Positions 1-47,047 of a DNA stretch of 47,047 bases are shown piece after piece. Position 1 is the first letter of the stretch. Every line of letters starts with the position of its first letter. A program made the position numbers and the translations under genes. The notes beneath the pieces are model-generated. The model saw only the letters and a list, made by a program, of their open reading frames with translations. It did not search any database and was not told where the DNA came from. The stretch comes from an uncultured Erysipelotrichaceae bacterium (GTDB lineage Bacteria; Bacillota_I; Bacilli_A; RF39; UBA660), in NCBI GenBank assembly GCA_902801685.1, contig CADCIZ010000004.1, positions 1 through 47,047 of the forward strand, read 5' to 3'.

Positions 1-898
1 GAATACTATTAATTGCAACTTTACCAACTGTAGCACCATACATAGCAACAATCACACAATTAGGAGGAATAATCTTAGCTGAGGAATGTTTGATTGCTTC
101 ATCAGTAATCTTAATTTCAGTATCTGTAATGAGGTTCCAGTTAACTTCCTGAGTTCTTAACCATGGAATATTGCCTCCATAATATTCAGAATGCGAAGTA
201 TTAGGAGTTCCTCCAGATGAAATATTTAAGCATATATCTTCTATTTGCTTTAGATTATCACTTGTAAACAATTTACCACGCCAAAACTCGTATTGACTCT
301 TTCTCGCCTCTAGCTCCGCCTCTAGCTCCGCCTCTAGCTCGCCAAATTTATCAAGTATTCGTACTATTTCTTCTTGTATCTTTAATGGAGGACATGGAAT
401 TTTAATTTTTAAAAATTTTTCTTTTGATAAATTATATCTTGTCACACCAAAAGAACATGATATTACATTATTTCTAAAATTTTTATCTCTGAATATATGC
501 TTAAGAAAATCTGGATTATATTTATCATAAAAGTTTTCATTTAGCCTAAAGCCAAAACAAAAGCTATTTAAATATATTTTTTCACGTGGTTCTTTAGTAA
601 CAACTGATATCATTCCACTGTCTTCTAAATTCTCAGATGATCCAGCAATTAAAATATCTTTAAATTTAATTTCGTTTTGTTTTTCATCTTGTTTTACTTG
701 AACATAATCTTCAGCTTCTAAATCAGTCGATGGATTATTATATATGTTAGTATAAGTTATGTACCTGCAATTTCCGTTTTCAAAATCTTTTTTTGACTTA
801 CCTGATAGTCCACTAAACTGATTCCCAATTTCTGATAATTTATAATATCTTACTCCATTAGGACACAGCTCTTTAATTAAATCATTAATCTTACTCAT
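1..898 (-). CDS. hsdS: Type I restriction-modification specificity subunit HsdS (partial, cut by window start)
   Basis: HsdS reads the split DNA target of a type I restriction-modification complex through two target-recognition domains joined by helical spacers. The ATG at 896-898 overlaps the end of hsdM by 8 nt, so the two are translationally coupled. The frame stays open to position 2, and the C-terminus lies outside the window. The first recognition domain runs from residue 1 to about 160 and ends in the conserved PPL-QEEIVRIL helix start. The second carries the typical SGGTP and YGATVGKVAI motifs just before the edge. Between them the spacer helix holds three perfect copies of ELEA. No hsdR is visible, so it must lie outside the window or be absent. 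The family is certain; the recognised sequence cannot be predicted. Confidence 0.93.
   Translation of the reverse strand, partial: MSKINDLIKELCPNGVRYYKLSEIGNQFSGLSGKSKKDFENGNCRYITYTNIYNNPSTDLEAEDYVQVKQDEKQNEIKFKDILIAGSSENLEDSGMISVVTKEPREKIYLNSFCFGFRLNENFYDKYNPDFLKHIFRDKNFRNNVISCSFGVTRYNLSKEKFLKIKIPCPPLKIQEEIVRILDKFGELEAELEAELEARKSQYEFWRGKLFTSDNLKQIEDICLNISSGGTPNTSHSEYYGGNIPWLRTQEVNWNLITDTEIKITDEAIKHSSAKIIPPNCVIVAMYGATVGKVAINSI
305..340 (-). repeat. 12-bp tandem repeat x3 inside hsdS
   Basis: On the coding strand GAGCTAGAGGCG occurs three times without a mismatch, at 329-340, 317-328 and 305-316. It encodes ELEA x3 in the helical spacer between the two recognition domains. The unit is a multiple of three, so copy-number changes keep the frame and only lengthen or shorten the spacer. 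Confidence 0.95.
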
Positions 899-2459
899 GA
901 TAATCAGCCTCTAATTCTTTGATTATCTCTTCTAGTTCTTCTCTTATTTTATGTTGTCTTGGAACTATTTCAGAAAGTTTTTTATTAACTTCTTCTATAT
1001 CTATATTGTTTTGTTCAGTATTTGTTTTTAAATATGAATTAACTGATATATTATAATCATTATCTTTAACTTCATCATAAGTAGCTAGATATGATTTATT
1101 ATCTTGAGATTTTCTATTCTTTAATAAATTAATTATGTTGTTTATGTTTTCATTAGATAATTTATTCTTATTTGTGTTTCTTACAAATTCTTTCGATGCA
1201 TCGACAAATAAGATATTATTATCTGTTTTATTTTTCTTTAAAACTAATATACATGTAGCTATTGATGTACCAAAGAATAAATCTGGAGGTAACTGAATAA
1301 TAGTATCTACAAAGTTATTATCTATCATATATTGTCTTATTTTTTGTTCTGCTCCGCCTCTATAAAGTACTCCTGGAAACTCAACTATTGCGGCAGTACC
1401 TTTTGGAGATAACCAAGATAGCATATGCATTGTAAATGCAAGATCTGCTTTTGATTGAGGAGCTAAGACTCCAGCTGGAGCAAATCTTTCGTCATTGATA
1501 AGTAATGGATTTGATTTTCCAGCCCATTTAATTGAATATGGTGGATTTGATACTATTGCATCAAATGGTTCATCATCAAAGTGTTTAGGGTGTATTAGTG
1601 TATCTTCTCTTTCAATACTAAAATTATTATAGTTAATGTTATGTAAGAACATATTAATTCTAGCTAAGTTATAAGTAGTTAGATTTATCTCTTGTCCATA
1701 GAATCCTTCTCTTACATTTTCTTTTCCTAGTATTTTAGCAAATTTTAAAAGTAATCCACCTGAACCACAACATGGGTCATATACTTTATTAACTGATGTT
1801 TTATCCATTATAACTATTCTTGCAAGTAGTTCTCCTACTTCTTGGGGAGTAAAGAATTCTCCTCCTGATTTTCCTGCTGATGATGCATACATTGTCATTA
1901 AAAACTCATAAGCATCCCCAAACAAGTCAATTTTGTTTTCTTCGTATTCTCCAAAATTTAAATCTCCAATAGCATTTAATAGTTTAACAAGTTTTTCATT
2001 TCTTTCATCAACTGTGTTACCTAATTTATTGTCAATAGTAAAGTCATCAAATAAACCTTTAACATCTTCTTCAGATGCTGTTCCTCTAGCTGATGATTCA
2101 ATATTATTAAATATATTAGATATAACAACATTTAAGTTTTCGTTCTTATCTGCACCTTTTCTTATATTACAAAATAATTCACTTGGTAATATAAATAATC
2201 CTTTTTCTTCTAGTATTTGTGATTTGCCAAGTAATGCTTCTTCATCAGTAATATCCCTATATTGAAAATTTGTAATACCTGCTTTCCTTTGATTATTATT
2301 AACATAGTTCTCTATATTTTCTGATATAAATCTATAGAATAACAATCCTAATACATATTGTTTAAAATCCCATCCATCAACTGAACCTCTTAATTCATTT
2401 GCTATTTTCCATATTGTTTTATGTAATTGTTCTCTTTCTTGTTCTTTTTTATTATTCAT
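891..2459 (-). CDS. hsdM: Type I restriction-modification DNA methyltransferase subunit HsdM
   Basis: This is an N6-adenine DNA methyltransferase, the modification subunit of a type I system that works with HsdS. Its 522 aa are normal for the family. The N-terminal helical HsdM domain covers about residues 10-160. The SAM-binding motif DPCCGSGG is near residue 227 and the catalytic NPPY near 304. The ATG at 2459 follows a good ribosome site (GGGAGG, about 8 nt upstream). A TTGTTA-17-TATAAT promoter lies 100-130 nt upstream, with an inverted repeat across its spacer. The gene overlaps hsdS by 8 nt downstream. No part looks degraded. Confidence 0.97.
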   Translation of the reverse strand: MNNKKEQEREQLHKTIWKIANELRGSVDGWDFKQYVLGLLFYRFISENIENYVNNNQRKAGITNFQYRDITDEEALLGKSQILEEKGLFILPSELFCNIRKGADKNENLNVVISNIFNNIESSARGTASEEDVKGLFDDFTIDNKLGNTVDERNEKLVKLLNAIGDLNFGEYEENKIDLFGDAYEFLMTMYASSAGKSGGEFFTPQEVGELLARIVIMDKTSVNKVYDPCCGSGGLLLKFAKILGKENVREGFYGQEINLTTYNLARINMFLHNINYNNFSIEREDTLIHPKHFDDEPFDAIVSNPPYSIKWAGKSNPLLINDERFAPAGVLAPQSKADLAFTMHMLSWLSPKGTAAIVEFPGVLYRGGAEQKIRQYMIDNNFVDTIIQLPPDLFFGTSIATCILVLKKNKTDNNILFVDASKEFVRNTNKNKLSNENINNIINLLKNRKSQDNKSYLATYDEVKDNDYNISVNSYLKTNTEQNNIDIEEVNKKLSEIVPRQHKIREELEEIIKELEADYHE

Positions 2460-2556
2460 ATTTATTTCCTACCTCCCACAATATAAAACAAAAAACAATT
2501 AATTCTATTAACACTTTTTGTTATCGAATTATGATAATTTTTATCTTTACATAGAC

Positions 2557-2585
2557 ATTATATCAATTTTTGATATCTATAACAA
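2557..2585 (-). promoter_or_regulatory. hsdM promoter with inverted repeat in the spacer
   Basis: The -35 TTGTTA is at 2580-2585 and the -10 TATAAT at 2557-2562, 17 nt apart. The inverted repeat ATATCAA-TTT-TTGATAT (2560-2576) covers part of the -10 and most of the spacer, which suggests a repressor site. A looser repeat, TTATC-N7-GATAA, lies downstream at 2521-2537 in the untranslated leader. Confidence 0.65.
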
Positions 2586-2651
2586 GCAATTATTTTATTT
2601 TGAATAAAATAAGAATATTAATAAGAATGGATTTAATAGTATTAAGCATGT

Positions 2652-2674
2652 AAAAAGGTATGCATATGCATACC
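2652..2674 (-). terminator. Intrinsic terminator of the first NlpC/P60 gene
   Basis: An 18-bp perfect palindrome, GGTATGCATATGCATACC (2657-2674), can fold as a 7-bp stem with an ATAT loop. On the minus strand it is followed directly by TTTTT. It lies 26 nt beyond the stop at 2701. Confidence 0.8.
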
Positions 2675-2700
2675 AATCATTTCTAATAAAGTTTCCCAAA

Positions 2701-3408
2701 TTATTCTGCAACTCTTCTAACACTCACTATAGGCATTATATACATACTATCTGTTCTAATACCAAGGGCTGGTGTTGAGGCATGAACTATTGTATTATCT
2801 CCTATATAAAGTGCGGAATGTGATACATTACCATTATATCCATATGATATTATATCTCCTGCTTGAATTTGATCTACTGGCACTGAATATCCAACTGTCG
2901 ACTGGGCTGGAGCAGTACGCGGAAGTGATACACCAAAATTCGCATACACACTTTGTACAAATCCTGAACAATCTGCACCATCTGTTAAACTAGTTCCTCC
3001 ATATACATAAGGATTTCCTACAAACTGTACAGCATATGATGCAACATCTGAGTAAGAGGTATCTGGAATAGGTGCATTAGGCATGTTATTCTGATTAGCA
3101 TCTATTGCAGCGTTATTAGCAATCACCCTTGATTGCTCTGCTAAAGCCTGTGCCGCTTCCTCTTCTTTTTTCTTCTCTTCCTCTACTCTAATACGTTCTT
3201 CCTCTTTTTTTTCTGTTATATACTCTTCTATCTCATTATCTTTATATGTATCAAGCGCATCATCACTTTTTACAAGTACATTTGCAGCTGCTACTGTATT
3301 TTTTGCCTTTACCTGAACTGTAGAATTACTTTTAATTACTACTACCATTACAATAATTAATACATCAGCAAGTACTAGCATTAAACTTATTTTTCTTTTC
3401 GTATTCAT
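2701..3408 (-). CDS. NlpC/P60 family cell-wall endopeptidase (copy 1)
   Basis: This is a likely secreted or membrane-anchored cysteine peptidase that cuts peptidoglycan stem peptides. The chosen ATG at 3408 gives 235 aa. It has GGTGA two bases upstream and starts a typical basic N-terminus plus hydrophobic helix (about residues 5-25). An upstream in-frame ATG at 3447 would put the promoter -10 inside the gene. A glutamate/lysine-rich coiled-coil linker covers about residues 55-100. The C-terminal NlpC/P60 domain has the catalytic Cys in ADCSGF (near 146) and the His in SHSALY (near 197). The domain is very similar to the neighbour at 3501-4214, so the pair looks like a gene duplication. Confidence 0.92.
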   Translation of the reverse strand: MNTKRKISLMLVLADVLIIVMVVVIKSNSTVQVKAKNTVAAANVLVKSDDALDTYKDNEIEEYITEKKEEERIRVEEEKKKEEEAAQALAEQSRVIANNAAIDANQNNMPNAPIPDTSYSDVASYAVQFVGNPYVYGGTSLTDGADCSGFVQSVYANFGVSLPRTAPAQSTVGYSVPVDQIQAGDIISYGYNGNVSHSALYIGDNTIVHASTPALGIRTDSMYIMPIVSVRRVAE

Positions 3409-3437
3409 AGTCACCAACTTTTTATTAACACAACATA

Positions 3438-3466
3438 ATGATAACACTAGTTTTTTAAGTTGTCAA
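3438..3466 (-). promoter_or_regulatory. Promoter of NlpC/P60 copy 1
   Basis: The -35 TTGACA is at 3461-3466 and the -10 TATCAT at 3438-3443, with a 17-nt spacer. Transcription would start near 3431, leaving a leader of about 23 nt before the ATG at 3408. Confidence 0.7.
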
Positions 3467-3475
3467 ATTAGGCAT

Positions 3476-3502
3476 GAAAAAAACTCAAGAAACCTTGAGT
3501 TT
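3476..3502 (-). terminator. Intrinsic terminator of NlpC/P60 copy 2
   Basis: On the minus strand AAACTCAAG-GTTT-CTTGAGTTT forms a 9-bp stem followed by a long T run. It begins inside the stop codon of the gene ending at 3501. Confidence 0.88.
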
Positions 3503-4214
3503 ATCCAATCCTTCTTATTGTAATAATTGGCATTATATACATACTATCTACCCTAATACCTAATTCTGGAGTCGAGGCATGAACTATCATACCATTACCA
3601 ATGTATAAGGCAGAGTGTGATACATATCCATTATATCCATAAGATACTATATCACCTGGCTCGGCTTCATTAACTGAAACTCCATAACCTGATTGTGCTT
3701 GACCTCCAGTTGTTCTTGGAAGTGATACACCAAAGGCAGCATATACACTCATAACGAACCCTGAACAGTCAGTACCATTTGTTAAACTTGTACCACCTGC
3801 AACATAAGGATTTCCTACAAACTGTAAAGCATAGTTTACAACATCAGAATTAGCCTCAATGTTTACAGTATTTTGTCTTTGTAATTCTTGCTGTCTTGCA
3901 AGTTCTTGTTCCCTTTGTATTCTTTCTGTTTCTAATCTTTCAGTCTCTAATCTTTCAGTCTCTAATCTTTCTTGTTCTAGTCTTGCTTTTTCTTCTTCTT
4001 GTTTTCTTTGTTCAATAAGATTACTTAATTTTTCATTGTTTTCTTCATAGAAACTAAATACCTTTTTATCTGTTATAATTCCTTCGTCTTTTGATCTTAT
4101 TTGGTATACTTGTAATTCTTCTTCAGTTTCCTCTGCATTAACATATGCACTAGACATAATACCTATTACAAACAAGAAAGAAACTAGAAAAAGTTTTTTT
4201 AATATACTTTTCAC
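3501..4214 (-). CDS. NlpC/P60 family cell-wall endopeptidase (copy 2)
   Basis: This is a 237-aa secreted peptidoglycan endopeptidase. It starts at GTG (4212-4214) with GGAGA 7 nt upstream. The signal peptide is clear: a basic start, a hydrophobic core to about residue 23, and a probable cut after VNA. A charged coiled-coil (about 60-115) contains RLETE repeats encoded by a 15-bp tandem repeat. The NlpC/P60 domain fills the C-terminal half, with Cys in TDCSGF (near 148) and His in SHSALY (near 199). It has its own TTGACA promoter and terminator, so it is expressed separately from copy 1. The coiled-coil resembles regulatory arms of FtsEX-controlled hydrolases such as CwlO, but that role is only inferred. 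Confidence 0.93.
   Translation of the reverse strand: MKSILKKLFLVSFLFVIGIMSSAYVNAEETEEELQVYQIRSKDEGIITDKKVFSFYEENNEKLSNLIEQRKQEEEKARLEQERLETERLETERLETERIQREQELARQQELQRQNTVNIEANSDVVNYALQFVGNPYVAGGTSLTNGTDCSGFVMSVYAAFGVSLPRTTGGQAQSGYGVSVNEAEPGDIVSYGYNGYVSHSALYIGNGMIVHASTPELGIRVDSMYIMPIITIRRIG
3931..3970 (-). repeat. 15-bp tandem repeat in the NlpC/P60 coiled-coil
   Basis: The unit TCTAATCTTTCAGTC (plus strand) occurs at 3931-3945 and 3946-3960, with a partial third copy at 3961-3970. It encodes successive RLETE pentapeptides of the coiled-coil. Changes in copy number would keep the frame. Confidence 0.9.
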
Positions 4215-4271
4215 AATAATTCTCCTAACTTCATAATTATATTTGTGCCCAATTTTTGCGGCACGTTTTCA

Positions 4272-4300
4272 ATTCTACCAAATTTTAACATTAATGTCAA
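4272..4300 (-). promoter_or_regulatory. Promoter of NlpC/P60 copy 2
   Basis: The -35 TTGACA (4295-4300) and -10 TAGAAT (4272-4277) are separated by 17 nt. The start codon at 4214 is about 50 nt downstream of the expected transcription start. Confidence 0.75.
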
Positions 4301-4364
4301 ATTGGCATTTCCCTTTATTTTCCTTACATTTTCTAGTTTCTCACAAAATTTATTTTTAATACAC

Positions 4365-4388
4365 AAAAAAACTAGACATAAATCTAGT
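4365..4388 (-). terminator. Terminator after the CmpB-type gene
   Basis: On the minus strand ACTAGA-TTTATG-TCTAGT is followed by TTTTTTT. It lies 26 nt past the stop at 4414. Confidence 0.82.
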
Positions 4389-4413
4389 TAATTCTTTCAA
4401 ATTTTTTTATATC

Positions 4414-5055
4414 TTATTTTTTAAAATCCATGTATTTAAATCCTATTTCTTTATATACATCAGATGCACGAGGAGTATTAAAAATACGGGCAATAACTAA
4501 GTTATATACCTCGTCAAACAAGAATATTGAAACTAAACATATACTTATTGCAACAAATGCCTTTTTATTAATTTTTCTAGATAAATAAATGACTATTGGT
4601 AATATTCCGTAAATTAGAAGTAGGCTGGATACACCAAAGAATAATACACTTCTAAGACATATAAAGCCACAAATATTGCCAAAATTAAGTATCTCAGTAT
4701 TATAATCCCAACATCTAAAATGCCCAAAATAGTTATATATAATATACCCTGCAATAAACTCTAATACTCCACATATAACAGTACTTTTAAAAAATACTAC
4801 TAGTGGTTTTTTCCTATTTTTATAAGTTAATAAACATATTAAAATAGAACCTATCGCATATATATTAATCCATGGTAAAAAGTTTCCTCCCCGGTAATAA
4901 AAGTATTTCATACCACTATTAAAGTAATAGAATATAAATTCATATACAAAACCAAATATACCTGATATAACTATTATTAAAGATATAATACCTATCATAG
5001 TTAACTTATCAATCTTAATATCTTTATTTACATATTCATTAAAAAATCTCTTCAT
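4414..5055 (-). CDS. Multi-span membrane protein, putative ABC transporter permease type (PF06541/CmpB-like)
   Basis: This 213-aa protein has about five to six hydrophobic segments. The pattern FGFVYEF, then FYYRGGNFLPWINIYAIGS, then WDYNTEILNFGNICG matches the PF06541 family, annotated as putative ABC-transporter permease though no ATPase partner is usually known. The start at 5053-5055 is preferred over the in-frame ATG at 5079. A TTTACA-17-TATACT promoter puts its -10 at 5070-5075, which would fall inside the longer version. The leader is then only about 8 nt, with GTGAT just before the ATG. The protein sits at the head of its own transcript, back to back with the tRNA promoter. The real function is unknown. 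Confidence 0.8.
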   Translation of the reverse strand: MKRFFNEYVNKDIKIDKLTMIGIISLIIVISGIFGFVYEFIFYYFNSGMKYFYYRGGNFLPWINIYAIGSILICLLTYKNRKKPLVVFFKSTVICGVLEFIAGYIIYNYFGHFRCWDYNTEILNFGNICGFICLRSVLFFGVSSLLLIYGILPIVIYLSRKINKKAFVAISICLVSIFLFDEVYNLVIARIFNTPRASDVYKEIGFKYMDFKK

Positions 5056-5069
5056 ATTATCACAAAACA

Positions 5070-5098
5070 AGTATAACACATAAATTTTAATATGTAAA
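5070..5098 (-). promoter_or_regulatory. Promoter of the CmpB-type gene
   Basis: The -35 TTTACA (5093-5098) and -10 TATACT (5070-5075) have a 17-nt spacer. The short distance to the ATG at 5055 implies a nearly leaderless mRNA. Confidence 0.65.
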
Positions 5099-5111
5099 TT
5101 AAAAAAATGTA

Positions 5112-5140
5112 TTGTTAAAACAAGTTATTTATGATAAAAT
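5112..5140 (+). promoter_or_regulatory. Promoter of tRNA-Glu
   Basis: The -35 TTGTTA (5112-5117) and -10 TAAAAT (5135-5140) are separated by 17 nt. The mature tRNA begins 20 nt after the -10. The promoter is divergent from that of the CmpB-type gene, and the two -35 boxes are 13 nt apart. Confidence 0.75.
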
Positions 5141-5159
5141 TAGTTTGTTCGTTAGTTAT

Positions 5160-5236
5160 GGCCCGTTGGTGAAGCGGTCTAACACATAGCCCTCTCAAGG
5201 CTACATACAAGGGTTCAAATCCCTTACGGGTCACCA
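5160..5236 (+). tRNA. tRNA-Glu, anticodon CTC
   Basis: It folds as a full cloverleaf. The acceptor GGCCCGT pairs with ACGGGTC (one G-U), the D stem is GTG/CAC, the anticodon stem is TAGCC/GGCTA and the T stem AAGGG/CCCTT. The anticodon loop CTCTCAA has CTC at positions 34-36, which reads GAG. The discriminator is A and CCA is encoded. The overall sequence resembles bacterial tRNA-Glu(TTC). It is a single-gene transcript with its own promoter and terminator. Confidence 0.95.
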
Positions 5237-5248
5237 ATTTAAGCATTA

Positions 5249-5285
5249 TAAAAGATATTCCAAGCATTTTAGAATATCTTTTTTA
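5249..5285 (+). terminator. Bidirectional terminator after tRNA-Glu
   Basis: AAAGATATTC (5251-5260) pairs with GAATATCTTT (5272-5281) and is followed by T residues on the plus strand. The minus strand also has a T-rich tail, so it can serve the convergent gene that ends at 5286. Confidence 0.8.
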
Positions 5286-5714
5286 CTATCTAGTTTTTAC
5301 TTTACTGCTAGCTAATTCATTAGAATTAGCTTTTATTTTAAGATAAGCAGCTAGTATTTTCTTCATTTCATTTATATCTTTTACGTTGGATAACATAACA
5401 TTTAAATAATCATTTTCATTATTATAAATATGGTTTTGATTATCATCGACCCAATTAGAAAAATACTTAATATTAATTCCTTGATAATTATATATTAAAC
5501 TAAGATTTCTATATAATGAATCAAACAAATTATCAATATTTTCTTCATTAATTCCATCTACAGAATCATATATCATAGCAGTATCGTTAATTTTAATTGC
5601 ATATATAAGTGAATCATTTAACTTTTCACTATTATTATCAATTAATCTACTATTAACCTCATTTTCTTTAACCAAAATACTATGTGCAGCTGCATATATT
5701 TCTCTTTCTACCAT
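5286..5714 (-). CDS. Hypothetical protein, 142 aa
   Basis: I do not recognise a family. The protein is mostly helical and polar, has no membrane segment or signal peptide, and has no metal-binding cluster. The start at 5712-5714 is chosen because GGGGGTG stands 7 nt upstream and because the longer frame (to 5771) would run through the promoter. The promoter is a perfect TTGACA-17-TAGAAT whose spacer is itself a 17-nt palindrome, so expression is probably switched by a repressor. The gene is a single transcription unit between gltX and the tRNA. Confidence 0.75.
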   Translation of the reverse strand: MVEREIYAAAHSILVKENEVNSRLIDNNSEKLNDSLIYAIKINDTAMIYDSVDGINEENIDNLFDSLYRNLSLIYNYQGINIKYFSNWVDDNQNHIYNNENDYLNVMLSNVKDINEMKKILAAYLKIKANSNELASSKVKTR

Positions 5715-5742
5715 TCTATTCACCCCCAAAAAAACAAGTTGT

Positions 5743-5771
5743 ATTCTATCATTAATAATTAATGATGTCAA
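5743..5771 (-). promoter_or_regulatory. Promoter with a palindrome filling the whole spacer
   Basis: The -35 TTGACA is at 5766-5771 and the -10 TAGAAT at 5743-5748. The 17 nt between them (5749-5765) are the perfect inverted repeat TCATTAAT-A-ATTAATGA. This position is classic for an operator that blocks RNA polymerase. Confidence 0.7.
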
Positions 5772-5778
5772 ATTAAGA

Positions 5779-5810
5779 AAAAAGTAGATTAAATCTTATT
5801 AAATCTACTT
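5779..5810 (-). terminator. gltX terminator
   Basis: On the minus strand AAGTAGATT and AATCTACTT form a 9-bp stem followed by TTTTC. The stem begins inside the last codons of gltX. Confidence 0.8.
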
Positions 5811-7423
5811 CTAATTCTATCAATTCCAAATAATTTTAATATTTCATATAAATCTGGAGTATTCTTTTTACCAGTTAGACTTACACGAATCACAGTTGCG
5901 ATATCTGCAACATTTCCTTTATAATTATCTGGATTTTTCTTATAATCCTTCATATTAGCTGCATAACCTAAATTTTCTGCTAACTCTTTAATTTTATTAA
6001 ACCATGTATCTTTATCATCATCTCTATCATAGTATTCATTTATATAAGTATTAATGATATTTTTTATCTCAGTAGTATCAGTAATCTTCATCCATTCATA
6101 TTCTGGATTAAATAACTCATCATACATATAATAAATTAAATTATATATATCACTATATTTAGCTATATCCTTACGAGGTTTAGCTTGTTCACGCTCTATA
6201 TTTATAATATTTTTATAATAATCAACATCTTTATAAATTAATTCTTTTAATTTTTCATCATACTTACATGCCCAAGTATATGATTCTTCATATAACTCAT
6301 CTTTATTCATTCTAGATATTATATTTTTAGAAATATCTTCTAGTTTCATTAAATCATATAATGCACCAGATGAACTCATTTTTTTAGCATCAAACTTAAA
6401 TTCAGTAAAAGGTGCATCTGGATTGTTATCTCTCCACTCTTCATAATTAGAATTAATTATTGTAAGTAAAGATTCAACTACCGCATCTTTTGGATAACCC
6501 ATTTCTTTAAAGTATTCCATATTAGCTTCTGGATCTTTTCTTTTACTAATCTTACGAAGTTTTCCATCTTCTTTTTTTTGAATTAATGGAGTATGAATAT
6601 ACTTTGGTGCATCAAACCCGAAAGCATTAAACATTTCTAAATGCTTAGTTACACTAGGTAACCACTCTTCCCCTCGAACAACTATCGTTGTATGCATTAA
6701 ATGATCATCAATGACATGCGCAAAATGATAAGTTGGAAGCATATTATCAGACTTCATAATAACATCATCGATATCATTTTCACTTAAATGAAGTCTACCT
6801 TTAGCAAGATCTTCATACCATATTTTATTTTCAAAATCACCTTTAGATTTAAAACGAATGACAAACTTCTCACCATTTTTAATTCTATCATAAGCATCAT
6901 CTATACTAATCTTACGACATTTACTAAATCTACCATAGTATCCAGTTCTAACTTTCATACCTTCTTGTTTTTCTCTTAAAACACTTAACTCATCAGGAGT
7001 ACAAAAACAAGGATAAGCTCTACCTATTTCAATTAAATGCTTAATAAACACATGATATATTTCTTTTCTTTCACTTTGAATATAAGGTCCATATTTTCCT
7101 ACAACATCGCCTTCATATTCATATTCATCTGGTACTATATTATAATAATTTAATATATCCATAATTATTTTAACAGCATCTTCTTTTTCTCTAGCTTTAT
7201 CAGTATCTTCATTTCTTAAATAGAAGATACCGTTAGTATTTTTTGCAATCAAATAATCTGTAATTGCTTGATAGCAACCACCTATATGCATAAATCCTGT
7301 TGGAGAAGGCGCAAAACGAGTTACCTCACCATCAACCTCTCTTTTAGGATACATCTTTTCTATATCTTCAACCGTCTTAGTAATATTTGGAAATATCAAA
7401 TTAGCTAAATCTTTTGTTGTCAT
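5789..7423 (-). CDS. gltX: Glutamyl-tRNA synthetase
   Basis: This enzyme charges tRNA-Glu with glutamate in the cytoplasm. Its 544 aa match the longer clostridial-type branch, which has an N-terminal lead of about 35 residues before the class I signature. The HIGH motif appears as FAPSPTGFMHIGG (about residues 38-50) and the KMSKS loop as KISKRKD (near 290). The C-terminal helical anticodon-binding region follows. The ATG at 7423 has GGAGAG about 7 nt upstream. The promoter is TTTACA-17-TATAAT and a terminator overlaps the stop, so it is a one-gene unit. A tRNA-Glu gene lies about 550 bp away on the other strand. Confidence 0.96.
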   Translation of the reverse strand: MTTKDLANLIFPNITKTVEDIEKMYPKREVDGEVTRFAPSPTGFMHIGGCYQAITDYLIAKNTNGIFYLRNEDTDKAREKEDAVKIIMDILNYYNIVPDEYEYEGDVVGKYGPYIQSERKEIYHVFIKHLIEIGRAYPCFCTPDELSVLREKQEGMKVRTGYYGRFSKCRKISIDDAYDRIKNGEKFVIRFKSKGDFENKIWYEDLAKGRLHLSENDIDDVIMKSDNMLPTYHFAHVIDDHLMHTTIVVRGEEWLPSVTKHLEMFNAFGFDAPKYIHTPLIQKKEDGKLRKISKRKDPEANMEYFKEMGYPKDAVVESLLTIINSNYEEWRDNNPDAPFTEFKFDAKKMSSSGALYDLMKLEDISKNIISRMNKDELYEESYTWACKYDEKLKELIYKDVDYYKNIINIEREQAKPRKDIAKYSDIYNLIYYMYDELFNPEYEWMKITDTTEIKNIINTYINEYYDRDDDKDTWFNKIKELAENLGYAANMKDYKKNPDNYKGNVADIATVIRVSLTGKKNTPDLYEILKLFGIDRIRSRFNKI

Positions 7424-7455
7424 TTAACCACTCTCCTTTTAAATCGCCCACAAGA

Positions 7456-7484
7456 ATTATAACAAATATCACATTAATTGTAAA
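7456..7484 (-). promoter_or_regulatory. gltX promoter
   Basis: The -35 TTTACA (7479-7484) and -10 TATAAT (7456-7461) have a 17-nt spacer. The leader is about 25 nt, and no T-box or other attenuator is present. Confidence 0.7.
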
Positions 7485-7493
7485 TAAAAATGA

Positions 7494-8192
7494 TTACTTA
7501 TGGTAACCACTTTTAACTAATCTTTTAAAATCATAGTCAGCAAGATTCTCGCCTAATTCATCTAGTGAATAATTATTAAACACTTCTTCATATCCACCTC
7601 GTGAATATGTATATGATATATCTTCATAGTATCCTTCATTCTTAATATCGCTATTTAAATCATAGAATACTGCTTCATCTTTATTTTTCTTGCTATTTTC
7701 TATTTCTTTTTTCATACAATAAATACTAGGTAATTCTTTATGTTTCTTTTGATAATTTTCATACCCTTTTAAAATAATTATGATAGTTGTATAGTAATTC
7801 TTTCTAGATTTTAAATAAGTATTAATATGTTTTAAATAGTCTTTATTCTTATAATACATAATAGCTTTATAATCGTATTCAGATACTAATAATATACTAT
7901 TCTCTACTAAGTATTTCAATAAATTTTGACTTTTAACTAATTCTTTTACAATCTTTACATCATTTCTATATAAAACTCTAACTCTAGTATTATTACTATC
8001 ATCCATAATAACAATATCACCATTTAAGTGATAACGTTCAAAAAACTTATTTACTACTTTTTTATTCTTATCTCTTAATTCTTTCGAATCATTAAACTTA
8101 GTTGTATAACTAGATAATTCTTCATAATTACCTGTTTTAATTATAATACTTTTCTCACAATACTTTCCACTAGCTATAACCAAATGTAACAT
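7494..8192 (-). CDS. Hypothetical protein, 232 aa
   Basis: No family is recognised. The protein is soluble, rich in lysine, tyrosine and asparagine, with alternating strand/helix character. It lacks membrane segments, cysteine clusters and obvious catalytic motifs. The ATG at 8192 has GGTGAT just upstream. A strong TTGACA-17-TATAAT promoter begins at the stop of the upstream DD-carboxypeptidase gene, so this gene is transcribed on its own. Coding appears real because the long frame, ribosome site and promoter agree. Confidence 0.75.
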   Translation of the reverse strand: MLHLVIASGKYCEKSIIIKTGNYEELSSYTTKFNDSKELRDKNKKVVNKFFERYHLNGDIVIMDDSNNTRVRVLYRNDVKIVKELVKSQNLLKYLVENSILLVSEYDYKAIMYYKNKDYLKHINTYLKSRKNYYTTIIIILKGYENYQKKHKELPSIYCMKKEIENSKKNKDEAVFYDLNSDIKNEGYYEDISYTYSRGGYEEVFNNYSLDELGENLADYDFKRLVKSGYHK

Positions 8193-8212
8193 AATATCAC
8201 CAACTAGGCCCT

Positions 8213-8241
8213 ATTATATAACAATATTTTAGGTGTGTCAA
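8213..8241 (-). promoter_or_regulatory. Promoter of the 232-aa gene
   Basis: The -35 TTGACA (8236-8241) and -10 TATAAT (8213-8218) are consensus with a 17-nt spacer. The promoter lies in the 51-nt gap after the carboxypeptidase stop. Confidence 0.8.
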
Positions 8242-8243
8242 AA

Positions 8244-9437
8244 TCATCTTTTTCTTTTAAAAGGTCTTTTAATTTTTCTTTTACTTTTCTTTAATTTAAT
8301 CTTTATTCTAATAATCAATATGATAATTACTAAAGGTATTAATAATAGATAATAATTATAGTATTTTATATCTTTATCTAAATATACTTTATAGGTATCT
8401 AATATATCTCCTTGGTACATTATTTTTACTTTACCTAAGTAATCACCTTTTTTTATTTTTCTATTTAATGTATCAATACCACTATATTTATATTCTATCT
8501 TGCTTAAATCAACATCATTACTTAGATACTTTTTTATTTCTTTATTTGATACAATATCATATTTTTTTATCTTACTATGCTTTACTTTAATAGTCTTAAT
8601 TACTTGTTTATCTTTTAGAATAGTTTTATAAGAATAATTAGTATCAAAATAGTTATATAAAGTTAATGTATCTTTTATATGATTAGGAAATTTATCAGCA
8701 TTTAGTGTAACAACTAAATAATTAATGTCACTATATGTGGCAGTTGATGCAAGACAGTATCCTGCTTCATTTGTAAAACCTGTTTTAGAACCCGTTAACT
8801 TACTGATATCAAGATTACTCTTACGAGCAGTATCATCTGTTGTCTTAGTAAGTTTTATGTTATTAGTTGTAGTATAAGTTGTAGTATTATATAGTTCTTT
8901 AAAAGTTTCATTCTTAATAGCTTCTTTTAATATAACAGCCATATCAGAAGCAGTAGAATAATTATCATCATCCATACCAATAGCATTTGAAAAACTAGTA
9001 TTCTTAAGATTCAGTTTACTAACTTTATCATTCATAAGTTTAACAAATTCTTCTTTTGAACCGGAAATAGCTCGCGCAAGAATATTAGCTGCATCTGCCG
9101 CACTAGGAAGCATTAATGCATAAAGTAAATCTTTATAAGATACTTTATCACCAGTTCTAAATCCGGCAACGGCATAACCTTTTAATCCTACTAAATCTTG
9201 ATATTCTACAGTTACAGTATCATCTAAATTACTAATATTTTCTAAAGATACTAAACATGTCATAATCTTCGTTAAACTAGCTACTTTAGTTTGTTCATTA
9301 CTATTTTTTTCATAAATCACTTTATCATCATTTAAATTATAAACAACTGCTTCTTTCGAACTAATATCAATTTCAAGAGCACTTATATTAGATAAAAATA
9401 ATAATAAAGATATAATAATTATAAAAATCTTTTTCAT
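8244..9437 (-). CDS. Serine-type D-Ala-D-Ala carboxypeptidase (PBP5/DacA family)
   Basis: This is a low-molecular-weight penicillin-binding protein that trims the terminal D-Ala of peptidoglycan stem peptides outside the membrane. The start is the ATG at 9437, directly after GGTGATT; the longer frame would begin at a GTG inside that site. A signal peptide covers residues 1-20. The active-site SLTK is at 54-57, the SxN-equivalent is SAA (near 111) and KTG lies in SKTGFT (near 216). A C-terminal hydrophobic helix (about 358-376) and a very basic tail anchor it in the membrane. SAA in place of SxN is atypical, but I believe variants occur in clostridial homologues. DacA is the general type; the sporulation paralogue DacF cannot be excluded. 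Confidence 0.93.
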   Translation of the reverse strand: MKKIFIIIISLLLFLSNISALEIDISSKEAVVYNLNDDKVIYEKNSNEQTKVASLTKIMTCLVSLENISNLDDTVTVEYQDLVGLKGYAVAGFRTGDKVSYKDLLYALMLPSAADAANILARAISGSKEEFVKLMNDKVSKLNLKNTSFSNAIGMDDDNYSTASDMAVILKEAIKNETFKELYNTTTYTTTNNIKLTKTTDDTARKSNLDISKLTGSKTGFTNEAGYCLASTATYSDINYLVVTLNADKFPNHIKDTLTLYNYFDTNYSYKTILKDKQVIKTIKVKHSKIKKYDIVSNKEIKKYLSNDVDLSKIEYKYSGIDTLNRKIKKGDYLGKVKIMYQGDILDTYKVYLDKDIKYYNYYLLLIPLVIIILIIRIKIKLKKSKRKIKRPFKRKR

Positions 9438-9475
9438 AATCACCTACAATCCTAATTAATTATATCATCAAAAAA

Positions 9476-9501
9476 GAAAAAAGTATATTATTTTATATAC
9501 T
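9476..9501 (-). terminator. cotE terminator
   Basis: On the minus strand AGTATAT-AAAATA-ATATACT is followed by TTTTTTC. The stem overlaps the stop codon at 9488. Confidence 0.75.
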
Positions 9502-10021
9502 CTTCATTAACACTAGTTTCAATATCATCCATTACTTTATCAGATGCTTCATCAACAACTTCATCCCATGGATCTTCATCCTCCTCAACAGCTATTTTAA
9601 CTTTAGTTTCGCCTACTATTTCAACACCTAATTCCTTTTCTATATCAAAATTAATATTATTATCTGTTATCGAAACAGAAGAACAACTAGGTTGTTTTAA
9701 AGGTTTAACTATAATATCTGTATCAGAGTTTATCTCAGCGTTATCTCTTATTCTAACATTAAATGTATCTGTATAATCTATTTTTTTAGTTGCGACCATT
9801 GTCTTAGAATCTTCATCGTATGAATACCAAATATTTACATCAAAAGATCCATTAACTCCTATTTTATCACCAGTTTTATAACCATTAAACTTATGATTTA
9901 TTACCCAACAGCCTAGGATTGTTGTAGGTTTATTTGTTGCCTCAAGACTATAGCTATCTTTAAAATACTTTTTTCCTTTACCAATAACAGCTTTTGTAAC
10001 TATTTCCTTATACAATGACAC
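9488..10021 (-). CDS. cotE: Outer spore coat morphogenetic protein CotE
   Basis: CotE is the organiser of the outer spore coat in Bacillus. The 177 aa track the known protein closely: EIVTKAVIGKGKK near the start, ILGCWVINHKF, DVNIWYSY, then QPSC, VEIVGETKV and an acidic C-terminal tail. I place the start at the GTG at 10021, three codons inside the longest frame. This gives MSLYKEIVTK, which lines up with MSEYREIITK of B. subtilis, and GGAG sits 8 nt upstream. No vegetative promoter is visible, but a sigma-K-like sequence lies just upstream. Its presence suggests the organism or its recent ancestors form spores. It is a single-gene unit with its own terminator. Confidence 0.92.
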   Translation of the reverse strand: MSLYKEIVTKAVIGKGKKYFKDSYSLEATNKPTTILGCWVINHKFNGYKTGDKIGVNGSFDVNIWYSYDEDSKTMVATKKIDYTDTFNVRIRDNAEINSDTDIIVKPLKQPSCSSVSITDNNINFDIEKELGVEIVGETKVKIAVEEDEDPWDEVVDEASDKVMDDIETSVNEEYIK

Positions 10022-10039
10022 TCTTATCACTCCTCATTT

Positions 10040-10069
10040 TAATATATGACAATCGCACATATTTTGTAC
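10040..10069 (-). promoter_or_regulatory. Sigma-K-like promoter of cotE
   Basis: On the minus strand GTACA (10065-10069) is followed after 16 nt by CATATATTA (10040-10048). This matches the mother-cell sigma-K pattern (AC, about 16 nt, CATAnnnTA). In B. subtilis cotE is read by sigma-E and sigma-K. The match is short and by eye. Confidence 0.45.
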
Positions 10070-10096
10070 CAAAAAAAAGACTATTTTACAATAGTC
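10070..10096 (-). terminator. leuS terminator
   Basis: On the minus strand GACTATT-GTAA-AATAGTC is followed by eight T residues. It starts 2 nt after the leuS stop. Confidence 0.88.
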
Positions 10097-10097
10097 A

Positions 10098-12512
10098 CTA
10101 TTTCACTACAATATTAACCAACTTCTTAGGTACAACAATCATCTTAACAATTTCTTTACCCTCAGTAAATACTTTTACATTCTCAATTTCTAATGACAAC
10201 TTTTTCATTTCTTCTTCAGTTGTATTTGTATCTACTTCAATCTTACCTCTAACTTTACCATTAACTTGAACAACCATAGTATATGTTTTATCTTCAAGTT
10301 TATTAGTATCATATTCTACCCAAGTAGATTCTGTAAACTTATTACCAAGATTATATATTTCATTTAATTCTTCAGTAATGTGAGGCGCGATTGGATTAAG
10401 TAAATGTAGTAACACACGATAATCTTTTTTACTAACTGTATCTAATTTTTCAAGTTCATTTAGTAAAATCATTAATGCAGATACGGCTGTATTATATTTG
10501 ATACTACTTAAATCCTCAGTTACTTTCTTTATAGTTTGATTAATAAGTATTTCAGTTTGTTTAGAATATTCAGTTGAATCATTTAATCTCTCTCCTAGTC
10601 TAAATACTCTATCTAAGAATTTCTTACAACCTTTAAGGCCTTGGATACTCCAAGCAGCATCTTTCTCATAATCGCCAATAAACATTTCATAAGTACGAAG
10701 TGCATCCGCACCGAACTCTTTTACGATATCATCAGGATTAACTACATTACCTTTCGATTTACTCATCTTCTCATTATTGGAACCAAGTATCATGCCATGA
10801 CTTACACGAGTCCATATCATTTCCTTATTAGGAACTAGTCCGATGTTATATAAGAATTGTACCCAGAATCTAGCGTATAGTAAGTGACGGGCTGTGTGCT
10901 CCATACCACCATTATACCAATCTACTTTATTCCAGTATTTCATAGATTCCATTGATGCAAAGCACATATCATTATGTGGATCCATGAATCTTAAGAAATA
11001 CCAACTAGAACCAGCCCAGTTAGGCATAGTATCTGTTTCCCTTTTGGCCTCTTTACCACATTTTGGGCACTTACAATTTACCCAATCTGTAATTTTAGCA
11101 AGTGGACTTTCTCCATTATCAGTAGGTTCGTATTCTGCAACATCAGGCAACAGCAATGGTAAATCTTCTTCATTCATAGGTACCCAACCACAAGTATCAC
11201 AATAAATCATTGGAATAGGTTCACCCCAGAATCTTTGACGCGAGAATATCCAATCTCTCATCTTGTAGTTATTTACTTTTCTTGCTATTCCTTTATTAAC
11301 CAAGTATTCAGTAATTTTCTCTTTTGCATCAGGAATACTAAGTCCACTAAATTCTTCCGAGTTAATTAGTCTAGCATCAGGATTATTTAGATATTCTCCT
11401 TTTTCATAAGCATGCTCACTAATATCTCCTCCAGTAATTACTTCGATAATTTCTAGATTATGTTCTTTTGCATACTCAAAATCCCTCTGATCATGAGATG
11501 GCACTGCCATAACAGCTCCAGTACCGTAATCTCCAAGTACAAAATCTCCTAAGAATATTTTAACCTCTTTACCATTAACTGGATTAATAGCTTTAATACC
11601 TTTAACCTCAACGCCACTTTTACCTTTATTAAGTTCAGTACGGTCCATATTAGATTTCTTCTTAGTCTCTTCGATATAAGTTAATACTTCATCTTTGTTC
11701 TCAACTCTAGGCATTAACTCTTTTATAAGTTTACCATCTGGCGCAATTACAAAGAAAGTAATTCCATAAATTGTTTCAATGCAAGTTGTGAAGATTGAAA
11801 ATTTACCTCCACCTACTATATCGATATCAACTTCAACTCCAGTTGATTTACCAATCCAGTTAATTTGACCAAGTTTTACTTTATCAGCAAAATTAGTATC
11901 ATCAAGTCCTTTAAGTAAATCTTCAGCATAATCACTCATCTTAAGCATCCATTGTGATTTTTCTTTTTGAATTACTTCTGTACCACATCTTTCACATACA
12001 CCACCAGCCGCATCTTCATTAGATAAAACTGTCTTACAATTTGGACACCAGTTTACAGCAACAGTATCTTTATAAGCCATTCCATGTTTATAGAATTGTA
12101 AAAATTGCCACTGTGTCCATTTGTAATACTCGGGATCAGTTGTGGAAAATTCACGAGACCAATCAAATGAGAACCCTAATGACTTCATCTGTCCTTTAAA
12201 TGTCTTAATATTTTCTCTTACCGCATCTTTAGGATGAATATGGTTCTTTATTGCATATTGTTCAGCAGGAGCACCAAATGCATCCCATCCCATTGGATAT
12301 AGTACATTATATCCTTGCATACGTTTCATTCTTGCAATCGCATCTTGAGCAGTATAACTTCTAACATGTCCTACATGTAATCCTGCTCCTGATGGATATG
12401 GAAACTCTACTAATACATAATAAGGTTTAGCCCCACTATTATTTACTTTAAATGTATTGTTGCAATCCCAATACTTCTGCCATTTTTCTTCAATTTCCTT
12501 AAAATCATACAT
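10098..12512 (-). CDS. leuS: Leucyl-tRNA synthetase
   Basis: This 804-aa class I enzyme charges tRNA-Leu. The HIGH motif is in YPSGAGLHVGH (about residues 37-47). A zinc-type knot with two CxxC pairs (CPNC and CERC) lies near 155-180. The CP1 editing domain follows, and the KMSKS loop is NEKMSKSKGN (near 570). A second cysteine pair set (CDTCG, CKCPKC) is near 430-480. The ATG at 12512 has AAGGAAGG about 7 nt upstream, at the end of the previous gene. leuS is the second gene of a transcript that begins with a T-box leader, so uncharged tRNA-Leu should switch it on. Confidence 0.97.
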   Translation of the reverse strand: MYDFKEIEEKWQKYWDCNNTFKVNNSGAKPYYVLVEFPYPSGAGLHVGHVRSYTAQDAIARMKRMQGYNVLYPMGWDAFGAPAEQYAIKNHIHPKDAVRENIKTFKGQMKSLGFSFDWSREFSTTDPEYYKWTQWQFLQFYKHGMAYKDTVAVNWCPNCKTVLSNEDAAGGVCERCGTEVIQKEKSQWMLKMSDYAEDLLKGLDDTNFADKVKLGQINWIGKSTGVEVDIDIVGGGKFSIFTTCIETIYGITFFVIAPDGKLIKELMPRVENKDEVLTYIEETKKKSNMDRTELNKGKSGVEVKGIKAINPVNGKEVKIFLGDFVLGDYGTGAVMAVPSHDQRDFEYAKEHNLEIIEVITGGDISEHAYEKGEYLNNPDARLINSEEFSGLSIPDAKEKITEYLVNKGIARKVNNYKMRDWIFSRQRFWGEPIPMIYCDTCGWVPMNEEDLPLLLPDVAEYEPTDNGESPLAKITDWVNCKCPKCGKEAKRETDTMPNWAGSSWYFLRFMDPHNDMCFASMESMKYWNKVDWYNGGMEHTARHLLYARFWVQFLYNIGLVPNKEMIWTRVSHGMILGSNNEKMSKSKGNVVNPDDIVKEFGADALRTYEMFIGDYEKDAAWSIQGLKGCKKFLDRVFRLGERLNDSTEYSKQTEILINQTIKKVTEDLSSIKYNTAVSALMILLNELEKLDTVSKKDYRVLLHLLNPIAPHITEELNEIYNLGNKFTESTWVEYDTNKLEDKTYTMVVQVNGKVRGKIEVDTNTTEEEMKKLSLEIENVKVFTEGKEIVKMIVVPKKLVNIVVK

Positions 12513-12513
12513 A

Positions 12514-12855
12514 TTATCTACCTTCCTTCTGATATAACTTACCTATTATATGATAACAAATAAGTATTAATGCCATCACAGTACCAAAACCTACTAGTAT
12601 TTCTATAATTATATTTTTAAATAAACTAACTATTGTAACTGATATAGCCATTATAAATGAATTAGTAATAGCTACTAATATAGCAATTCCTTTATAATCA
12701 GATTCTTTAATCTTAATCTTATAAACTTTCTTTAAATAACTAATCTCTTTACCTTTAATAAACTTATCTAAGTACTTTCTTCTTCTAATTACAAATAATA
12801 AGTATATAAAAAATACTACAACAAAAGTTACTAAAAATAATATTAAACTAAACAT
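12514..12855 (-). CDS. Small membrane protein between the T-box and leuS, 113 aa
   Basis: The family is not recognised. There is an N-terminal transmembrane helix (about residues 3-22), a basic cytoplasmic stretch RRRKYLDKF, and two more hydrophobic helices (about 55-78 and 83-105). The ATG at 12855 follows AAGGAGG at good distance, and the stop is 1 nt before leuS. The gene is therefore co-transcribed with leuS under the same leucine-responsive T-box. A leucine-linked membrane role is possible but purely inferred from position. Confidence 0.8.
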   Translation of the reverse strand: MFSLILFLVTFVVVFFIYLLFVIRRRKYLDKFIKGKEISYLKKVYKIKIKESDYKGIAILVAITNSFIMAISVTIVSLFKNIIIEILVGFGTVMALILICYHIIGKLYQKEGR

Positions 12856-12866
12856 ATTCCTCCTTA

Positions 12867-13068
12867 AAATAAAAAGATATTATAATTGAAAAGGCGAAAT
12901 ATCCGCGGTACCACTTTTCTTCCATAATATCTTATGCTCAAAGGTTTAACGCAACCTTACGTCCATTTAGGATACTCCAAAGCAAGTTCATAAATCTTAT
13001 TAAAAGTTTTCACCAACCACTTTTTCTCTAAATAATAAGTCATTTATTACTACTCTTCTTCATCGCTT
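12867..13068 (-). promoter_or_regulatory. T-box riboswitch (tRNA-Leu responsive) for ORF113-leuS
   Basis: The T-box core AGTGGTACCGCGG is at 12903-12915. The terminator pairs AAGATATTAT (12924-12933) with ATAATATCTT (12874-12883), followed by a T-rich tract. Stem I shows GATGAAGAAGAGTAG near its 5' end and AGAGAA with GGTTGGTG in its apical part. A CTT (Leu) triplet in GAACTTGC (12982-12989) is the likely specifier, which fits leuS downstream, though I could not model the specifier loop with certainty. Uncharged tRNA-Leu binding would favour the antiterminator. Confidence 0.93.
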
Positions 13069-13074
13069 TAACTA

Positions 13075-13103
13075 ATTATAGTATAAAACTTTGTTATTAG
13101 CAA
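13075..13103 (-). promoter_or_regulatory. Promoter of the T-box/leuS transcript
   Basis: The -35 TTGCTA (13098-13103) and -10 TATAAT (13075-13080) have a 17-nt spacer. They are correctly placed 7-10 nt before the start of the T-box structure. Confidence 0.75.
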
Positions 13104-13120
13104 GTAATTTTGTATTATTG

Positions 13121-13164
13121 AAAATACAAAATCACTAAAAATATATATTTTGTATTGTGATTTT
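13121..13164 (-). terminator. Probable polA terminator
   Basis: On the minus strand AAAATCAC (13157-13164) pairs with GTGATTTT (13128-13135). The loop holds the self-complementary AAAATATATATTTT, and the T-rich GTATTTTC follows. The polA stop overlaps the stem. An alternative hairpin, TTTTGTATT/AATACAAAA, lies just beyond. Confidence 0.45.
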
Positions 13165-15706
13165 ATTTAGCATCATACCAATCATTACCATAATTTATAT
13201 CTACATCAAGACTTACAGATAATTTATATACATTAATCATTTTATCTTTTAAAATACTTTTTACTATATCTAATTCATCTTTCTTACAATCTATTACAAG
13301 TTCATCATGTACTTGGACTAGTATTTTACTTTTTAAATTCTTATTATTAAACTCATTATATACATCAATCATAGCTTTTTTCATAATATCTGCAGCAGTA
13401 CCTTGTATTGGTGTATTTAAGCATATTCTTTCTGCAGCTGATCTAATTAAATAATTCTTATTATTTATCTCACTAATAGTTCTAATTCTACCAAATAGTG
13501 TTTTAACATATTCATTTTGTCTTGCTTCACTAATTACACTATCCATATACTCTTTAACACCTGGATAAGTCTTATGATAATCATCAATAAACTTCTTTGC
13601 ATCACTAACAGTTATATTTAAATTCTCTGATAATCCATAACTACTAATACCATATATTATACCAAAGTTAACACCTTTAGCCATTCTTCTCTCATCCTTA
13701 GTTACTTCATTAATATCTACACCAAATATATCACTTGCTGTCTTAGTATGTATATCAATTCCTTTATTAAATGCATCTATCAAAGATTCAATATGCGCCA
13801 TATGAGATAATACTCTAAGTTCTATTTGTGAATAATCACTACTTAGTATTACAGAATCTTTACTTGGTAAAAACGCTTTTCTAATTAATCTTCCTTCTTC
13901 ACTTCTAATAGGAATATTCTGTAAATTTGGTTCAATAGAAGAAAGTCTTCCTGTACGTGTTATAGTTTGCGTATATATTGTATGTATCTTACCGTCTTCA
14001 TAAATAGATGAAGTAAGTCCTTCAATATATGCTGAATATAACTTAGTAAGTCCTCTATACTCAATAATCTTCTCAATTATTTCATGTTTACCCTTTAATT
14101 TTTCAAGTACATCTTGACTTGTTGAATAACCAGTTTTAGTCTTTTTGCCATGCGGTAATCCTAACTTTTCAAATAATACATTGCCTAACTGACTAGGAGA
14201 TGAAATATTAAACTCAATACCTGCAATCTGTTGTATTTCTTTACTCAATTCATCAATACGTTTCTTTATTTTTTTACCTTGTTCTTCTAGAATCTCACTA
14301 GATACATTAAATCCCGTTATCTCCATATCTGCAAGCACAACACTTAAAGGCATTTCTATTTTGTTAAATAAATCAAGCATTCCTTTTTTATTTAGTTTAT
14401 CAATAAGCTTATCTTTAACTTCATATATCATTTTTGCTTTTAATACTGTACTCATCTTATTATCAGAGGAATTAGTATCATAACCTAACTCCATCGCAAC
14501 ATAACTAATATCATCCTTTAAATTATACTCAAGTAAATATGCCGCAAGCATAATATCTATTTGAGTATTATTAACATCATATCCTATCTTCTTAAGTGAT
14601 ACTATATTTTTCTTTAAATCATAAGTAAACTTAGTATTATTACTTAAGAAATTACTTATATACTTAATACTTTCTTTATCTACATAATAGGCAGTCTCTC
14701 CATCAAAAATACCGATACCAGTAATATTACCTTTATGATAATTAGAATTATCTACATCAATATAGTAAGAAGCAATCCCCTTAATAACTAAATCACTAGT
14801 AACCTCTTTATAATCAATATCATTATGATTATCTTTATCATTATTACTATTAACTATATCCTTTTTAATCATAGAATAAAACTCTAATTCACGATAAATA
14901 TCATTTAACTTATCAGTAGGTCCCTGATACTTTAAATCATCAATACTAAACTCAATAGGTACATTTTTGTAAATAGTTGCTAATTTATAACTATTATAAG
15001 CATCATCCTTATGTTCTTCTAATTTCTTCCTTACACCAGGAGTTAATTTATTAATAGCCTCATATACACCATCAATTGAATTATAATCTTGAATCAACTT
15101 TAAAGCAGTCTTCTCACCTATTCCCTTTACTCCTGGAATATTATCAGAAGAATCCCCCATCAAAGCCTTTAAATCTATAATTTTAATTGGTTCTATGCCC
15201 CAGTCTCTTCTAAAAGTCACAAGATTATATCTAATAGAATCTTTACTCTTTAACAGTTTCATACCTACATTATCACTAATTAACTGAAGTAAATCTTTAT
15301 CACTACTAATTATATTACCCTTATATCCTTCTCTATCGCATAGCTTAGATACAGTGCCAATGATATCATCAGCTTCATAATTATCAATCTCATAGTATTT
15401 AATACCCATCGCATTAAGTAACTCTTTTGCTTTTGGAAACTGTAATCCAAGTTCAGTAGGCATTTCCAACCTACGAGCTTTGTATTCTTTATAAAACTCA
15501 TGTCTAAAAGTCTTACCCTTATCAAAAGCAACAATAATATGTGAGGGAACCTCATCATCAATAATCTTATTCATCATATTAACAAAACCAAACAACGCAT
15601 TAGTAGGAAAACCCTTACTATTCTTCATAAAATTTCCATTATAAGCAGTTGCATAATAACTTCTAAAAAGAAGATTATTCCCATCTACCATTATTATTCT
15701 ATCCAT
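13163..15706 (-). CDS. polA: DNA polymerase I
   Basis: This is a family A polymerase for repair and RNA-primer removal, 847 aa. The N-terminal 5'-3' exonuclease (about 1-290) shows VDGNNLLFRS and the DGDSSDNIPG-type loop (GDSSDNIPGVKGIG). The middle 3'-5' exonuclease domain (about 300-460) is degenerate: the first acidic motif reads YIDVDNS rather than DxE, as in B. subtilis. The polymerase has motif A DYSQIELRVL, motif B RRMAKGVNFGIIYG and motif C QVHDELVID. The ATG at 15706 follows AAGGAGG. A TATAAT box about 45 nt upstream is a likely -10, although its -35 is weak. Confidence 0.97.
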   Translation of the reverse strand: MDRIIMVDGNNLLFRSYYATAYNGNFMKNSKGFPTNALFGFVNMMNKIIDDEVPSHIIVAFDKGKTFRHEFYKEYKARRLEMPTELGLQFPKAKELLNAMGIKYYEIDNYEADDIIGTVSKLCDREGYKGNIISSDKDLLQLISDNVGMKLLKSKDSIRYNLVTFRRDWGIEPIKIIDLKALMGDSSDNIPGVKGIGEKTALKLIQDYNSIDGVYEAINKLTPGVRKKLEEHKDDAYNSYKLATIYKNVPIEFSIDDLKYQGPTDKLNDIYRELEFYSMIKKDIVNSNNDKDNHNDIDYKEVTSDLVIKGIASYYIDVDNSNYHKGNITGIGIFDGETAYYVDKESIKYISNFLSNNTKFTYDLKKNIVSLKKIGYDVNNTQIDIMLAAYLLEYNLKDDISYVAMELGYDTNSSDNKMSTVLKAKMIYEVKDKLIDKLNKKGMLDLFNKIEMPLSVVLADMEITGFNVSSEILEEQGKKIKKRIDELSKEIQQIAGIEFNISSPSQLGNVLFEKLGLPHGKKTKTGYSTSQDVLEKLKGKHEIIEKIIEYRGLTKLYSAYIEGLTSSIYEDGKIHTIYTQTITRTGRLSSIEPNLQNIPIRSEEGRLIRKAFLPSKDSVILSSDYSQIELRVLSHMAHIESLIDAFNKGIDIHTKTASDIFGVDINEVTKDERRMAKGVNFGIIYGISSYGLSENLNITVSDAKKFIDDYHKTYPGVKEYMDSVISEARQNEYVKTLFGRIRTISEINNKNYLIRSAAERICLNTPIQGTAADIMKKAMIDVYNEFNNKNLKSKILVQVHDELVIDCKKDELDIVKSILKDKMINVYKLSVSLDVDINYGNDWYDAK

Positions 15707-15775
15707 AACATCCTCCTTAGTTACTATCTAACAGTCACTACCATTATACCATTTTACAGATAAAAAAATAAAGTA

Positions 15776-16516
15776 TTATTTCAACTTTATATTTCTTACA
15801 TAACTAGGATATAGTGTTTTAACTTTATCAATAAACTTTTTAGCATCTCCAAGTTTTGTTATTTCATATCCTACATATTCACTTAAATATTTTCTTAAAA
15901 TTTTAATAAAAATTATAACATCAGTATTTTTATCTTTATACATATTCCTTAATATTTTATAACCATTGACAAATTCATAAAAATAATTGTCAATAAGAAA
16001 ATTATATATTACATAATCAAATCTTTCTTTATTTATATCAAATATCAATGATGGGTCTATATCTCTAATCACATATTCATCTGTATCTATTACATTAAAC
16101 TTATTCTTATAAAGAGTATTATACATTACATCATATGTAACAACTCCACTTTCTGATATTGCTTCAATATCAGTTCTAGCCTTATTAATGTTAATAATTA
16201 ATTTATCTAAACTAACTTTAAGTGGATTAATATTAGTTAAATCTTTACTGTTAATATATGGTTCTATATAACCTACTATTTTATCTTTAACAGATATTAT
16301 ATCTTTTGGAAATATGTAAGTATTATTTTTAATATTACTAAATTGCATAATATCTTTAGAATTATAATTACATTCATAATCATCTAAAAACTCATGATAT
16401 ATTTTATACACTATACCGTTGTTTTTATCTAGATAACATACACCTTGTGAACCTTCACCAATATTTTTAAAACTTCTTAATTTAAGAAGCAATTCCCCTT
16501 TACTCTTAAAATTCAT
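15776..16516 (-). CDS. Protein-kinase-like protein, 246 aa
   Basis: The N-terminus looks like a kinase nucleotide-binding lobe: a glycine-rich loop IGEGSQGVCY (19-28), then VYKIY with a candidate ATP-binding lysine at K38. Near 140-148 VIDTDEY resembles the metal-binding DFG region, but no HRD catalytic motif is evident (TYDVMYNTLY stands near its place). Activity is therefore uncertain. There are no membrane segments. GGGGG lies about 5 nt before the ATG at 16516. The gene follows the unknown 199-aa gene by 17 nt, so the two form an operon and may act together. Confidence 0.65.
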   Translation of the reverse strand: MNFKSKGELLLKLRSFKNIGEGSQGVCYLDKNNGIVYKIYHEFLDDYECNYNSKDIMQFSNIKNNTYIFPKDIISVKDKIVGYIEPYINSKDLTNINPLKVSLDKLIININKARTDIEAISESGVVTYDVMYNTLYKNKFNVIDTDEYVIRDIDPSLIFDINKERFDYVIYNFLIDNYFYEFVNGYKILRNMYKDKNTDVIIFIKILRKYLSEYVGYEITKLGDAKKFIDKVKTLYPSYVRNIKLK

Positions 16517-16533
16517 AAAACCCCCACTGTTTA

Positions 16534-17133
16534 TTATTTTAATACTTTTACTATTTCTTTTGTTTTAACAAAATTACCATTTTTTAATACATCTTTAGAA
16601 TTGTTATAGTTATTAGAACCTATATATAGCATTAAATTACATAATTCAATTCCATTAATCTTTTCAGCTGATTTCAAATTTTTATGAATGGATACTGAAT
16701 CCTCGTTTCTAACATAACTAAAATTAATTGGACTATATATCATTATATCTAATCTACTAGCATTCTTAATTATTAGATTACCACGAATTTTAAACATCTT
16801 CGCACTAAAATCTTCACTATTAAACTTATATCCTGAATCATTAAGCGCACATACTATTGAACAAAAATCGTGTACTCTTTTATTATAACCAATGCTTGCT
16901 AGAGCATTATTTTTCTCTAACATACTTAATTCTAAATTAGTTAGTGATTCTACAATTAAAGGAATCTTATCATTATCTAAAGTCATAACTGCTTTAACTA
17001 ATAACTTTAATCCTTCATAATCACTATACTCATGGTTTCCTATTGCAAATACAAGTCTATAAGTATCTTCTTTTATCTCATTTATTATATCTAATCCATT
17101 ATATTCATATAATCTATCTTGTTTCTGTTTCAT
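16534..17133 (-). CDS. Hypothetical protein, 199 aa, paired with the kinase-like gene
   Basis: No family is recognised. The sequence is soluble and mixed alpha/beta, with no metal cluster, signal or membrane helix. The ATG at 17133 lacks a clear ribosome site, so the true start could be slightly downstream. It ends 17 nt before the kinase-like gene in the same direction, and nothing else shares the operon. The rpmA gene upstream ends about 90 nt away. Confidence 0.7.
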   Translation of the reverse strand: MKQKQDRLYEYNGLDIINEIKEDTYRLVFAIGNHEYSDYEGLKLLVKAVMTLDNDKIPLIVESLTNLELSMLEKNNALASIGYNKRVHDFCSIVCALNDSGYKFNSEDFSAKMFKIRGNLIIKNASRLDIMIYSPINFSYVRNEDSVSIHKNLKSAEKINGIELCNLMLYIGSNNYNNSKDVLKNGNFVKTKEIVKVLK

Positions 17134-17226
17134 ACATACCAGTCGCTTTCTAAGTCAAATATATTATCACTTTTATTAATAAATATCAAATTGGGCTTAA
17201 AAAAACTACATTTAATAATGTAATTT

Positions 17227-17514
17227 TTATTTAGTCTCATAAACACTAACTTGTTTTTTATCTTTACCCTTACGCTCAAATTTAACATAACCAGAAATTT
17301 TAGCATAAACAGTATCATCACTACCGATACCTACATTAACACCAGGATAAATTCTAGTACCTCTTTGACGATAAATAATAGATCCACCTGTAACATACTG
17401 TCCATCAGCAGCCTTACATCCTAATCTTTTAGATTCAGAATCTCTACCATTCTTAGTAGAACCTTGTCCTTTTTTATGAGCAAATAATTGAATATTTAAT
17501 TGCATTAACATCAT
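17227..17514 (-). CDS. rpmA: Ribosomal protein L27
   Basis: This is a component of the large subunit near the peptidyl-transferase centre, 95 aa. The N-terminus carries the Firmicute extension [11 protein letters not shown], which the Prp protease removes after the phenylalanine so that the mature protein starts at AHKKG. The typical L27 core [15 protein letters not shown] follows. The ATG at 17514 overlaps the prp stop (ATGA), and GGAGGTG lies 6 nt upstream within prp. It is the last gene of rplU-prp-rpmA. Confidence 0.96.
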
Positions 17515-17822
17515 TTATGGCACCTCCTTATTTCTATATAGTTTTTATATTGCCTATTTAATTCTTCTAATAAATTAATCATATTTAAAATCAATTTATC
17601 AGTAGTATCACTATGTTTTAGAATATCTATAAAAAGATATCCATCAGATTCTTTATATTTAATAGCCTTATCATCAATATTTAAAATCCCATTAACAGTA
17701 GTAATACAAATACTAGATACTGAAGCACAAACAATATCAGACCCAGACTCACTATATCCAGAATGTCCACTAATCTCAATACTATTTATTTTTTCAGTTT
17801 CATTAATAATAACCTTAATCAT
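17511..17822 (-). CDS. prp: Ribosomal-processing cysteine protease Prp
   Basis: Prp cleaves the N-terminal extension of L27 in Firmicutes and is essential in Staphylococcus aureus. The 103 aa show the His motif [11 protein letters not shown] (near 19-27) and the catalytic Cys in IVCASVSS (near 32-36), the expected dyad. The ATG at 17822 overlaps the rplU stop by 1 nt (TAATG), and the stop overlaps the rpmA start (ATGA). This tight coupling and the L27 extension next door support the assignment. Confidence 0.94.
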
Positions 17823-18124
17823 TATTTTACCTTAATTGATTTAATTTCAACTTTAGTATATGGTTGACGATGTCCTTGTTTCTTACGATACTTTTTCTTA
17901 GCATTGTATTTGTAAACAACAACTTTCTTTTGCTTACCATTTTTAAGAACAGTACCAGTAACCTTCGCACCATCTAAATAAGGTGTACCAACTTTATTAT
18001 CTACCATTAATACTTGTTCAAAATCAACTTTTGCGCCTTCTTCTAAATCAAGCTTCTCAACGTAGATAACATCTCCCTCACTAACGTAGTATTGTTTTCC
18101 ACCAGTCATAATAACTGCCTTCAT
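17822..18124 (-). CDS. rplU: Ribosomal protein L21
   Basis: This is a large-subunit protein of 100 aa, normal length. [18 protein letters not shown] at the start and [19 protein letters not shown] at the end are typical L21. AAGGAGG sits about 7 nt before the ATG. It is the first gene of rplU-prp-rpmA, behind an L21-type leader and a strong promoter. Confidence 0.97.
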
Positions 18125-18209
18125 ATTTACCTCCTTTATAATCTAAGACTCGCTACTAAGGTAATACTTTAAACCTTTTGTATGCGGTTGTAGGTTGAGG
18201 CCTACACAC
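18125..18209 (-). promoter_or_regulatory. L21 leader (ribosomal-protein autoregulatory RNA)
   Basis: The 85-nt leader contains the hairpin TGTAGG-CCTCAA-CCTACA, the conserved-looking stretch ACCGCATACAAAAGGTT, and then the ribosome site. Its position directly before rplU-prp-rpmA is where the Firmicute L21 leader occurs. The match is from memory of the family, not a model search. Confidence 0.7.
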
Positions 18210-18215
18210 TTGTAA

Positions 18216-18244
18216 ATTCTAACATAATTAAGTTATATTGTCAA
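18216..18244 (-). promoter_or_regulatory. Promoter of rplU-prp-rpmA
   Basis: The -35 TTGACA (18239-18244) and -10 TAGAAT (18216-18221) have a 17-nt spacer. The start would fall near 18209, just before the leader hairpin. Confidence 0.8.
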
Positions 18245-18321
18245 TTTGATTTCATCATTTTTTAAAAAATAATTAACAAATATTAAAAAAGTTATATTTA
18301 TTTTGTAAAAACATAGATATT

Positions 18322-21300
18322 TTATACCTTAATGATATTCATATCTACTACCTTTTTATCCAATATTGAATATAGATATGTATATACTTTTTTACCAGTT
18401 ATAGACTCTATATAGTTTTTATACCCTTCTAACTGTTTAGTATAAGCTAAATCTTCAGTATGCTTTAACTTATAATCAATAATATTAATGTAATCATCAT
18501 ACTCCATCATTAAATCAATAAATCCATGATATTCTACTAAATCTAAAGTATATTTAAATTCATATTCCTTATATATTTTACAGTTTAAATTCTTCATTAA
18601 TTCACTGTCTAGAAAAGCTTTAATAAATTCAACATATTTATTATCAATAATACTATAATTAGGGTTTCTAAAATCAATCATTTCTAATATATAGTGTATC
18701 TTAGTACCTATTTCTAGATTCTTATTCTCATTCTTATTAATAATTTCATTATTACTTTTAGAAAAATGACTACTACCTAACTCATTATAAGTAATACTTA
18801 AATCTTTATCTACAATATCATCAGTAACATCTTTAAGATACTTACTTATATCAGGATTAACTATATCTTTATAGTTAAAATCAATGTCTACATCAACATT
18901 TTTTATACATGATTCAATTACACTATAAATAGAATTTAATATGTCTCTAAAAGACATGTATTTAAGTTTAACTAAATCATTAAATGGTTCTTCATTATAA
19001 TCTAGATGAGTTACTATAATCATCTTTTCTCTGGCTCTAGTAAGCCCTACATAAAATAGTCTAATCTTCTCTGATATTTCTTCTTTAACATAGTTATCAC
19101 GAACTAATTCACTAACAAATGTATTATTAATGCTATCAGTAAATACAGGAAGTATCATGCCATATTTATCATAGTAAAACAATGTTTCTTTTAAATCACT
19201 AATATTAAACTTCTTATGCATACCTGTGTAGTAACAAACAGGAAACTCCAATCCTTTTGATTTATGAATATTCATAATCTTAACTGAATCTCCTGAGTCT
19301 GTATTTAAAGAATACTTAATATCAGTCTTATCAATATTATTTAAATAATTAATAAATTCATAAACACTATAACCTAATGAATCTAAGTTACGAGCAATAT
19401 CAGATAAGTAATAAATACGAATAATAGTATCATTCATTGAACCTACTAATGTAGTTTTTAAATAAAATTCAAAATCATCTACTACTCTATTTAGTAATTC
19501 TATATTATTAAGATTATCTAAATCAAAACTAATATTCTGACATTTCTTAAATACAATACTATCAAATATTTTCTTATCTTTTATAATACTAAATATCTCA
19601 TTATCAGGAATAGAAAATAAGTAACTTCTCGCAACACTAACAAAGTAATATCTAAATTCTCTATCAAAACATTTATGCTTAATTTTATTAATTAAGTTTA
19701 ATATATTTTTAATAAGTATAATATCAGTACCGTCAGATAATACCTCATCACGATACATGACAAGTGGTATATTTAAGTATTCAAATATCTGTTTATACTT
19801 TAAAAACTCAGTATTTCTATCCATAATAATACATATATCACTATAAGTAATATCACGCATTTTAAAAGTCTTTTTATCCATTACTTGATACTTACTATCT
19901 ATCTTACTTTTTATATCCCTCGCAGTTATAAATATCTCTGCTTCTTCTTTAGTATAATCTCCTTCTTCATAATTAAGAATAGTTAGATTATTTATTGGAT
20001 TAATCTCATAAGCAGTATTACCAAATACCATCTGATGCGATTTAATATAATCCGCCCCACCTATTTCTAGATTCATTACTTTATTAAATATATCATTAAT
20101 AGAATCTAATACTTCTTTACGTGATCTAAAGTTCTTTAGTAAATCTATCTTTTTACCACCATTATTATCCTGATAATTAATATACTTCTCTTTAAATATA
20201 TTAGGATTAGCATTTCTAAAACGGTATATAGATTGTTTAACATCCCCTACCATATATACATTATTATTACTAATTAGATTAATAAAAGTCTCCTGTAAGT
20301 CGCTAGTATCTTGATACTCATCTACCATAATCTCATTATAATAGTTCTTTAATTCTTCTCTAATACTAGGATGAATACTCACTACTTTAATTGCCATCTT
20401 AGCTATATCGATAAATTCATAAGAATCATTATCTCTTTTAAACTTATTAATTCTACTATCTAACTTATTAATAATAGTAATTATAATACTAGCATAATCC
20501 TTAGTATCCAATATATCATCTAGATTATAATTACATAGTCTTTTAATCTCTTTAATTAAATCACTAATATTATTTTTATACTTCTTAGTAAGTTCATCAG
20601 CTTTAGTTAGTCTTGGTAACTTTATATCTATATTATTATTAATATCTTCATAACTCTTAGCCATTAATAATGGATTTAAAACACTCATAATCTTATCATA
20701 ATAATCTCCATCACAATAACTCATTAAATAATCTAAGTTATATTTAATTTCTTTTATTTTACTAAGTAATAACTCTAAGAATAAACTCTTTAAATAATTA
20801 ATATTAGTATCGCTATAATAATTGTTAATATAATTATCTAAATACTCTTTTTTATCTATCTTTAAATCTAAACTATTACTAATCTTAATAATTGAATTAA
20901 TTAAATCTTTATCATCCTTAAAACAATAATCATTTACTAACTTAGTAAATAAAGTATTACGATTACTATAATACTCATTAAAAATATCATTTACTATCTC
21001 CAACTTCTTAATATTAATAATAGAAGAATCAATAATACTTATATTACTACTGATATTAAGTAAATAACTATACTTCTTAACTATATATAAAGAATAAGAA
21101 TCAAAAGTAGTAATAAAAGCAGCATCAATTAAATCAAGCTGTCTATCTAATTTATTACTAATTATCTTATCTCTAATTCTTCCTTTCATCTCCTTAGCAG
21201 CTTCCTTAGTAAAAGTTAATATTAACAATCTATCGATATCAACACCATCTTTTAATTTACGTATAACTCTTTCTGATAATACAGCAGTCTTACCTGAACC

Positions 21301-21375
21301 TGCTCCCGCACTTACTATAATAGATGTATTATCCATATCTATTGCAAGTTGTTGTTCCTCCGTAAACTTTGGCAT
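18322..21375 (-). CDS. addA: ATP-dependent helicase/nuclease subunit AddA
   Basis: AddA is the UvrD-type helicase and nuclease of the AddAB complex, which processes double-strand breaks for recombination. The chosen ATG at 21375 (1017 aa) has GGAGGTG 5 nt upstream; the longer frame begins nine codons earlier without a site. Walker A is SAGAGSGKT (about 23-31), Walker B MVDEYQDTSD, and motif V-VI NIHKSKGLEFP and VGLTRAREK. The C-terminal nuclease domain has GTKIHYILE and GFIDLMMEYDDY-INIIDYK. It is shorter than typical AddA (about 1200 aa), with spacer regions trimmed. The usual partner gene addB is not adjacent on either side, which is unusual. Confidence 0.94.
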   Translation of the reverse strand: MPKFTEEQQLAIDMDNTSIIVSAGAGSGKTAVLSERVIRKLKDGVDIDRLLILTFTKEAAKEMKGRIRDKIISNKLDRQLDLIDAAFITTFDSYSLYIVKKYSYLLNISSNISIIDSSIINIKKLEIVNDIFNEYYSNRNTLFTKLVNDYCFKDDKDLINSIIKISNSLDLKIDKKEYLDNYINNYYSDTNINYLKSLFLELLLSKIKEIKYNLDYLMSYCDGDYYDKIMSVLNPLLMAKSYEDINNNIDIKLPRLTKADELTKKYKNNISDLIKEIKRLCNYNLDDILDTKDYASIIITIINKLDSRINKFKRDNDSYEFIDIAKMAIKVVSIHPSIREELKNYYNEIMVDEYQDTSDLQETFINLISNNNVYMVGDVKQSIYRFRNANPNIFKEKYINYQDNNGGKKIDLLKNFRSRKEVLDSINDIFNKVMNLEIGGADYIKSHQMVFGNTAYEINPINNLTILNYEEGDYTKEEAEIFITARDIKSKIDSKYQVMDKKTFKMRDITYSDICIIMDRNTEFLKYKQIFEYLNIPLVMYRDEVLSDGTDIILIKNILNLINKIKHKCFDREFRYYFVSVARSYLFSIPDNEIFSIIKDKKIFDSIVFKKCQNISFDLDNLNNIELLNRVVDDFEFYLKTTLVGSMNDTIIRIYYLSDIARNLDSLGYSVYEFINYLNNIDKTDIKYSLNTDSGDSVKIMNIHKSKGLEFPVCYYTGMHKKFNISDLKETLFYYDKYGMILPVFTDSINNTFVSELVRDNYVKEEISEKIRLFYVGLTRAREKMIIVTHLDYNEEPFNDLVKLKYMSFRDILNSIYSVIESCIKNVDVDIDFNYKDIVNPDISKYLKDVTDDIVDKDLSITYNELGSSHFSKSNNEIINKNENKNLEIGTKIHYILEMIDFRNPNYSIIDNKYVEFIKAFLDSELMKNLNCKIYKEYEFKYTLDLVEYHGFIDLMMEYDDYINIIDYKLKHTEDLAYTKQLEGYKNYIESITGKKVYTYLYSILDKKVVDMNIIKV

Positions 21376-21416
21376 GTAACACCTCCATCTGTATTTCAAT
21401 TATACACTATCTAGCA

Positions 21417-21440
21417 CAAAAAAAGTAGATAATTCTACTA
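21417..21440 (-). terminator. Terminator of the pilin-like gene
   Basis: On the minus strand AGTAGA-ATTA-TCTACT is followed by TTTTTTTG. It lies just after the stop at 21444. Confidence 0.82.
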
Positions 21441-21443
21441 AAT

Positions 21444-22463
21444 TTAATTTGTCTTTCTTTTAATTCCATCATTCTTGTATAACTCTACAACAGGACGAAC
21501 AACAAATTCATCATGAACACTCACTATATTATAATAAAACGAAAATTTATTTATAATATACATATCATAATTTGAATCATTATAAGGAGTCATTGTCCAA
21601 TAACTGTAATTAGAATTATGAAGCCAATCATATTGAGGTTCTAATTTCATCTGCTCATCACCAGAAGCATTTACATAATAGACTTCTTCACATAGTGATT
21701 TATAATCGTTGAACGTTATTAATCTAGCAACTTTTAGTGTATCATTTTCAATTTTATCTGTTGCCCAATTATCAACAACATACTTAATATCACTTTGATT
21801 ATAATCAGTTGAACAATTAACACTTTCATAATTCCAACAATCATCACGCGTATAATATCTAAGGGCACCATAACCATTTAGGTTATATGCATGTCCTGCT
21901 TCAGAACTTCCAGGATAATTAGCATACTTATTTACATGATTATTATCGGTTCCTACTCCTCCATATAAATTTACTTCATCTACAGTAAGTGGTGTAGCTT
22001 TTAGGAGTGTTACTACATTATTCTTAGAATCACTATCTTTAATTACATAATAATCTTCACCATTATATGTTACTTCATCGCCCTTACTATATGCTTCAAA
22101 TGCTTTTTTATCTGTTCCATAAGTATAATCAGTAACATCACGATTTTTTACTTTGCATCCAGCAAGATACACACTACTATCTGGATTAATCTGTGTAGTT
22201 TCACATGTTACAATATCTCCTGAATATTCAATTGTTAACTGTGATACTTCTGTTGGAAATTTACCATTATCTAATAGATATCCTGCAATTGCAAGTTCAA
22301 TACTTCTTCCATATGCATCAACACTTCGCTTGTCCGCTGATATTCTAACCTTTCTAATAATGTTCATTACTAGTGGTGTAACTATGAGTGCAAGTATAGA
22401 CATAATAACTAATAATGCTATTAATTCGAGTAATGTGAATCCTTTCTCTTTTCTCTTTGTCAT
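21444..22463 (-). CDS. Type IV pilin-like protein with large C-terminal lectin-like (DUF6273-like) domain
   Basis: This is a 339-aa prepilin-type protein. The class III leader is KEKG|FTLLE, with the prepilin-peptidase site after the glycine at residue 8 and Glu5 of the mature protein present. A hydrophobic assembly helix follows (about 9-35). The rest is much longer than a normal pilin. The C-terminal part with YWTMTPYND and VRPVVELYK resembles the sugar-binding-like fold of DUF6273/sulfatase-modifying-like domains (inference). Four cysteines may form disulfides. No other pilus gene is in the window, so the assembly machinery lies elsewhere. GGAGAG precedes the ATG. The promoter has a TA dinucleotide run between -35 and -10. 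Confidence 0.82.
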   Translation of the reverse strand: MTKRKEKGFTLLELIALLVIMSILALIVTPLVMNIIRKVRISADKRSVDAYGRSIELAIAGYLLDNGKFPTEVSQLTIEYSGDIVTCETTQINPDSSVYLAGCKVKNRDVTDYTYGTDKKAFEAYSKGDEVTYNGEDYYVIKDSDSKNNVVTLLKATPLTVDEVNLYGGVGTDNNHVNKYANYPGSSEAGHAYNLNGYGALRYYTRDDCWNYESVNCSTDYNQSDIKYVVDNWATDKIENDTLKVARLITFNDYKSLCEEVYYVNASGDEQMKLEPQYDWLHNSNYSYWTMTPYNDSNYDMYIINKFSFYYNIVSVHDEFVVRPVVELYKNDGIKRKTN

Positions 22464-22515
22464 ATATAATCTCTCCTATCTAATAAGGTATCTCTCTTAC
22501 TTACCTTACGACTAC

Positions 22516-22542
22516 AGTATACTATATATATATATATGACAA
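22516..22542 (-). promoter_or_regulatory. Pilin-like gene promoter with TA-repeat spacer
   Basis: The -35 TTGTCA (22537-22542) and -10 TATACT (22516-22521) are only 15 nt apart. Fourteen of the 15 spacer bases (22523-22536) are (TA)7. One added TA unit would give the optimal 17-nt spacing and two fewer bases would weaken the promoter further. The leader to the ATG at 22463 is about 46 nt. Confidence 0.6.
22523..22537. repeat. (TA)n dinucleotide microsatellite
   Basis: A pure alternating TA tract of 15 bases (7.5 units) occupies the promoter spacer of the pilin-like gene. Runs of this kind are prone to slipped-strand length change. Confidence 0.9.
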
Positions 22543-22642
22543 GCCTTTTTTTAAATTTTATTAAATTTCTTTCAATATTCTTACCATCTTACTATAATAT
22601 CAATCATCTATGTATACTATAATACTTATTATCTAATAAACA

Positions 22643-22680
22643 AGAAAAACACCTAAGTAATCAATGGTTTCTTAGGTGCT
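22643..22680 (-). terminator. Terminator after the Fic gene
   Basis: On the minus strand CACCTAAG (22671-22678) pairs with CTTAGGTG (22650-22657), followed by TTTTTCTT. It lies 60 nt beyond the stop at 22740. Between this and the pilin promoter (22543-22642) I see only AT-rich sequence. Confidence 0.82.
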
Positions 22681-22739
22681 AACCAAATTATTAAGGCTTG
22701 TGTCTAAAATTACTTCAAATATATCCTTATTTTATGATA

Positions 22740-23804
22740 TTAATTATCAAATTTAACAATCCATTCTCCATTTCTTTTGCCATTTTTTCTTTCTATTAAG
22801 TTCTTATGTTGCATATCTAACATATAATTCTTAACTGTTCTTACTGATTTATTTATCTTACTTGCAATTTCTTCTTGTGTAGCAAAAGGATTGCTTTTTA
22901 TAATATTTATAATTGCTTGTTCTTCCATAGTTAAACTATTCTTATTTATATTTGTTTTATTTTCAACATCATTACTACTAATATGTACAAACCTATTCTT
23001 TAATTCATATTTTGAATTTGTTAGTAAATTATAGAAAAACTTTTCTAAATAAGAAATATCTTCAAATATATTTTTTTCAAAATTTCTATAATTTGCTCGT
23101 ACTAATGAATTTCTAAAATACCATGAGTTTTCCGCAAAAACTTGCGTCTTAACATTAAAACCAAATGTTCTTAAATATTTAATTAAAAAAACTGCTGCTG
23201 TTCTTGTATTACCTTCACAAAAAGGATGAACTTGCCAAATATTTGATATAAATCTACATAAATGTTTTATTGCTTCATCAATGTTCAAATCTTTATACGA
23301 AAAACTCTTTTCTTGTTCAAAATCATATTCTAATGTTTCTTTTATATTTTCATATGATGAATAAATTACAGTATCTCCATTTAATACCCATTCTTCCTTA
23401 GTAATATTGTAATCTCTATATACACCTGCTTCTTTATATATGCCACTAAATAATATTTTATGAATACTTAATAATTCTGCTTGAGAAAAATTAAAAGCAT
23501 TTTCACTTAATATTTCAGTAATTCTTACAGAAACTTTATCTGCTTCTTCATTATTTTTTTCAATTCTTTTACGATTATGTTGTGCCTTATAATAGTTATT
23601 AATTCTATTTTTAACTTCATTAATGCTAATATTTCCTTCAATATGATCTTTTGCAGTTTCTATTAAATACTCCGAAGGCTTTAGTCCATCAACATCCTGA
23701 AGCCCTATAGCTATCTTCCATAATTTAGCCTTTTCTTTTTTGATAGTCTCGTCTTGTTTTATATATTTAGATAGTTCCAAATACCAATCATTATTTTTAT
23801 TCAT
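22740..23804 (-). CDS. Fic family protein with VbhA-like N-terminus and C-terminal winged helix
   Basis: This is a 354-aa Fic-domain protein, which would transfer AMP (or a related nucleotide) to target proteins. The Fic motif is HPFCEGNTRT (near 193-202), intact for catalysis. The N-terminal region IGLQDVDGLKPSEYLIET followed by HIEGNISINEV resembles the VbhA-type inhibitory domain, but the usual S/TxxxE inhibitor residues are replaced by LQDVDG. The C-terminus (about 290-350) is a winged-helix DNA-binding domain beginning TMEEQAIINIIKSN. The ATG at 23804 has GGTGAAAG upstream; the longer frame has no ribosome site. The promoter is overlapped upstream by repeated half-sites, suggesting self-regulation. 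Confidence 0.92.
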   Translation of the reverse strand: MNKNNDWYLELSKYIKQDETIKKEKAKLWKIAIGLQDVDGLKPSEYLIETAKDHIEGNISINEVKNRINNYYKAQHNRKRIEKNNEEADKVSVRITEILSENAFNFSQAELLSIHKILFSGIYKEAGVYRDYNITKEEWVLNGDTVIYSSYENIKETLEYDFEQEKSFSYKDLNIDEAIKHLCRFISNIWQVHPFCEGNTRTAAVFLIKYLRTFGFNVKTQVFAENSWYFRNSLVRANYRNFEKNIFEDISYLEKFFYNLLTNSKYELKNRFVHISSNDVENKTNINKNSLTMEEQAIINIIKSNPFATQEEIASKINKSVRTVKNYMLDMQHKNLIERKNGKRNGEWIVKFDN

Positions 23805-23823
23805 AACGCTTTCACCTATATTT

Positions 23824-23852
23824 ATAATACAATTAATCCCATAATAAATCAA
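23824..23852 (-). promoter_or_regulatory. Promoter of the Fic gene
   Basis: The -35 TTGATT (23847-23852) and -10 TATTAT (23824-23829) have a 17-nt spacer. The half-site array begins 2 nt upstream of the -35. Confidence 0.65.
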
Positions 23853-23853
23853 A

Positions 23854-23895
23854 TTTCAAAGTGCAAAAATTGCACTTTGAAATTGCACTTTGAAG
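23854..23895 (-). promoter_or_regulatory. Three 13-bp half-sites, probable operator of the Fic gene
   Basis: TTTCAAAGTGCAA (23854-23866) is an exact inverted copy of TTGCACTTTGAAA (23870-23882). A third copy, TTGCACTTTGAAG (23883-23895), follows head-to-tail. The array abuts the Fic -35 box. The Fic protein's own winged helix is a natural binder. The inverted pair can also fold as a 13-bp hairpin and may double as a terminator for the HAD gene ending at 23906, though its T tract is poor. Confidence 0.6.
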
Positions 23896-23905
23896 TTATC
23901 ATATA

Positions 23906-24403
23906 TCAACTATTTAATAAGCTTATGGCTTTTACTTTAGCCTTTTCATCTAATCCATCTTCATCAAAACTAGTCTTAACTAATCTAGATAATATTTCAT
24001 CATTATAATCTTTAAATATCTCATCATCTAACACAATATAATTATCTATATTGTATTCTTTTATGTAGTTTAATATACCTTCTCCACGATTTAAACCTGA
24101 ATCTACAGTTTGACCTACAATTGGTATTCCTAAATTTATTAAACGATTAACAATATTTCTAAACACTTTTAAATTTTTCCAAGAAGATGTTATTACTACT
24201 TTAGAATTAGTTATATCGATTATGCTTTTTAATATTTCTACGTTTTTAATATCAATATCTATCATCATATATTCAGTTAACTGTTCTATATTATTTTTAT
24301 CGTACTTATTAGTTTTGTAAAAATTATGCTTTCTTTCCTTTGATGAATCAAAATAATTACCACCATTTAATACACCATCAATATCTAAAAATATCACATT
24401 CAT
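23906..24403 (-). CDS. HAD-superfamily hydrolase, Swiss-army-knife RNA repair type
   Basis: This 165-aa protein has the HAD nucleophile motif FLDIDGVLN (D7 and D9) right at the N-terminus. VVITSSWK (motif II, near 72-79) and YIVLDDE (acidic motif, near 122) follow, and the end has LVKTSFDEDGL. This order fits the HAD domain found in Swiss-army-knife RNA repair proteins (PF18143), here as a stand-alone domain. It is probably a phosphatase of unknown substrate. No clear ribosome site precedes the ATG at 24403. The 124-nt gap upstream (24404-24527) holds only AT-rich sequence and a possible 24-codon frame at 24435-24509 without a ribosome site. Confidence 0.82.
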   Translation of the reverse strand: MNVIFLDIDGVLNGGNYFDSSKERKHNFYKTNKYDKNNIEQLTEYMMIDIDIKNVEILKSIIDITNSKVVITSSWKNLKVFRNIVNRLINLGIPIVGQTVDSGLNRGEGILNYIKEYNIDNYIVLDDEIFKDYNDEILSRLVKTSFDEDGLDEKAKVKAISLLNS

Positions 24404-24527
24404 TTTCTTTTTGCCTTCTTCTTTACTTTAAAATTTATTCATAAATACTATCTAATAATAAACTTAAATTACTAATCTTCTTATATTCTGTATTTACTTT
24501 TCCATTCATATAAATTATATACTTTCA

Positions 24528-25019
24528 TTAATTCTCCTCATAATTTAGATAATCTAAAAATGCATTATAGTGTCCTTTATGAAATTCACCTTTTTCATAT
24601 ATCTTAATAATTTCATCACGAGTTGCCCATTTAACTTCATCAACTTCTTCTTGTTGAATATTAATATCATTTATATCTATATCTTTTTCTAAATAGTATA
24701 AGTCAAAGAATTGATCATTATGAGTATTCTCTTTAAATAATATCGGATTATCATTATTAATATCTATTCCTAACTCTTCTTTAACTTCTTCTTTTATTCC
24801 TTCTAAGCTAGACTCTCCAGCTTTAGGATGACCTCCAGTAAGTGCCCACTTACCACCTTTTCTCTCTACTCTTTTTTGAATCAAGTATTTATCAAGACTA
24901 TTCTTAATAACAATAATTACAATTAGATAAAAATAACCCTTTAGTACTTGTTCACCTTTTATAAATGTTTTACCTGTAACGCACTTATTTGCATCATATA
25001 AATCTCTATATTCTACCAT
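24528..25019 (-). CDS. Nudix hydrolase
   Basis: This 163-aa enzyme of the Nudix family hydrolyses a nucleoside diphosphate linked to another moiety. The N-terminal DLYDANKCVTGKT resembles the IPP-isomerase-like subgroup, followed by YLIQKRVERKGGKWALTGGH. The Nudix box is GHPKAGESSLEGIKEEVKEE, continuing LGI. The conserved arginine of REUXEEXGU is glutamate here, while the metal-binding glutamates remain. The substrate cannot be told. It is monocistronic as far as visible; the next gene upstream ends 40 nt away. Confidence 0.88.
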   Translation of the reverse strand: MVEYRDLYDANKCVTGKTFIKGEQVLKGYFYLIVIIVIKNSLDKYLIQKRVERKGGKWALTGGHPKAGESSLEGIKEEVKEELGIDINNDNPILFKENTHNDQFFDLYYLEKDIDINDINIQQEEVDEVKWATRDEIIKIYEKGEFHKGHYNAFLDYLNYEEN

Positions 25020-25058
25020 AAACTCTTACCTCCGCTTAAGATAATATCTTAGAACTAT

Positions 25059-25442
25059 TTAAAAGTCAATATCTATGATGTCATTAATATCAATTATAGT
25101 ATTATCTTCTAACTTAATATTCTTATAGATAATATCTATTCGTTTAACAATACCTTCTTTAATTATATATTTTGATTTTTTATAACTAAAATAAGTAATA
25201 CTAACCTTTATTTTATCTTTAATATGATTACTAATATAATTTAGTTTATCACTAATCATCATTTCTAATTCATCATATGAATCAATCTTTCTATCAGTAA
25301 TCTTAGAGGCGTCTATTACCATATCATCATATCCTGTTAAAGCGGCAAATGGAGAAAACTGCGCAGCACGTTTATATAAGGGCATATGTGGATGACTAGA
25401 ATTAGGTCTTTTTAAATTTATAATATCATCATAATTATTCAT
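25059..25442 (-). CDS. YolD-like protein, partner of the Y-family polymerase
   Basis: This 127-aa protein has HPHMPLYKRAAQFSPFAALT near the start, the hallmark of the YolD-like family (PF08863), usually encoded beside UvrX/DinB-type polymerases in Firmicutes. Its biochemical role is unsettled. The ATG at 25442 overlaps the polymerase stop by 4 nt (ATGA), with GGAGGA inside the polymerase end. The gene shares the SOS-like promoter of the polymerase. Confidence 0.88.
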   Translation of the reverse strand: MNNYDDIINLKRPNSSHPHMPLYKRAAQFSPFAALTGYDDMVIDASKITDRKIDSYDELEMMISDKLNYISNHIKDKIKVSITYFSYKKSKYIIKEGIVKRIDIIYKNIKLEDNTIIDINDIIDIDF

Positions 25443-26908
25443 GCTCTATGTCCTCCTACTTGATTGTTTCTATCTATTGTAGTTGCACCTTCTACTAAGT
25501 CTAATCCCTTTACTATTGCATTTTTACCATACTTATTCTTAATACTTATAATAGTATTCTGTACCTTTTTTTCTTTTGATTCTAGTTTAATTTCTTCATC
25601 TATCTTACTATCATTATTACTAAATAAATCTAACTGTTTTAAATTCTTTACTTTATTACTACTTTCATCTACTAAATTGCATGCAGCAATATTAATTCTT
25701 CTAATAAGTAAATTTTTATTAATAATCCTATCATATAGTTTTAATATCTCTTTAGTAATAATATCTGTAGATGATGTTTTATGAGAAATATTAACTGTAC
25801 CATGAGCATGTTTGGGAATACTTCTACCATAGTAATCAACTTTAATCTCTCCTTTATAATTATCATCTATACCTGTAATATCATATCCTACTGTTAAAAC
25901 TACTTGATCAGTAACAAGTTTTTTAGATACTAAATATAAGGTTAAATCCTCTACCATTTCTCTTATTATAATTTTAGTTTTTTCATAATCATATGGAGAG
26001 TGTAATACTTGTCCAATACTCTTACTATTAGACATTGGCTTATAATCTTTAGCATCTTTCATAGTACATGGTTCTACTCCCCAAGCATGATCTATTAGAA
26101 TCTCTGCATTTACACCAAATAACTTAAATAGTAAATCTTCATTGTTAATGGACATTCTAGCAATATCTCCCATGGTATACATATTATTATCTTCTAATTT
26201 TTTTATATATCCTTTTCCTACTCGCCAGAAATCAGTAAGTGGTTTATGATTCCATAATTCTTTTTTATACATAGTTTCATCTAAATATGCAACTCTAGCG
26301 CCATATAAATCAGGATTCATATGTTTAGCAGTAATATCCATCGCAACTTTTGCAAGATACATATTAGTACCAATACCAGCTGTTGCAGTTATCCCTATTT
26401 TATCATATACTTTCTTTATCATCATCCTAGTTAAATCTAATGCACTTTTATTATAATAACTAAGATAATGTGTAATATCACAAAATACTTCATCTATTGA
26501 ATAAACTAATATATCATCTTTAGATATAAAACTTAAATAGATATTATAAATATCAGTACTATATTTCATATATAATCTCATTCTTGGAGTTGCTTTAATA
26601 AAGTCTAATTCTAAATATGGATTATTATTAAGTTCTTCTATATTACATGACTTACCAGTAAATTTTTTATAATTTATTTTCTTTTTTCTTTCATAGTTTA
26701 CTTTTCTAACCTTTTGAATCACTTCAAATAATCGTGCTCTACCAGGAATACCAAATGATTTTAAAGATGGTGATACTGCAAGACATATAGTTTTTTCTGT
26801 ACGAGAAATATCAGCAACTACTAAATTAGTAGTTAAAGGATTAAGATTACGTTCTATGCATTCTACTGATGCATAAAAACTCTTTAAATCAATACACATA
26901 TAAGTCAT
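25439..26908 (-). CDS. Y-family DNA polymerase (UvrX/UmuC-like)
   Basis: This is a translesion polymerase of 489 aa that copies damaged DNA. The first catalytic motif is CIDLKSFYASVE (about 4-15) and the second YSIDEVFCDIT (near 130-140). The helix-hairpin-helix region includes WRVGKGYIKKLE, and the little-finger region follows. The chosen ATG at 26908 has GGTGAT 3 nt upstream, and the 15 additional codons of the longest frame overlap the promoter. It is coupled to the YolD-like gene. A LexA-like box covers the promoter spacer, fitting DNA-damage induction. Confidence 0.93.
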   Translation of the reverse strand: MTYMCIDLKSFYASVECIERNLNPLTTNLVVADISRTEKTICLAVSPSLKSFGIPGRARLFEVIQKVRKVNYERKKKINYKKFTGKSCNIEELNNNPYLELDFIKATPRMRLYMKYSTDIYNIYLSFISKDDILVYSIDEVFCDITHYLSYYNKSALDLTRMMIKKVYDKIGITATAGIGTNMYLAKVAMDITAKHMNPDLYGARVAYLDETMYKKELWNHKPLTDFWRVGKGYIKKLEDNNMYTMGDIARMSINNEDLLFKLFGVNAEILIDHAWGVEPCTMKDAKDYKPMSNSKSIGQVLHSPYDYEKTKIIIREMVEDLTLYLVSKKLVTDQVVLTVGYDITGIDDNYKGEIKVDYYGRSIPKHAHGTVNISHKTSSTDIITKEILKLYDRIINKNLLIRRINIAACNLVDESSNKVKNLKQLDLFSNNDSKIDEEIKLESKEKKVQNTIISIKNKYGKNAIVKGLDLVEGATTIDRNNQVGGHRA

Positions 26909-26923
26909 GCTATCACCAACAAA

Positions 26924-26953
26924 ATAATAGCATACATTTATTCGCAAAGTCAA
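26924..26953 (-). promoter_or_regulatory. Promoter with LexA (SOS) box for the Y-polymerase operon
   Basis: The -35 TTGACT (26948-26953) and -10 TATTAT (26924-26929) are 18 nt apart. Inside lies CGAATAAATGTATG (26931-26944), which matches the Bacillus LexA consensus CGAACRNRYGTTYG at 12 of 14 positions. Confidence 0.7.
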
Positions 26954-26965
26954 TGGAAATATCTA

Positions 26966-26992
26966 GAAAAAAGCACATCAAATCGATGCACT
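26966..26992 (-). terminator. Terminator of the 74-aa membrane gene
   Basis: On the minus strand AGTGCATC-GATTT-GATGTGCT forms an 8-bp stem with two G-U pairs, followed by TTTTTT. It overlaps the stop at 26991. Confidence 0.7.
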
Positions 26993-27215
26993 ACTTCTTC
27001 CTAAACTCGAATAATAAACAGTATATAACACTAAATATCATTCCAAATTCTAATGGTCTAATTATATAATCTTGAATGGTATATACAAACTTAGTATGTG
27101 TTATAAATTGGCAAATTAGATAATCTAATAATGGATATATAATAAACCCCATTATTCCTACTGTAAGTCCAAATACTATTATATAAAGTATTTTATTTTT
27201 CTTTAATTTATTCAT
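26991..27215 (-). CDS. Small membrane protein, 74 aa
   Basis: No family is recognised. There are two hydrophobic helices (about residues 10-32 and 51-68), the first after a basic N-terminus. The last residues are charged. The ATG at 27215 (MNKLKK) is preferred to the longer frame because AGGGAAG lies 4 nt upstream. It sits in its own gap between the GH25 gene and the Y-polymerase promoter. Confidence 0.65.
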   Translation of the reverse strand: MNKLKKNKILYIIVFGLTVGIMGFIIYPLLDYLICQFITHTKFVYTIQDYIIRPLEFGMIFSVIYCLLFEFRKK

Positions 27216-27263
27216 ATCTTCCCTACTTTCTACATCTACTATAACACACATTTTAAATTATTT

Positions 27264-28283
27264 CTATACTTTACTCAAAAAATTACCTACTACCCAAAAC
27301 CTATATTTATTACCTAATCCTGCATCCATTTGATAATATTTAATACCTCTATCAATAGTTATTCTTGATACAGTAAATGTTCTATTAAATTTAAATCTAC
27401 TACCTTTTTTGACATGAATAAAATCACTATTCCATACTTTCTTACCATTAGAATTTACTATATCTACAAACTTTTCTGGAATACCATTATCTTTCCATGA
27501 AAAAAGCATACTACCTCCAGCGTTCCAGTCTTCTCTAACCTGATATATTCCATATACTTTTAATACATCATCTGCAACATAATATTTATAATGATATGGC
27601 GTATTAATCATAACAGTATCCCCTACACCAAACTCATCATAGCCTGGTTTATCTGGTTTATAATCATTATATCCATTTAATTTTTTATCTCTCATTATTT
27701 TAGGATAATCTTTATATGAGATATCTCCGTCTAACTTTCTATCTAATATTTGTTTTTTAGATGTATATTGATACATTCCACATAAATTTGATAAATCCTT
27801 TTGTACTGTTCCATCATTAGTCCCCCAGTTTGCAATCCATTTATCATATTTAGTAATATTTAGTTTAGTATCAAACCAACTTTGTGATGCATATACTCCA
27901 ACATAGTATCCATTATTCTCAAGGATGTTACAGAAATTATTACAAATACTAGTTAAAACTTCATTACTAGGCATACCATTATTATATTTATAATTATCAC
28001 CATCTTCCATATCGATATATATTGGATAATCAAATAATTTTCCTTTTATTAAATTTACCATGTAATTAGCTTCTTCAAAGGATGTTTTGACATCAAGAGA
28101 ATAACTATATAGATATGCCCCTACTGGAATACCATACTTTTTACACTCACTATAGTATTGTTCAAACCTAGAATCAGTATTAGTTCCCCATGCTGCTCTT
28201 AATATTATAAAATCTACTTCATCTTTTAATCTTAAAAAATCAAGTTCTCCTTGATGAGATGATATATCTATTCCATACTTCAC
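27264..28283 (-). CDS. GH25 lysozyme (1,4-beta-N-acetylmuramidase) with C-terminal SH3-like domain
   Basis: This 339-aa muramidase cuts the glycan backbone of peptidoglycan. The GH25 domain (about 1-200) shows YGIDISSHQGELDF at its start and YPIYIDMEDGDN with the catalytic Asp and Glu near residue 95. A second domain after about 215 resembles SH3-like wall-binding modules. I place the start at the GTG at 28283 because GGAGG lies 8 nt upstream. No signal peptide is visible, so release may depend on a holin, lysis or another route, as with phage-type lysins. No phage genes are nearby. Confidence 0.92.
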   Translation of the reverse strand: MKYGIDISSHQGELDFLRLKDEVDFIILRAAWGTNTDSRFEQYYSECKKYGIPVGAYLYSYSLDVKTSFEEANYMVNLIKGKLFDYPIYIDMEDGDNYKYNNGMPSNEVLTSICNNFCNILENNGYYVGVYASQSWFDTKLNITKYDKWIANWGTNDGTVQKDLSNLCGMYQYTSKKQILDRKLDGDISYKDYPKIMRDKKLNGYNDYKPDKPGYDEFGVGDTVMINTPYHYKYYVADDVLKVYGIYQVREDWNAGGSMLFSWKDNGIPEKFVDIVNSNGKKVWNSDFIHVKKGSRFKFNRTFTVSRITIDRGIKYYQMDAGLGNKYRFWVVGNFLSKV

Positions 28284-28346
28284 GCATGTCACCTCCCTAC
28301 TTTAATCTATGAATAAACATAATTTATAAATAATTGATTATACTAA

Positions 28347-28380
28347 AAAGATTGTAAATTTTATAATCTACAATCCTTTA
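28347..28380 (-). terminator. Terminator of the zinc-ribbon gene
   Basis: On the minus strand GATTGTA pairs with TACAATC, followed by TTTTT. It begins a few bases after the stop at 28383. Confidence 0.75.
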
Positions 28381-28382
28381 AC

Positions 28383-29798
28383 TTATAAACTAAAACTATT
28401 AACCCCAGAATTCACGTTTTCAAGTGAATTAAAATCTTCCATAAATTCTTTTAATTTAGTATTATTTTCAATACTATTAAGTATTTCATCTGAATGTTCT
28501 ACAAAATAATCATATTCAATTACCTTATTAGTATCAATATCTTTAAATTCAACATTATTAGATGTAACCATATCATCAATCATAGACATTTTTATAACAC
28601 CTAAATCTGCCGTTATAGTAGTCTTTGTATTATTATCATCACCCGTTTTATTAATGCTAACTTTAAATGAAGTAATACCCATATCAAGAGTAAGCTCAGA
28701 ATTATTATTATCTACTTTAACATATCTTAAAGCAATCTCTTGTCCTTCAACCTTAGTAGATAATTCAATTCCCTTATAAGACTCACCAATTCCTGATGTA
28801 AATATAGTTACCATTATTTCATTATCCATTTTAATACTACTATAATCAATTTCACTTACATATTCATTAAGAGTTGCTTTATCTATGCCATAATTACTTG
28901 TCATATAAGATACAAACTCTTCATTACTAATTAGATTATTAATAAAATTCTTAGTAATATCTTTAACATTATCATTACTTATTGTAAGAGTATAAGCATT
29001 ATATTTTTTTATTTTACCAGCAACATCAACATTTCTTTTACTCTTAGTAAAATACTTACTATCCAATGTTTTTTCAAATGCTTCATCTAATGCCCTCTTC
29101 AAAGCACCAGAACCTTTTGTACTTTTATTAAATAATTTACCATATTGTTCTTCAGTTATTGGAAGTTTAATATACTTATCATATAATCCAGATAATCCTA
29201 TATACATTGAATTATCTCTACCATAAATACCAAATCCAAACAAATCTGTATCTTTATAGTTAAATGTAATTTCTTCATCCATTTTCTTTAAATCAGTATC
29301 AAACTGCATATTATTACTTAACTTTAAATTATTATATATCTTAACTATTTCATCCATGCCCATACCAGATGCATCAATATTATAACTAATAGTATTTTTT
29401 ATAGATTTTTTCTTAATATCTTCGTCTTTAAAAAGTTCTCTTGTTACATTCTTAAATCCATCAACAAATATTTCTTTAGAAGTTTTTTTATTAAATATAA
29501 ATAAGTATAAAGCACCTATTACAATTGCAAGAAAAAGAATAATTCCAATTAAAATAAGTGGTAATTTATTACCTTTCTTCTTATCATTACTAATATTACC
29601 GTTAATACCACTATTAGCAATATTTTGATTATTTATATTACTACTATCTATTGGCATAACACTAGGTCCAACGCCTACATTTGCATTGGCATCAACATTT
29701 GATACTCCTACATTATTATCATTTTTAATCAATGATCCACAATTAGTACAAAAACTTGCACCATCATTTATTTCATTTCCACATACAACACATTTCAT
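28383..29798 (-). CDS. Zinc-ribbon membrane protein with large extracellular domain, 471 aa
   Basis: The N-terminus is a zinc ribbon with two CxxC knuckles (CVVCG and CTNCG) in residues 3-22. A low-complexity Asn/Gly/Val linker and one transmembrane helix (about 85-107) follow. The remaining 360 residues would be outside the cell and are lysine/aspartate-rich without known catalytic motifs. The layout recalls the TcaA/YvbJ type of zinc-ribbon proteins, but function is unknown. Of three clustered ATGs I choose the third (29798), which gives MKCVVCG and good spacing from AAGGAG. Its promoter ends 17 bp before the insertion sequence, so expression should survive the insertion. Confidence 0.82.
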   Translation of the reverse strand: MKCVVCGNEINDGASFCTNCGSLIKNDNNVGVSNVDANANVGVGPSVMPIDSSNINNQNIANSGINGNISNDKKKGNKLPLILIGIILFLAIVIGALYLFIFNKKTSKEIFVDGFKNVTRELFKDEDIKKKSIKNTISYNIDASGMGMDEIVKIYNNLKLSNNMQFDTDLKKMDEEITFNYKDTDLFGFGIYGRDNSMYIGLSGLYDKYIKLPITEEQYGKLFNKSTKGSGALKRALDEAFEKTLDSKYFTKSKRNVDVAGKIKKYNAYTLTISNDNVKDITKNFINNLISNEEFVSYMTSNYGIDKATLNEYVSEIDYSSIKMDNEIMVTIFTSGIGESYKGIELSTKVEGQEIALRYVKVDNNNSELTLDMGITSFKVSINKTGDDNNTKTTITADLGVIKMSMIDDMVTSNNVEFKDIDTNKVIEYDYFVEHSDEILNSIENNTKLKEFMEDFNSLENVNSGVNSFSL

Positions 29799-29821
29799 AA
29801 TCATCATACTCCTTACCAAAT

Positions 29822-29850
29822 ATTCTATCACAAATTGTCATTTATAGCAA
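29822..29850 (-). promoter_or_regulatory. Promoter of the zinc-ribbon gene
   Basis: The -35 TTGCTA (29845-29850) and -10 TAGAAT (29822-29827) have a 17-nt spacer. The -35 coincides with the former last codons of the interrupted activase-like gene. Confidence 0.65.
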
Positions 29851-29867
29851 TTAATTATATCTGAAAA
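29851..29867. repeat. Target-site duplication, left copy
   Basis: TTAATTATATCTGAAAA is repeated exactly at 31371-31387, flanking the insertion sequence. The 17-bp length is long for an insertion sequence and fits one subgroup of the IS1202 family as I recall it. Confidence 0.92.
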
Positions 29868-29894
29868 TGTTAAACCTTTTTTAAAATGTCCCAT
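29868..29894 (+). repeat. Left terminal inverted repeat of the insertion sequence
   Basis: This 27-bp end matches the right end at 22 of 27 positions. Differences are at positions 7-9, 15 and 16. The inner core AAATGTCCCAT is identical. Confidence 0.88.
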
Positions 29895-29963
29895 ATATAT
29901 TTTATTAAAATGTCCCATTTTAGTGTATAATACATCTTCATAGAAAGGGGGTGTTATTTTATT

Positions 29964-31259
29964 ATGAATAAAGATAAAAGAAAAGCATTAGAACTATTAA
30001 AGAAAAAAGCTAATGGTGAAATTAAAATAACATATCAAGAAATAGCTAAACAATCAGGATATGAAAGAAAGCAAATTAATAGGTTTATTTCAGAATTAGA
30101 AAAAAGAGATATTGATTCTATTTTAGTTCACGGTCTAACGAATAAACCTTCTAATCATTCTGCTCCCCAGCAAGAAATTGATTATATTAAAAACTTCAAG
30201 AAAAAATATCTCTCAATTAGTATATCACAATTTATGGATATTTATCATGAAGATGTTATTTGGAATCCAAATAAAAAAGATGATGTTATTAAATATGGTT
30301 TAAAATTAAGAAGTGAATCTTTTTTTCAACAACTCTACAAAAAAGAAGGTTGGAAATCTCCTATTAAACATAAATGTTTTAAAGGTGATAAAGAAAATCA
30401 TCCACTTCGTGATCCAATGCCTAGACGTGGAATGCTTATTATGGCTGATGGTACTCCACATGATTGGTTTAATAATGGAATCAAATTTTCTTTACATATG
30501 ACTCTAGATGATGCTACTGGAGAAATATTATCAGGATGGTTTACTCCATCTGAATGTCAATTAGGATATTGCCATGCTTTTAAAATAATGTTTGAAAAAC
30601 ACGGAATTCCACAGGTTATTTATGCAGATAGAACTACAATTCTTTGGGATCCTAAAGATGATAGTCAAACTCAAGTTGCCAGAATGTTAGATGAATTAGG
30701 TATCGATCTTGTTTATGCAAACACAAGCGAGGCTAAGGGAAAAATTGAAAGAATGAACGAAACAATTCAAAATAGATTATTAAATGATGTTATAAGATTT
30801 GGTATTAAAAATTACGACGAATTAAACATATGGTTTAATAGCTATTACATTAATTATATTAATCGAAAATTTGCCTACAATCCAAAAGAAGAAGAGACTG
30901 AATTTATACCTTTAGGAGATACTGATTTAACTAAAATAATATGTTTAAAAGAAGAAAGAATTATTCTATCTGGTAATATGAATTCTTATAAAAATCATTA
31001 CTATATACCTATAAATAAAGATGGAAAAGATTTTATTTTTTACAAAGGAACTAAGGTTGAAGTATGGGAAGATATTTTTAATAATAGTATTAGAATATCA
31101 AAAAATAAGACAGTCTATAATACCCGATTAATTGAAGGACATAGAATTGATCCCATTAAAAAAGAACAAAAGAGAATACAAGACCAAAAAGAACTTGAAA
31201 GATTATTCAGGGAAAGAGATGAAAGATTAAAAGCAAGGGCGAACGAAGTGAGTTCATAA
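29964..31259 (+). CDS. IS1202/ISNCY family DDE transposase
   Basis: This 431-aa transposase looks intact. An N-terminal helix-turn-helix (about 16-50, ITYQEIAKQSGYERKQINRF) should bind the ends. The rve-type catalytic core has D162 in MADGTPHDW, D222 in YADRTT and E262 in AKGKIERMNE. A charged C-terminal tail follows. A GGGGGTG sequence lies 12 nt before the ATG, and a TATAAT box is at 29926-29931. Its stop lies inside the loop of the terminator hairpin. Codon use is similar to its surroundings, so base composition alone gives no sign of foreign origin. Confidence 0.93.
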   Translation: MNKDKRKALELLKKKANGEIKITYQEIAKQSGYERKQINRFISELEKRDIDSILVHGLTNKPSNHSAPQQEIDYIKNFKKKYLSISISQFMDIYHEDVIWNPNKKDDVIKYGLKLRSESFFQQLYKKEGWKSPIKHKCFKGDKENHPLRDPMPRRGMLIMADGTPHDWFNNGIKFSLHMTLDDATGEILSGWFTPSECQLGYCHAFKIMFEKHGIPQVIYADRTTILWDPKDDSQTQVARMLDELGIDLVYANTSEAKGKIERMNETIQNRLLNDVIRFGIKNYDELNIWFNSYYINYINRKFAYNPKEEETEFIPLGDTDLTKIICLKEERIILSGNMNSYKNHYYIPINKDGKDFIFYKGTKVEVWEDIFNNSIRISKNKTVYNTRLIEGHRIDPIKKEQKRIQDQKELERLFRERDERLKARANEVSS

Positions 31260-31273
31260 TACCCTTGCTTTTT
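31229..31273 (+). terminator. Transposase terminator
   Basis: AAGCAAGGG (31231-31239) pairs with CCCTTGCTT (31262-31270), followed by T residues. The reverse strand also ends in TTTT, so it can stop transcripts coming from the minus-strand activase-like gene. A second hairpin, CAAACAAAG/CTTTGTTTG (31300-31322), follows. Confidence 0.82.
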
Positions 31274-31343
31274 AGCTTTCATCAATTATAATGGTTACTC
31301 AAACAAAGTTCACCTTTGTTTGTTATCAACCCATTAATTCAAA

Positions 31344-31370
31344 ATGGGACATTTCTAAAAAATCTTAACA
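31344..31370 (-). repeat. Right terminal inverted repeat of the insertion sequence
   Basis: Read inward it is TGTTAAGATTTTTTAG followed by AAATGTCCCAT. It supplies the last four sense codons and stop of the activase-like gene. Confidence 0.88.
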
Positions 31371-32251
31371 TTAATTATATCTGAAAAACTCTCTATTCTA
31401 GTATCAATACCATTATCAGCATCCATATCATCTATAACTATATTTAAGTATGGTTTATCCATTTTTAATATCAACAATTGATTAACCAAACTATCCAAGC
31501 CGCATGGAAAAGTAGATAAAAATACTACACCATCTATTCTATTCTTAACCATTTCATAAGCTCCAATAGACTCCCTACTGTATTTCCAATACAATTCTTT
31601 AGATATATTCTTACTTAACTTTCTACACATACTACTATCAAGTAAATCGCTATAAATAACTTCAATATTTTCTCTTTCTAACATTTTTATAATAGGTTTA
31701 CCTATTAACTCATCATAAGTATTATATGCATGACTAATTAAAAGAATTTTCTTCTTATCACTATTTAACCTATTCATATTTTCCATAATTAATCTTTTTT
31801 TCTTTTCTTTATGTTTATTTACTGAATATAGATAAGCATCACTTATTACACCCACTTTATACCCTAGACTACCCGCCAATTTAAACATTCCTTTTTTTAA
31901 TGTATCCTTATTATTTAGGTCTATATTGTAATCAAGCACATTTACATCAAACAAACTATTAATAATATCTCTGGTTGCTAAAAAATTAGTACAAGTTTGA
32001 TTAAATGTATAAAAATTATCTATCCTAGGAACTAATATATAGTCACACTTATCTTTTAAATATGCAACATGTCCAATATAATTTTTCATAGATAAACACA
32101 TTTCATCTGGTGCATATTTCATACCTTCTTCAATAATCTTTTTTGTAGTTTTGGGACTAACTATAACATCAATACCTAGTTTTTTAAAAAAAGTTACAGT
32201 AATATCTCCATTCATATAATAAAACATCGCACGTGGAATTCCTATTTTCAT
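31355..32251 (-). CDS. Acyl-CoA dehydratase activase-related protein (DUF2229-like), C-terminus rewritten by the insertion sequence
   Basis: This 298-aa protein resembles the DUF2229 part of 2-hydroxyacyl-CoA dehydratase activase proteins. It shows KIGIPRAMFYYMNGD at the start, the cysteine in PDEMCLSMKNY, GHVAYLKDKCDYILVPRID, and FPCGLDSL. It stands alone without the ATPase domain or dehydratase genes, so the role is open. The ATG at 32251 follows GGTGAT; the longer frame starts inside that site. The last residues VKIF and the TAG stop come from the insertion sequence. Reading across the target duplication to the left flank restores the older end, SDIINCYK then TGA at 29838-29840. The truncation is minimal, so the protein is probably still functional. 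Confidence 0.85.
   Translation of the reverse strand: MKIGIPRAMFYYMNGDITVTFFKKLGIDVIVSPKTTKKIIEEGMKYAPDEMCLSMKNYIGHVAYLKDKCDYILVPRIDNFYTFNQTCTNFLATRDIINSLFDVNVLDYNIDLNNKDTLKKGMFKLAGSLGYKVGVISDAYLYSVNKHKEKKKRLIMENMNRLNSDKKKILLISHAYNTYDELIGKPIIKMLERENIEVIYSDLLDSSMCRKLSKNISKELYWKYSRESIGAYEMVKNRIDGVVFLSTFPCGLDSLVNQLLILKMDKPYLNIVIDDMDADNGIDTRIESFSDIINVKIF
31371..31387. repeat. Target-site duplication, right copy
   Basis: This is an exact copy of the 17 bp at 29851-29867. It lies within the activase-like gene. Confidence 0.92.
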
Positions 32252-32265
32252 ATAATCACCATTCA

Positions 32266-32300
32266 ATTATATTCCAAAAATTATATAAATATGATATAAT
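32266..32300. promoter_or_regulatory. Divergent, overlapping promoter region
   Basis: A minus-strand TATAAT (32266-32271) serves the activase-like gene and a plus-strand TATAAT (32295-32300) serves the FemX-like gene. Each -35 region would lie in or beyond the other's -10 area and is weak. The two genes probably compete for polymerase. Confidence 0.5.
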
Positions 32301-32319
32301 TATTTCGGATGGTGATTCG

Positions 32320-33687
32320 ATGGAAGTAAGAGAATTAACTGAAGAGCAATTTGAAGAATTTTTAAAAAATTATAAAAATTCTTCTATGTATCAAAGTGTA
32401 GAATATGCCCTTACTATGAATAATCAAGATTATAAAACATTATATTATGGATTAGAAAGTGAGGGAGAAATAAAGGCCGCAACACTAATCTTAATTGAAA
32501 AGATACATGGTTTTAAATATGCACTAGCTCCAAGAGGATATTTAATAGATTATGAGGACAAAAATCTACTTACCGATTTTACAAAATTATTAAAGAAAAA
32601 ACTAAGTAAAAAACACATTATGGCAATTAAAATCAATCCATTAATTATAAAAAGCAAATTTAATCCTAAGATGAAAGATATAAAAGAAGAAAACGAGTAC
32701 AACGAGATTTTTGAAAACTTAAAAAGTTTAAACTATTATCACCTAGGTTATAATAATTACTTTGAAGGTTTAAAGCCAAGATTTGAATCTATTATAAATA
32801 TAAATAAACCCATTAATGAATTGTATAAAGCAGTATCAAAGAACTTTAAAAATAAAATAAAAAAAGCAAATTTTGAAGGAATTAAGATTTATAAAGGTAG
32901 TAAAGATAATTTAGAATACATCTATAATCAAGCAAAAGAAAAATATAATAGAGACTTATCTTATTATCAAGATGCTTATCACTACTTTGAAAAGAATAAG
33001 AAAATTGATTTATATTATGCCAAAATAGATACAAAAGCATACTTACAAAGTGTCCAAATAAATTATCAAAAGCAAGTTGAGAAATGTAATAAAGCAAATA
33101 GTGAAGTTTTTAAAAATAGAGAAAATCAAAATAATAAAGCAATAAATAAAAAACTTTATGAGGAAAATATTCTAAATACATTAAAAAATGAATTAGTATA
33201 TGCAACAAATCTTCTTAGAGAAAAACCTGAAGGAATAGTTTTAGCTAGCGCATTAATTGTTAAACATCAAAAAACAGCTTATCTATTCATGGACGGATAT
33301 AATACAGAATATAAGAAATTCTCTGCAAAACACTTACTTATTTGGAAACTAATTGAAAAATATTCTTTAGAAAAATTTAGAAGGTTTAACATGGGAGGAA
33401 TTGCTAGTTTCTACTTAAAGTCAAATGAAAATAAATTCAAAGGATTAAACGAATTTAGATTAGGATTTGGCGCGACTGGATATGAATATGCTGGAGACTT
33501 TGAACTAGTTACAAATAAATTCTTCTATTTCTTATATCAAACATTATCACCAATACTTAAGAAATTTAATAAGAAGAAAAAAAAGATAAATAAAAAAGAT
33601 AATAATAACAATAATTCAGAACAAAAAGAAAAGAAACCTAGTTTACTAAGTTTACTATTAAACAGAAAAAAGAATGATGAAGATTAG
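32320..33687 (+). CDS. FemABX-type peptidoglycan bridge aminoacyltransferase
   Basis: This 455-aa enzyme would add amino acids from aminoacyl-tRNA to lipid II to build the peptidoglycan cross-bridge. The ATG at 32320 follows GGTGAT, and MEVRELTEEQFEEF begins the first GNAT-like fold. YQSVEYA, ALAPRGYLIDY and the FKNKIKKA motif are typical. A coiled-coil insertion (about 245-300) corresponds to the two-helix arm. The second fold ends with FNMGGIASFYLK and EFRLGFGA. The last 40 residues are an extremely Lys/Asn-rich tail, not usual for the family, perhaps binding membrane phosphates or tRNA (inference). Confidence 0.92.
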   Translation: MEVRELTEEQFEEFLKNYKNSSMYQSVEYALTMNNQDYKTLYYGLESEGEIKAATLILIEKIHGFKYALAPRGYLIDYEDKNLLTDFTKLLKKKLSKKHIMAIKINPLIIKSKFNPKMKDIKEENEYNEIFENLKSLNYYHLGYNNYFEGLKPRFESIININKPINELYKAVSKNFKNKIKKANFEGIKIYKGSKDNLEYIYNQAKEKYNRDLSYYQDAYHYFEKNKKIDLYYAKIDTKAYLQSVQINYQKQVEKCNKANSEVFKNRENQNNKAINKKLYEENILNTLKNELVYATNLLREKPEGIVLASALIVKHQKTAYLFMDGYNTEYKKFSAKHLLIWKLIEKYSLEKFRRFNMGGIASFYLKSNENKFKGLNEFRLGFGATGYEYAGDFELVTNKFFYFLYQTLSPILKKFNKKKKKINKKDNNNNNSEQKEKKPSLLSLLLNRKKNDED

Positions 33688-33710
33688 CAAAATTGGTTAA
33701 TCTTTTAATT
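33680..33710 (+). terminator. Probable terminator of the FemX-like gene
   Basis: AAGATTA (33680-33686) and TAATCTT (33698-33704) form a 7-bp stem with an 11-nt loop, followed by TTAATTTT. It overlaps the stop region and is weak. Confidence 0.5.
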
Positions 33711-33738
33711 TTGTAATTAATTAAATACATGCTATAAT
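33711..33738 (+). promoter_or_regulatory. Promoter of the radical SAM gene
   Basis: The -35 TTGTAA (33711-33716) and -10 TATAAT (33733-33738) are 16 nt apart. A GGGGG ribosome site follows before the ATG at 33759. Confidence 0.65.
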
Positions 33739-33758
33739 ATATCTCCAAGGGGGATTTT

Positions 33759-34577
33759 ATGAATAAACTATATATTCAAAACTTAGGCTTAATTATTACT
33801 AATAAATGTAATTTAAATTGTAAACATTGTCTTAGAGGAAAATGTTCTAACAAATCAATGAGTGATGATGTAATTGAAGCAACACTATCGCAGATTACTG
33901 CAATTGGAGTTCTTCATTTGGAAGGCGGAGAACCTACTCTAGCTATCCCTACTATTGAAAAAATACTAACATTCATCATCAAAAATAACATATTAGTTGA
34001 TAAAGTATCTACTGTAATTAATGGTACAAGATATGAATCTAAACTAATAGAATTATATGACTATATTCAAGAATATATAAATAAATATAGTAATGAAACT
34101 TCTAAAATAGTAGTATCTTTTGATAAATATCATGTTGAAGAATTAAGAATATTAAAATTACTTAAAGATTATATAGAAAACACAAGTAAATATGCAGAAT
34201 CTGTTTATTATGATGGATATTACGAAATTCATAATAAATTATTTCGTGAAGGTAATGCAATTAATTTAGATAAAAAACTAACCGTACCATTAAGGCCAAT
34301 GAAAACACTCGCTACATACGTAGGTAAAAATAGATCTTTTGATAAAGTTAATGGATTGTGTAATATTGGACCAATAGTTACTATAAATGTTGATGGAAAT
34401 ATTACTGAATCTGATGCATCATTTAAAAACCAAAATACAATTTATAACTATGGTAATGTATTGAACGAATCAATTATTGAGTGTCTTCTAAGAAACAAAA
34501 TAAAAACAGTTAAACCTGATAAGTTTGAAAGAAAAGTAAATAAACAAATTATAAAGTATTTTAGTTATAAACATTAA
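33759..34577 (+). CDS. Radical SAM protein
   Basis: This is a 272-aa radical SAM enzyme. The 4Fe-4S motif CNLNCKHC supplies C17, C21 and C24. The SAM-contact motif LEGGEP follows near residue 57. There is one short C-terminal region with a single conserved-looking Cys (NGLCNIGP) but no classic SPASM cluster of cysteines. GGGGG lies about 6 nt before the ATG. No peptide substrate or partner gene is seen beside it, so the substrate is unknown; a role in peptide or cofactor modification is only a guess. Confidence 0.9.
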   Translation: MNKLYIQNLGLIITNKCNLNCKHCLRGKCSNKSMSDDVIEATLSQITAIGVLHLEGGEPTLAIPTIEKILTFIIKNNILVDKVSTVINGTRYESKLIELYDYIQEYINKYSNETSKIVVSFDKYHVEELRILKLLKDYIENTSKYAESVYYDGYYEIHNKLFREGNAINLDKKLTVPLRPMKTLATYVGKNRSFDKVNGLCNIGPIVTINVDGNITESDASFKNQNTIYNYGNVLNESIIECLLRNKIKTVKPDKFERKVNKQIIKYFSYKH

Positions 34578-34606
34578 AAATACAGAAACATATTCTGTAT
34601 TTTTTA
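34576..34606 (+). terminator. Bidirectional terminator
   Basis: AAATACAGAA pairs with TTCTGTATTT (10-bp stem, 5-nt loop), with T runs on both strands. It serves the radical SAM gene (+) and the convergent gene ending at 34607 (-). Confidence 0.85.
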
Positions 34607-35365
34607 TTATTTTATATCTAATTTCTTAACCTTGACAATTTGTTTGTCATCCTCAAAAAAATGTATCTTATGTCCTAAGTGATGAGATAAAAAATCTCTT
34701 GACGTTCCTACTATATTATATTTATCATAATCATTATCGCAATTATTAACTAGAGCATTAATTCCATCAATAGCCTTTATTCTATTATTATAAACCTCAT
34801 TATCCTTAGAATGGCAACTATCATCTAATAGTATATGCGATATTTTAGGATGATTCATGTGATATGACCGTCCCAAGCGGTATTTATTTTCTGTATCCTT
34901 AAATACTTTATAAAAACCGGAGTAACTATCTGTACCAATAATTACAACATTATCAAGACCTAAATATCTAAGATCATCATAATAGTCTGATAATGTATAA
35001 TTAACTTTATATGCATTATCTACTTTATAATCAGAAGAATACTCAAAAGAATTGTATGATGATAATATCCTTGTACCATTATAATTACAATAACCATTAC
35101 CAAACACTATATTTTCATTATCATTTAATATATGTAATAATCTTTCATAAGCATATAAAAAACGATAATCTCTTATAGTAGATACCGATACCACTACCTC
35201 ATCAGCTTCTTTTTCTTTGCGATAATTCTCTAAGGCATCATAAAAATCTAAAATAAACTTTTGAGTCCCCGGCAGAATTTCAATAAAATCAGAACACTGA
35301 TATTTAATCAATTTATCAATTAAATTATCTGCATCAAATATTATATATTCTATTTTTTTACTCAT
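34607..35365 (-). CDS. Hypothetical protein, possibly HAD-like, 252 aa
   Basis: The ATG at 35365 follows GGGAGTGAT and gives MSKKIEYIIFDADNL. The FDAD sequence resembles the HAD nucleophile motif I (DxD), with VVVSVSTIRDYR as a possible motif II and LLDDSCHS as a possible acidic motif. The order fits a HAD phosphatase, but the spacing is unusual and the identity is not secure. The protein is soluble and rich in tyrosine and aspartate. It stands alone between tuf and the radical SAM gene. Confidence 0.7.
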   Translation of the reverse strand: MSKKIEYIIFDADNLIDKLIKYQCSDFIEILPGTQKFILDFYDALENYRKEKEADEVVVSVSTIRDYRFLYAYERLLHILNDNENIVFGNGYCNYNGTRILSSYNSFEYSSDYKVDNAYKVNYTLSDYYDDLRYLGLDNVVIIGTDSYSGFYKVFKDTENKYRLGRSYHMNHPKISHILLDDSCHSKDNEVYNNRIKAIDGINALVNNCDNDYDKYNIVGTSRDFLSHHLGHKIHFFEDDKQIVKVKKLDIK

Positions 35366-35402
35366 TGTATCACTCCCTGTATTTACATTATAAACTATAT
35401 AT

Positions 35403-35430
35403 AATAAAAACACAAGGCATAAAACCTTGT
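35403..35430 (-). terminator. tuf terminator (end of str operon)
   Basis: On the minus strand ACAAGG-TTTTATG-CCTTGT is followed by GTTTTTATT. It lies just after the tuf stop at 35440. Confidence 0.8.
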
Positions 35431-35439
35431 ATTCATTAA

Positions 35440-36624
35440 TTATTCAATAATTTCTGAAATGTTACCAGAACCAACTGTTCTACCGCCTTCACGAATAGAG
35501 AACTTAGTTCCATTTTCAATAGCAATTGGAGCAATTAATTCAACAGTCATTTCAACATTATCTCCAGGCATAACCATTTCTACACCATCTGGTAAAGTAA
35601 TAGTTCCTGTAACGTCTGTAGTTCTGAAATAGAATTGTGGACGATAGTTTGAGAAGAATGGAGTATGTCTTCCACCTTCTTCTTTACTAAGTACATAAAC
35701 TTGAGCTTTGAACTTAGTATGTGGAGTAACTGTACCTGGTTTAGCAAGTACTTGACCACGTTCTACTTCTTCACGAGCAATACCACGTAATAATACACCA
35801 GCATTATCTCCTGATTCAGCATAGTCTAATTGTTTACGGAACATTTCAATTCCTGTAACAACTGTCTTCTTAGTTGGTTTAAGTCCAACGATTTCAACTT
35901 CGTCATTAAGTTTTAGTTGACCTCTTTCAACACGTCCAGTAACAACTGTACCACGTCCAGTGATAGTGAATACATCCTCAATTGGCATTAAGAATGGTTT
36001 TTCAGTATCTCTAGCTGGAGTTTCAATCCAAGAGTCAACTGCATCCATTAATTCCATAATCTTTCCAGTCCAAGCAGGATCTCCTTCAAGAGCCTTAAGT
36101 GCAGAACCACGAATGATTGGAGTATTATCTCCATCGTATCCATATTCAGTTAATAATTCTCTAACTTCCATTTCAACTAAATCTAATAACTCTTCATCAT
36201 CAACCATATCACATTTATTTAAGAATACTACCATACGAGGTACTCCTACTTGACGTGATAATAAGATGTGCTCACGAGTTTGAGCCATAGGTCCATCAGT
36301 AGCTGCAATAACTAAGATTGCACCATCCATTTGAGCTGCACCAGTAATCATGTTTTTTACATAGTCAGCATGTCCAGGACAGTCAACGTGTGCATAGTGT
36401 CTCTTATCAGTACTATACTCGATATGAGCAGTATTGATAGTAATACCACGTTCCCTTTCTTCTGGAGCCTTATCGATATTATCGAAATCAACTTTAACGT
36501 TACCATTATGTCCAGCAAGTACTGTAGAAATAGCAGCTGTTAAAGTAGTTTTACCATGGTCAACGTGTCCAATTGTACCAATGTTAACATGTTCTTTTGA
36601 ACGATCAAATTTTTCTTTTGCCAT
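35440..36624 (-). CDS. tuf: Elongation factor Tu
   Basis: This is the GTPase that delivers aminoacyl-tRNA to the ribosome, 394 aa. GTP motifs are intact: GHVDHGKT (19-26), DCPGHADY and NKCD. Domains 2 and 3 are complete, ending [18 protein letters not shown] lies about 6 nt before the ATG. Although it follows fusA, it has its own TTGCTA-17-TAAAAT promoter in the 122-nt gap, which also contains a strong hairpin. It should therefore be made in excess over the rest of the operon. Confidence 0.98.
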
Positions 36625-36656
36625 TTAAATTTCTCCTCTCTTTTTCTACATATCTA

Positions 36657-36685
36657 ATTTTATATCATTTAATTAAAAATAGCAA
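36657..36685 (-). promoter_or_regulatory. Internal promoter of tuf
   Basis: The -35 TTGCTA (36680-36685) and -10 TAAAAT (36657-36662) have a 17-nt spacer. It lies between fusA and tuf. Confidence 0.65.
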
Positions 36686-36710
36686 TACTTTTTTTTATTT
36701 TTCTAACGAT

Positions 36711-36743
36711 TTAGGGAAGTATACATAAATATACTAACCCTAA
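36711..36743 (-). promoter_or_regulatory. Strong hairpin between fusA and tuf
   Basis: On the minus strand TTAGGG pairs with CCCTAA and, inside, AGTATA pairs with TATACT. The following bases are A-rich, not T-rich, so it is a poor intrinsic terminator. It could be an RNA-processing or stability element. Confidence 0.5.
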
Positions 36744-36746
36744 TCA

Positions 36747-38816
36747 TTAGTTTCCACTTTTCTTAATAATTTCATCAGCAATGTTCTTAGGAACTTCTTC
36801 AAAATGATCTGGAGTCATAGTAAATTGTCCACGACCTTGAGTATTACTTCTTAAAGAAGTTGCATAACCAAACATTTCTGATAGTGGTACCATTGCATCA
36901 ATTGCAAGAGCATTACCACGAGATTCTTGACCCATAGGACGTCCACGACGAGATGTAATATCTCCCATAACGTTTCCTAAGTATTCATCAGGTACAACAA
37001 CTTGTACTTTCATAATTGGTTCAAGTAAAATTGGTTTACATTTATTCTTTGCTTCTTTTAAAGCAAGTGATGCAGCAACCTTAAATGCCATTTCGCTTGA
37101 GTCTACATCGTGGTAGCTTCCATCAAATAATGTAGCCTTAACATCAACCATTGGGAATCCTGCAAGAACTCCTGTTTTCATAGCATCTTGTAAACCTTTA
37201 TCTGTTACTGGAATGTATTCACGAGGAACTACTCCACCAACAATTGCATCAACAAACTCATATCCTTTTTCAGGATTTGGTTCAAATTTAATCCATACAT
37301 GACCATATTGTCCACGACCACCAGATTGTTTAATATACTTACCTTCACATTCACCAGCTTGAGTAATTGTTTCACGGTAAGATACTTGTGGTTGACCAAT
37401 ATTAGCTTCAACACCAAATTCTCTTTTCATTCTATCAACGATGATATCTAGGTGTAACTCACCCATACCAGCGATAATAGTTTGACCAGTTTCATGATTA
37501 GTTGATGCTCTAAATGTAGGATCTTCTTCAGATAACTTTTGTAAAGCTGTAGCCATTTTATCTTGATCTGCTTTTGATTTAGGTTCAACAGCAAGTTCGA
37601 TAACTGGCTCAGGGAATTCCATAGATTCCAAAATACATGCTTTCTTCTCTTCACATAAAGTATCTCCTGTAGTAGTGTTTTTAAGCCCTACTGCAGCAGC
37701 TATATCTCCTGTATATACATCAGTAATCTCACTACGATTATTAGCATGCATCTGCAAAATACGTCCAATTCTTTCTTTTGAATTCTTAGTTGCATTTAAA
37801 ACATAAGAACCACTAGATAAATGTCCTGAATAAACTCTAAAGAATGTAAGTCTTCCAACAAATGGATCTGTCATTACCTTGAAAGCAAGGGCAGAGAATG
37901 GTTCAGAATCACTTGGATGTCTTACAATTTCATTTCCATCTAAATCAGTACCTTTAATAGACTCAACATCTACTGGACTTGGCATGTAGTCAACAATTGC
38001 ATCAAGTAATAATTTTGTACCTTTATTACCTAGTGCAGTACCACACATTACAGGGAAGAATTTAACTTCAAGTACACCCTTACGGATTGCACTCTTAATT
38101 TCATCTACACTAAGTTCTTCACCTTCTAAATATTTTTCCATTAAAGCATCATCAAATTCAACAACTGCTTCAATTAGTTCATTTCTCTTAGTATCAACTA
38201 TATCTTTTAAATCAGCAGGAATTTCAATTTCAGTTGGTTCTTCTATCTGCTGTCCATCATAATGGTAAGCTTTCATAGTTACTAAATCAACTATTCCATC
38301 AAATTCACTTTCTGCTCCAATTGGCCATTCAATAGGTGCATAATTAACTCCTAATCTTTCACCAATTGATTTTAAAGACATTTCGAAACTTGCACCAAGT
38401 TTATCCATCTTATTACAGAAAATCATTCTTGGTACTTTAAATTCATCTGCTTGTCTCCAAACAGTCTCAGTTTGTGGTTCAACACCAGCATTCGAGTCAA
38501 GAAGTGCAACCGCACCATCAAGTACACGAAGAGATCTTGATACCTCAACAGTAAAATCAACGTGTCCTGGAGTATCAATAATATTTAATCTATGATCTTT
38601 CCAGTATGCAGTTGTTGCTGCTGAAGTAATAGTTATACCACGTTCTTGTTCTTGTTCCATCCAGTCCATTTGAGATTCACCATCATGTGTCTCACCTATT
38701 TTATGAATTTTACCTGTATGGAATAAGATACGTTCTGTCATAGTAGTTTTACCCGCATCAATATGGGCCATAATACCAATATTACGAGTATTCTCTAAAC
38801 TATATTCACGAGCCAT
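36747..38816 (-). CDS. fusA: Elongation factor G
   Basis: This is the ribosomal translocase GTPase, 689 aa. The P-loop [16 protein letters not shown] (17-32), DTPGHVDF, and NKMDKLG motifs are intact, and all five domains are present. GGAA precedes the ATG at 38816. The gene lies 14 nt after rpsG in the str operon. Confidence 0.98.
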
Positions 38817-38830
38817 ATATTAATTCCTTT

Positions 38831-39298
38831 CTACCATCTATAGTGAGCAAATGCCTTATTAGCCTCTGCCATCTTATGAGTATCCTCACGTTTCTTAACA
38901 GCTGCACCAGCATTATTAGATGCATCTATTAATTCATTAGCAAGATTCTCAGCCATAGAGTGTCCGCCACGAGTTCTTGCTGCATTAATTAACCAACGAA
39001 GTCCTAATTCTTGACGACGAGTAGGTTTAACTTCAATAGGTACTTGATAGTTAGCACCACCTACACGACGAGACTTAACTTCTAAAGCAGGTTTAATATT
39101 TTCCATTGCTTTATTAAATATATCCATAGGATCCTGATTAGTTTCTTCTTTAATTCTATCAAAAGCATCATATACTATTTTTTCTGCAATACCTTTTTTA
39201 CCATCTAACATAATACCATTAATTAATTTAGTGATAACTTTAGAATGATATATAGGATCTGCTAGTACATCTCTTTTAACAGCACGTCTTTTACGCAT
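38831..39298 (-). CDS. rpsG: Ribosomal protein S7
   Basis: This is the small-subunit assembly protein that binds the 3' domain of 16S rRNA. Its 155 aa are typical. [11 protein letters not shown] at the start and [11 protein letters not shown] and [12 protein letters not shown] further on are conserved. AAGGAGA precedes the ATG. It sits between rpsL (32-nt gap) and fusA. Confidence 0.98.
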
Positions 39299-39330
39299 AT
39301 TATTCTCCTTTCTTTATATTTTTTTAATTA

Positions 39331-39747
39331 TTATTTAGTTTTTGGTTTCTTTGTACCATATTTACTACGTCCTTGACGACGAGCCTCAACTCCAGCAGTA
39401 TCAAGTGTACCACGAATAATGTGATATCTAACACCGATTAAGTCTTTAACACGTCCGCCACGAATCATAACAACACTGTGTTCTTGTAAATTATGTCCTT
39501 CACCAGGAATATATGCTGTAACTTCCATATTATTAGAAAGTCTAACACGAGCATATTTTCTCAAAGCTGAGTTTGGCTTTTTAGGAGTCATAGTTCCTAC
39601 ACGAGTACATACACCACGCTTTTGTGGAGCATCCATTTTAGTTTGAACTTTATCCTTACTATTATAACCAATATTTAAAACTGGTGACTTTTTCTTCTTA
39701 GTCTTCTTAGTTCTGTTTTTTCTTACTAATTGATTAATTGTTGGCAT
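39331..39747 (-). CDS. rpsL: Ribosomal protein S12
   Basis: This is the decoding-centre protein of the small subunit, 138 aa, first gene of the str operon. The ATG at 39747 has AAAGGAGG about 5 nt upstream and gives [12 protein letters not shown]; the longer frame begins in that ribosome site. The [10 protein letters not shown] loop is intact, including the lysine where streptomycin resistance arises. In the second conserved loop the sequence is [13 protein letters not shown], with isoleucine at residue 104 where nearly all bacteria have proline (VKDLPGVRYH). The codon is ATC. Confidence 0.98.
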
Positions 39748-39797
39748 GTTTTCCTCCTTTCCACACATCCACGCGTTTCACGTTTTATCTAATTAAA

Positions 39798-39815
39798 GAT
39801 TTGCTCACGCAAACC
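39798..39815 (-). promoter_or_regulatory. Leader hairpin of the str operon
   Basis: GGTTTGC-GTGA-GCAAATC forms a 7-bp stem (one G-U) closed by a GNRA-type tetraloop in the rpsL leader. It may stabilise the mRNA or act in control. Confidence 0.5.
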
Positions 39816-39832
39816 AAAATTAAATCCTAATT

Positions 39833-39861
39833 AATATATCAAAAACACCTATGTTTGTCAA
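39833..39861 (-). promoter_or_regulatory. Promoter of the str operon
   Basis: The -35 TTGACA (39856-39861) and -10 TATATT (39833-39838) have a 17-nt spacer. The rpsL leader is about 80 nt long. Confidence 0.8.
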
Positions 39862-39865
39862 TAAT

Positions 39866-39888
39866 AAATTCCGAATTATTCGGAATTT
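39866..39888 (-). terminator. Hairpin upstream of the str promoter
   Basis: AAATTCCGAA pairs with TTCGGAATTT around a 3-nt loop, a perfect 10-bp stem ending 4 nt before the str -35. It probably ends transcription from the gene that stops at 39948, though the T tract is poor. An operator role is possible. Confidence 0.5.
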
Positions 39889-39947
39889 TTGCGGTTTAGC
39901 CGAATTATTATACAATTTATTCACAATTTTCTACATTTTAAGCATAA

Positions 39948-40778
39948 TTATTTTTTATAAACAATTACTTTATCACATTTATCGACATCAATTACATCTT
40001 CAAATACTATATTAAGAACATTACTAATATTACCATTTACAGAACTATGTACTGCAACCATTGCATCATTATCTAAATGATTATCTAAATCTCTTTTGAT
40101 AAACAATGGATATTTTATTTTTTCTTCAAAATTCATCCAATCAAATATATTAGATAAAAATACTGCATCAAATTTAGTATCATTTGGTATTTTAGATAAT
40201 ATATCAAAGACATCAGAACAATAATATTTAATATCAATATTCTTAAGATTATTTTTTGTTAAATAGTAATTATCTTTATGTAAAAAACCATCAATGCTTC
40301 TATTTTTATTTAAACTATCAACCATAATTAAATTATCAGTAATTTGGGATTCTAACCTGACATTACTATATATTGCATCCCAAAATATTCTTGTGTCATT
40401 ATCAAGATATTCTCTAATCTTTTTATAATACTTAAGTTTAAAATATCCAAGATTATTACTATTATAATAATAATTTATAAATTCATTCCATTCTAAAACA
40501 TCCATAGACTTAATCTTTAATTTTCCCATATGTAAAGAAAGTGGATTATAATCAAATGTATAAATACTTTTTGCACCAAAACATGCAGATTGCAGCACAA
40601 AATCTCCACTACCTAATACAGTAAAAACATTACCATCTTTAATTGGAAAATATTTAAAATATAAAGCCAATTTTTCGTTAGTCATCCCATAAATCATATC
40701 ACAATGATTTTTTCCTCTTGCTGAATAATTGCCTTTTAAAAATTGCAGTGCAACTTCTATATCCTTTTCTAAATCCAT
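39948..40778 (-). CDS. DUF3419-like SAM-dependent protein, 276 aa
   Basis: VFTVLGSGDFVLQSACFGAKS, followed by TFDYNPLS, looks like the SAM-binding start of the DUF3419 family, which includes BtaA-type aminocarboxypropyl transferases. A later acidic motif, KFDAVFLSNIFDW, fits the same fold. The true substrate is unknown. There are no membrane segments. The gene is last in a minus-strand operon (LRR, ABC-F, small repeat protein, this gene) and begins 31 nt after its neighbour. No strong ribosome site is visible before the ATG at 40778. Confidence 0.7.
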   Translation of the reverse strand: MDLEKDIEVALQFLKGNYSARGKNHCDMIYGMTNEKLALYFKYFPIKDGNVFTVLGSGDFVLQSACFGAKSIYTFDYNPLSLHMGKLKIKSMDVLEWNEFINYYYNSNNLGYFKLKYYKKIREYLDNDTRIFWDAIYSNVRLESQITDNLIMVDSLNKNRSIDGFLHKDNYYLTKNNLKNIDIKYYCSDVFDILSKIPNDTKFDAVFLSNIFDWMNFEEKIKYPLFIKRDLDNHLDNDAMVAVHSSVNGNISNVLNIVFEDVIDVDKCDKVIVYKK

Positions 40779-40809
40779 AACCCACCTATCATTAATAAAT
40801 CATTCTTTA

Positions 40810-41172
40810 TTATTTTACCTTTACCTTTGGTAAATCATCAGAAATACTACTACCTATTTCGTAATCATCAAAATCTTCATCCCAACCTAAATCATTTTCA
40901 AATTCTCTTTCTTCAATTTCTCTTAAAGCCTCATCAATTATATGCCCTCTTTCAGCAAGCATTTTAAACATATACTCTCTAGTATATTGTTCTCCTACTT
41001 TTTGTAGCGCTATTATTTGTTCATAAGACATTCCAGTCTTATTTTCGCTTTCAAGAAGATATGCATCTCTATTTTTCATTACATTTTTTCTTTCTTCACT
41101 CATCTGAAACATCTCTTCTCTTGAATAATTTATTGCCATTTGATGTAATTCTACTATCTTTTTTGCATCCAT
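40810..41172 (-). CDS. Small duplicated-motif protein, 120 aa
   Basis: No family is recognised. Two related segments are visible: YSREEMFQMSEERKNVM (about 16-32) and YTREYMFKMLAERGHII (about 63-79), each inside a helical unit, so the protein arose by internal duplication. The C-terminus is very acidic. The ATG at 41172 is 3 nt after the ABC-F stop, with its GGAGGAG ribosome site inside the ABC-F end, so translation of the two is coupled. Confidence 0.75.
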   Translation of the reverse strand: MDAKKIVELHQMAINYSREEMFQMSEERKNVMKNRDAYLLESENKTGMSYEQIIALQKVGEQYTREYMFKMLAERGHIIDEALREIEEREFENDLGWDEDFDDYEIGSSISDDLPKVKVK

Positions 41173-41175
41173 AAC

Positions 41176-42756
41176 TTATTCTCCTCCATATTTCTTTAAA
41201 TAATCACTATAATTAGATTTAAAATCTACAATTGTTCCATCATCATTAATCTTAATTACCCTATTACATACAGTATCAATTAATTCTCTATCAAATGTAG
41301 ATATTATAACTACTCCATTAAAAAGAGTTAATGCTTTGTTTAAAGATGTAATTGATTCCATATCTAAATGATTAGTAGGTTCATCTAATAATAAGATATT
41401 GCTTTTCTCAAGCATCATACGTGATAACATAAGTCTAACTTTCTCACCACCACTTAGAACATCTACATTTTTTAATGATTCTTCTCCGCTAAATAACATT
41501 CTCCCTAAAAAACCTCTAATAAATGTTTCATCAGTATCAGTAGAATACTCTTCTAACCATTTAACCATGCTTATCTTTTTATTAAAGAATTTAGAATTAT
41601 CTTTAGGATAATAACTCATACTTACAGTATTACCATATATTATTGAATCATTATGATTATAAATTAATTCTAAAAGTGTAGTTTTAGCTTGCTCATTATT
41701 ACCTATTAAAGCAATCTTATCTGTATTATCTATTGTAAGTTTTACATTTTTTAATAAACACTTACCATCTACTTCATAATTTAGTTTGTTAATTCTAATA
41801 ACATCTTTACCAAGAAATCTCTCTGGAGTAAACTCGATAAAAGGATATCTTCTTGATGAAGGCTTTATCTCATCTAACTGTATTTTTTCTAAAGCTTTTT
41901 TTCTACTAGTTGCTTGTTTAGATTTAGATGCATTAGCAGAAAATCTTCTTATAAAGTCTTCTAACTCTTTAATCTTATCTTCTTTTTTCTTATTAGAGTC
42001 TTTCATTTGTTTTTGTATTAACTCTGATGATTCCCGCCAAAAATCATAATTGCCAACAAACTTAGTCACTTTCTCATAATCTATATCTATCATATGTGTA
42101 CATACTTTGTTTAAGAAATGCCTATCATGTGATATTACAATTACAGTATTTTTAAAATCAAGTAAAAATTCTTCTAACCATGTTTTAGACTCTAAATCAA
42201 GACCATTAGTAGGTTCATCAAGAAGTAATATATCTGGATTTCCAAACAAGCTTCTAGCAAGCATTACTTTAACTTTTTCTGCTTCTTTTAAATCTTTCAT
42301 ATATAATTCGTGTTTAGATATATCAATACCAAGGCCAGATAATAAAATTGCAGCATCAGCTTCTGCTTGCCATCCATTTTTCTTTAAAAATAAGTCTTCT
42401 AAAACTCCTGCTCTAATTCCATCTTCTTCAGTAAAATCTTCTTTTAAGTATATAGCATCTTTTTCTTTTTTTATATCATATAATTCTTTATCACCTGCAA
42501 TAACTGTTTCAATAACATTATAATTATCGTAAGCATTATGATCTTGCACTAAATAACTAATTCTATCATGTTTACCTTTAATAATATTCCCACTAGTTGG
42601 TTCAATATCTCCATTTAGTATTTTCAAAAATGTAGATTTTCCCGCACCATTTGCGCCTATTACTCCATAACAATTATCATTATCAAACTTTATATTTACA
42701 CTCTTAAATAAGACTTTATCTCTAAATCTTAAGCTAACATTTTCACATTGTAGCAC
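41176..42756 (-). CDS. ABC-F family ATPase (YkpA/YbiT-like)
   Basis: This 526-aa protein has two ABC ATPase domains and no membrane part. ABC-F proteins act on the ribosome. Walker A of the first domain is GANGAGKST and Walker B LLLDEPTNGLD. The first signature is degenerate, LKEAEKVKV instead of an LSGGE type. The linker has FSANASKSKQATSRKK, as in YkpA. The second Walker A is NNEQAKTT (non-canonical, as in YkpA) and the second signature LSGGEKVRL is normal. The start is GTG at 42756 with GGTGA upstream. It lies 8 nt after the LRR gene. Confidence 0.93.
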   Translation of the reverse strand: MLQCENVSLRFRDKVLFKSVNIKFDNDNCYGVIGANGAGKSTFLKILNGDIEPTSGNIIKGKHDRISYLVQDHNAYDNYNVIETVIAGDKELYDIKKEKDAIYLKEDFTEEDGIRAGVLEDLFLKKNGWQAEADAAILLSGLGIDISKHELYMKDLKEAEKVKVMLARSLFGNPDILLLDEPTNGLDLESKTWLEEFLLDFKNTVIVISHDRHFLNKVCTHMIDIDYEKVTKFVGNYDFWRESSELIQKQMKDSNKKKEDKIKELEDFIRRFSANASKSKQATSRKKALEKIQLDEIKPSSRRYPFIEFTPERFLGKDVIRINKLNYEVDGKCLLKNVKLTIDNTDKIALIGNNEQAKTTLLELIYNHNDSIIYGNTVSMSYYPKDNSKFFNKKISMVKWLEEYSTDTDETFIRGFLGRMLFSGEESLKNVDVLSGGEKVRLMLSRMMLEKSNILLLDEPTNHLDMESITSLNKALTLFNGVVIISTFDRELIDTVCNRVIKINDDGTIVDFKSNYSDYLKKYGGE

Positions 42757-42764
42757 AATTTCAC

Positions 42765-44666
42765 CTAGTCTTTCTTTTTTATCTTATACTTAAACTTAGA
42801 ATTTCTCCTTTTCATACACTCTATTTTATCATAAAAATCAGCATGCATATCTACTAAATTAGGAGTAATTACTTCCTCAAGAATACAATTAGCATCTAAA
42901 AATCCAAATCCTAGACTAATTAAATTAGGAAAACTAATCCTTTTTATACAATTATTAGAATATAATACATCATTACTAATAACTCTTACATTATCTGCAC
43001 TAATATTCTCTAATTTACGATTATAATGCATAAAATAGTATCCTATATCTTCTACATTTTTTATCATTAAGTCACATACACTTGTATATTCTAAGCAATG
43101 ACTTTCAATACTTTTAACACTATCTAAACTAATTTTTTCTAAGACTTTATTAAATCTCATGAATCCTTTTTTTAATACAATTAATTTATTAAATGAGACA
43201 CTTTTAAGATTATTATTATCTCTTAAGAAATCTATTCCAGTATTCTTTAAACTTTCCATAAATATATATTCCATAAGATAATTATTAGCAAAAAAATAAT
43301 CTCCTACTTCTTCTACATTAGGTAAAACAAGTATTTTAAGTTTTATACAATCATTACAAAATTCATCTCCCACTTTTTTTAATAATGGAGCATTGAGATA
43401 TTCTAAATTATACCCAAATACTACAAACTTATTAGCAATTTTTACTACATTTTCTAAATCAATTGATTTAACACTTGAACATTGATGTAAAAAACAATCG
43501 CCAATTTCTTTTACCTTTTTGAAACTAATATGTTGAATACTTTTATTACTTTTAAGACAATTATCACCTATACTAGTAACATTATCAACTTCAATTTTTT
43601 TAAGAGTCCTGTTATATCTTAAAAAGTTATTTTTGATCTTTAATAAATTTGGATTAATATACCCAATAATATTATTATACTTATCTATTTCTATATAAAT
43701 AGGTTCTAAACATTCTCTAATAAGTTCAAGAACCTTAGTACCATTATTTTTTTTCTTTATATTTATTTTATTGATACAATTTAAATCATCAGCAAATGAA
43801 TCATCACATTCAATAGGTTTTATAACCCCCTTATCTTTATTTTGTAAATTAACTATAAACTGATCAATTAGTATATACTTTTCTTTATCAATATAATCTT
43901 TAATTACTTCACCATTTTTTATAATGATATTATCTGGACAATAATAAATACCATTAATCTCTAAATTATATTTATAATACTTTCCATCATTAGCCCTTAC
44001 ATAACCAATATCAAAATCATCATAATCACTCTGATTAATATTTAAATCATAATATTTTTCAAAACTATCAGTTAAACCAGGAATAATATTTTCTAAGTTA
44101 TTATTAAATGTTGCATCAGCATTATCTACTGTATGATTATATCTATTCTTAATTGATAATGTATTAACTTTGCCTCTACTAAATTGAATACTAATAACAG
44201 ATTTACCATACTCATCTTCTCTTTTTGGATTTTCAAAATGTTCTCTAATAATTTCATCAACATTCTTCTTTACAGCAAAGAACACATAATTACTTTCTAA
44301 ACGTTTATCTTTAAAAGTACATAATTCTTCATCCTTACCATAGTACTTTTTAAATTGCATAATATCTTCATTAGTCTTACACTCTACTAAAGTATACCCT
44401 GCATCATCCATTAACTGAAATGGTGTTTTATTAGTAGATATCTTTTTATATTCACCATCATATAAATAATAAATAAAGTTTTTAAACGATTCTTTTAAGT
44501 CTTTATTAACAATATCATCATAAAGATATTTATGATGTCCAAACGTAGAATCTAATATTGAAATTAATCTATTTGGTTCATTTAATATGGTAGGAAATAA
44601 ATCTCTACATAAATGCATCATTCTCTCACCATATCTTTTCTTAATTCTTTTTAATTCTTCACTCAT
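42765..44666 (-). CDS. BspA-like leucine-rich-repeat protein, 633 aa
   Basis: The C-terminal half (about 355-620) consists of some eleven 23-residue repeats of the LRR_5/BspA type (pattern: V..IGd.FL..N..L..I.). Hallmarks are DNVTSIGDNCLKSNKS and NVEEVGDYFFANNYLM. The N-terminal 350 residues are unrecognised, beginning RYGERMMHLCRDLFP. Unlike secreted BspA proteins there is no signal peptide or wall anchor, so it is probably cytoplasmic. The ATG at 44666 follows GGGGGA; the in-frame TTG one codon earlier is not needed. It is the first gene of a four-gene operon with an ABC-F ATPase. Confidence 0.85.
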   Translation of the reverse strand: MSEELKRIKKRYGERMMHLCRDLFPTILNEPNRLISILDSTFGHHKYLYDDIVNKDLKESFKNFIYYLYDGEYKKISTNKTPFQLMDDAGYTLVECKTNEDIMQFKKYYGKDEELCTFKDKRLESNYVFFAVKKNVDEIIREHFENPKREDEYGKSVISIQFSRGKVNTLSIKNRYNHTVDNADATFNNNLENIIPGLTDSFEKYYDLNINQSDYDDFDIGYVRANDGKYYKYNLEINGIYYCPDNIIIKNGEVIKDYIDKEKYILIDQFIVNLQNKDKGVIKPIECDDSFADDLNCINKINIKKKNNGTKVLELIRECLEPIYIEIDKYNNIIGYINPNLLKIKNNFLRYNRTLKKIEVDNVTSIGDNCLKSNKSIQHISFKKVKEIGDCFLHQCSSVKSIDLENVVKIANKFVVFGYNLEYLNAPLLKKVGDEFCNDCIKLKILVLPNVEEVGDYFFANNYLMEYIFMESLKNTGIDFLRDNNNLKSVSFNKLIVLKKGFMRFNKVLEKISLDSVKSIESHCLEYTSVCDLMIKNVEDIGYYFMHYNRKLENISADNVRVISNDVLYSNNCIKRISFPNLISLGFGFLDANCILEEVITPNLVDMHADFYDKIECMKRRNSKFKYKIKKKD

Positions 44667-44780
44667 CAATTATCCCCCGATAAAAATATTTTTCATATAT
44701 TCTATCATATATAAAACTTACAATCAATTATAAAATACATAGTAGTTTATAGTTATTTCAACTATAATATAAAACACTTC

Positions 44781-45728
44781 CTATTCATCACTATTAAAAA
44801 AATTCATAACTAAATCAATTAATATCTCTTTTTCTTTAGGATTAGACTCGGCAATAAGAAGAGTTAGTGCAACCAATGTATTATTATCAATAACTTGTCC
44901 ATTTTCAGTATATAGAATATGATAAAATTCAAGGAAATATATAAATAAAGTTGCAGCTATACGTTTATTTCCATCAATAAAAGTATGATTCTTTATAACT
45001 AAATATAAGAAATTCGCTGCCTTTTCTTCTATAGTTATGTATAAATCTTTTCCATCGTATGATTGATAAATCGCACCTATAATTGCTTTTAAACCTTCGT
45101 TTCTCTCTAAAGCAAATAAATCACTATCACTATTAAACTTAAGTTCCCCTACAATATCCATACAATCTTAATAAGTAATTCTTTTACTATCCACTTTTCC
45201 TTTAGGTTTAACTAAACTTTTATGGTCATAATCATCAAGTAAATTTAATGCATTAGAATAATTATTAATAACTTTTATTATTTCTTTAGCCTCACTACCA
45301 CTTAAGTCTTCATCAATTCTACCAGCAATATCAATAAGTTTGATAGTTTTCTCTAAATACCCTAACCTCTTCTTATTAACCACATATCCTTTTAAAAGAT
45401 AATCTTTTAAAACCTTATTAGCCCACTTTCTAAATGCAATACCTCTTTTACTATTAACGCGATATCCAACAGAAATAATCATATCAAGATTATAAAATTT
45501 AACACTATATTTTTTTCCATCACTTCCAGTATGCTCAAAAAACGAGCATACTGAATTTTCATCTAATTCACCATCCTTTTATATTTTTTGAATATGACCT
45601 GTAATTGTCTTTCTATCTTTACCAAATAACTCTGCCATCTGTTTTTGTGTTAACCACACTGTCTCGTCTTTCATGTTAACTTCAAGTTTAACACCTTGAT
45701 TTTCAAATAGAATAATTTCATTTTTCAT
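44781..45728 (-). pseudogene. RhuM-Fic (Doc-like) fusion gene broken by two in-frame stops
   Basis: The reading frame 45728-44781 (316 codons) encodes an N-terminal RhuM domain and a C-terminal Fic/Doc domain. The start MKNEIILFENQGVKLEV is followed by WLTQKQMAELFGKDR, then YNLDMIISVGYRVNSKRG and LNLLDDYDHKSL. The Fic motif HTFIDGNKRIAATLF is intact near the end. Two TAA codons interrupt it in frame: codon 50 (45579-45581, after HIQKI, where an aromatic residue is expected) and codon 187 (45168-45170, after RITY, where Glu is expected). Each is one base from a sense codon. Three open pieces remain, including ATG starts at 45482 and 45161, but neither has a good ribosome site. TAA is a normal stop elsewhere here. 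Confidence 0.88.
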
Positions 45729-45951
45729 AACCAACATCCTACCATAATAAAACTAATTATATATTTAAACTACACTTATATGTTTATCATAATCAAACCA
45801 ATTTTAGAATAAATATTCTCCCAAATCACCAAAAATGTAATTCAAACACACAGTCAGCATTGTTCGTCCATATGTATTATATAACGTACATATTTTCGCG
45901 TCAAGCGTTTTTTTGATATATTTAATAATATTTTTGAATAATATTTTATTG

Positions 45952-46893
45952 ATGAAATATATAAGAAAACTAATACCAATAATTATATTAATACTATTCC
46001 TAATATCCATGATAATGTTTTCTGATGTTGTAATTAAAAGTGTATCATTTGCTATAGATATATGTATAAATAATCTATTCCCATCAATGTTACCATTCTT
46101 AATACTATCATCAATACTTTCTAATTATGGATTTGTTGAACTTGCATCTCATATCTTAAGTCCTATCATGCGTAATATATTTCATCTTAATAGTAATTGT
46201 GCTTATGTACTTGTATTAAGTCTACTTTCTGGATCTCCTGCAAATAGTAAATATATTAAAGAATTATTAGACAGTAATAAAATAACTATTAGTGATGCAA
46301 ATCAAATATTACTATTCTCTCACTTTGTCAATCCAATATTCATAATAGGTACTATAGGTACTATATTTTTAGGTAATAAAACATATGGTTTTATTATTCT
46401 AATTAGTCATTATCTAGCTAATCTAATAATAGGTATAATGCTTAGAAAAAAAGAAATACCAAAGAATAATACCAACAATAGCAACTTTTTTAATATAAAA
46501 CCAAAAGGATTTATTACTACACTAAAAAGTGCCATTAAAGATACCATTGACACTCTACTTGTGGTATTTGGAACAATTACATCTACCCTAGTATTTTCAT
46601 CTATAATTAATACTTATTTTAACTTCAATCCCATACTAAATGGAATACTTGAAGTAACTAGTGGTTTAAAATATATAAGTATAGAATCAACTACGATGTT
46701 TACTAAAATAATATTATCTACTTTCTTTATATCATTTGGAGGACTTAGTATCCATGCTCAAGTTATGAGTATATTAGATAATAAAAGTATAAGATACTTA
46801 CCATATTTAGAAGCAAGAATACTTCAAGGATTGATATCTAGTATTATTGTCTATTTTCTTTATATGATAGTAGTAAAACTTGGCATTGTTTAA
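45952..46893 (+). CDS. ylbJ: Sporulation integral membrane protein YlbJ
   Basis: This 313-aa membrane protein has about eight hydrophobic segments and the gate-domain architecture of YlbJ, needed for spore cortex formation in B. subtilis. LLSGSPANSKYIKELLDSN and LLFSHFVNPIFIIGTIGT match the conserved motifs (SGxPxxxKxxxEL and FCNNxxPLFIIG). The start at 45952 (MKYIRKL) is preferred over a TTG 13 codons upstream, but no strong ribosome site is visible. It is convergent with the gene at the right edge. Together with cotE it suggests a sporulating lineage. The 223-nt region before it (45729-45951) is AT-rich, without a convincing promoter. Confidence 0.88.
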   Translation: MKYIRKLIPIIILILFLISMIMFSDVVIKSVSFAIDICINNLFPSMLPFLILSSILSNYGFVELASHILSPIMRNIFHLNSNCAYVLVLSLLSGSPANSKYIKELLDSNKITISDANQILLFSHFVNPIFIIGTIGTIFLGNKTYGFIILISHYLANLIIGIMLRKKEIPKNNTNNSNFFNIKPKGFITTLKSAIKDTIDTLLVVFGTITSTLVFSSIINTYFNFNPILNGILEVTSGLKYISIESTTMFTKIILSTFFISFGGLSIHAQVMSILDNKSIRYLPYLEARILQGLISSIIVYFLYMIVVKLGIV

Positions 46894-46918
46894 TATCATA
46901 ATTCTAACTGAATATCTT

Positions 46919-46963
46919 TTACAAACATATCATAATTACTTTAACAACTACTTCATTTAACAT
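46919..46963 (-). CDS. Possible 14-codon peptide, apparently frameshifted
   Basis: GGAGG sits 7 nt before an ATG (46961-46963), and the frame reads MLNEVVVKVIMICL then TAA. Adding one A after the GTA codon (GTAATT to GTAAATT) would extend it to NYDMFVKDIQLEL and a TGA at 46896-46898, just beside the ylbJ stop. It may be a real tiny gene, a remnant of the gene upstream, or chance. Confidence 0.3.
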   Translation of the reverse strand: MLNEVVVKVIMICL

Positions 46964-46981
46964 TTATTATCCTCCATTTCA

Positions 46982-47047
46982 TTAAAGTTTCTTATCTAAA
47001 CTATTTATTCTATCTATCAACAACTTACATATCTCATCATCACTAAC
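46982..47047 (-). CDS. Partial CDS, C-terminal 21 residues only
   Basis: The frame is open to the right edge and ends KLLIDRINSLDKKL then TAA (46982-46984). It is followed by a good ribosome site for the tiny frame at 46919. The length is too short to identify a family. Confidence 0.5.
   Translation of the reverse strand, partial: VSDDEICKLLIDRINSLDKKL

Follow-up and report, generated by a model that had tools for sequence, protein, structure and literature searches.

Comparative evidence for probable promoter-spacer phase variation in a type IV prepilin family of uncultured Bacilli

A pilin-like gene in the window (the whole stretch of 47,047 nucleotides analyzed here) is preceded by a promoter whose spacer consists almost entirely of TA repeats, raising the question of whether the repeat number acts as a switch of transcription. 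The sequence-only reading had described this promoter as TTGTCA-15 nt-TATACT, with (TA)7 occupying 14 of the 15 spacer bases, and this description held: positions 22542..22516 of the minus strand read TTGTCA TATATATATATATAG TATACT, ~52 nt upstream of the ATG of the open reading frame at 21444..22463 (minus strand). All of the elements of this region lie on the minus strand. The -35 hexamer TTGTCA (22537..22542), the TTG of which was conserved in 15 TA-class promoters from two species, directly follows a conserved AAAAAGGC. The (TA)7 simple sequence repeat (22523..22536) fills the spacer together with one G, and the same site contains (TA)4 to (TA)11 in paralogs. The -10 hexamer TATACT (22516..22521) has the form TATAMT in every TA-class copy, and is followed after 8 nt by an AAGGTAA box (22501..22507), the predicted 5' end of the transcript, which was conserved in TA-class promoters and in the T-class promoters described below. 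The order of the promoter in full is AAAAAGGC TTGTCA TATATATATATATAG TATACT GTAGTCGT AAGGTAA. A hairpin in the 5' UTR (AAGGTA...TACCTT; 22483..22509) was conserved in the TA class and is weak (z = -1.1 for the window copy and -2.1 for the copy at L019), and a ribosome-binding site, AGGAGAG, was found at 22471..22477.

Since a terminator-like hairpin with a T-run and a 13-nt loop (22644..22679, minus strand) closes the upstream Fic gene and separates it from the pilin gene, the latter needs its own promoter. This hairpin was recognized by its folding energy (-10.4 kcal/mol; z = -3.6; matched by 0/200 shuffles), and was missed by a consensus terminator scan because its loop is too long. The earlier claim that TTGTCA/TATACT is the only plausible promoter was slightly overstated: weak promoter-like matches (9/12) occur nearby, and the end of the tract overlaps another candidate -10, TATAGT, 5 nt upstream of TATACT. 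Unlike these alternatives, the TTG/-10 pair was conserved across paralogs. A simple repeat is thus located between the -35 and -10 of a surface-protein gene, as expected for a contingency locus of the promoter-spacer type.

The gene encodes a type IV prepilin of 339 amino acid residues. The prepilin leader claimed initially was confirmed: KGFTLLEL matched Pfam N_methyl (PF07963; 25.9 bits versus a cut-off of 21.2), TIGR02532 was above its cut-off, and the class III leader, G/F cleavage site, E5, and hydrophobic helix were all present. Among 33 paralogs, the leader and helix (residues 1-82) were highly conserved (~83-91%), and the C-terminal, DUF6273-like (C-type-lectin-type) domain was variable (~34% at residues 261-280 and 301-320). 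The claim of a large lectin-like domain is plausible, but has not been shown. DUF6273 matches were weak (5/13 paralogs at E ≤ 0.01) and below the curated cut-off for the window copy. AF2 gave only mediocre models of the full protein and the C-terminal part without a significant PDB match. With the AF2 model (pLDDT 68), Foldseek matches had E > 1, several of them to C-lectin folds (EgtB, Treponema TvpA, and a venom lectin). A lectin-like domain therefore remains a possibility that rests on these sub-threshold matches and on published DUF6273 proteins, which were modelled as C-type-lectin domains and in which DUF6273 ends in the variable region of a retroelement (PMC10743442, PMC11792537); ligand binding is inferred. 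A prepilin peptidase (PF01478, contig C57) and T4P/T2S-type assembly ATPases (PF00437; contigs C14, C5, and C26), including a GspE/PilB-type ATPase on C14 and a Tad-type cluster on C5, were encoded in the same genome, their link to the window pilin being inferred. The pilin gene is adjacent to genes for a UvrD-type (AddA-like) helicase and the Fic protein; elsewhere in the window, positions 891-2459 encode the HsdM protein of a Type I restriction-modification system (N6_Mtase and HsdM_N).

The initial reading was framed for a single gene and required correction, because the arrangement was family-wide. The genome of the window (G000; a MAG of 1.31 Mb in 75 contigs, 26% GC) contains ~22 close prepilin paralogs, nine of which share the promoter TTGNNN-(TA)4-9-G-TATAMT followed by the conserved 5' UTR; some copies (L021 and L024) have no promoter. 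A census covering 1.296 Mb of this genome detected 291, 28, 3, 2, 1, and 1 (TA)n tracts for n = 4, 5, 6, 7, 8, and 9, respectively, such that four tracts of n ≥ 7 were observed versus ~0.3 expected from the decay between n = 4 and 5. All seven tracts of n ≥ 6 were located inside prepilin promoter spacers. The TA tract is thus more than a chance occurrence, although these are not seven independent events, the copies being paralogous. In 14 TA promoters, an unbroken tract connected the -35 hexamer with the G that precedes the -10. These tracts total 180 bases, for which ~25 changes were expected at the rate of non-consensus bases in the 5' UTR. Only at L137 was the tract interrupted, and the pilin gene downstream of it is broken. 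Because slippage and gene conversion also preserve purity, and because the search pattern favors pure tracts, this purity supports hypermutability more than selection.

Six more TA promoters of this type were found in the sister species G004 (n = 4-11; spacers of 7-23 nt). Among the four comparable loci of the two species, the repeat number had changed at two (spacers of 13 versus 15 nt at 93% flank identity, and 15 versus 23 nt at 82%), and was unchanged at two loci with short tracts (13 nt in both at 98% identity, and 9 nt in both at 94%). Since these two pairs kept their spacers, tracts of n ≤ 6 may possibly slip only rarely. The TA counts across relatives, the check that had been suggested for this locus, therefore differed among paralogs (4-9) and at 2/4 sister-species loci, and the repeat number varied among copies and relatives in a manner that changes the spacer length (n = 4-11; 7-23 nt), as expected for a contingency locus. 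No second genome of the window species was present in the genome-contig scan, and the block of the window pilin and Fic genes was missing in G004 by a positional orthology check. In G001 (RUG12438, a rumen MAG), a poly-T pilin gene was found near addA; it was not used as a strict ortholog of the window locus because it lies behind a transposase.

The homologous prepilin promoters of G001 and G005 (SRR12081294_bin.11), and of three loci in G000, contained poly-T instead of TA (T6-T24), for example TTGAC-T16-AGTAAACT, TTGAC-T24-AGTATAAT, TTGCG-T16-GATAGAAT, and TTGA-T14-GTACAAT. The gap between the -10 and AAGGTAA was 7-8 nt (9 nt in one TA copy), and the -35/-10 spacer ranged from 6 to 25 nt. 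Of the T≥12 tracts, 8/11 in G001 and 5/11 in G005 were located upstream of prepilin genes, and another 5/11 in G005 were TTG-T13 at contig ends, with the downstream gene unassembled. The five contigs concerned (L191, L193, L195, L203, and L205) end just past TTG-T13 at a common GTACTAAATAACTACGTTATGGCCTGAG, which probably reflects another tract-promoter gene family collapsed in the assembly. That either of two repeat types can occupy a homologous site argues strongly, on comparative grounds and in the absence of read-level or expression data, for slipped-strand phase variation through the promoter spacer.

Among the prepilin paralogs with a recognizable promoter but no repeat, several had their best fit at a 17-nt spacer (L027, L145, L148, L150, L161, L162, and L176), and no clear promoter fit was obtained for others; 17 nt is thus the likely optimum. 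TA-class spacers were all odd in length, and the 17-nt state is therefore present on each ladder. Since no TA promoter with a clean -35 was found at 17 nt in the assemblies, all are predicted to be weak or off in the consensus.

The tract and its position, the gene family, the differences in repeat number between copies and species, the two repeat types at a homologous site, the prepilin nature of the product, and the ATPase and peptidase genes are direct observations. By the most likely reading, the TA tract works as a switch in which slipped-strand events set the length of the promoter spacer. That the tract slips in populations, that this alters transcription, that pili are assembled and bind ligands, and that the variation has a selective role are all inferred. 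In this model, the gain or loss of a TA unit at replication would shift the -35 relative to the -10 of a housekeeping-sigma promoter by 2 bp, giving a ladder of spacers of 7, 9, 11, 13, 15, 17, 19, ... nt, and strong transcription of the prepilin gene would occur only at ~17 nt. The window allele (15 nt) is accordingly predicted by the model to be weak, one TA short of the on state. This part of the sequence-only reading, that 15 nt is weak and one more TA ideal, fits the 17-nt spacers of the non-repeat paralogs and remains a prediction. With a separate TA or poly-T tract at each of many prepilin paralogs, the cells of a single strain would differ in the set of pilins that they display, and these pilins in turn would differ in their ligand-binding C-terminal domains. 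The central claim of a promoter made phase-variable through its spacer length was supported and passed every test that could be run, on comparative evidence only. The sequences are MAG consensus, and the lengths of long homopolymers are uncertain. Furthermore, a promoter tract alone is no proof of switching: in Mycoplasma agalactiae, the T-tract at the single vpma promoter showed no switching when it was tested (PMC2268961).

Many paralogs also end in runs of NNC codons, with a third-position C fraction of 0.4-0.72 versus 0.05 elsewhere (26% GC). A complete diversity-generating retroelement (DGR) with a type IV prepilin as its target was found on contig C1 of G000 (9402-12693; L301). It comprises, all on the minus strand, the target prepilin gene (L011; 11680-12693), the variable repeat (11709-11793), a reverse transcriptase gene (9531-10739; YMDD; RVT_1, E = 2.4e-17), and the template (9402-9486). 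Between the variable repeat and template, 12/27 template adenines and 2/58 other bases were changed (p = 8e-6), and this paralog is thereby a DGR target by its reverse transcriptase, template, and A-specific variable repeat. Since the best NCBIfam match of the reverse transcriptase was a group II intron model, far below the cut-off, the identification of the element as a DGR depends on its layout and on the pattern of differences between template and variable repeat. A similar pattern was observed in the G004 pilin L126 versus an upstream template: 13/24 adenines and 0/45 other bases changed (p = 6e-8), in an alignment with two hand-placed two-codon gaps. The window pilin did not qualify as a DGR target: compared with the C1 template, it had 29/58 non-A mismatches and a third-position C fraction of 0.00, and the possibility that it is a current target was rejected on these grounds. 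L011 (T8) and its congener counterpart L144 (T17) appear to combine a promoter of the tract type with a variable region of the retroelement type. A bolder reading, in which one prepilin family is diversified both by TA/poly-T promoter switching and by DGR hypermutation of the displayed C-type-lectin domain, is in our judgment as likely to be wrong as right.

Several related sequences were noted. Stand-alone template-RNA-like sequences occur upstream of prepilin genes in G004 (C74, L126/L300; 256-560 and 681-1634) and G005 (C14, L181; 1281-1483), and share an identical 59-nt stretch; only the C-terminal remnant of a reverse transcriptase is left at the start of the G004 contig. Contig C58 of G000 (L382) has another reverse transcriptase ORF at ~773, which is retron-like and contains the motif YSDDMTFS. 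At L020 and L127, the flanks and N-terminal part were orthologous (93%), with the C-terminal domain replaced as if cassettes had been swapped. In two species, three loci (L140, 2405; L022, 1254; and L173, 1352) share one inserted sequence (GATTAGTACCAATGATRGTATCACT...) at an identical base (GTA^) within the conserved 5' coding end of the pilin gene. It cuts the pilin short after ~20 codons and has the appearance of a site-specific insertion.

In the wider family, (TA)7GTATA was found in 4/386 genomes, in one of which (G149) TTGATA-(TA)7-G-TATAAT precedes the gene for an unrelated membrane protein. In two further genera, those of G290 and G442, the T≥15 tracts examined (T15-T21) had TTG or a closely similar triplet on one side and a -10 on the other, and preceded genes for paralogous secreted proteins. 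The G290 loci (L283-L290) encode YAAFxTNLNI proteins with DUF6273-like domains behind T-tract promoters, and the secreted proteins of these loci and of G442 (L291-L293) also include SipW/CalY-like and InlB-repeat proteins. As a control, sparse T≥15 tracts were taken from other genomes of the family; of these 29, four had TTG and two had both boxes, near the background. A degenerate hairpin pattern searched in 291 family genomes with 3 mismatches gave background matches only, and neither the promoter nor close relatives were found in viral contigs.

Three other explanations were considered. The repeats may be an evolutionary tuning knob, by which promoter strength drifts between lineages while the loci are effectively fixed within a population, without a switch. 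Many tracts are indeed short (n = 4-6), the same spacer was retained in 2/4 ortholog pairs, and promoters with spacers of 7-11 nt seem to be locked in the off state. In studied bacteria, however, long tracts such as those found here (n = 7-11; T16-T24) belong to the class that slips fast; moreover, purity and the repeated use of two repeat types favor selection for mutability. We regard this explanation as unlikely. Even less likely is the absence of any regulatory role, with pilin transcription starting elsewhere or inert AT-rich repeats having been copied along with the paralogs. It can draw on the weak promoter-like matches upstream, the second -10 (TATAGT) at the tract end, and the common descent of the tract among paralogs, but does not account for a tract flanked by a conserved -35 with its upstream A-rich block and by a conserved -10 at a fixed 7-8 nt from AAGGTAA, or for the substitution of poly-T for TA at the homologous site. 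The sparse T≥15 tracts elsewhere in the family also showed this arrangement at background only (4/29 with TTG).

Recombination or retroelement mutagenesis of the coding region may, on the other hand, be the main source of variation, with the promoter repeats being secondary relics. This is suggested by the C-terminal parts swapped between the orthologous loci L020 and L127, the complete DGR targeting a paralog on C1, and the pilin copies without a promoter (L021 and L024). It is nevertheless improbable: pure, length-variable tracts are left unexplained, and the DGR signature was absent from the window gene. A separate candidate, the tract as a regulator-binding site at a fixed distance, was rejected because the distance varies.

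The slipped-strand switch, the reading that we prefer, has several precedents. The fimbrial genes hifA/hifB of Haemophilus influenzae have a (TA)n promoter with demonstrated switching (PMC2651432), and the claim that the window promoter has the same design held for the repeat position: in both, TA repeats lie between the -35 and -10 of a pilin gene. Furthermore, hifA copies in one strain group have A12/A17 instead of TA (PMC2651432), comparable to TA/poly-T in G000. The protein family differs, however: the hif genes, present in few copies and accompanied by a divergent chaperone gene, encode fimbriae of the chaperone-usher type, whereas G000 has type IV prepilins as single genes, with ~9 TA copies plus T copies in one genome. 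Chaperone and usher genes were absent beside the window pilin, which thus does not qualify as a hif-type fimbria. In Mycoplasma mycoides, where ON and OFF clones were sequenced, a dinucleotide promoter-spacer repeat controls the expression of Vmm, and poly-TA tracts precede several lipoprotein genes (PMC3053259, PMC10502178). This system resembles ours in its TA spacer repeats in a low-GC Firmicutes-related bacterium and in several surface genes each with its own TA number, but its products are lipoproteins, not prepilins. In the Vlp system of Mycoplasma hyorhinis, a homopolymer in the promoter region of each gene sets ON/OFF (PMC10502178); this is likewise a multi-gene surface family, but with poly-A only, lipoproteins, no dinucleotide class, and no known retroelement targeting. 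The lipobox Cys was absent from the leader of the window pilin, which thus does not qualify as a lipoprotein of the Vlp/Vmm type. The initial claim that such a design is undescribed in Firmicutes of this kind was weakened by these precedents in Mycoplasma; no description in RF39-like or other uncultured bacteria was found in the literature searched.

The pili of Bifidobacterium breve, also a gut commensal, are switched by replication slippage, but in a G-tract inside the coding region of sortase pili (PMC9187656). The C-type-lectin/DUF6273 targets of DGRs (PMC10743442, PMC11792537) share with our family the DUF6273-type domain and hypervariable C-terminal segment, and the G000 paralog shows both the RT-TR-VR layout and the A-specific changes. 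Phage proteins make up the DUF6273 cases published so far, whereas the target in G000 is a chromosomal type IV prepilin, and the window copy is not a recent target. The proposed mechanism is therefore already known, and what is new is its setting: a large prepilin family of uncultured Bacilli in which TA and poly-T spacers are interchangeable, and part of which is associated with a retroelement.

Phase variation through promoter-spacer repeats has so far been known mainly from a few pathogens. Here it would be the shared means by which uncultured gut/rumen Bacilli with small genomes control a large family of pilins, and two interchangeable repeat types at one homologous site come close to a natural experiment on the purpose of the repeat. 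If this reading is correct, the pili of a clonal commensal population would form a combinatorial mixture in which the binding domains differ. A further layer of variation, one that changes the sequence of the same surface fiber, would come from the linked retroelement. Such two-layer variation would bear on host colonization and on encounters with phages and host antibodies.
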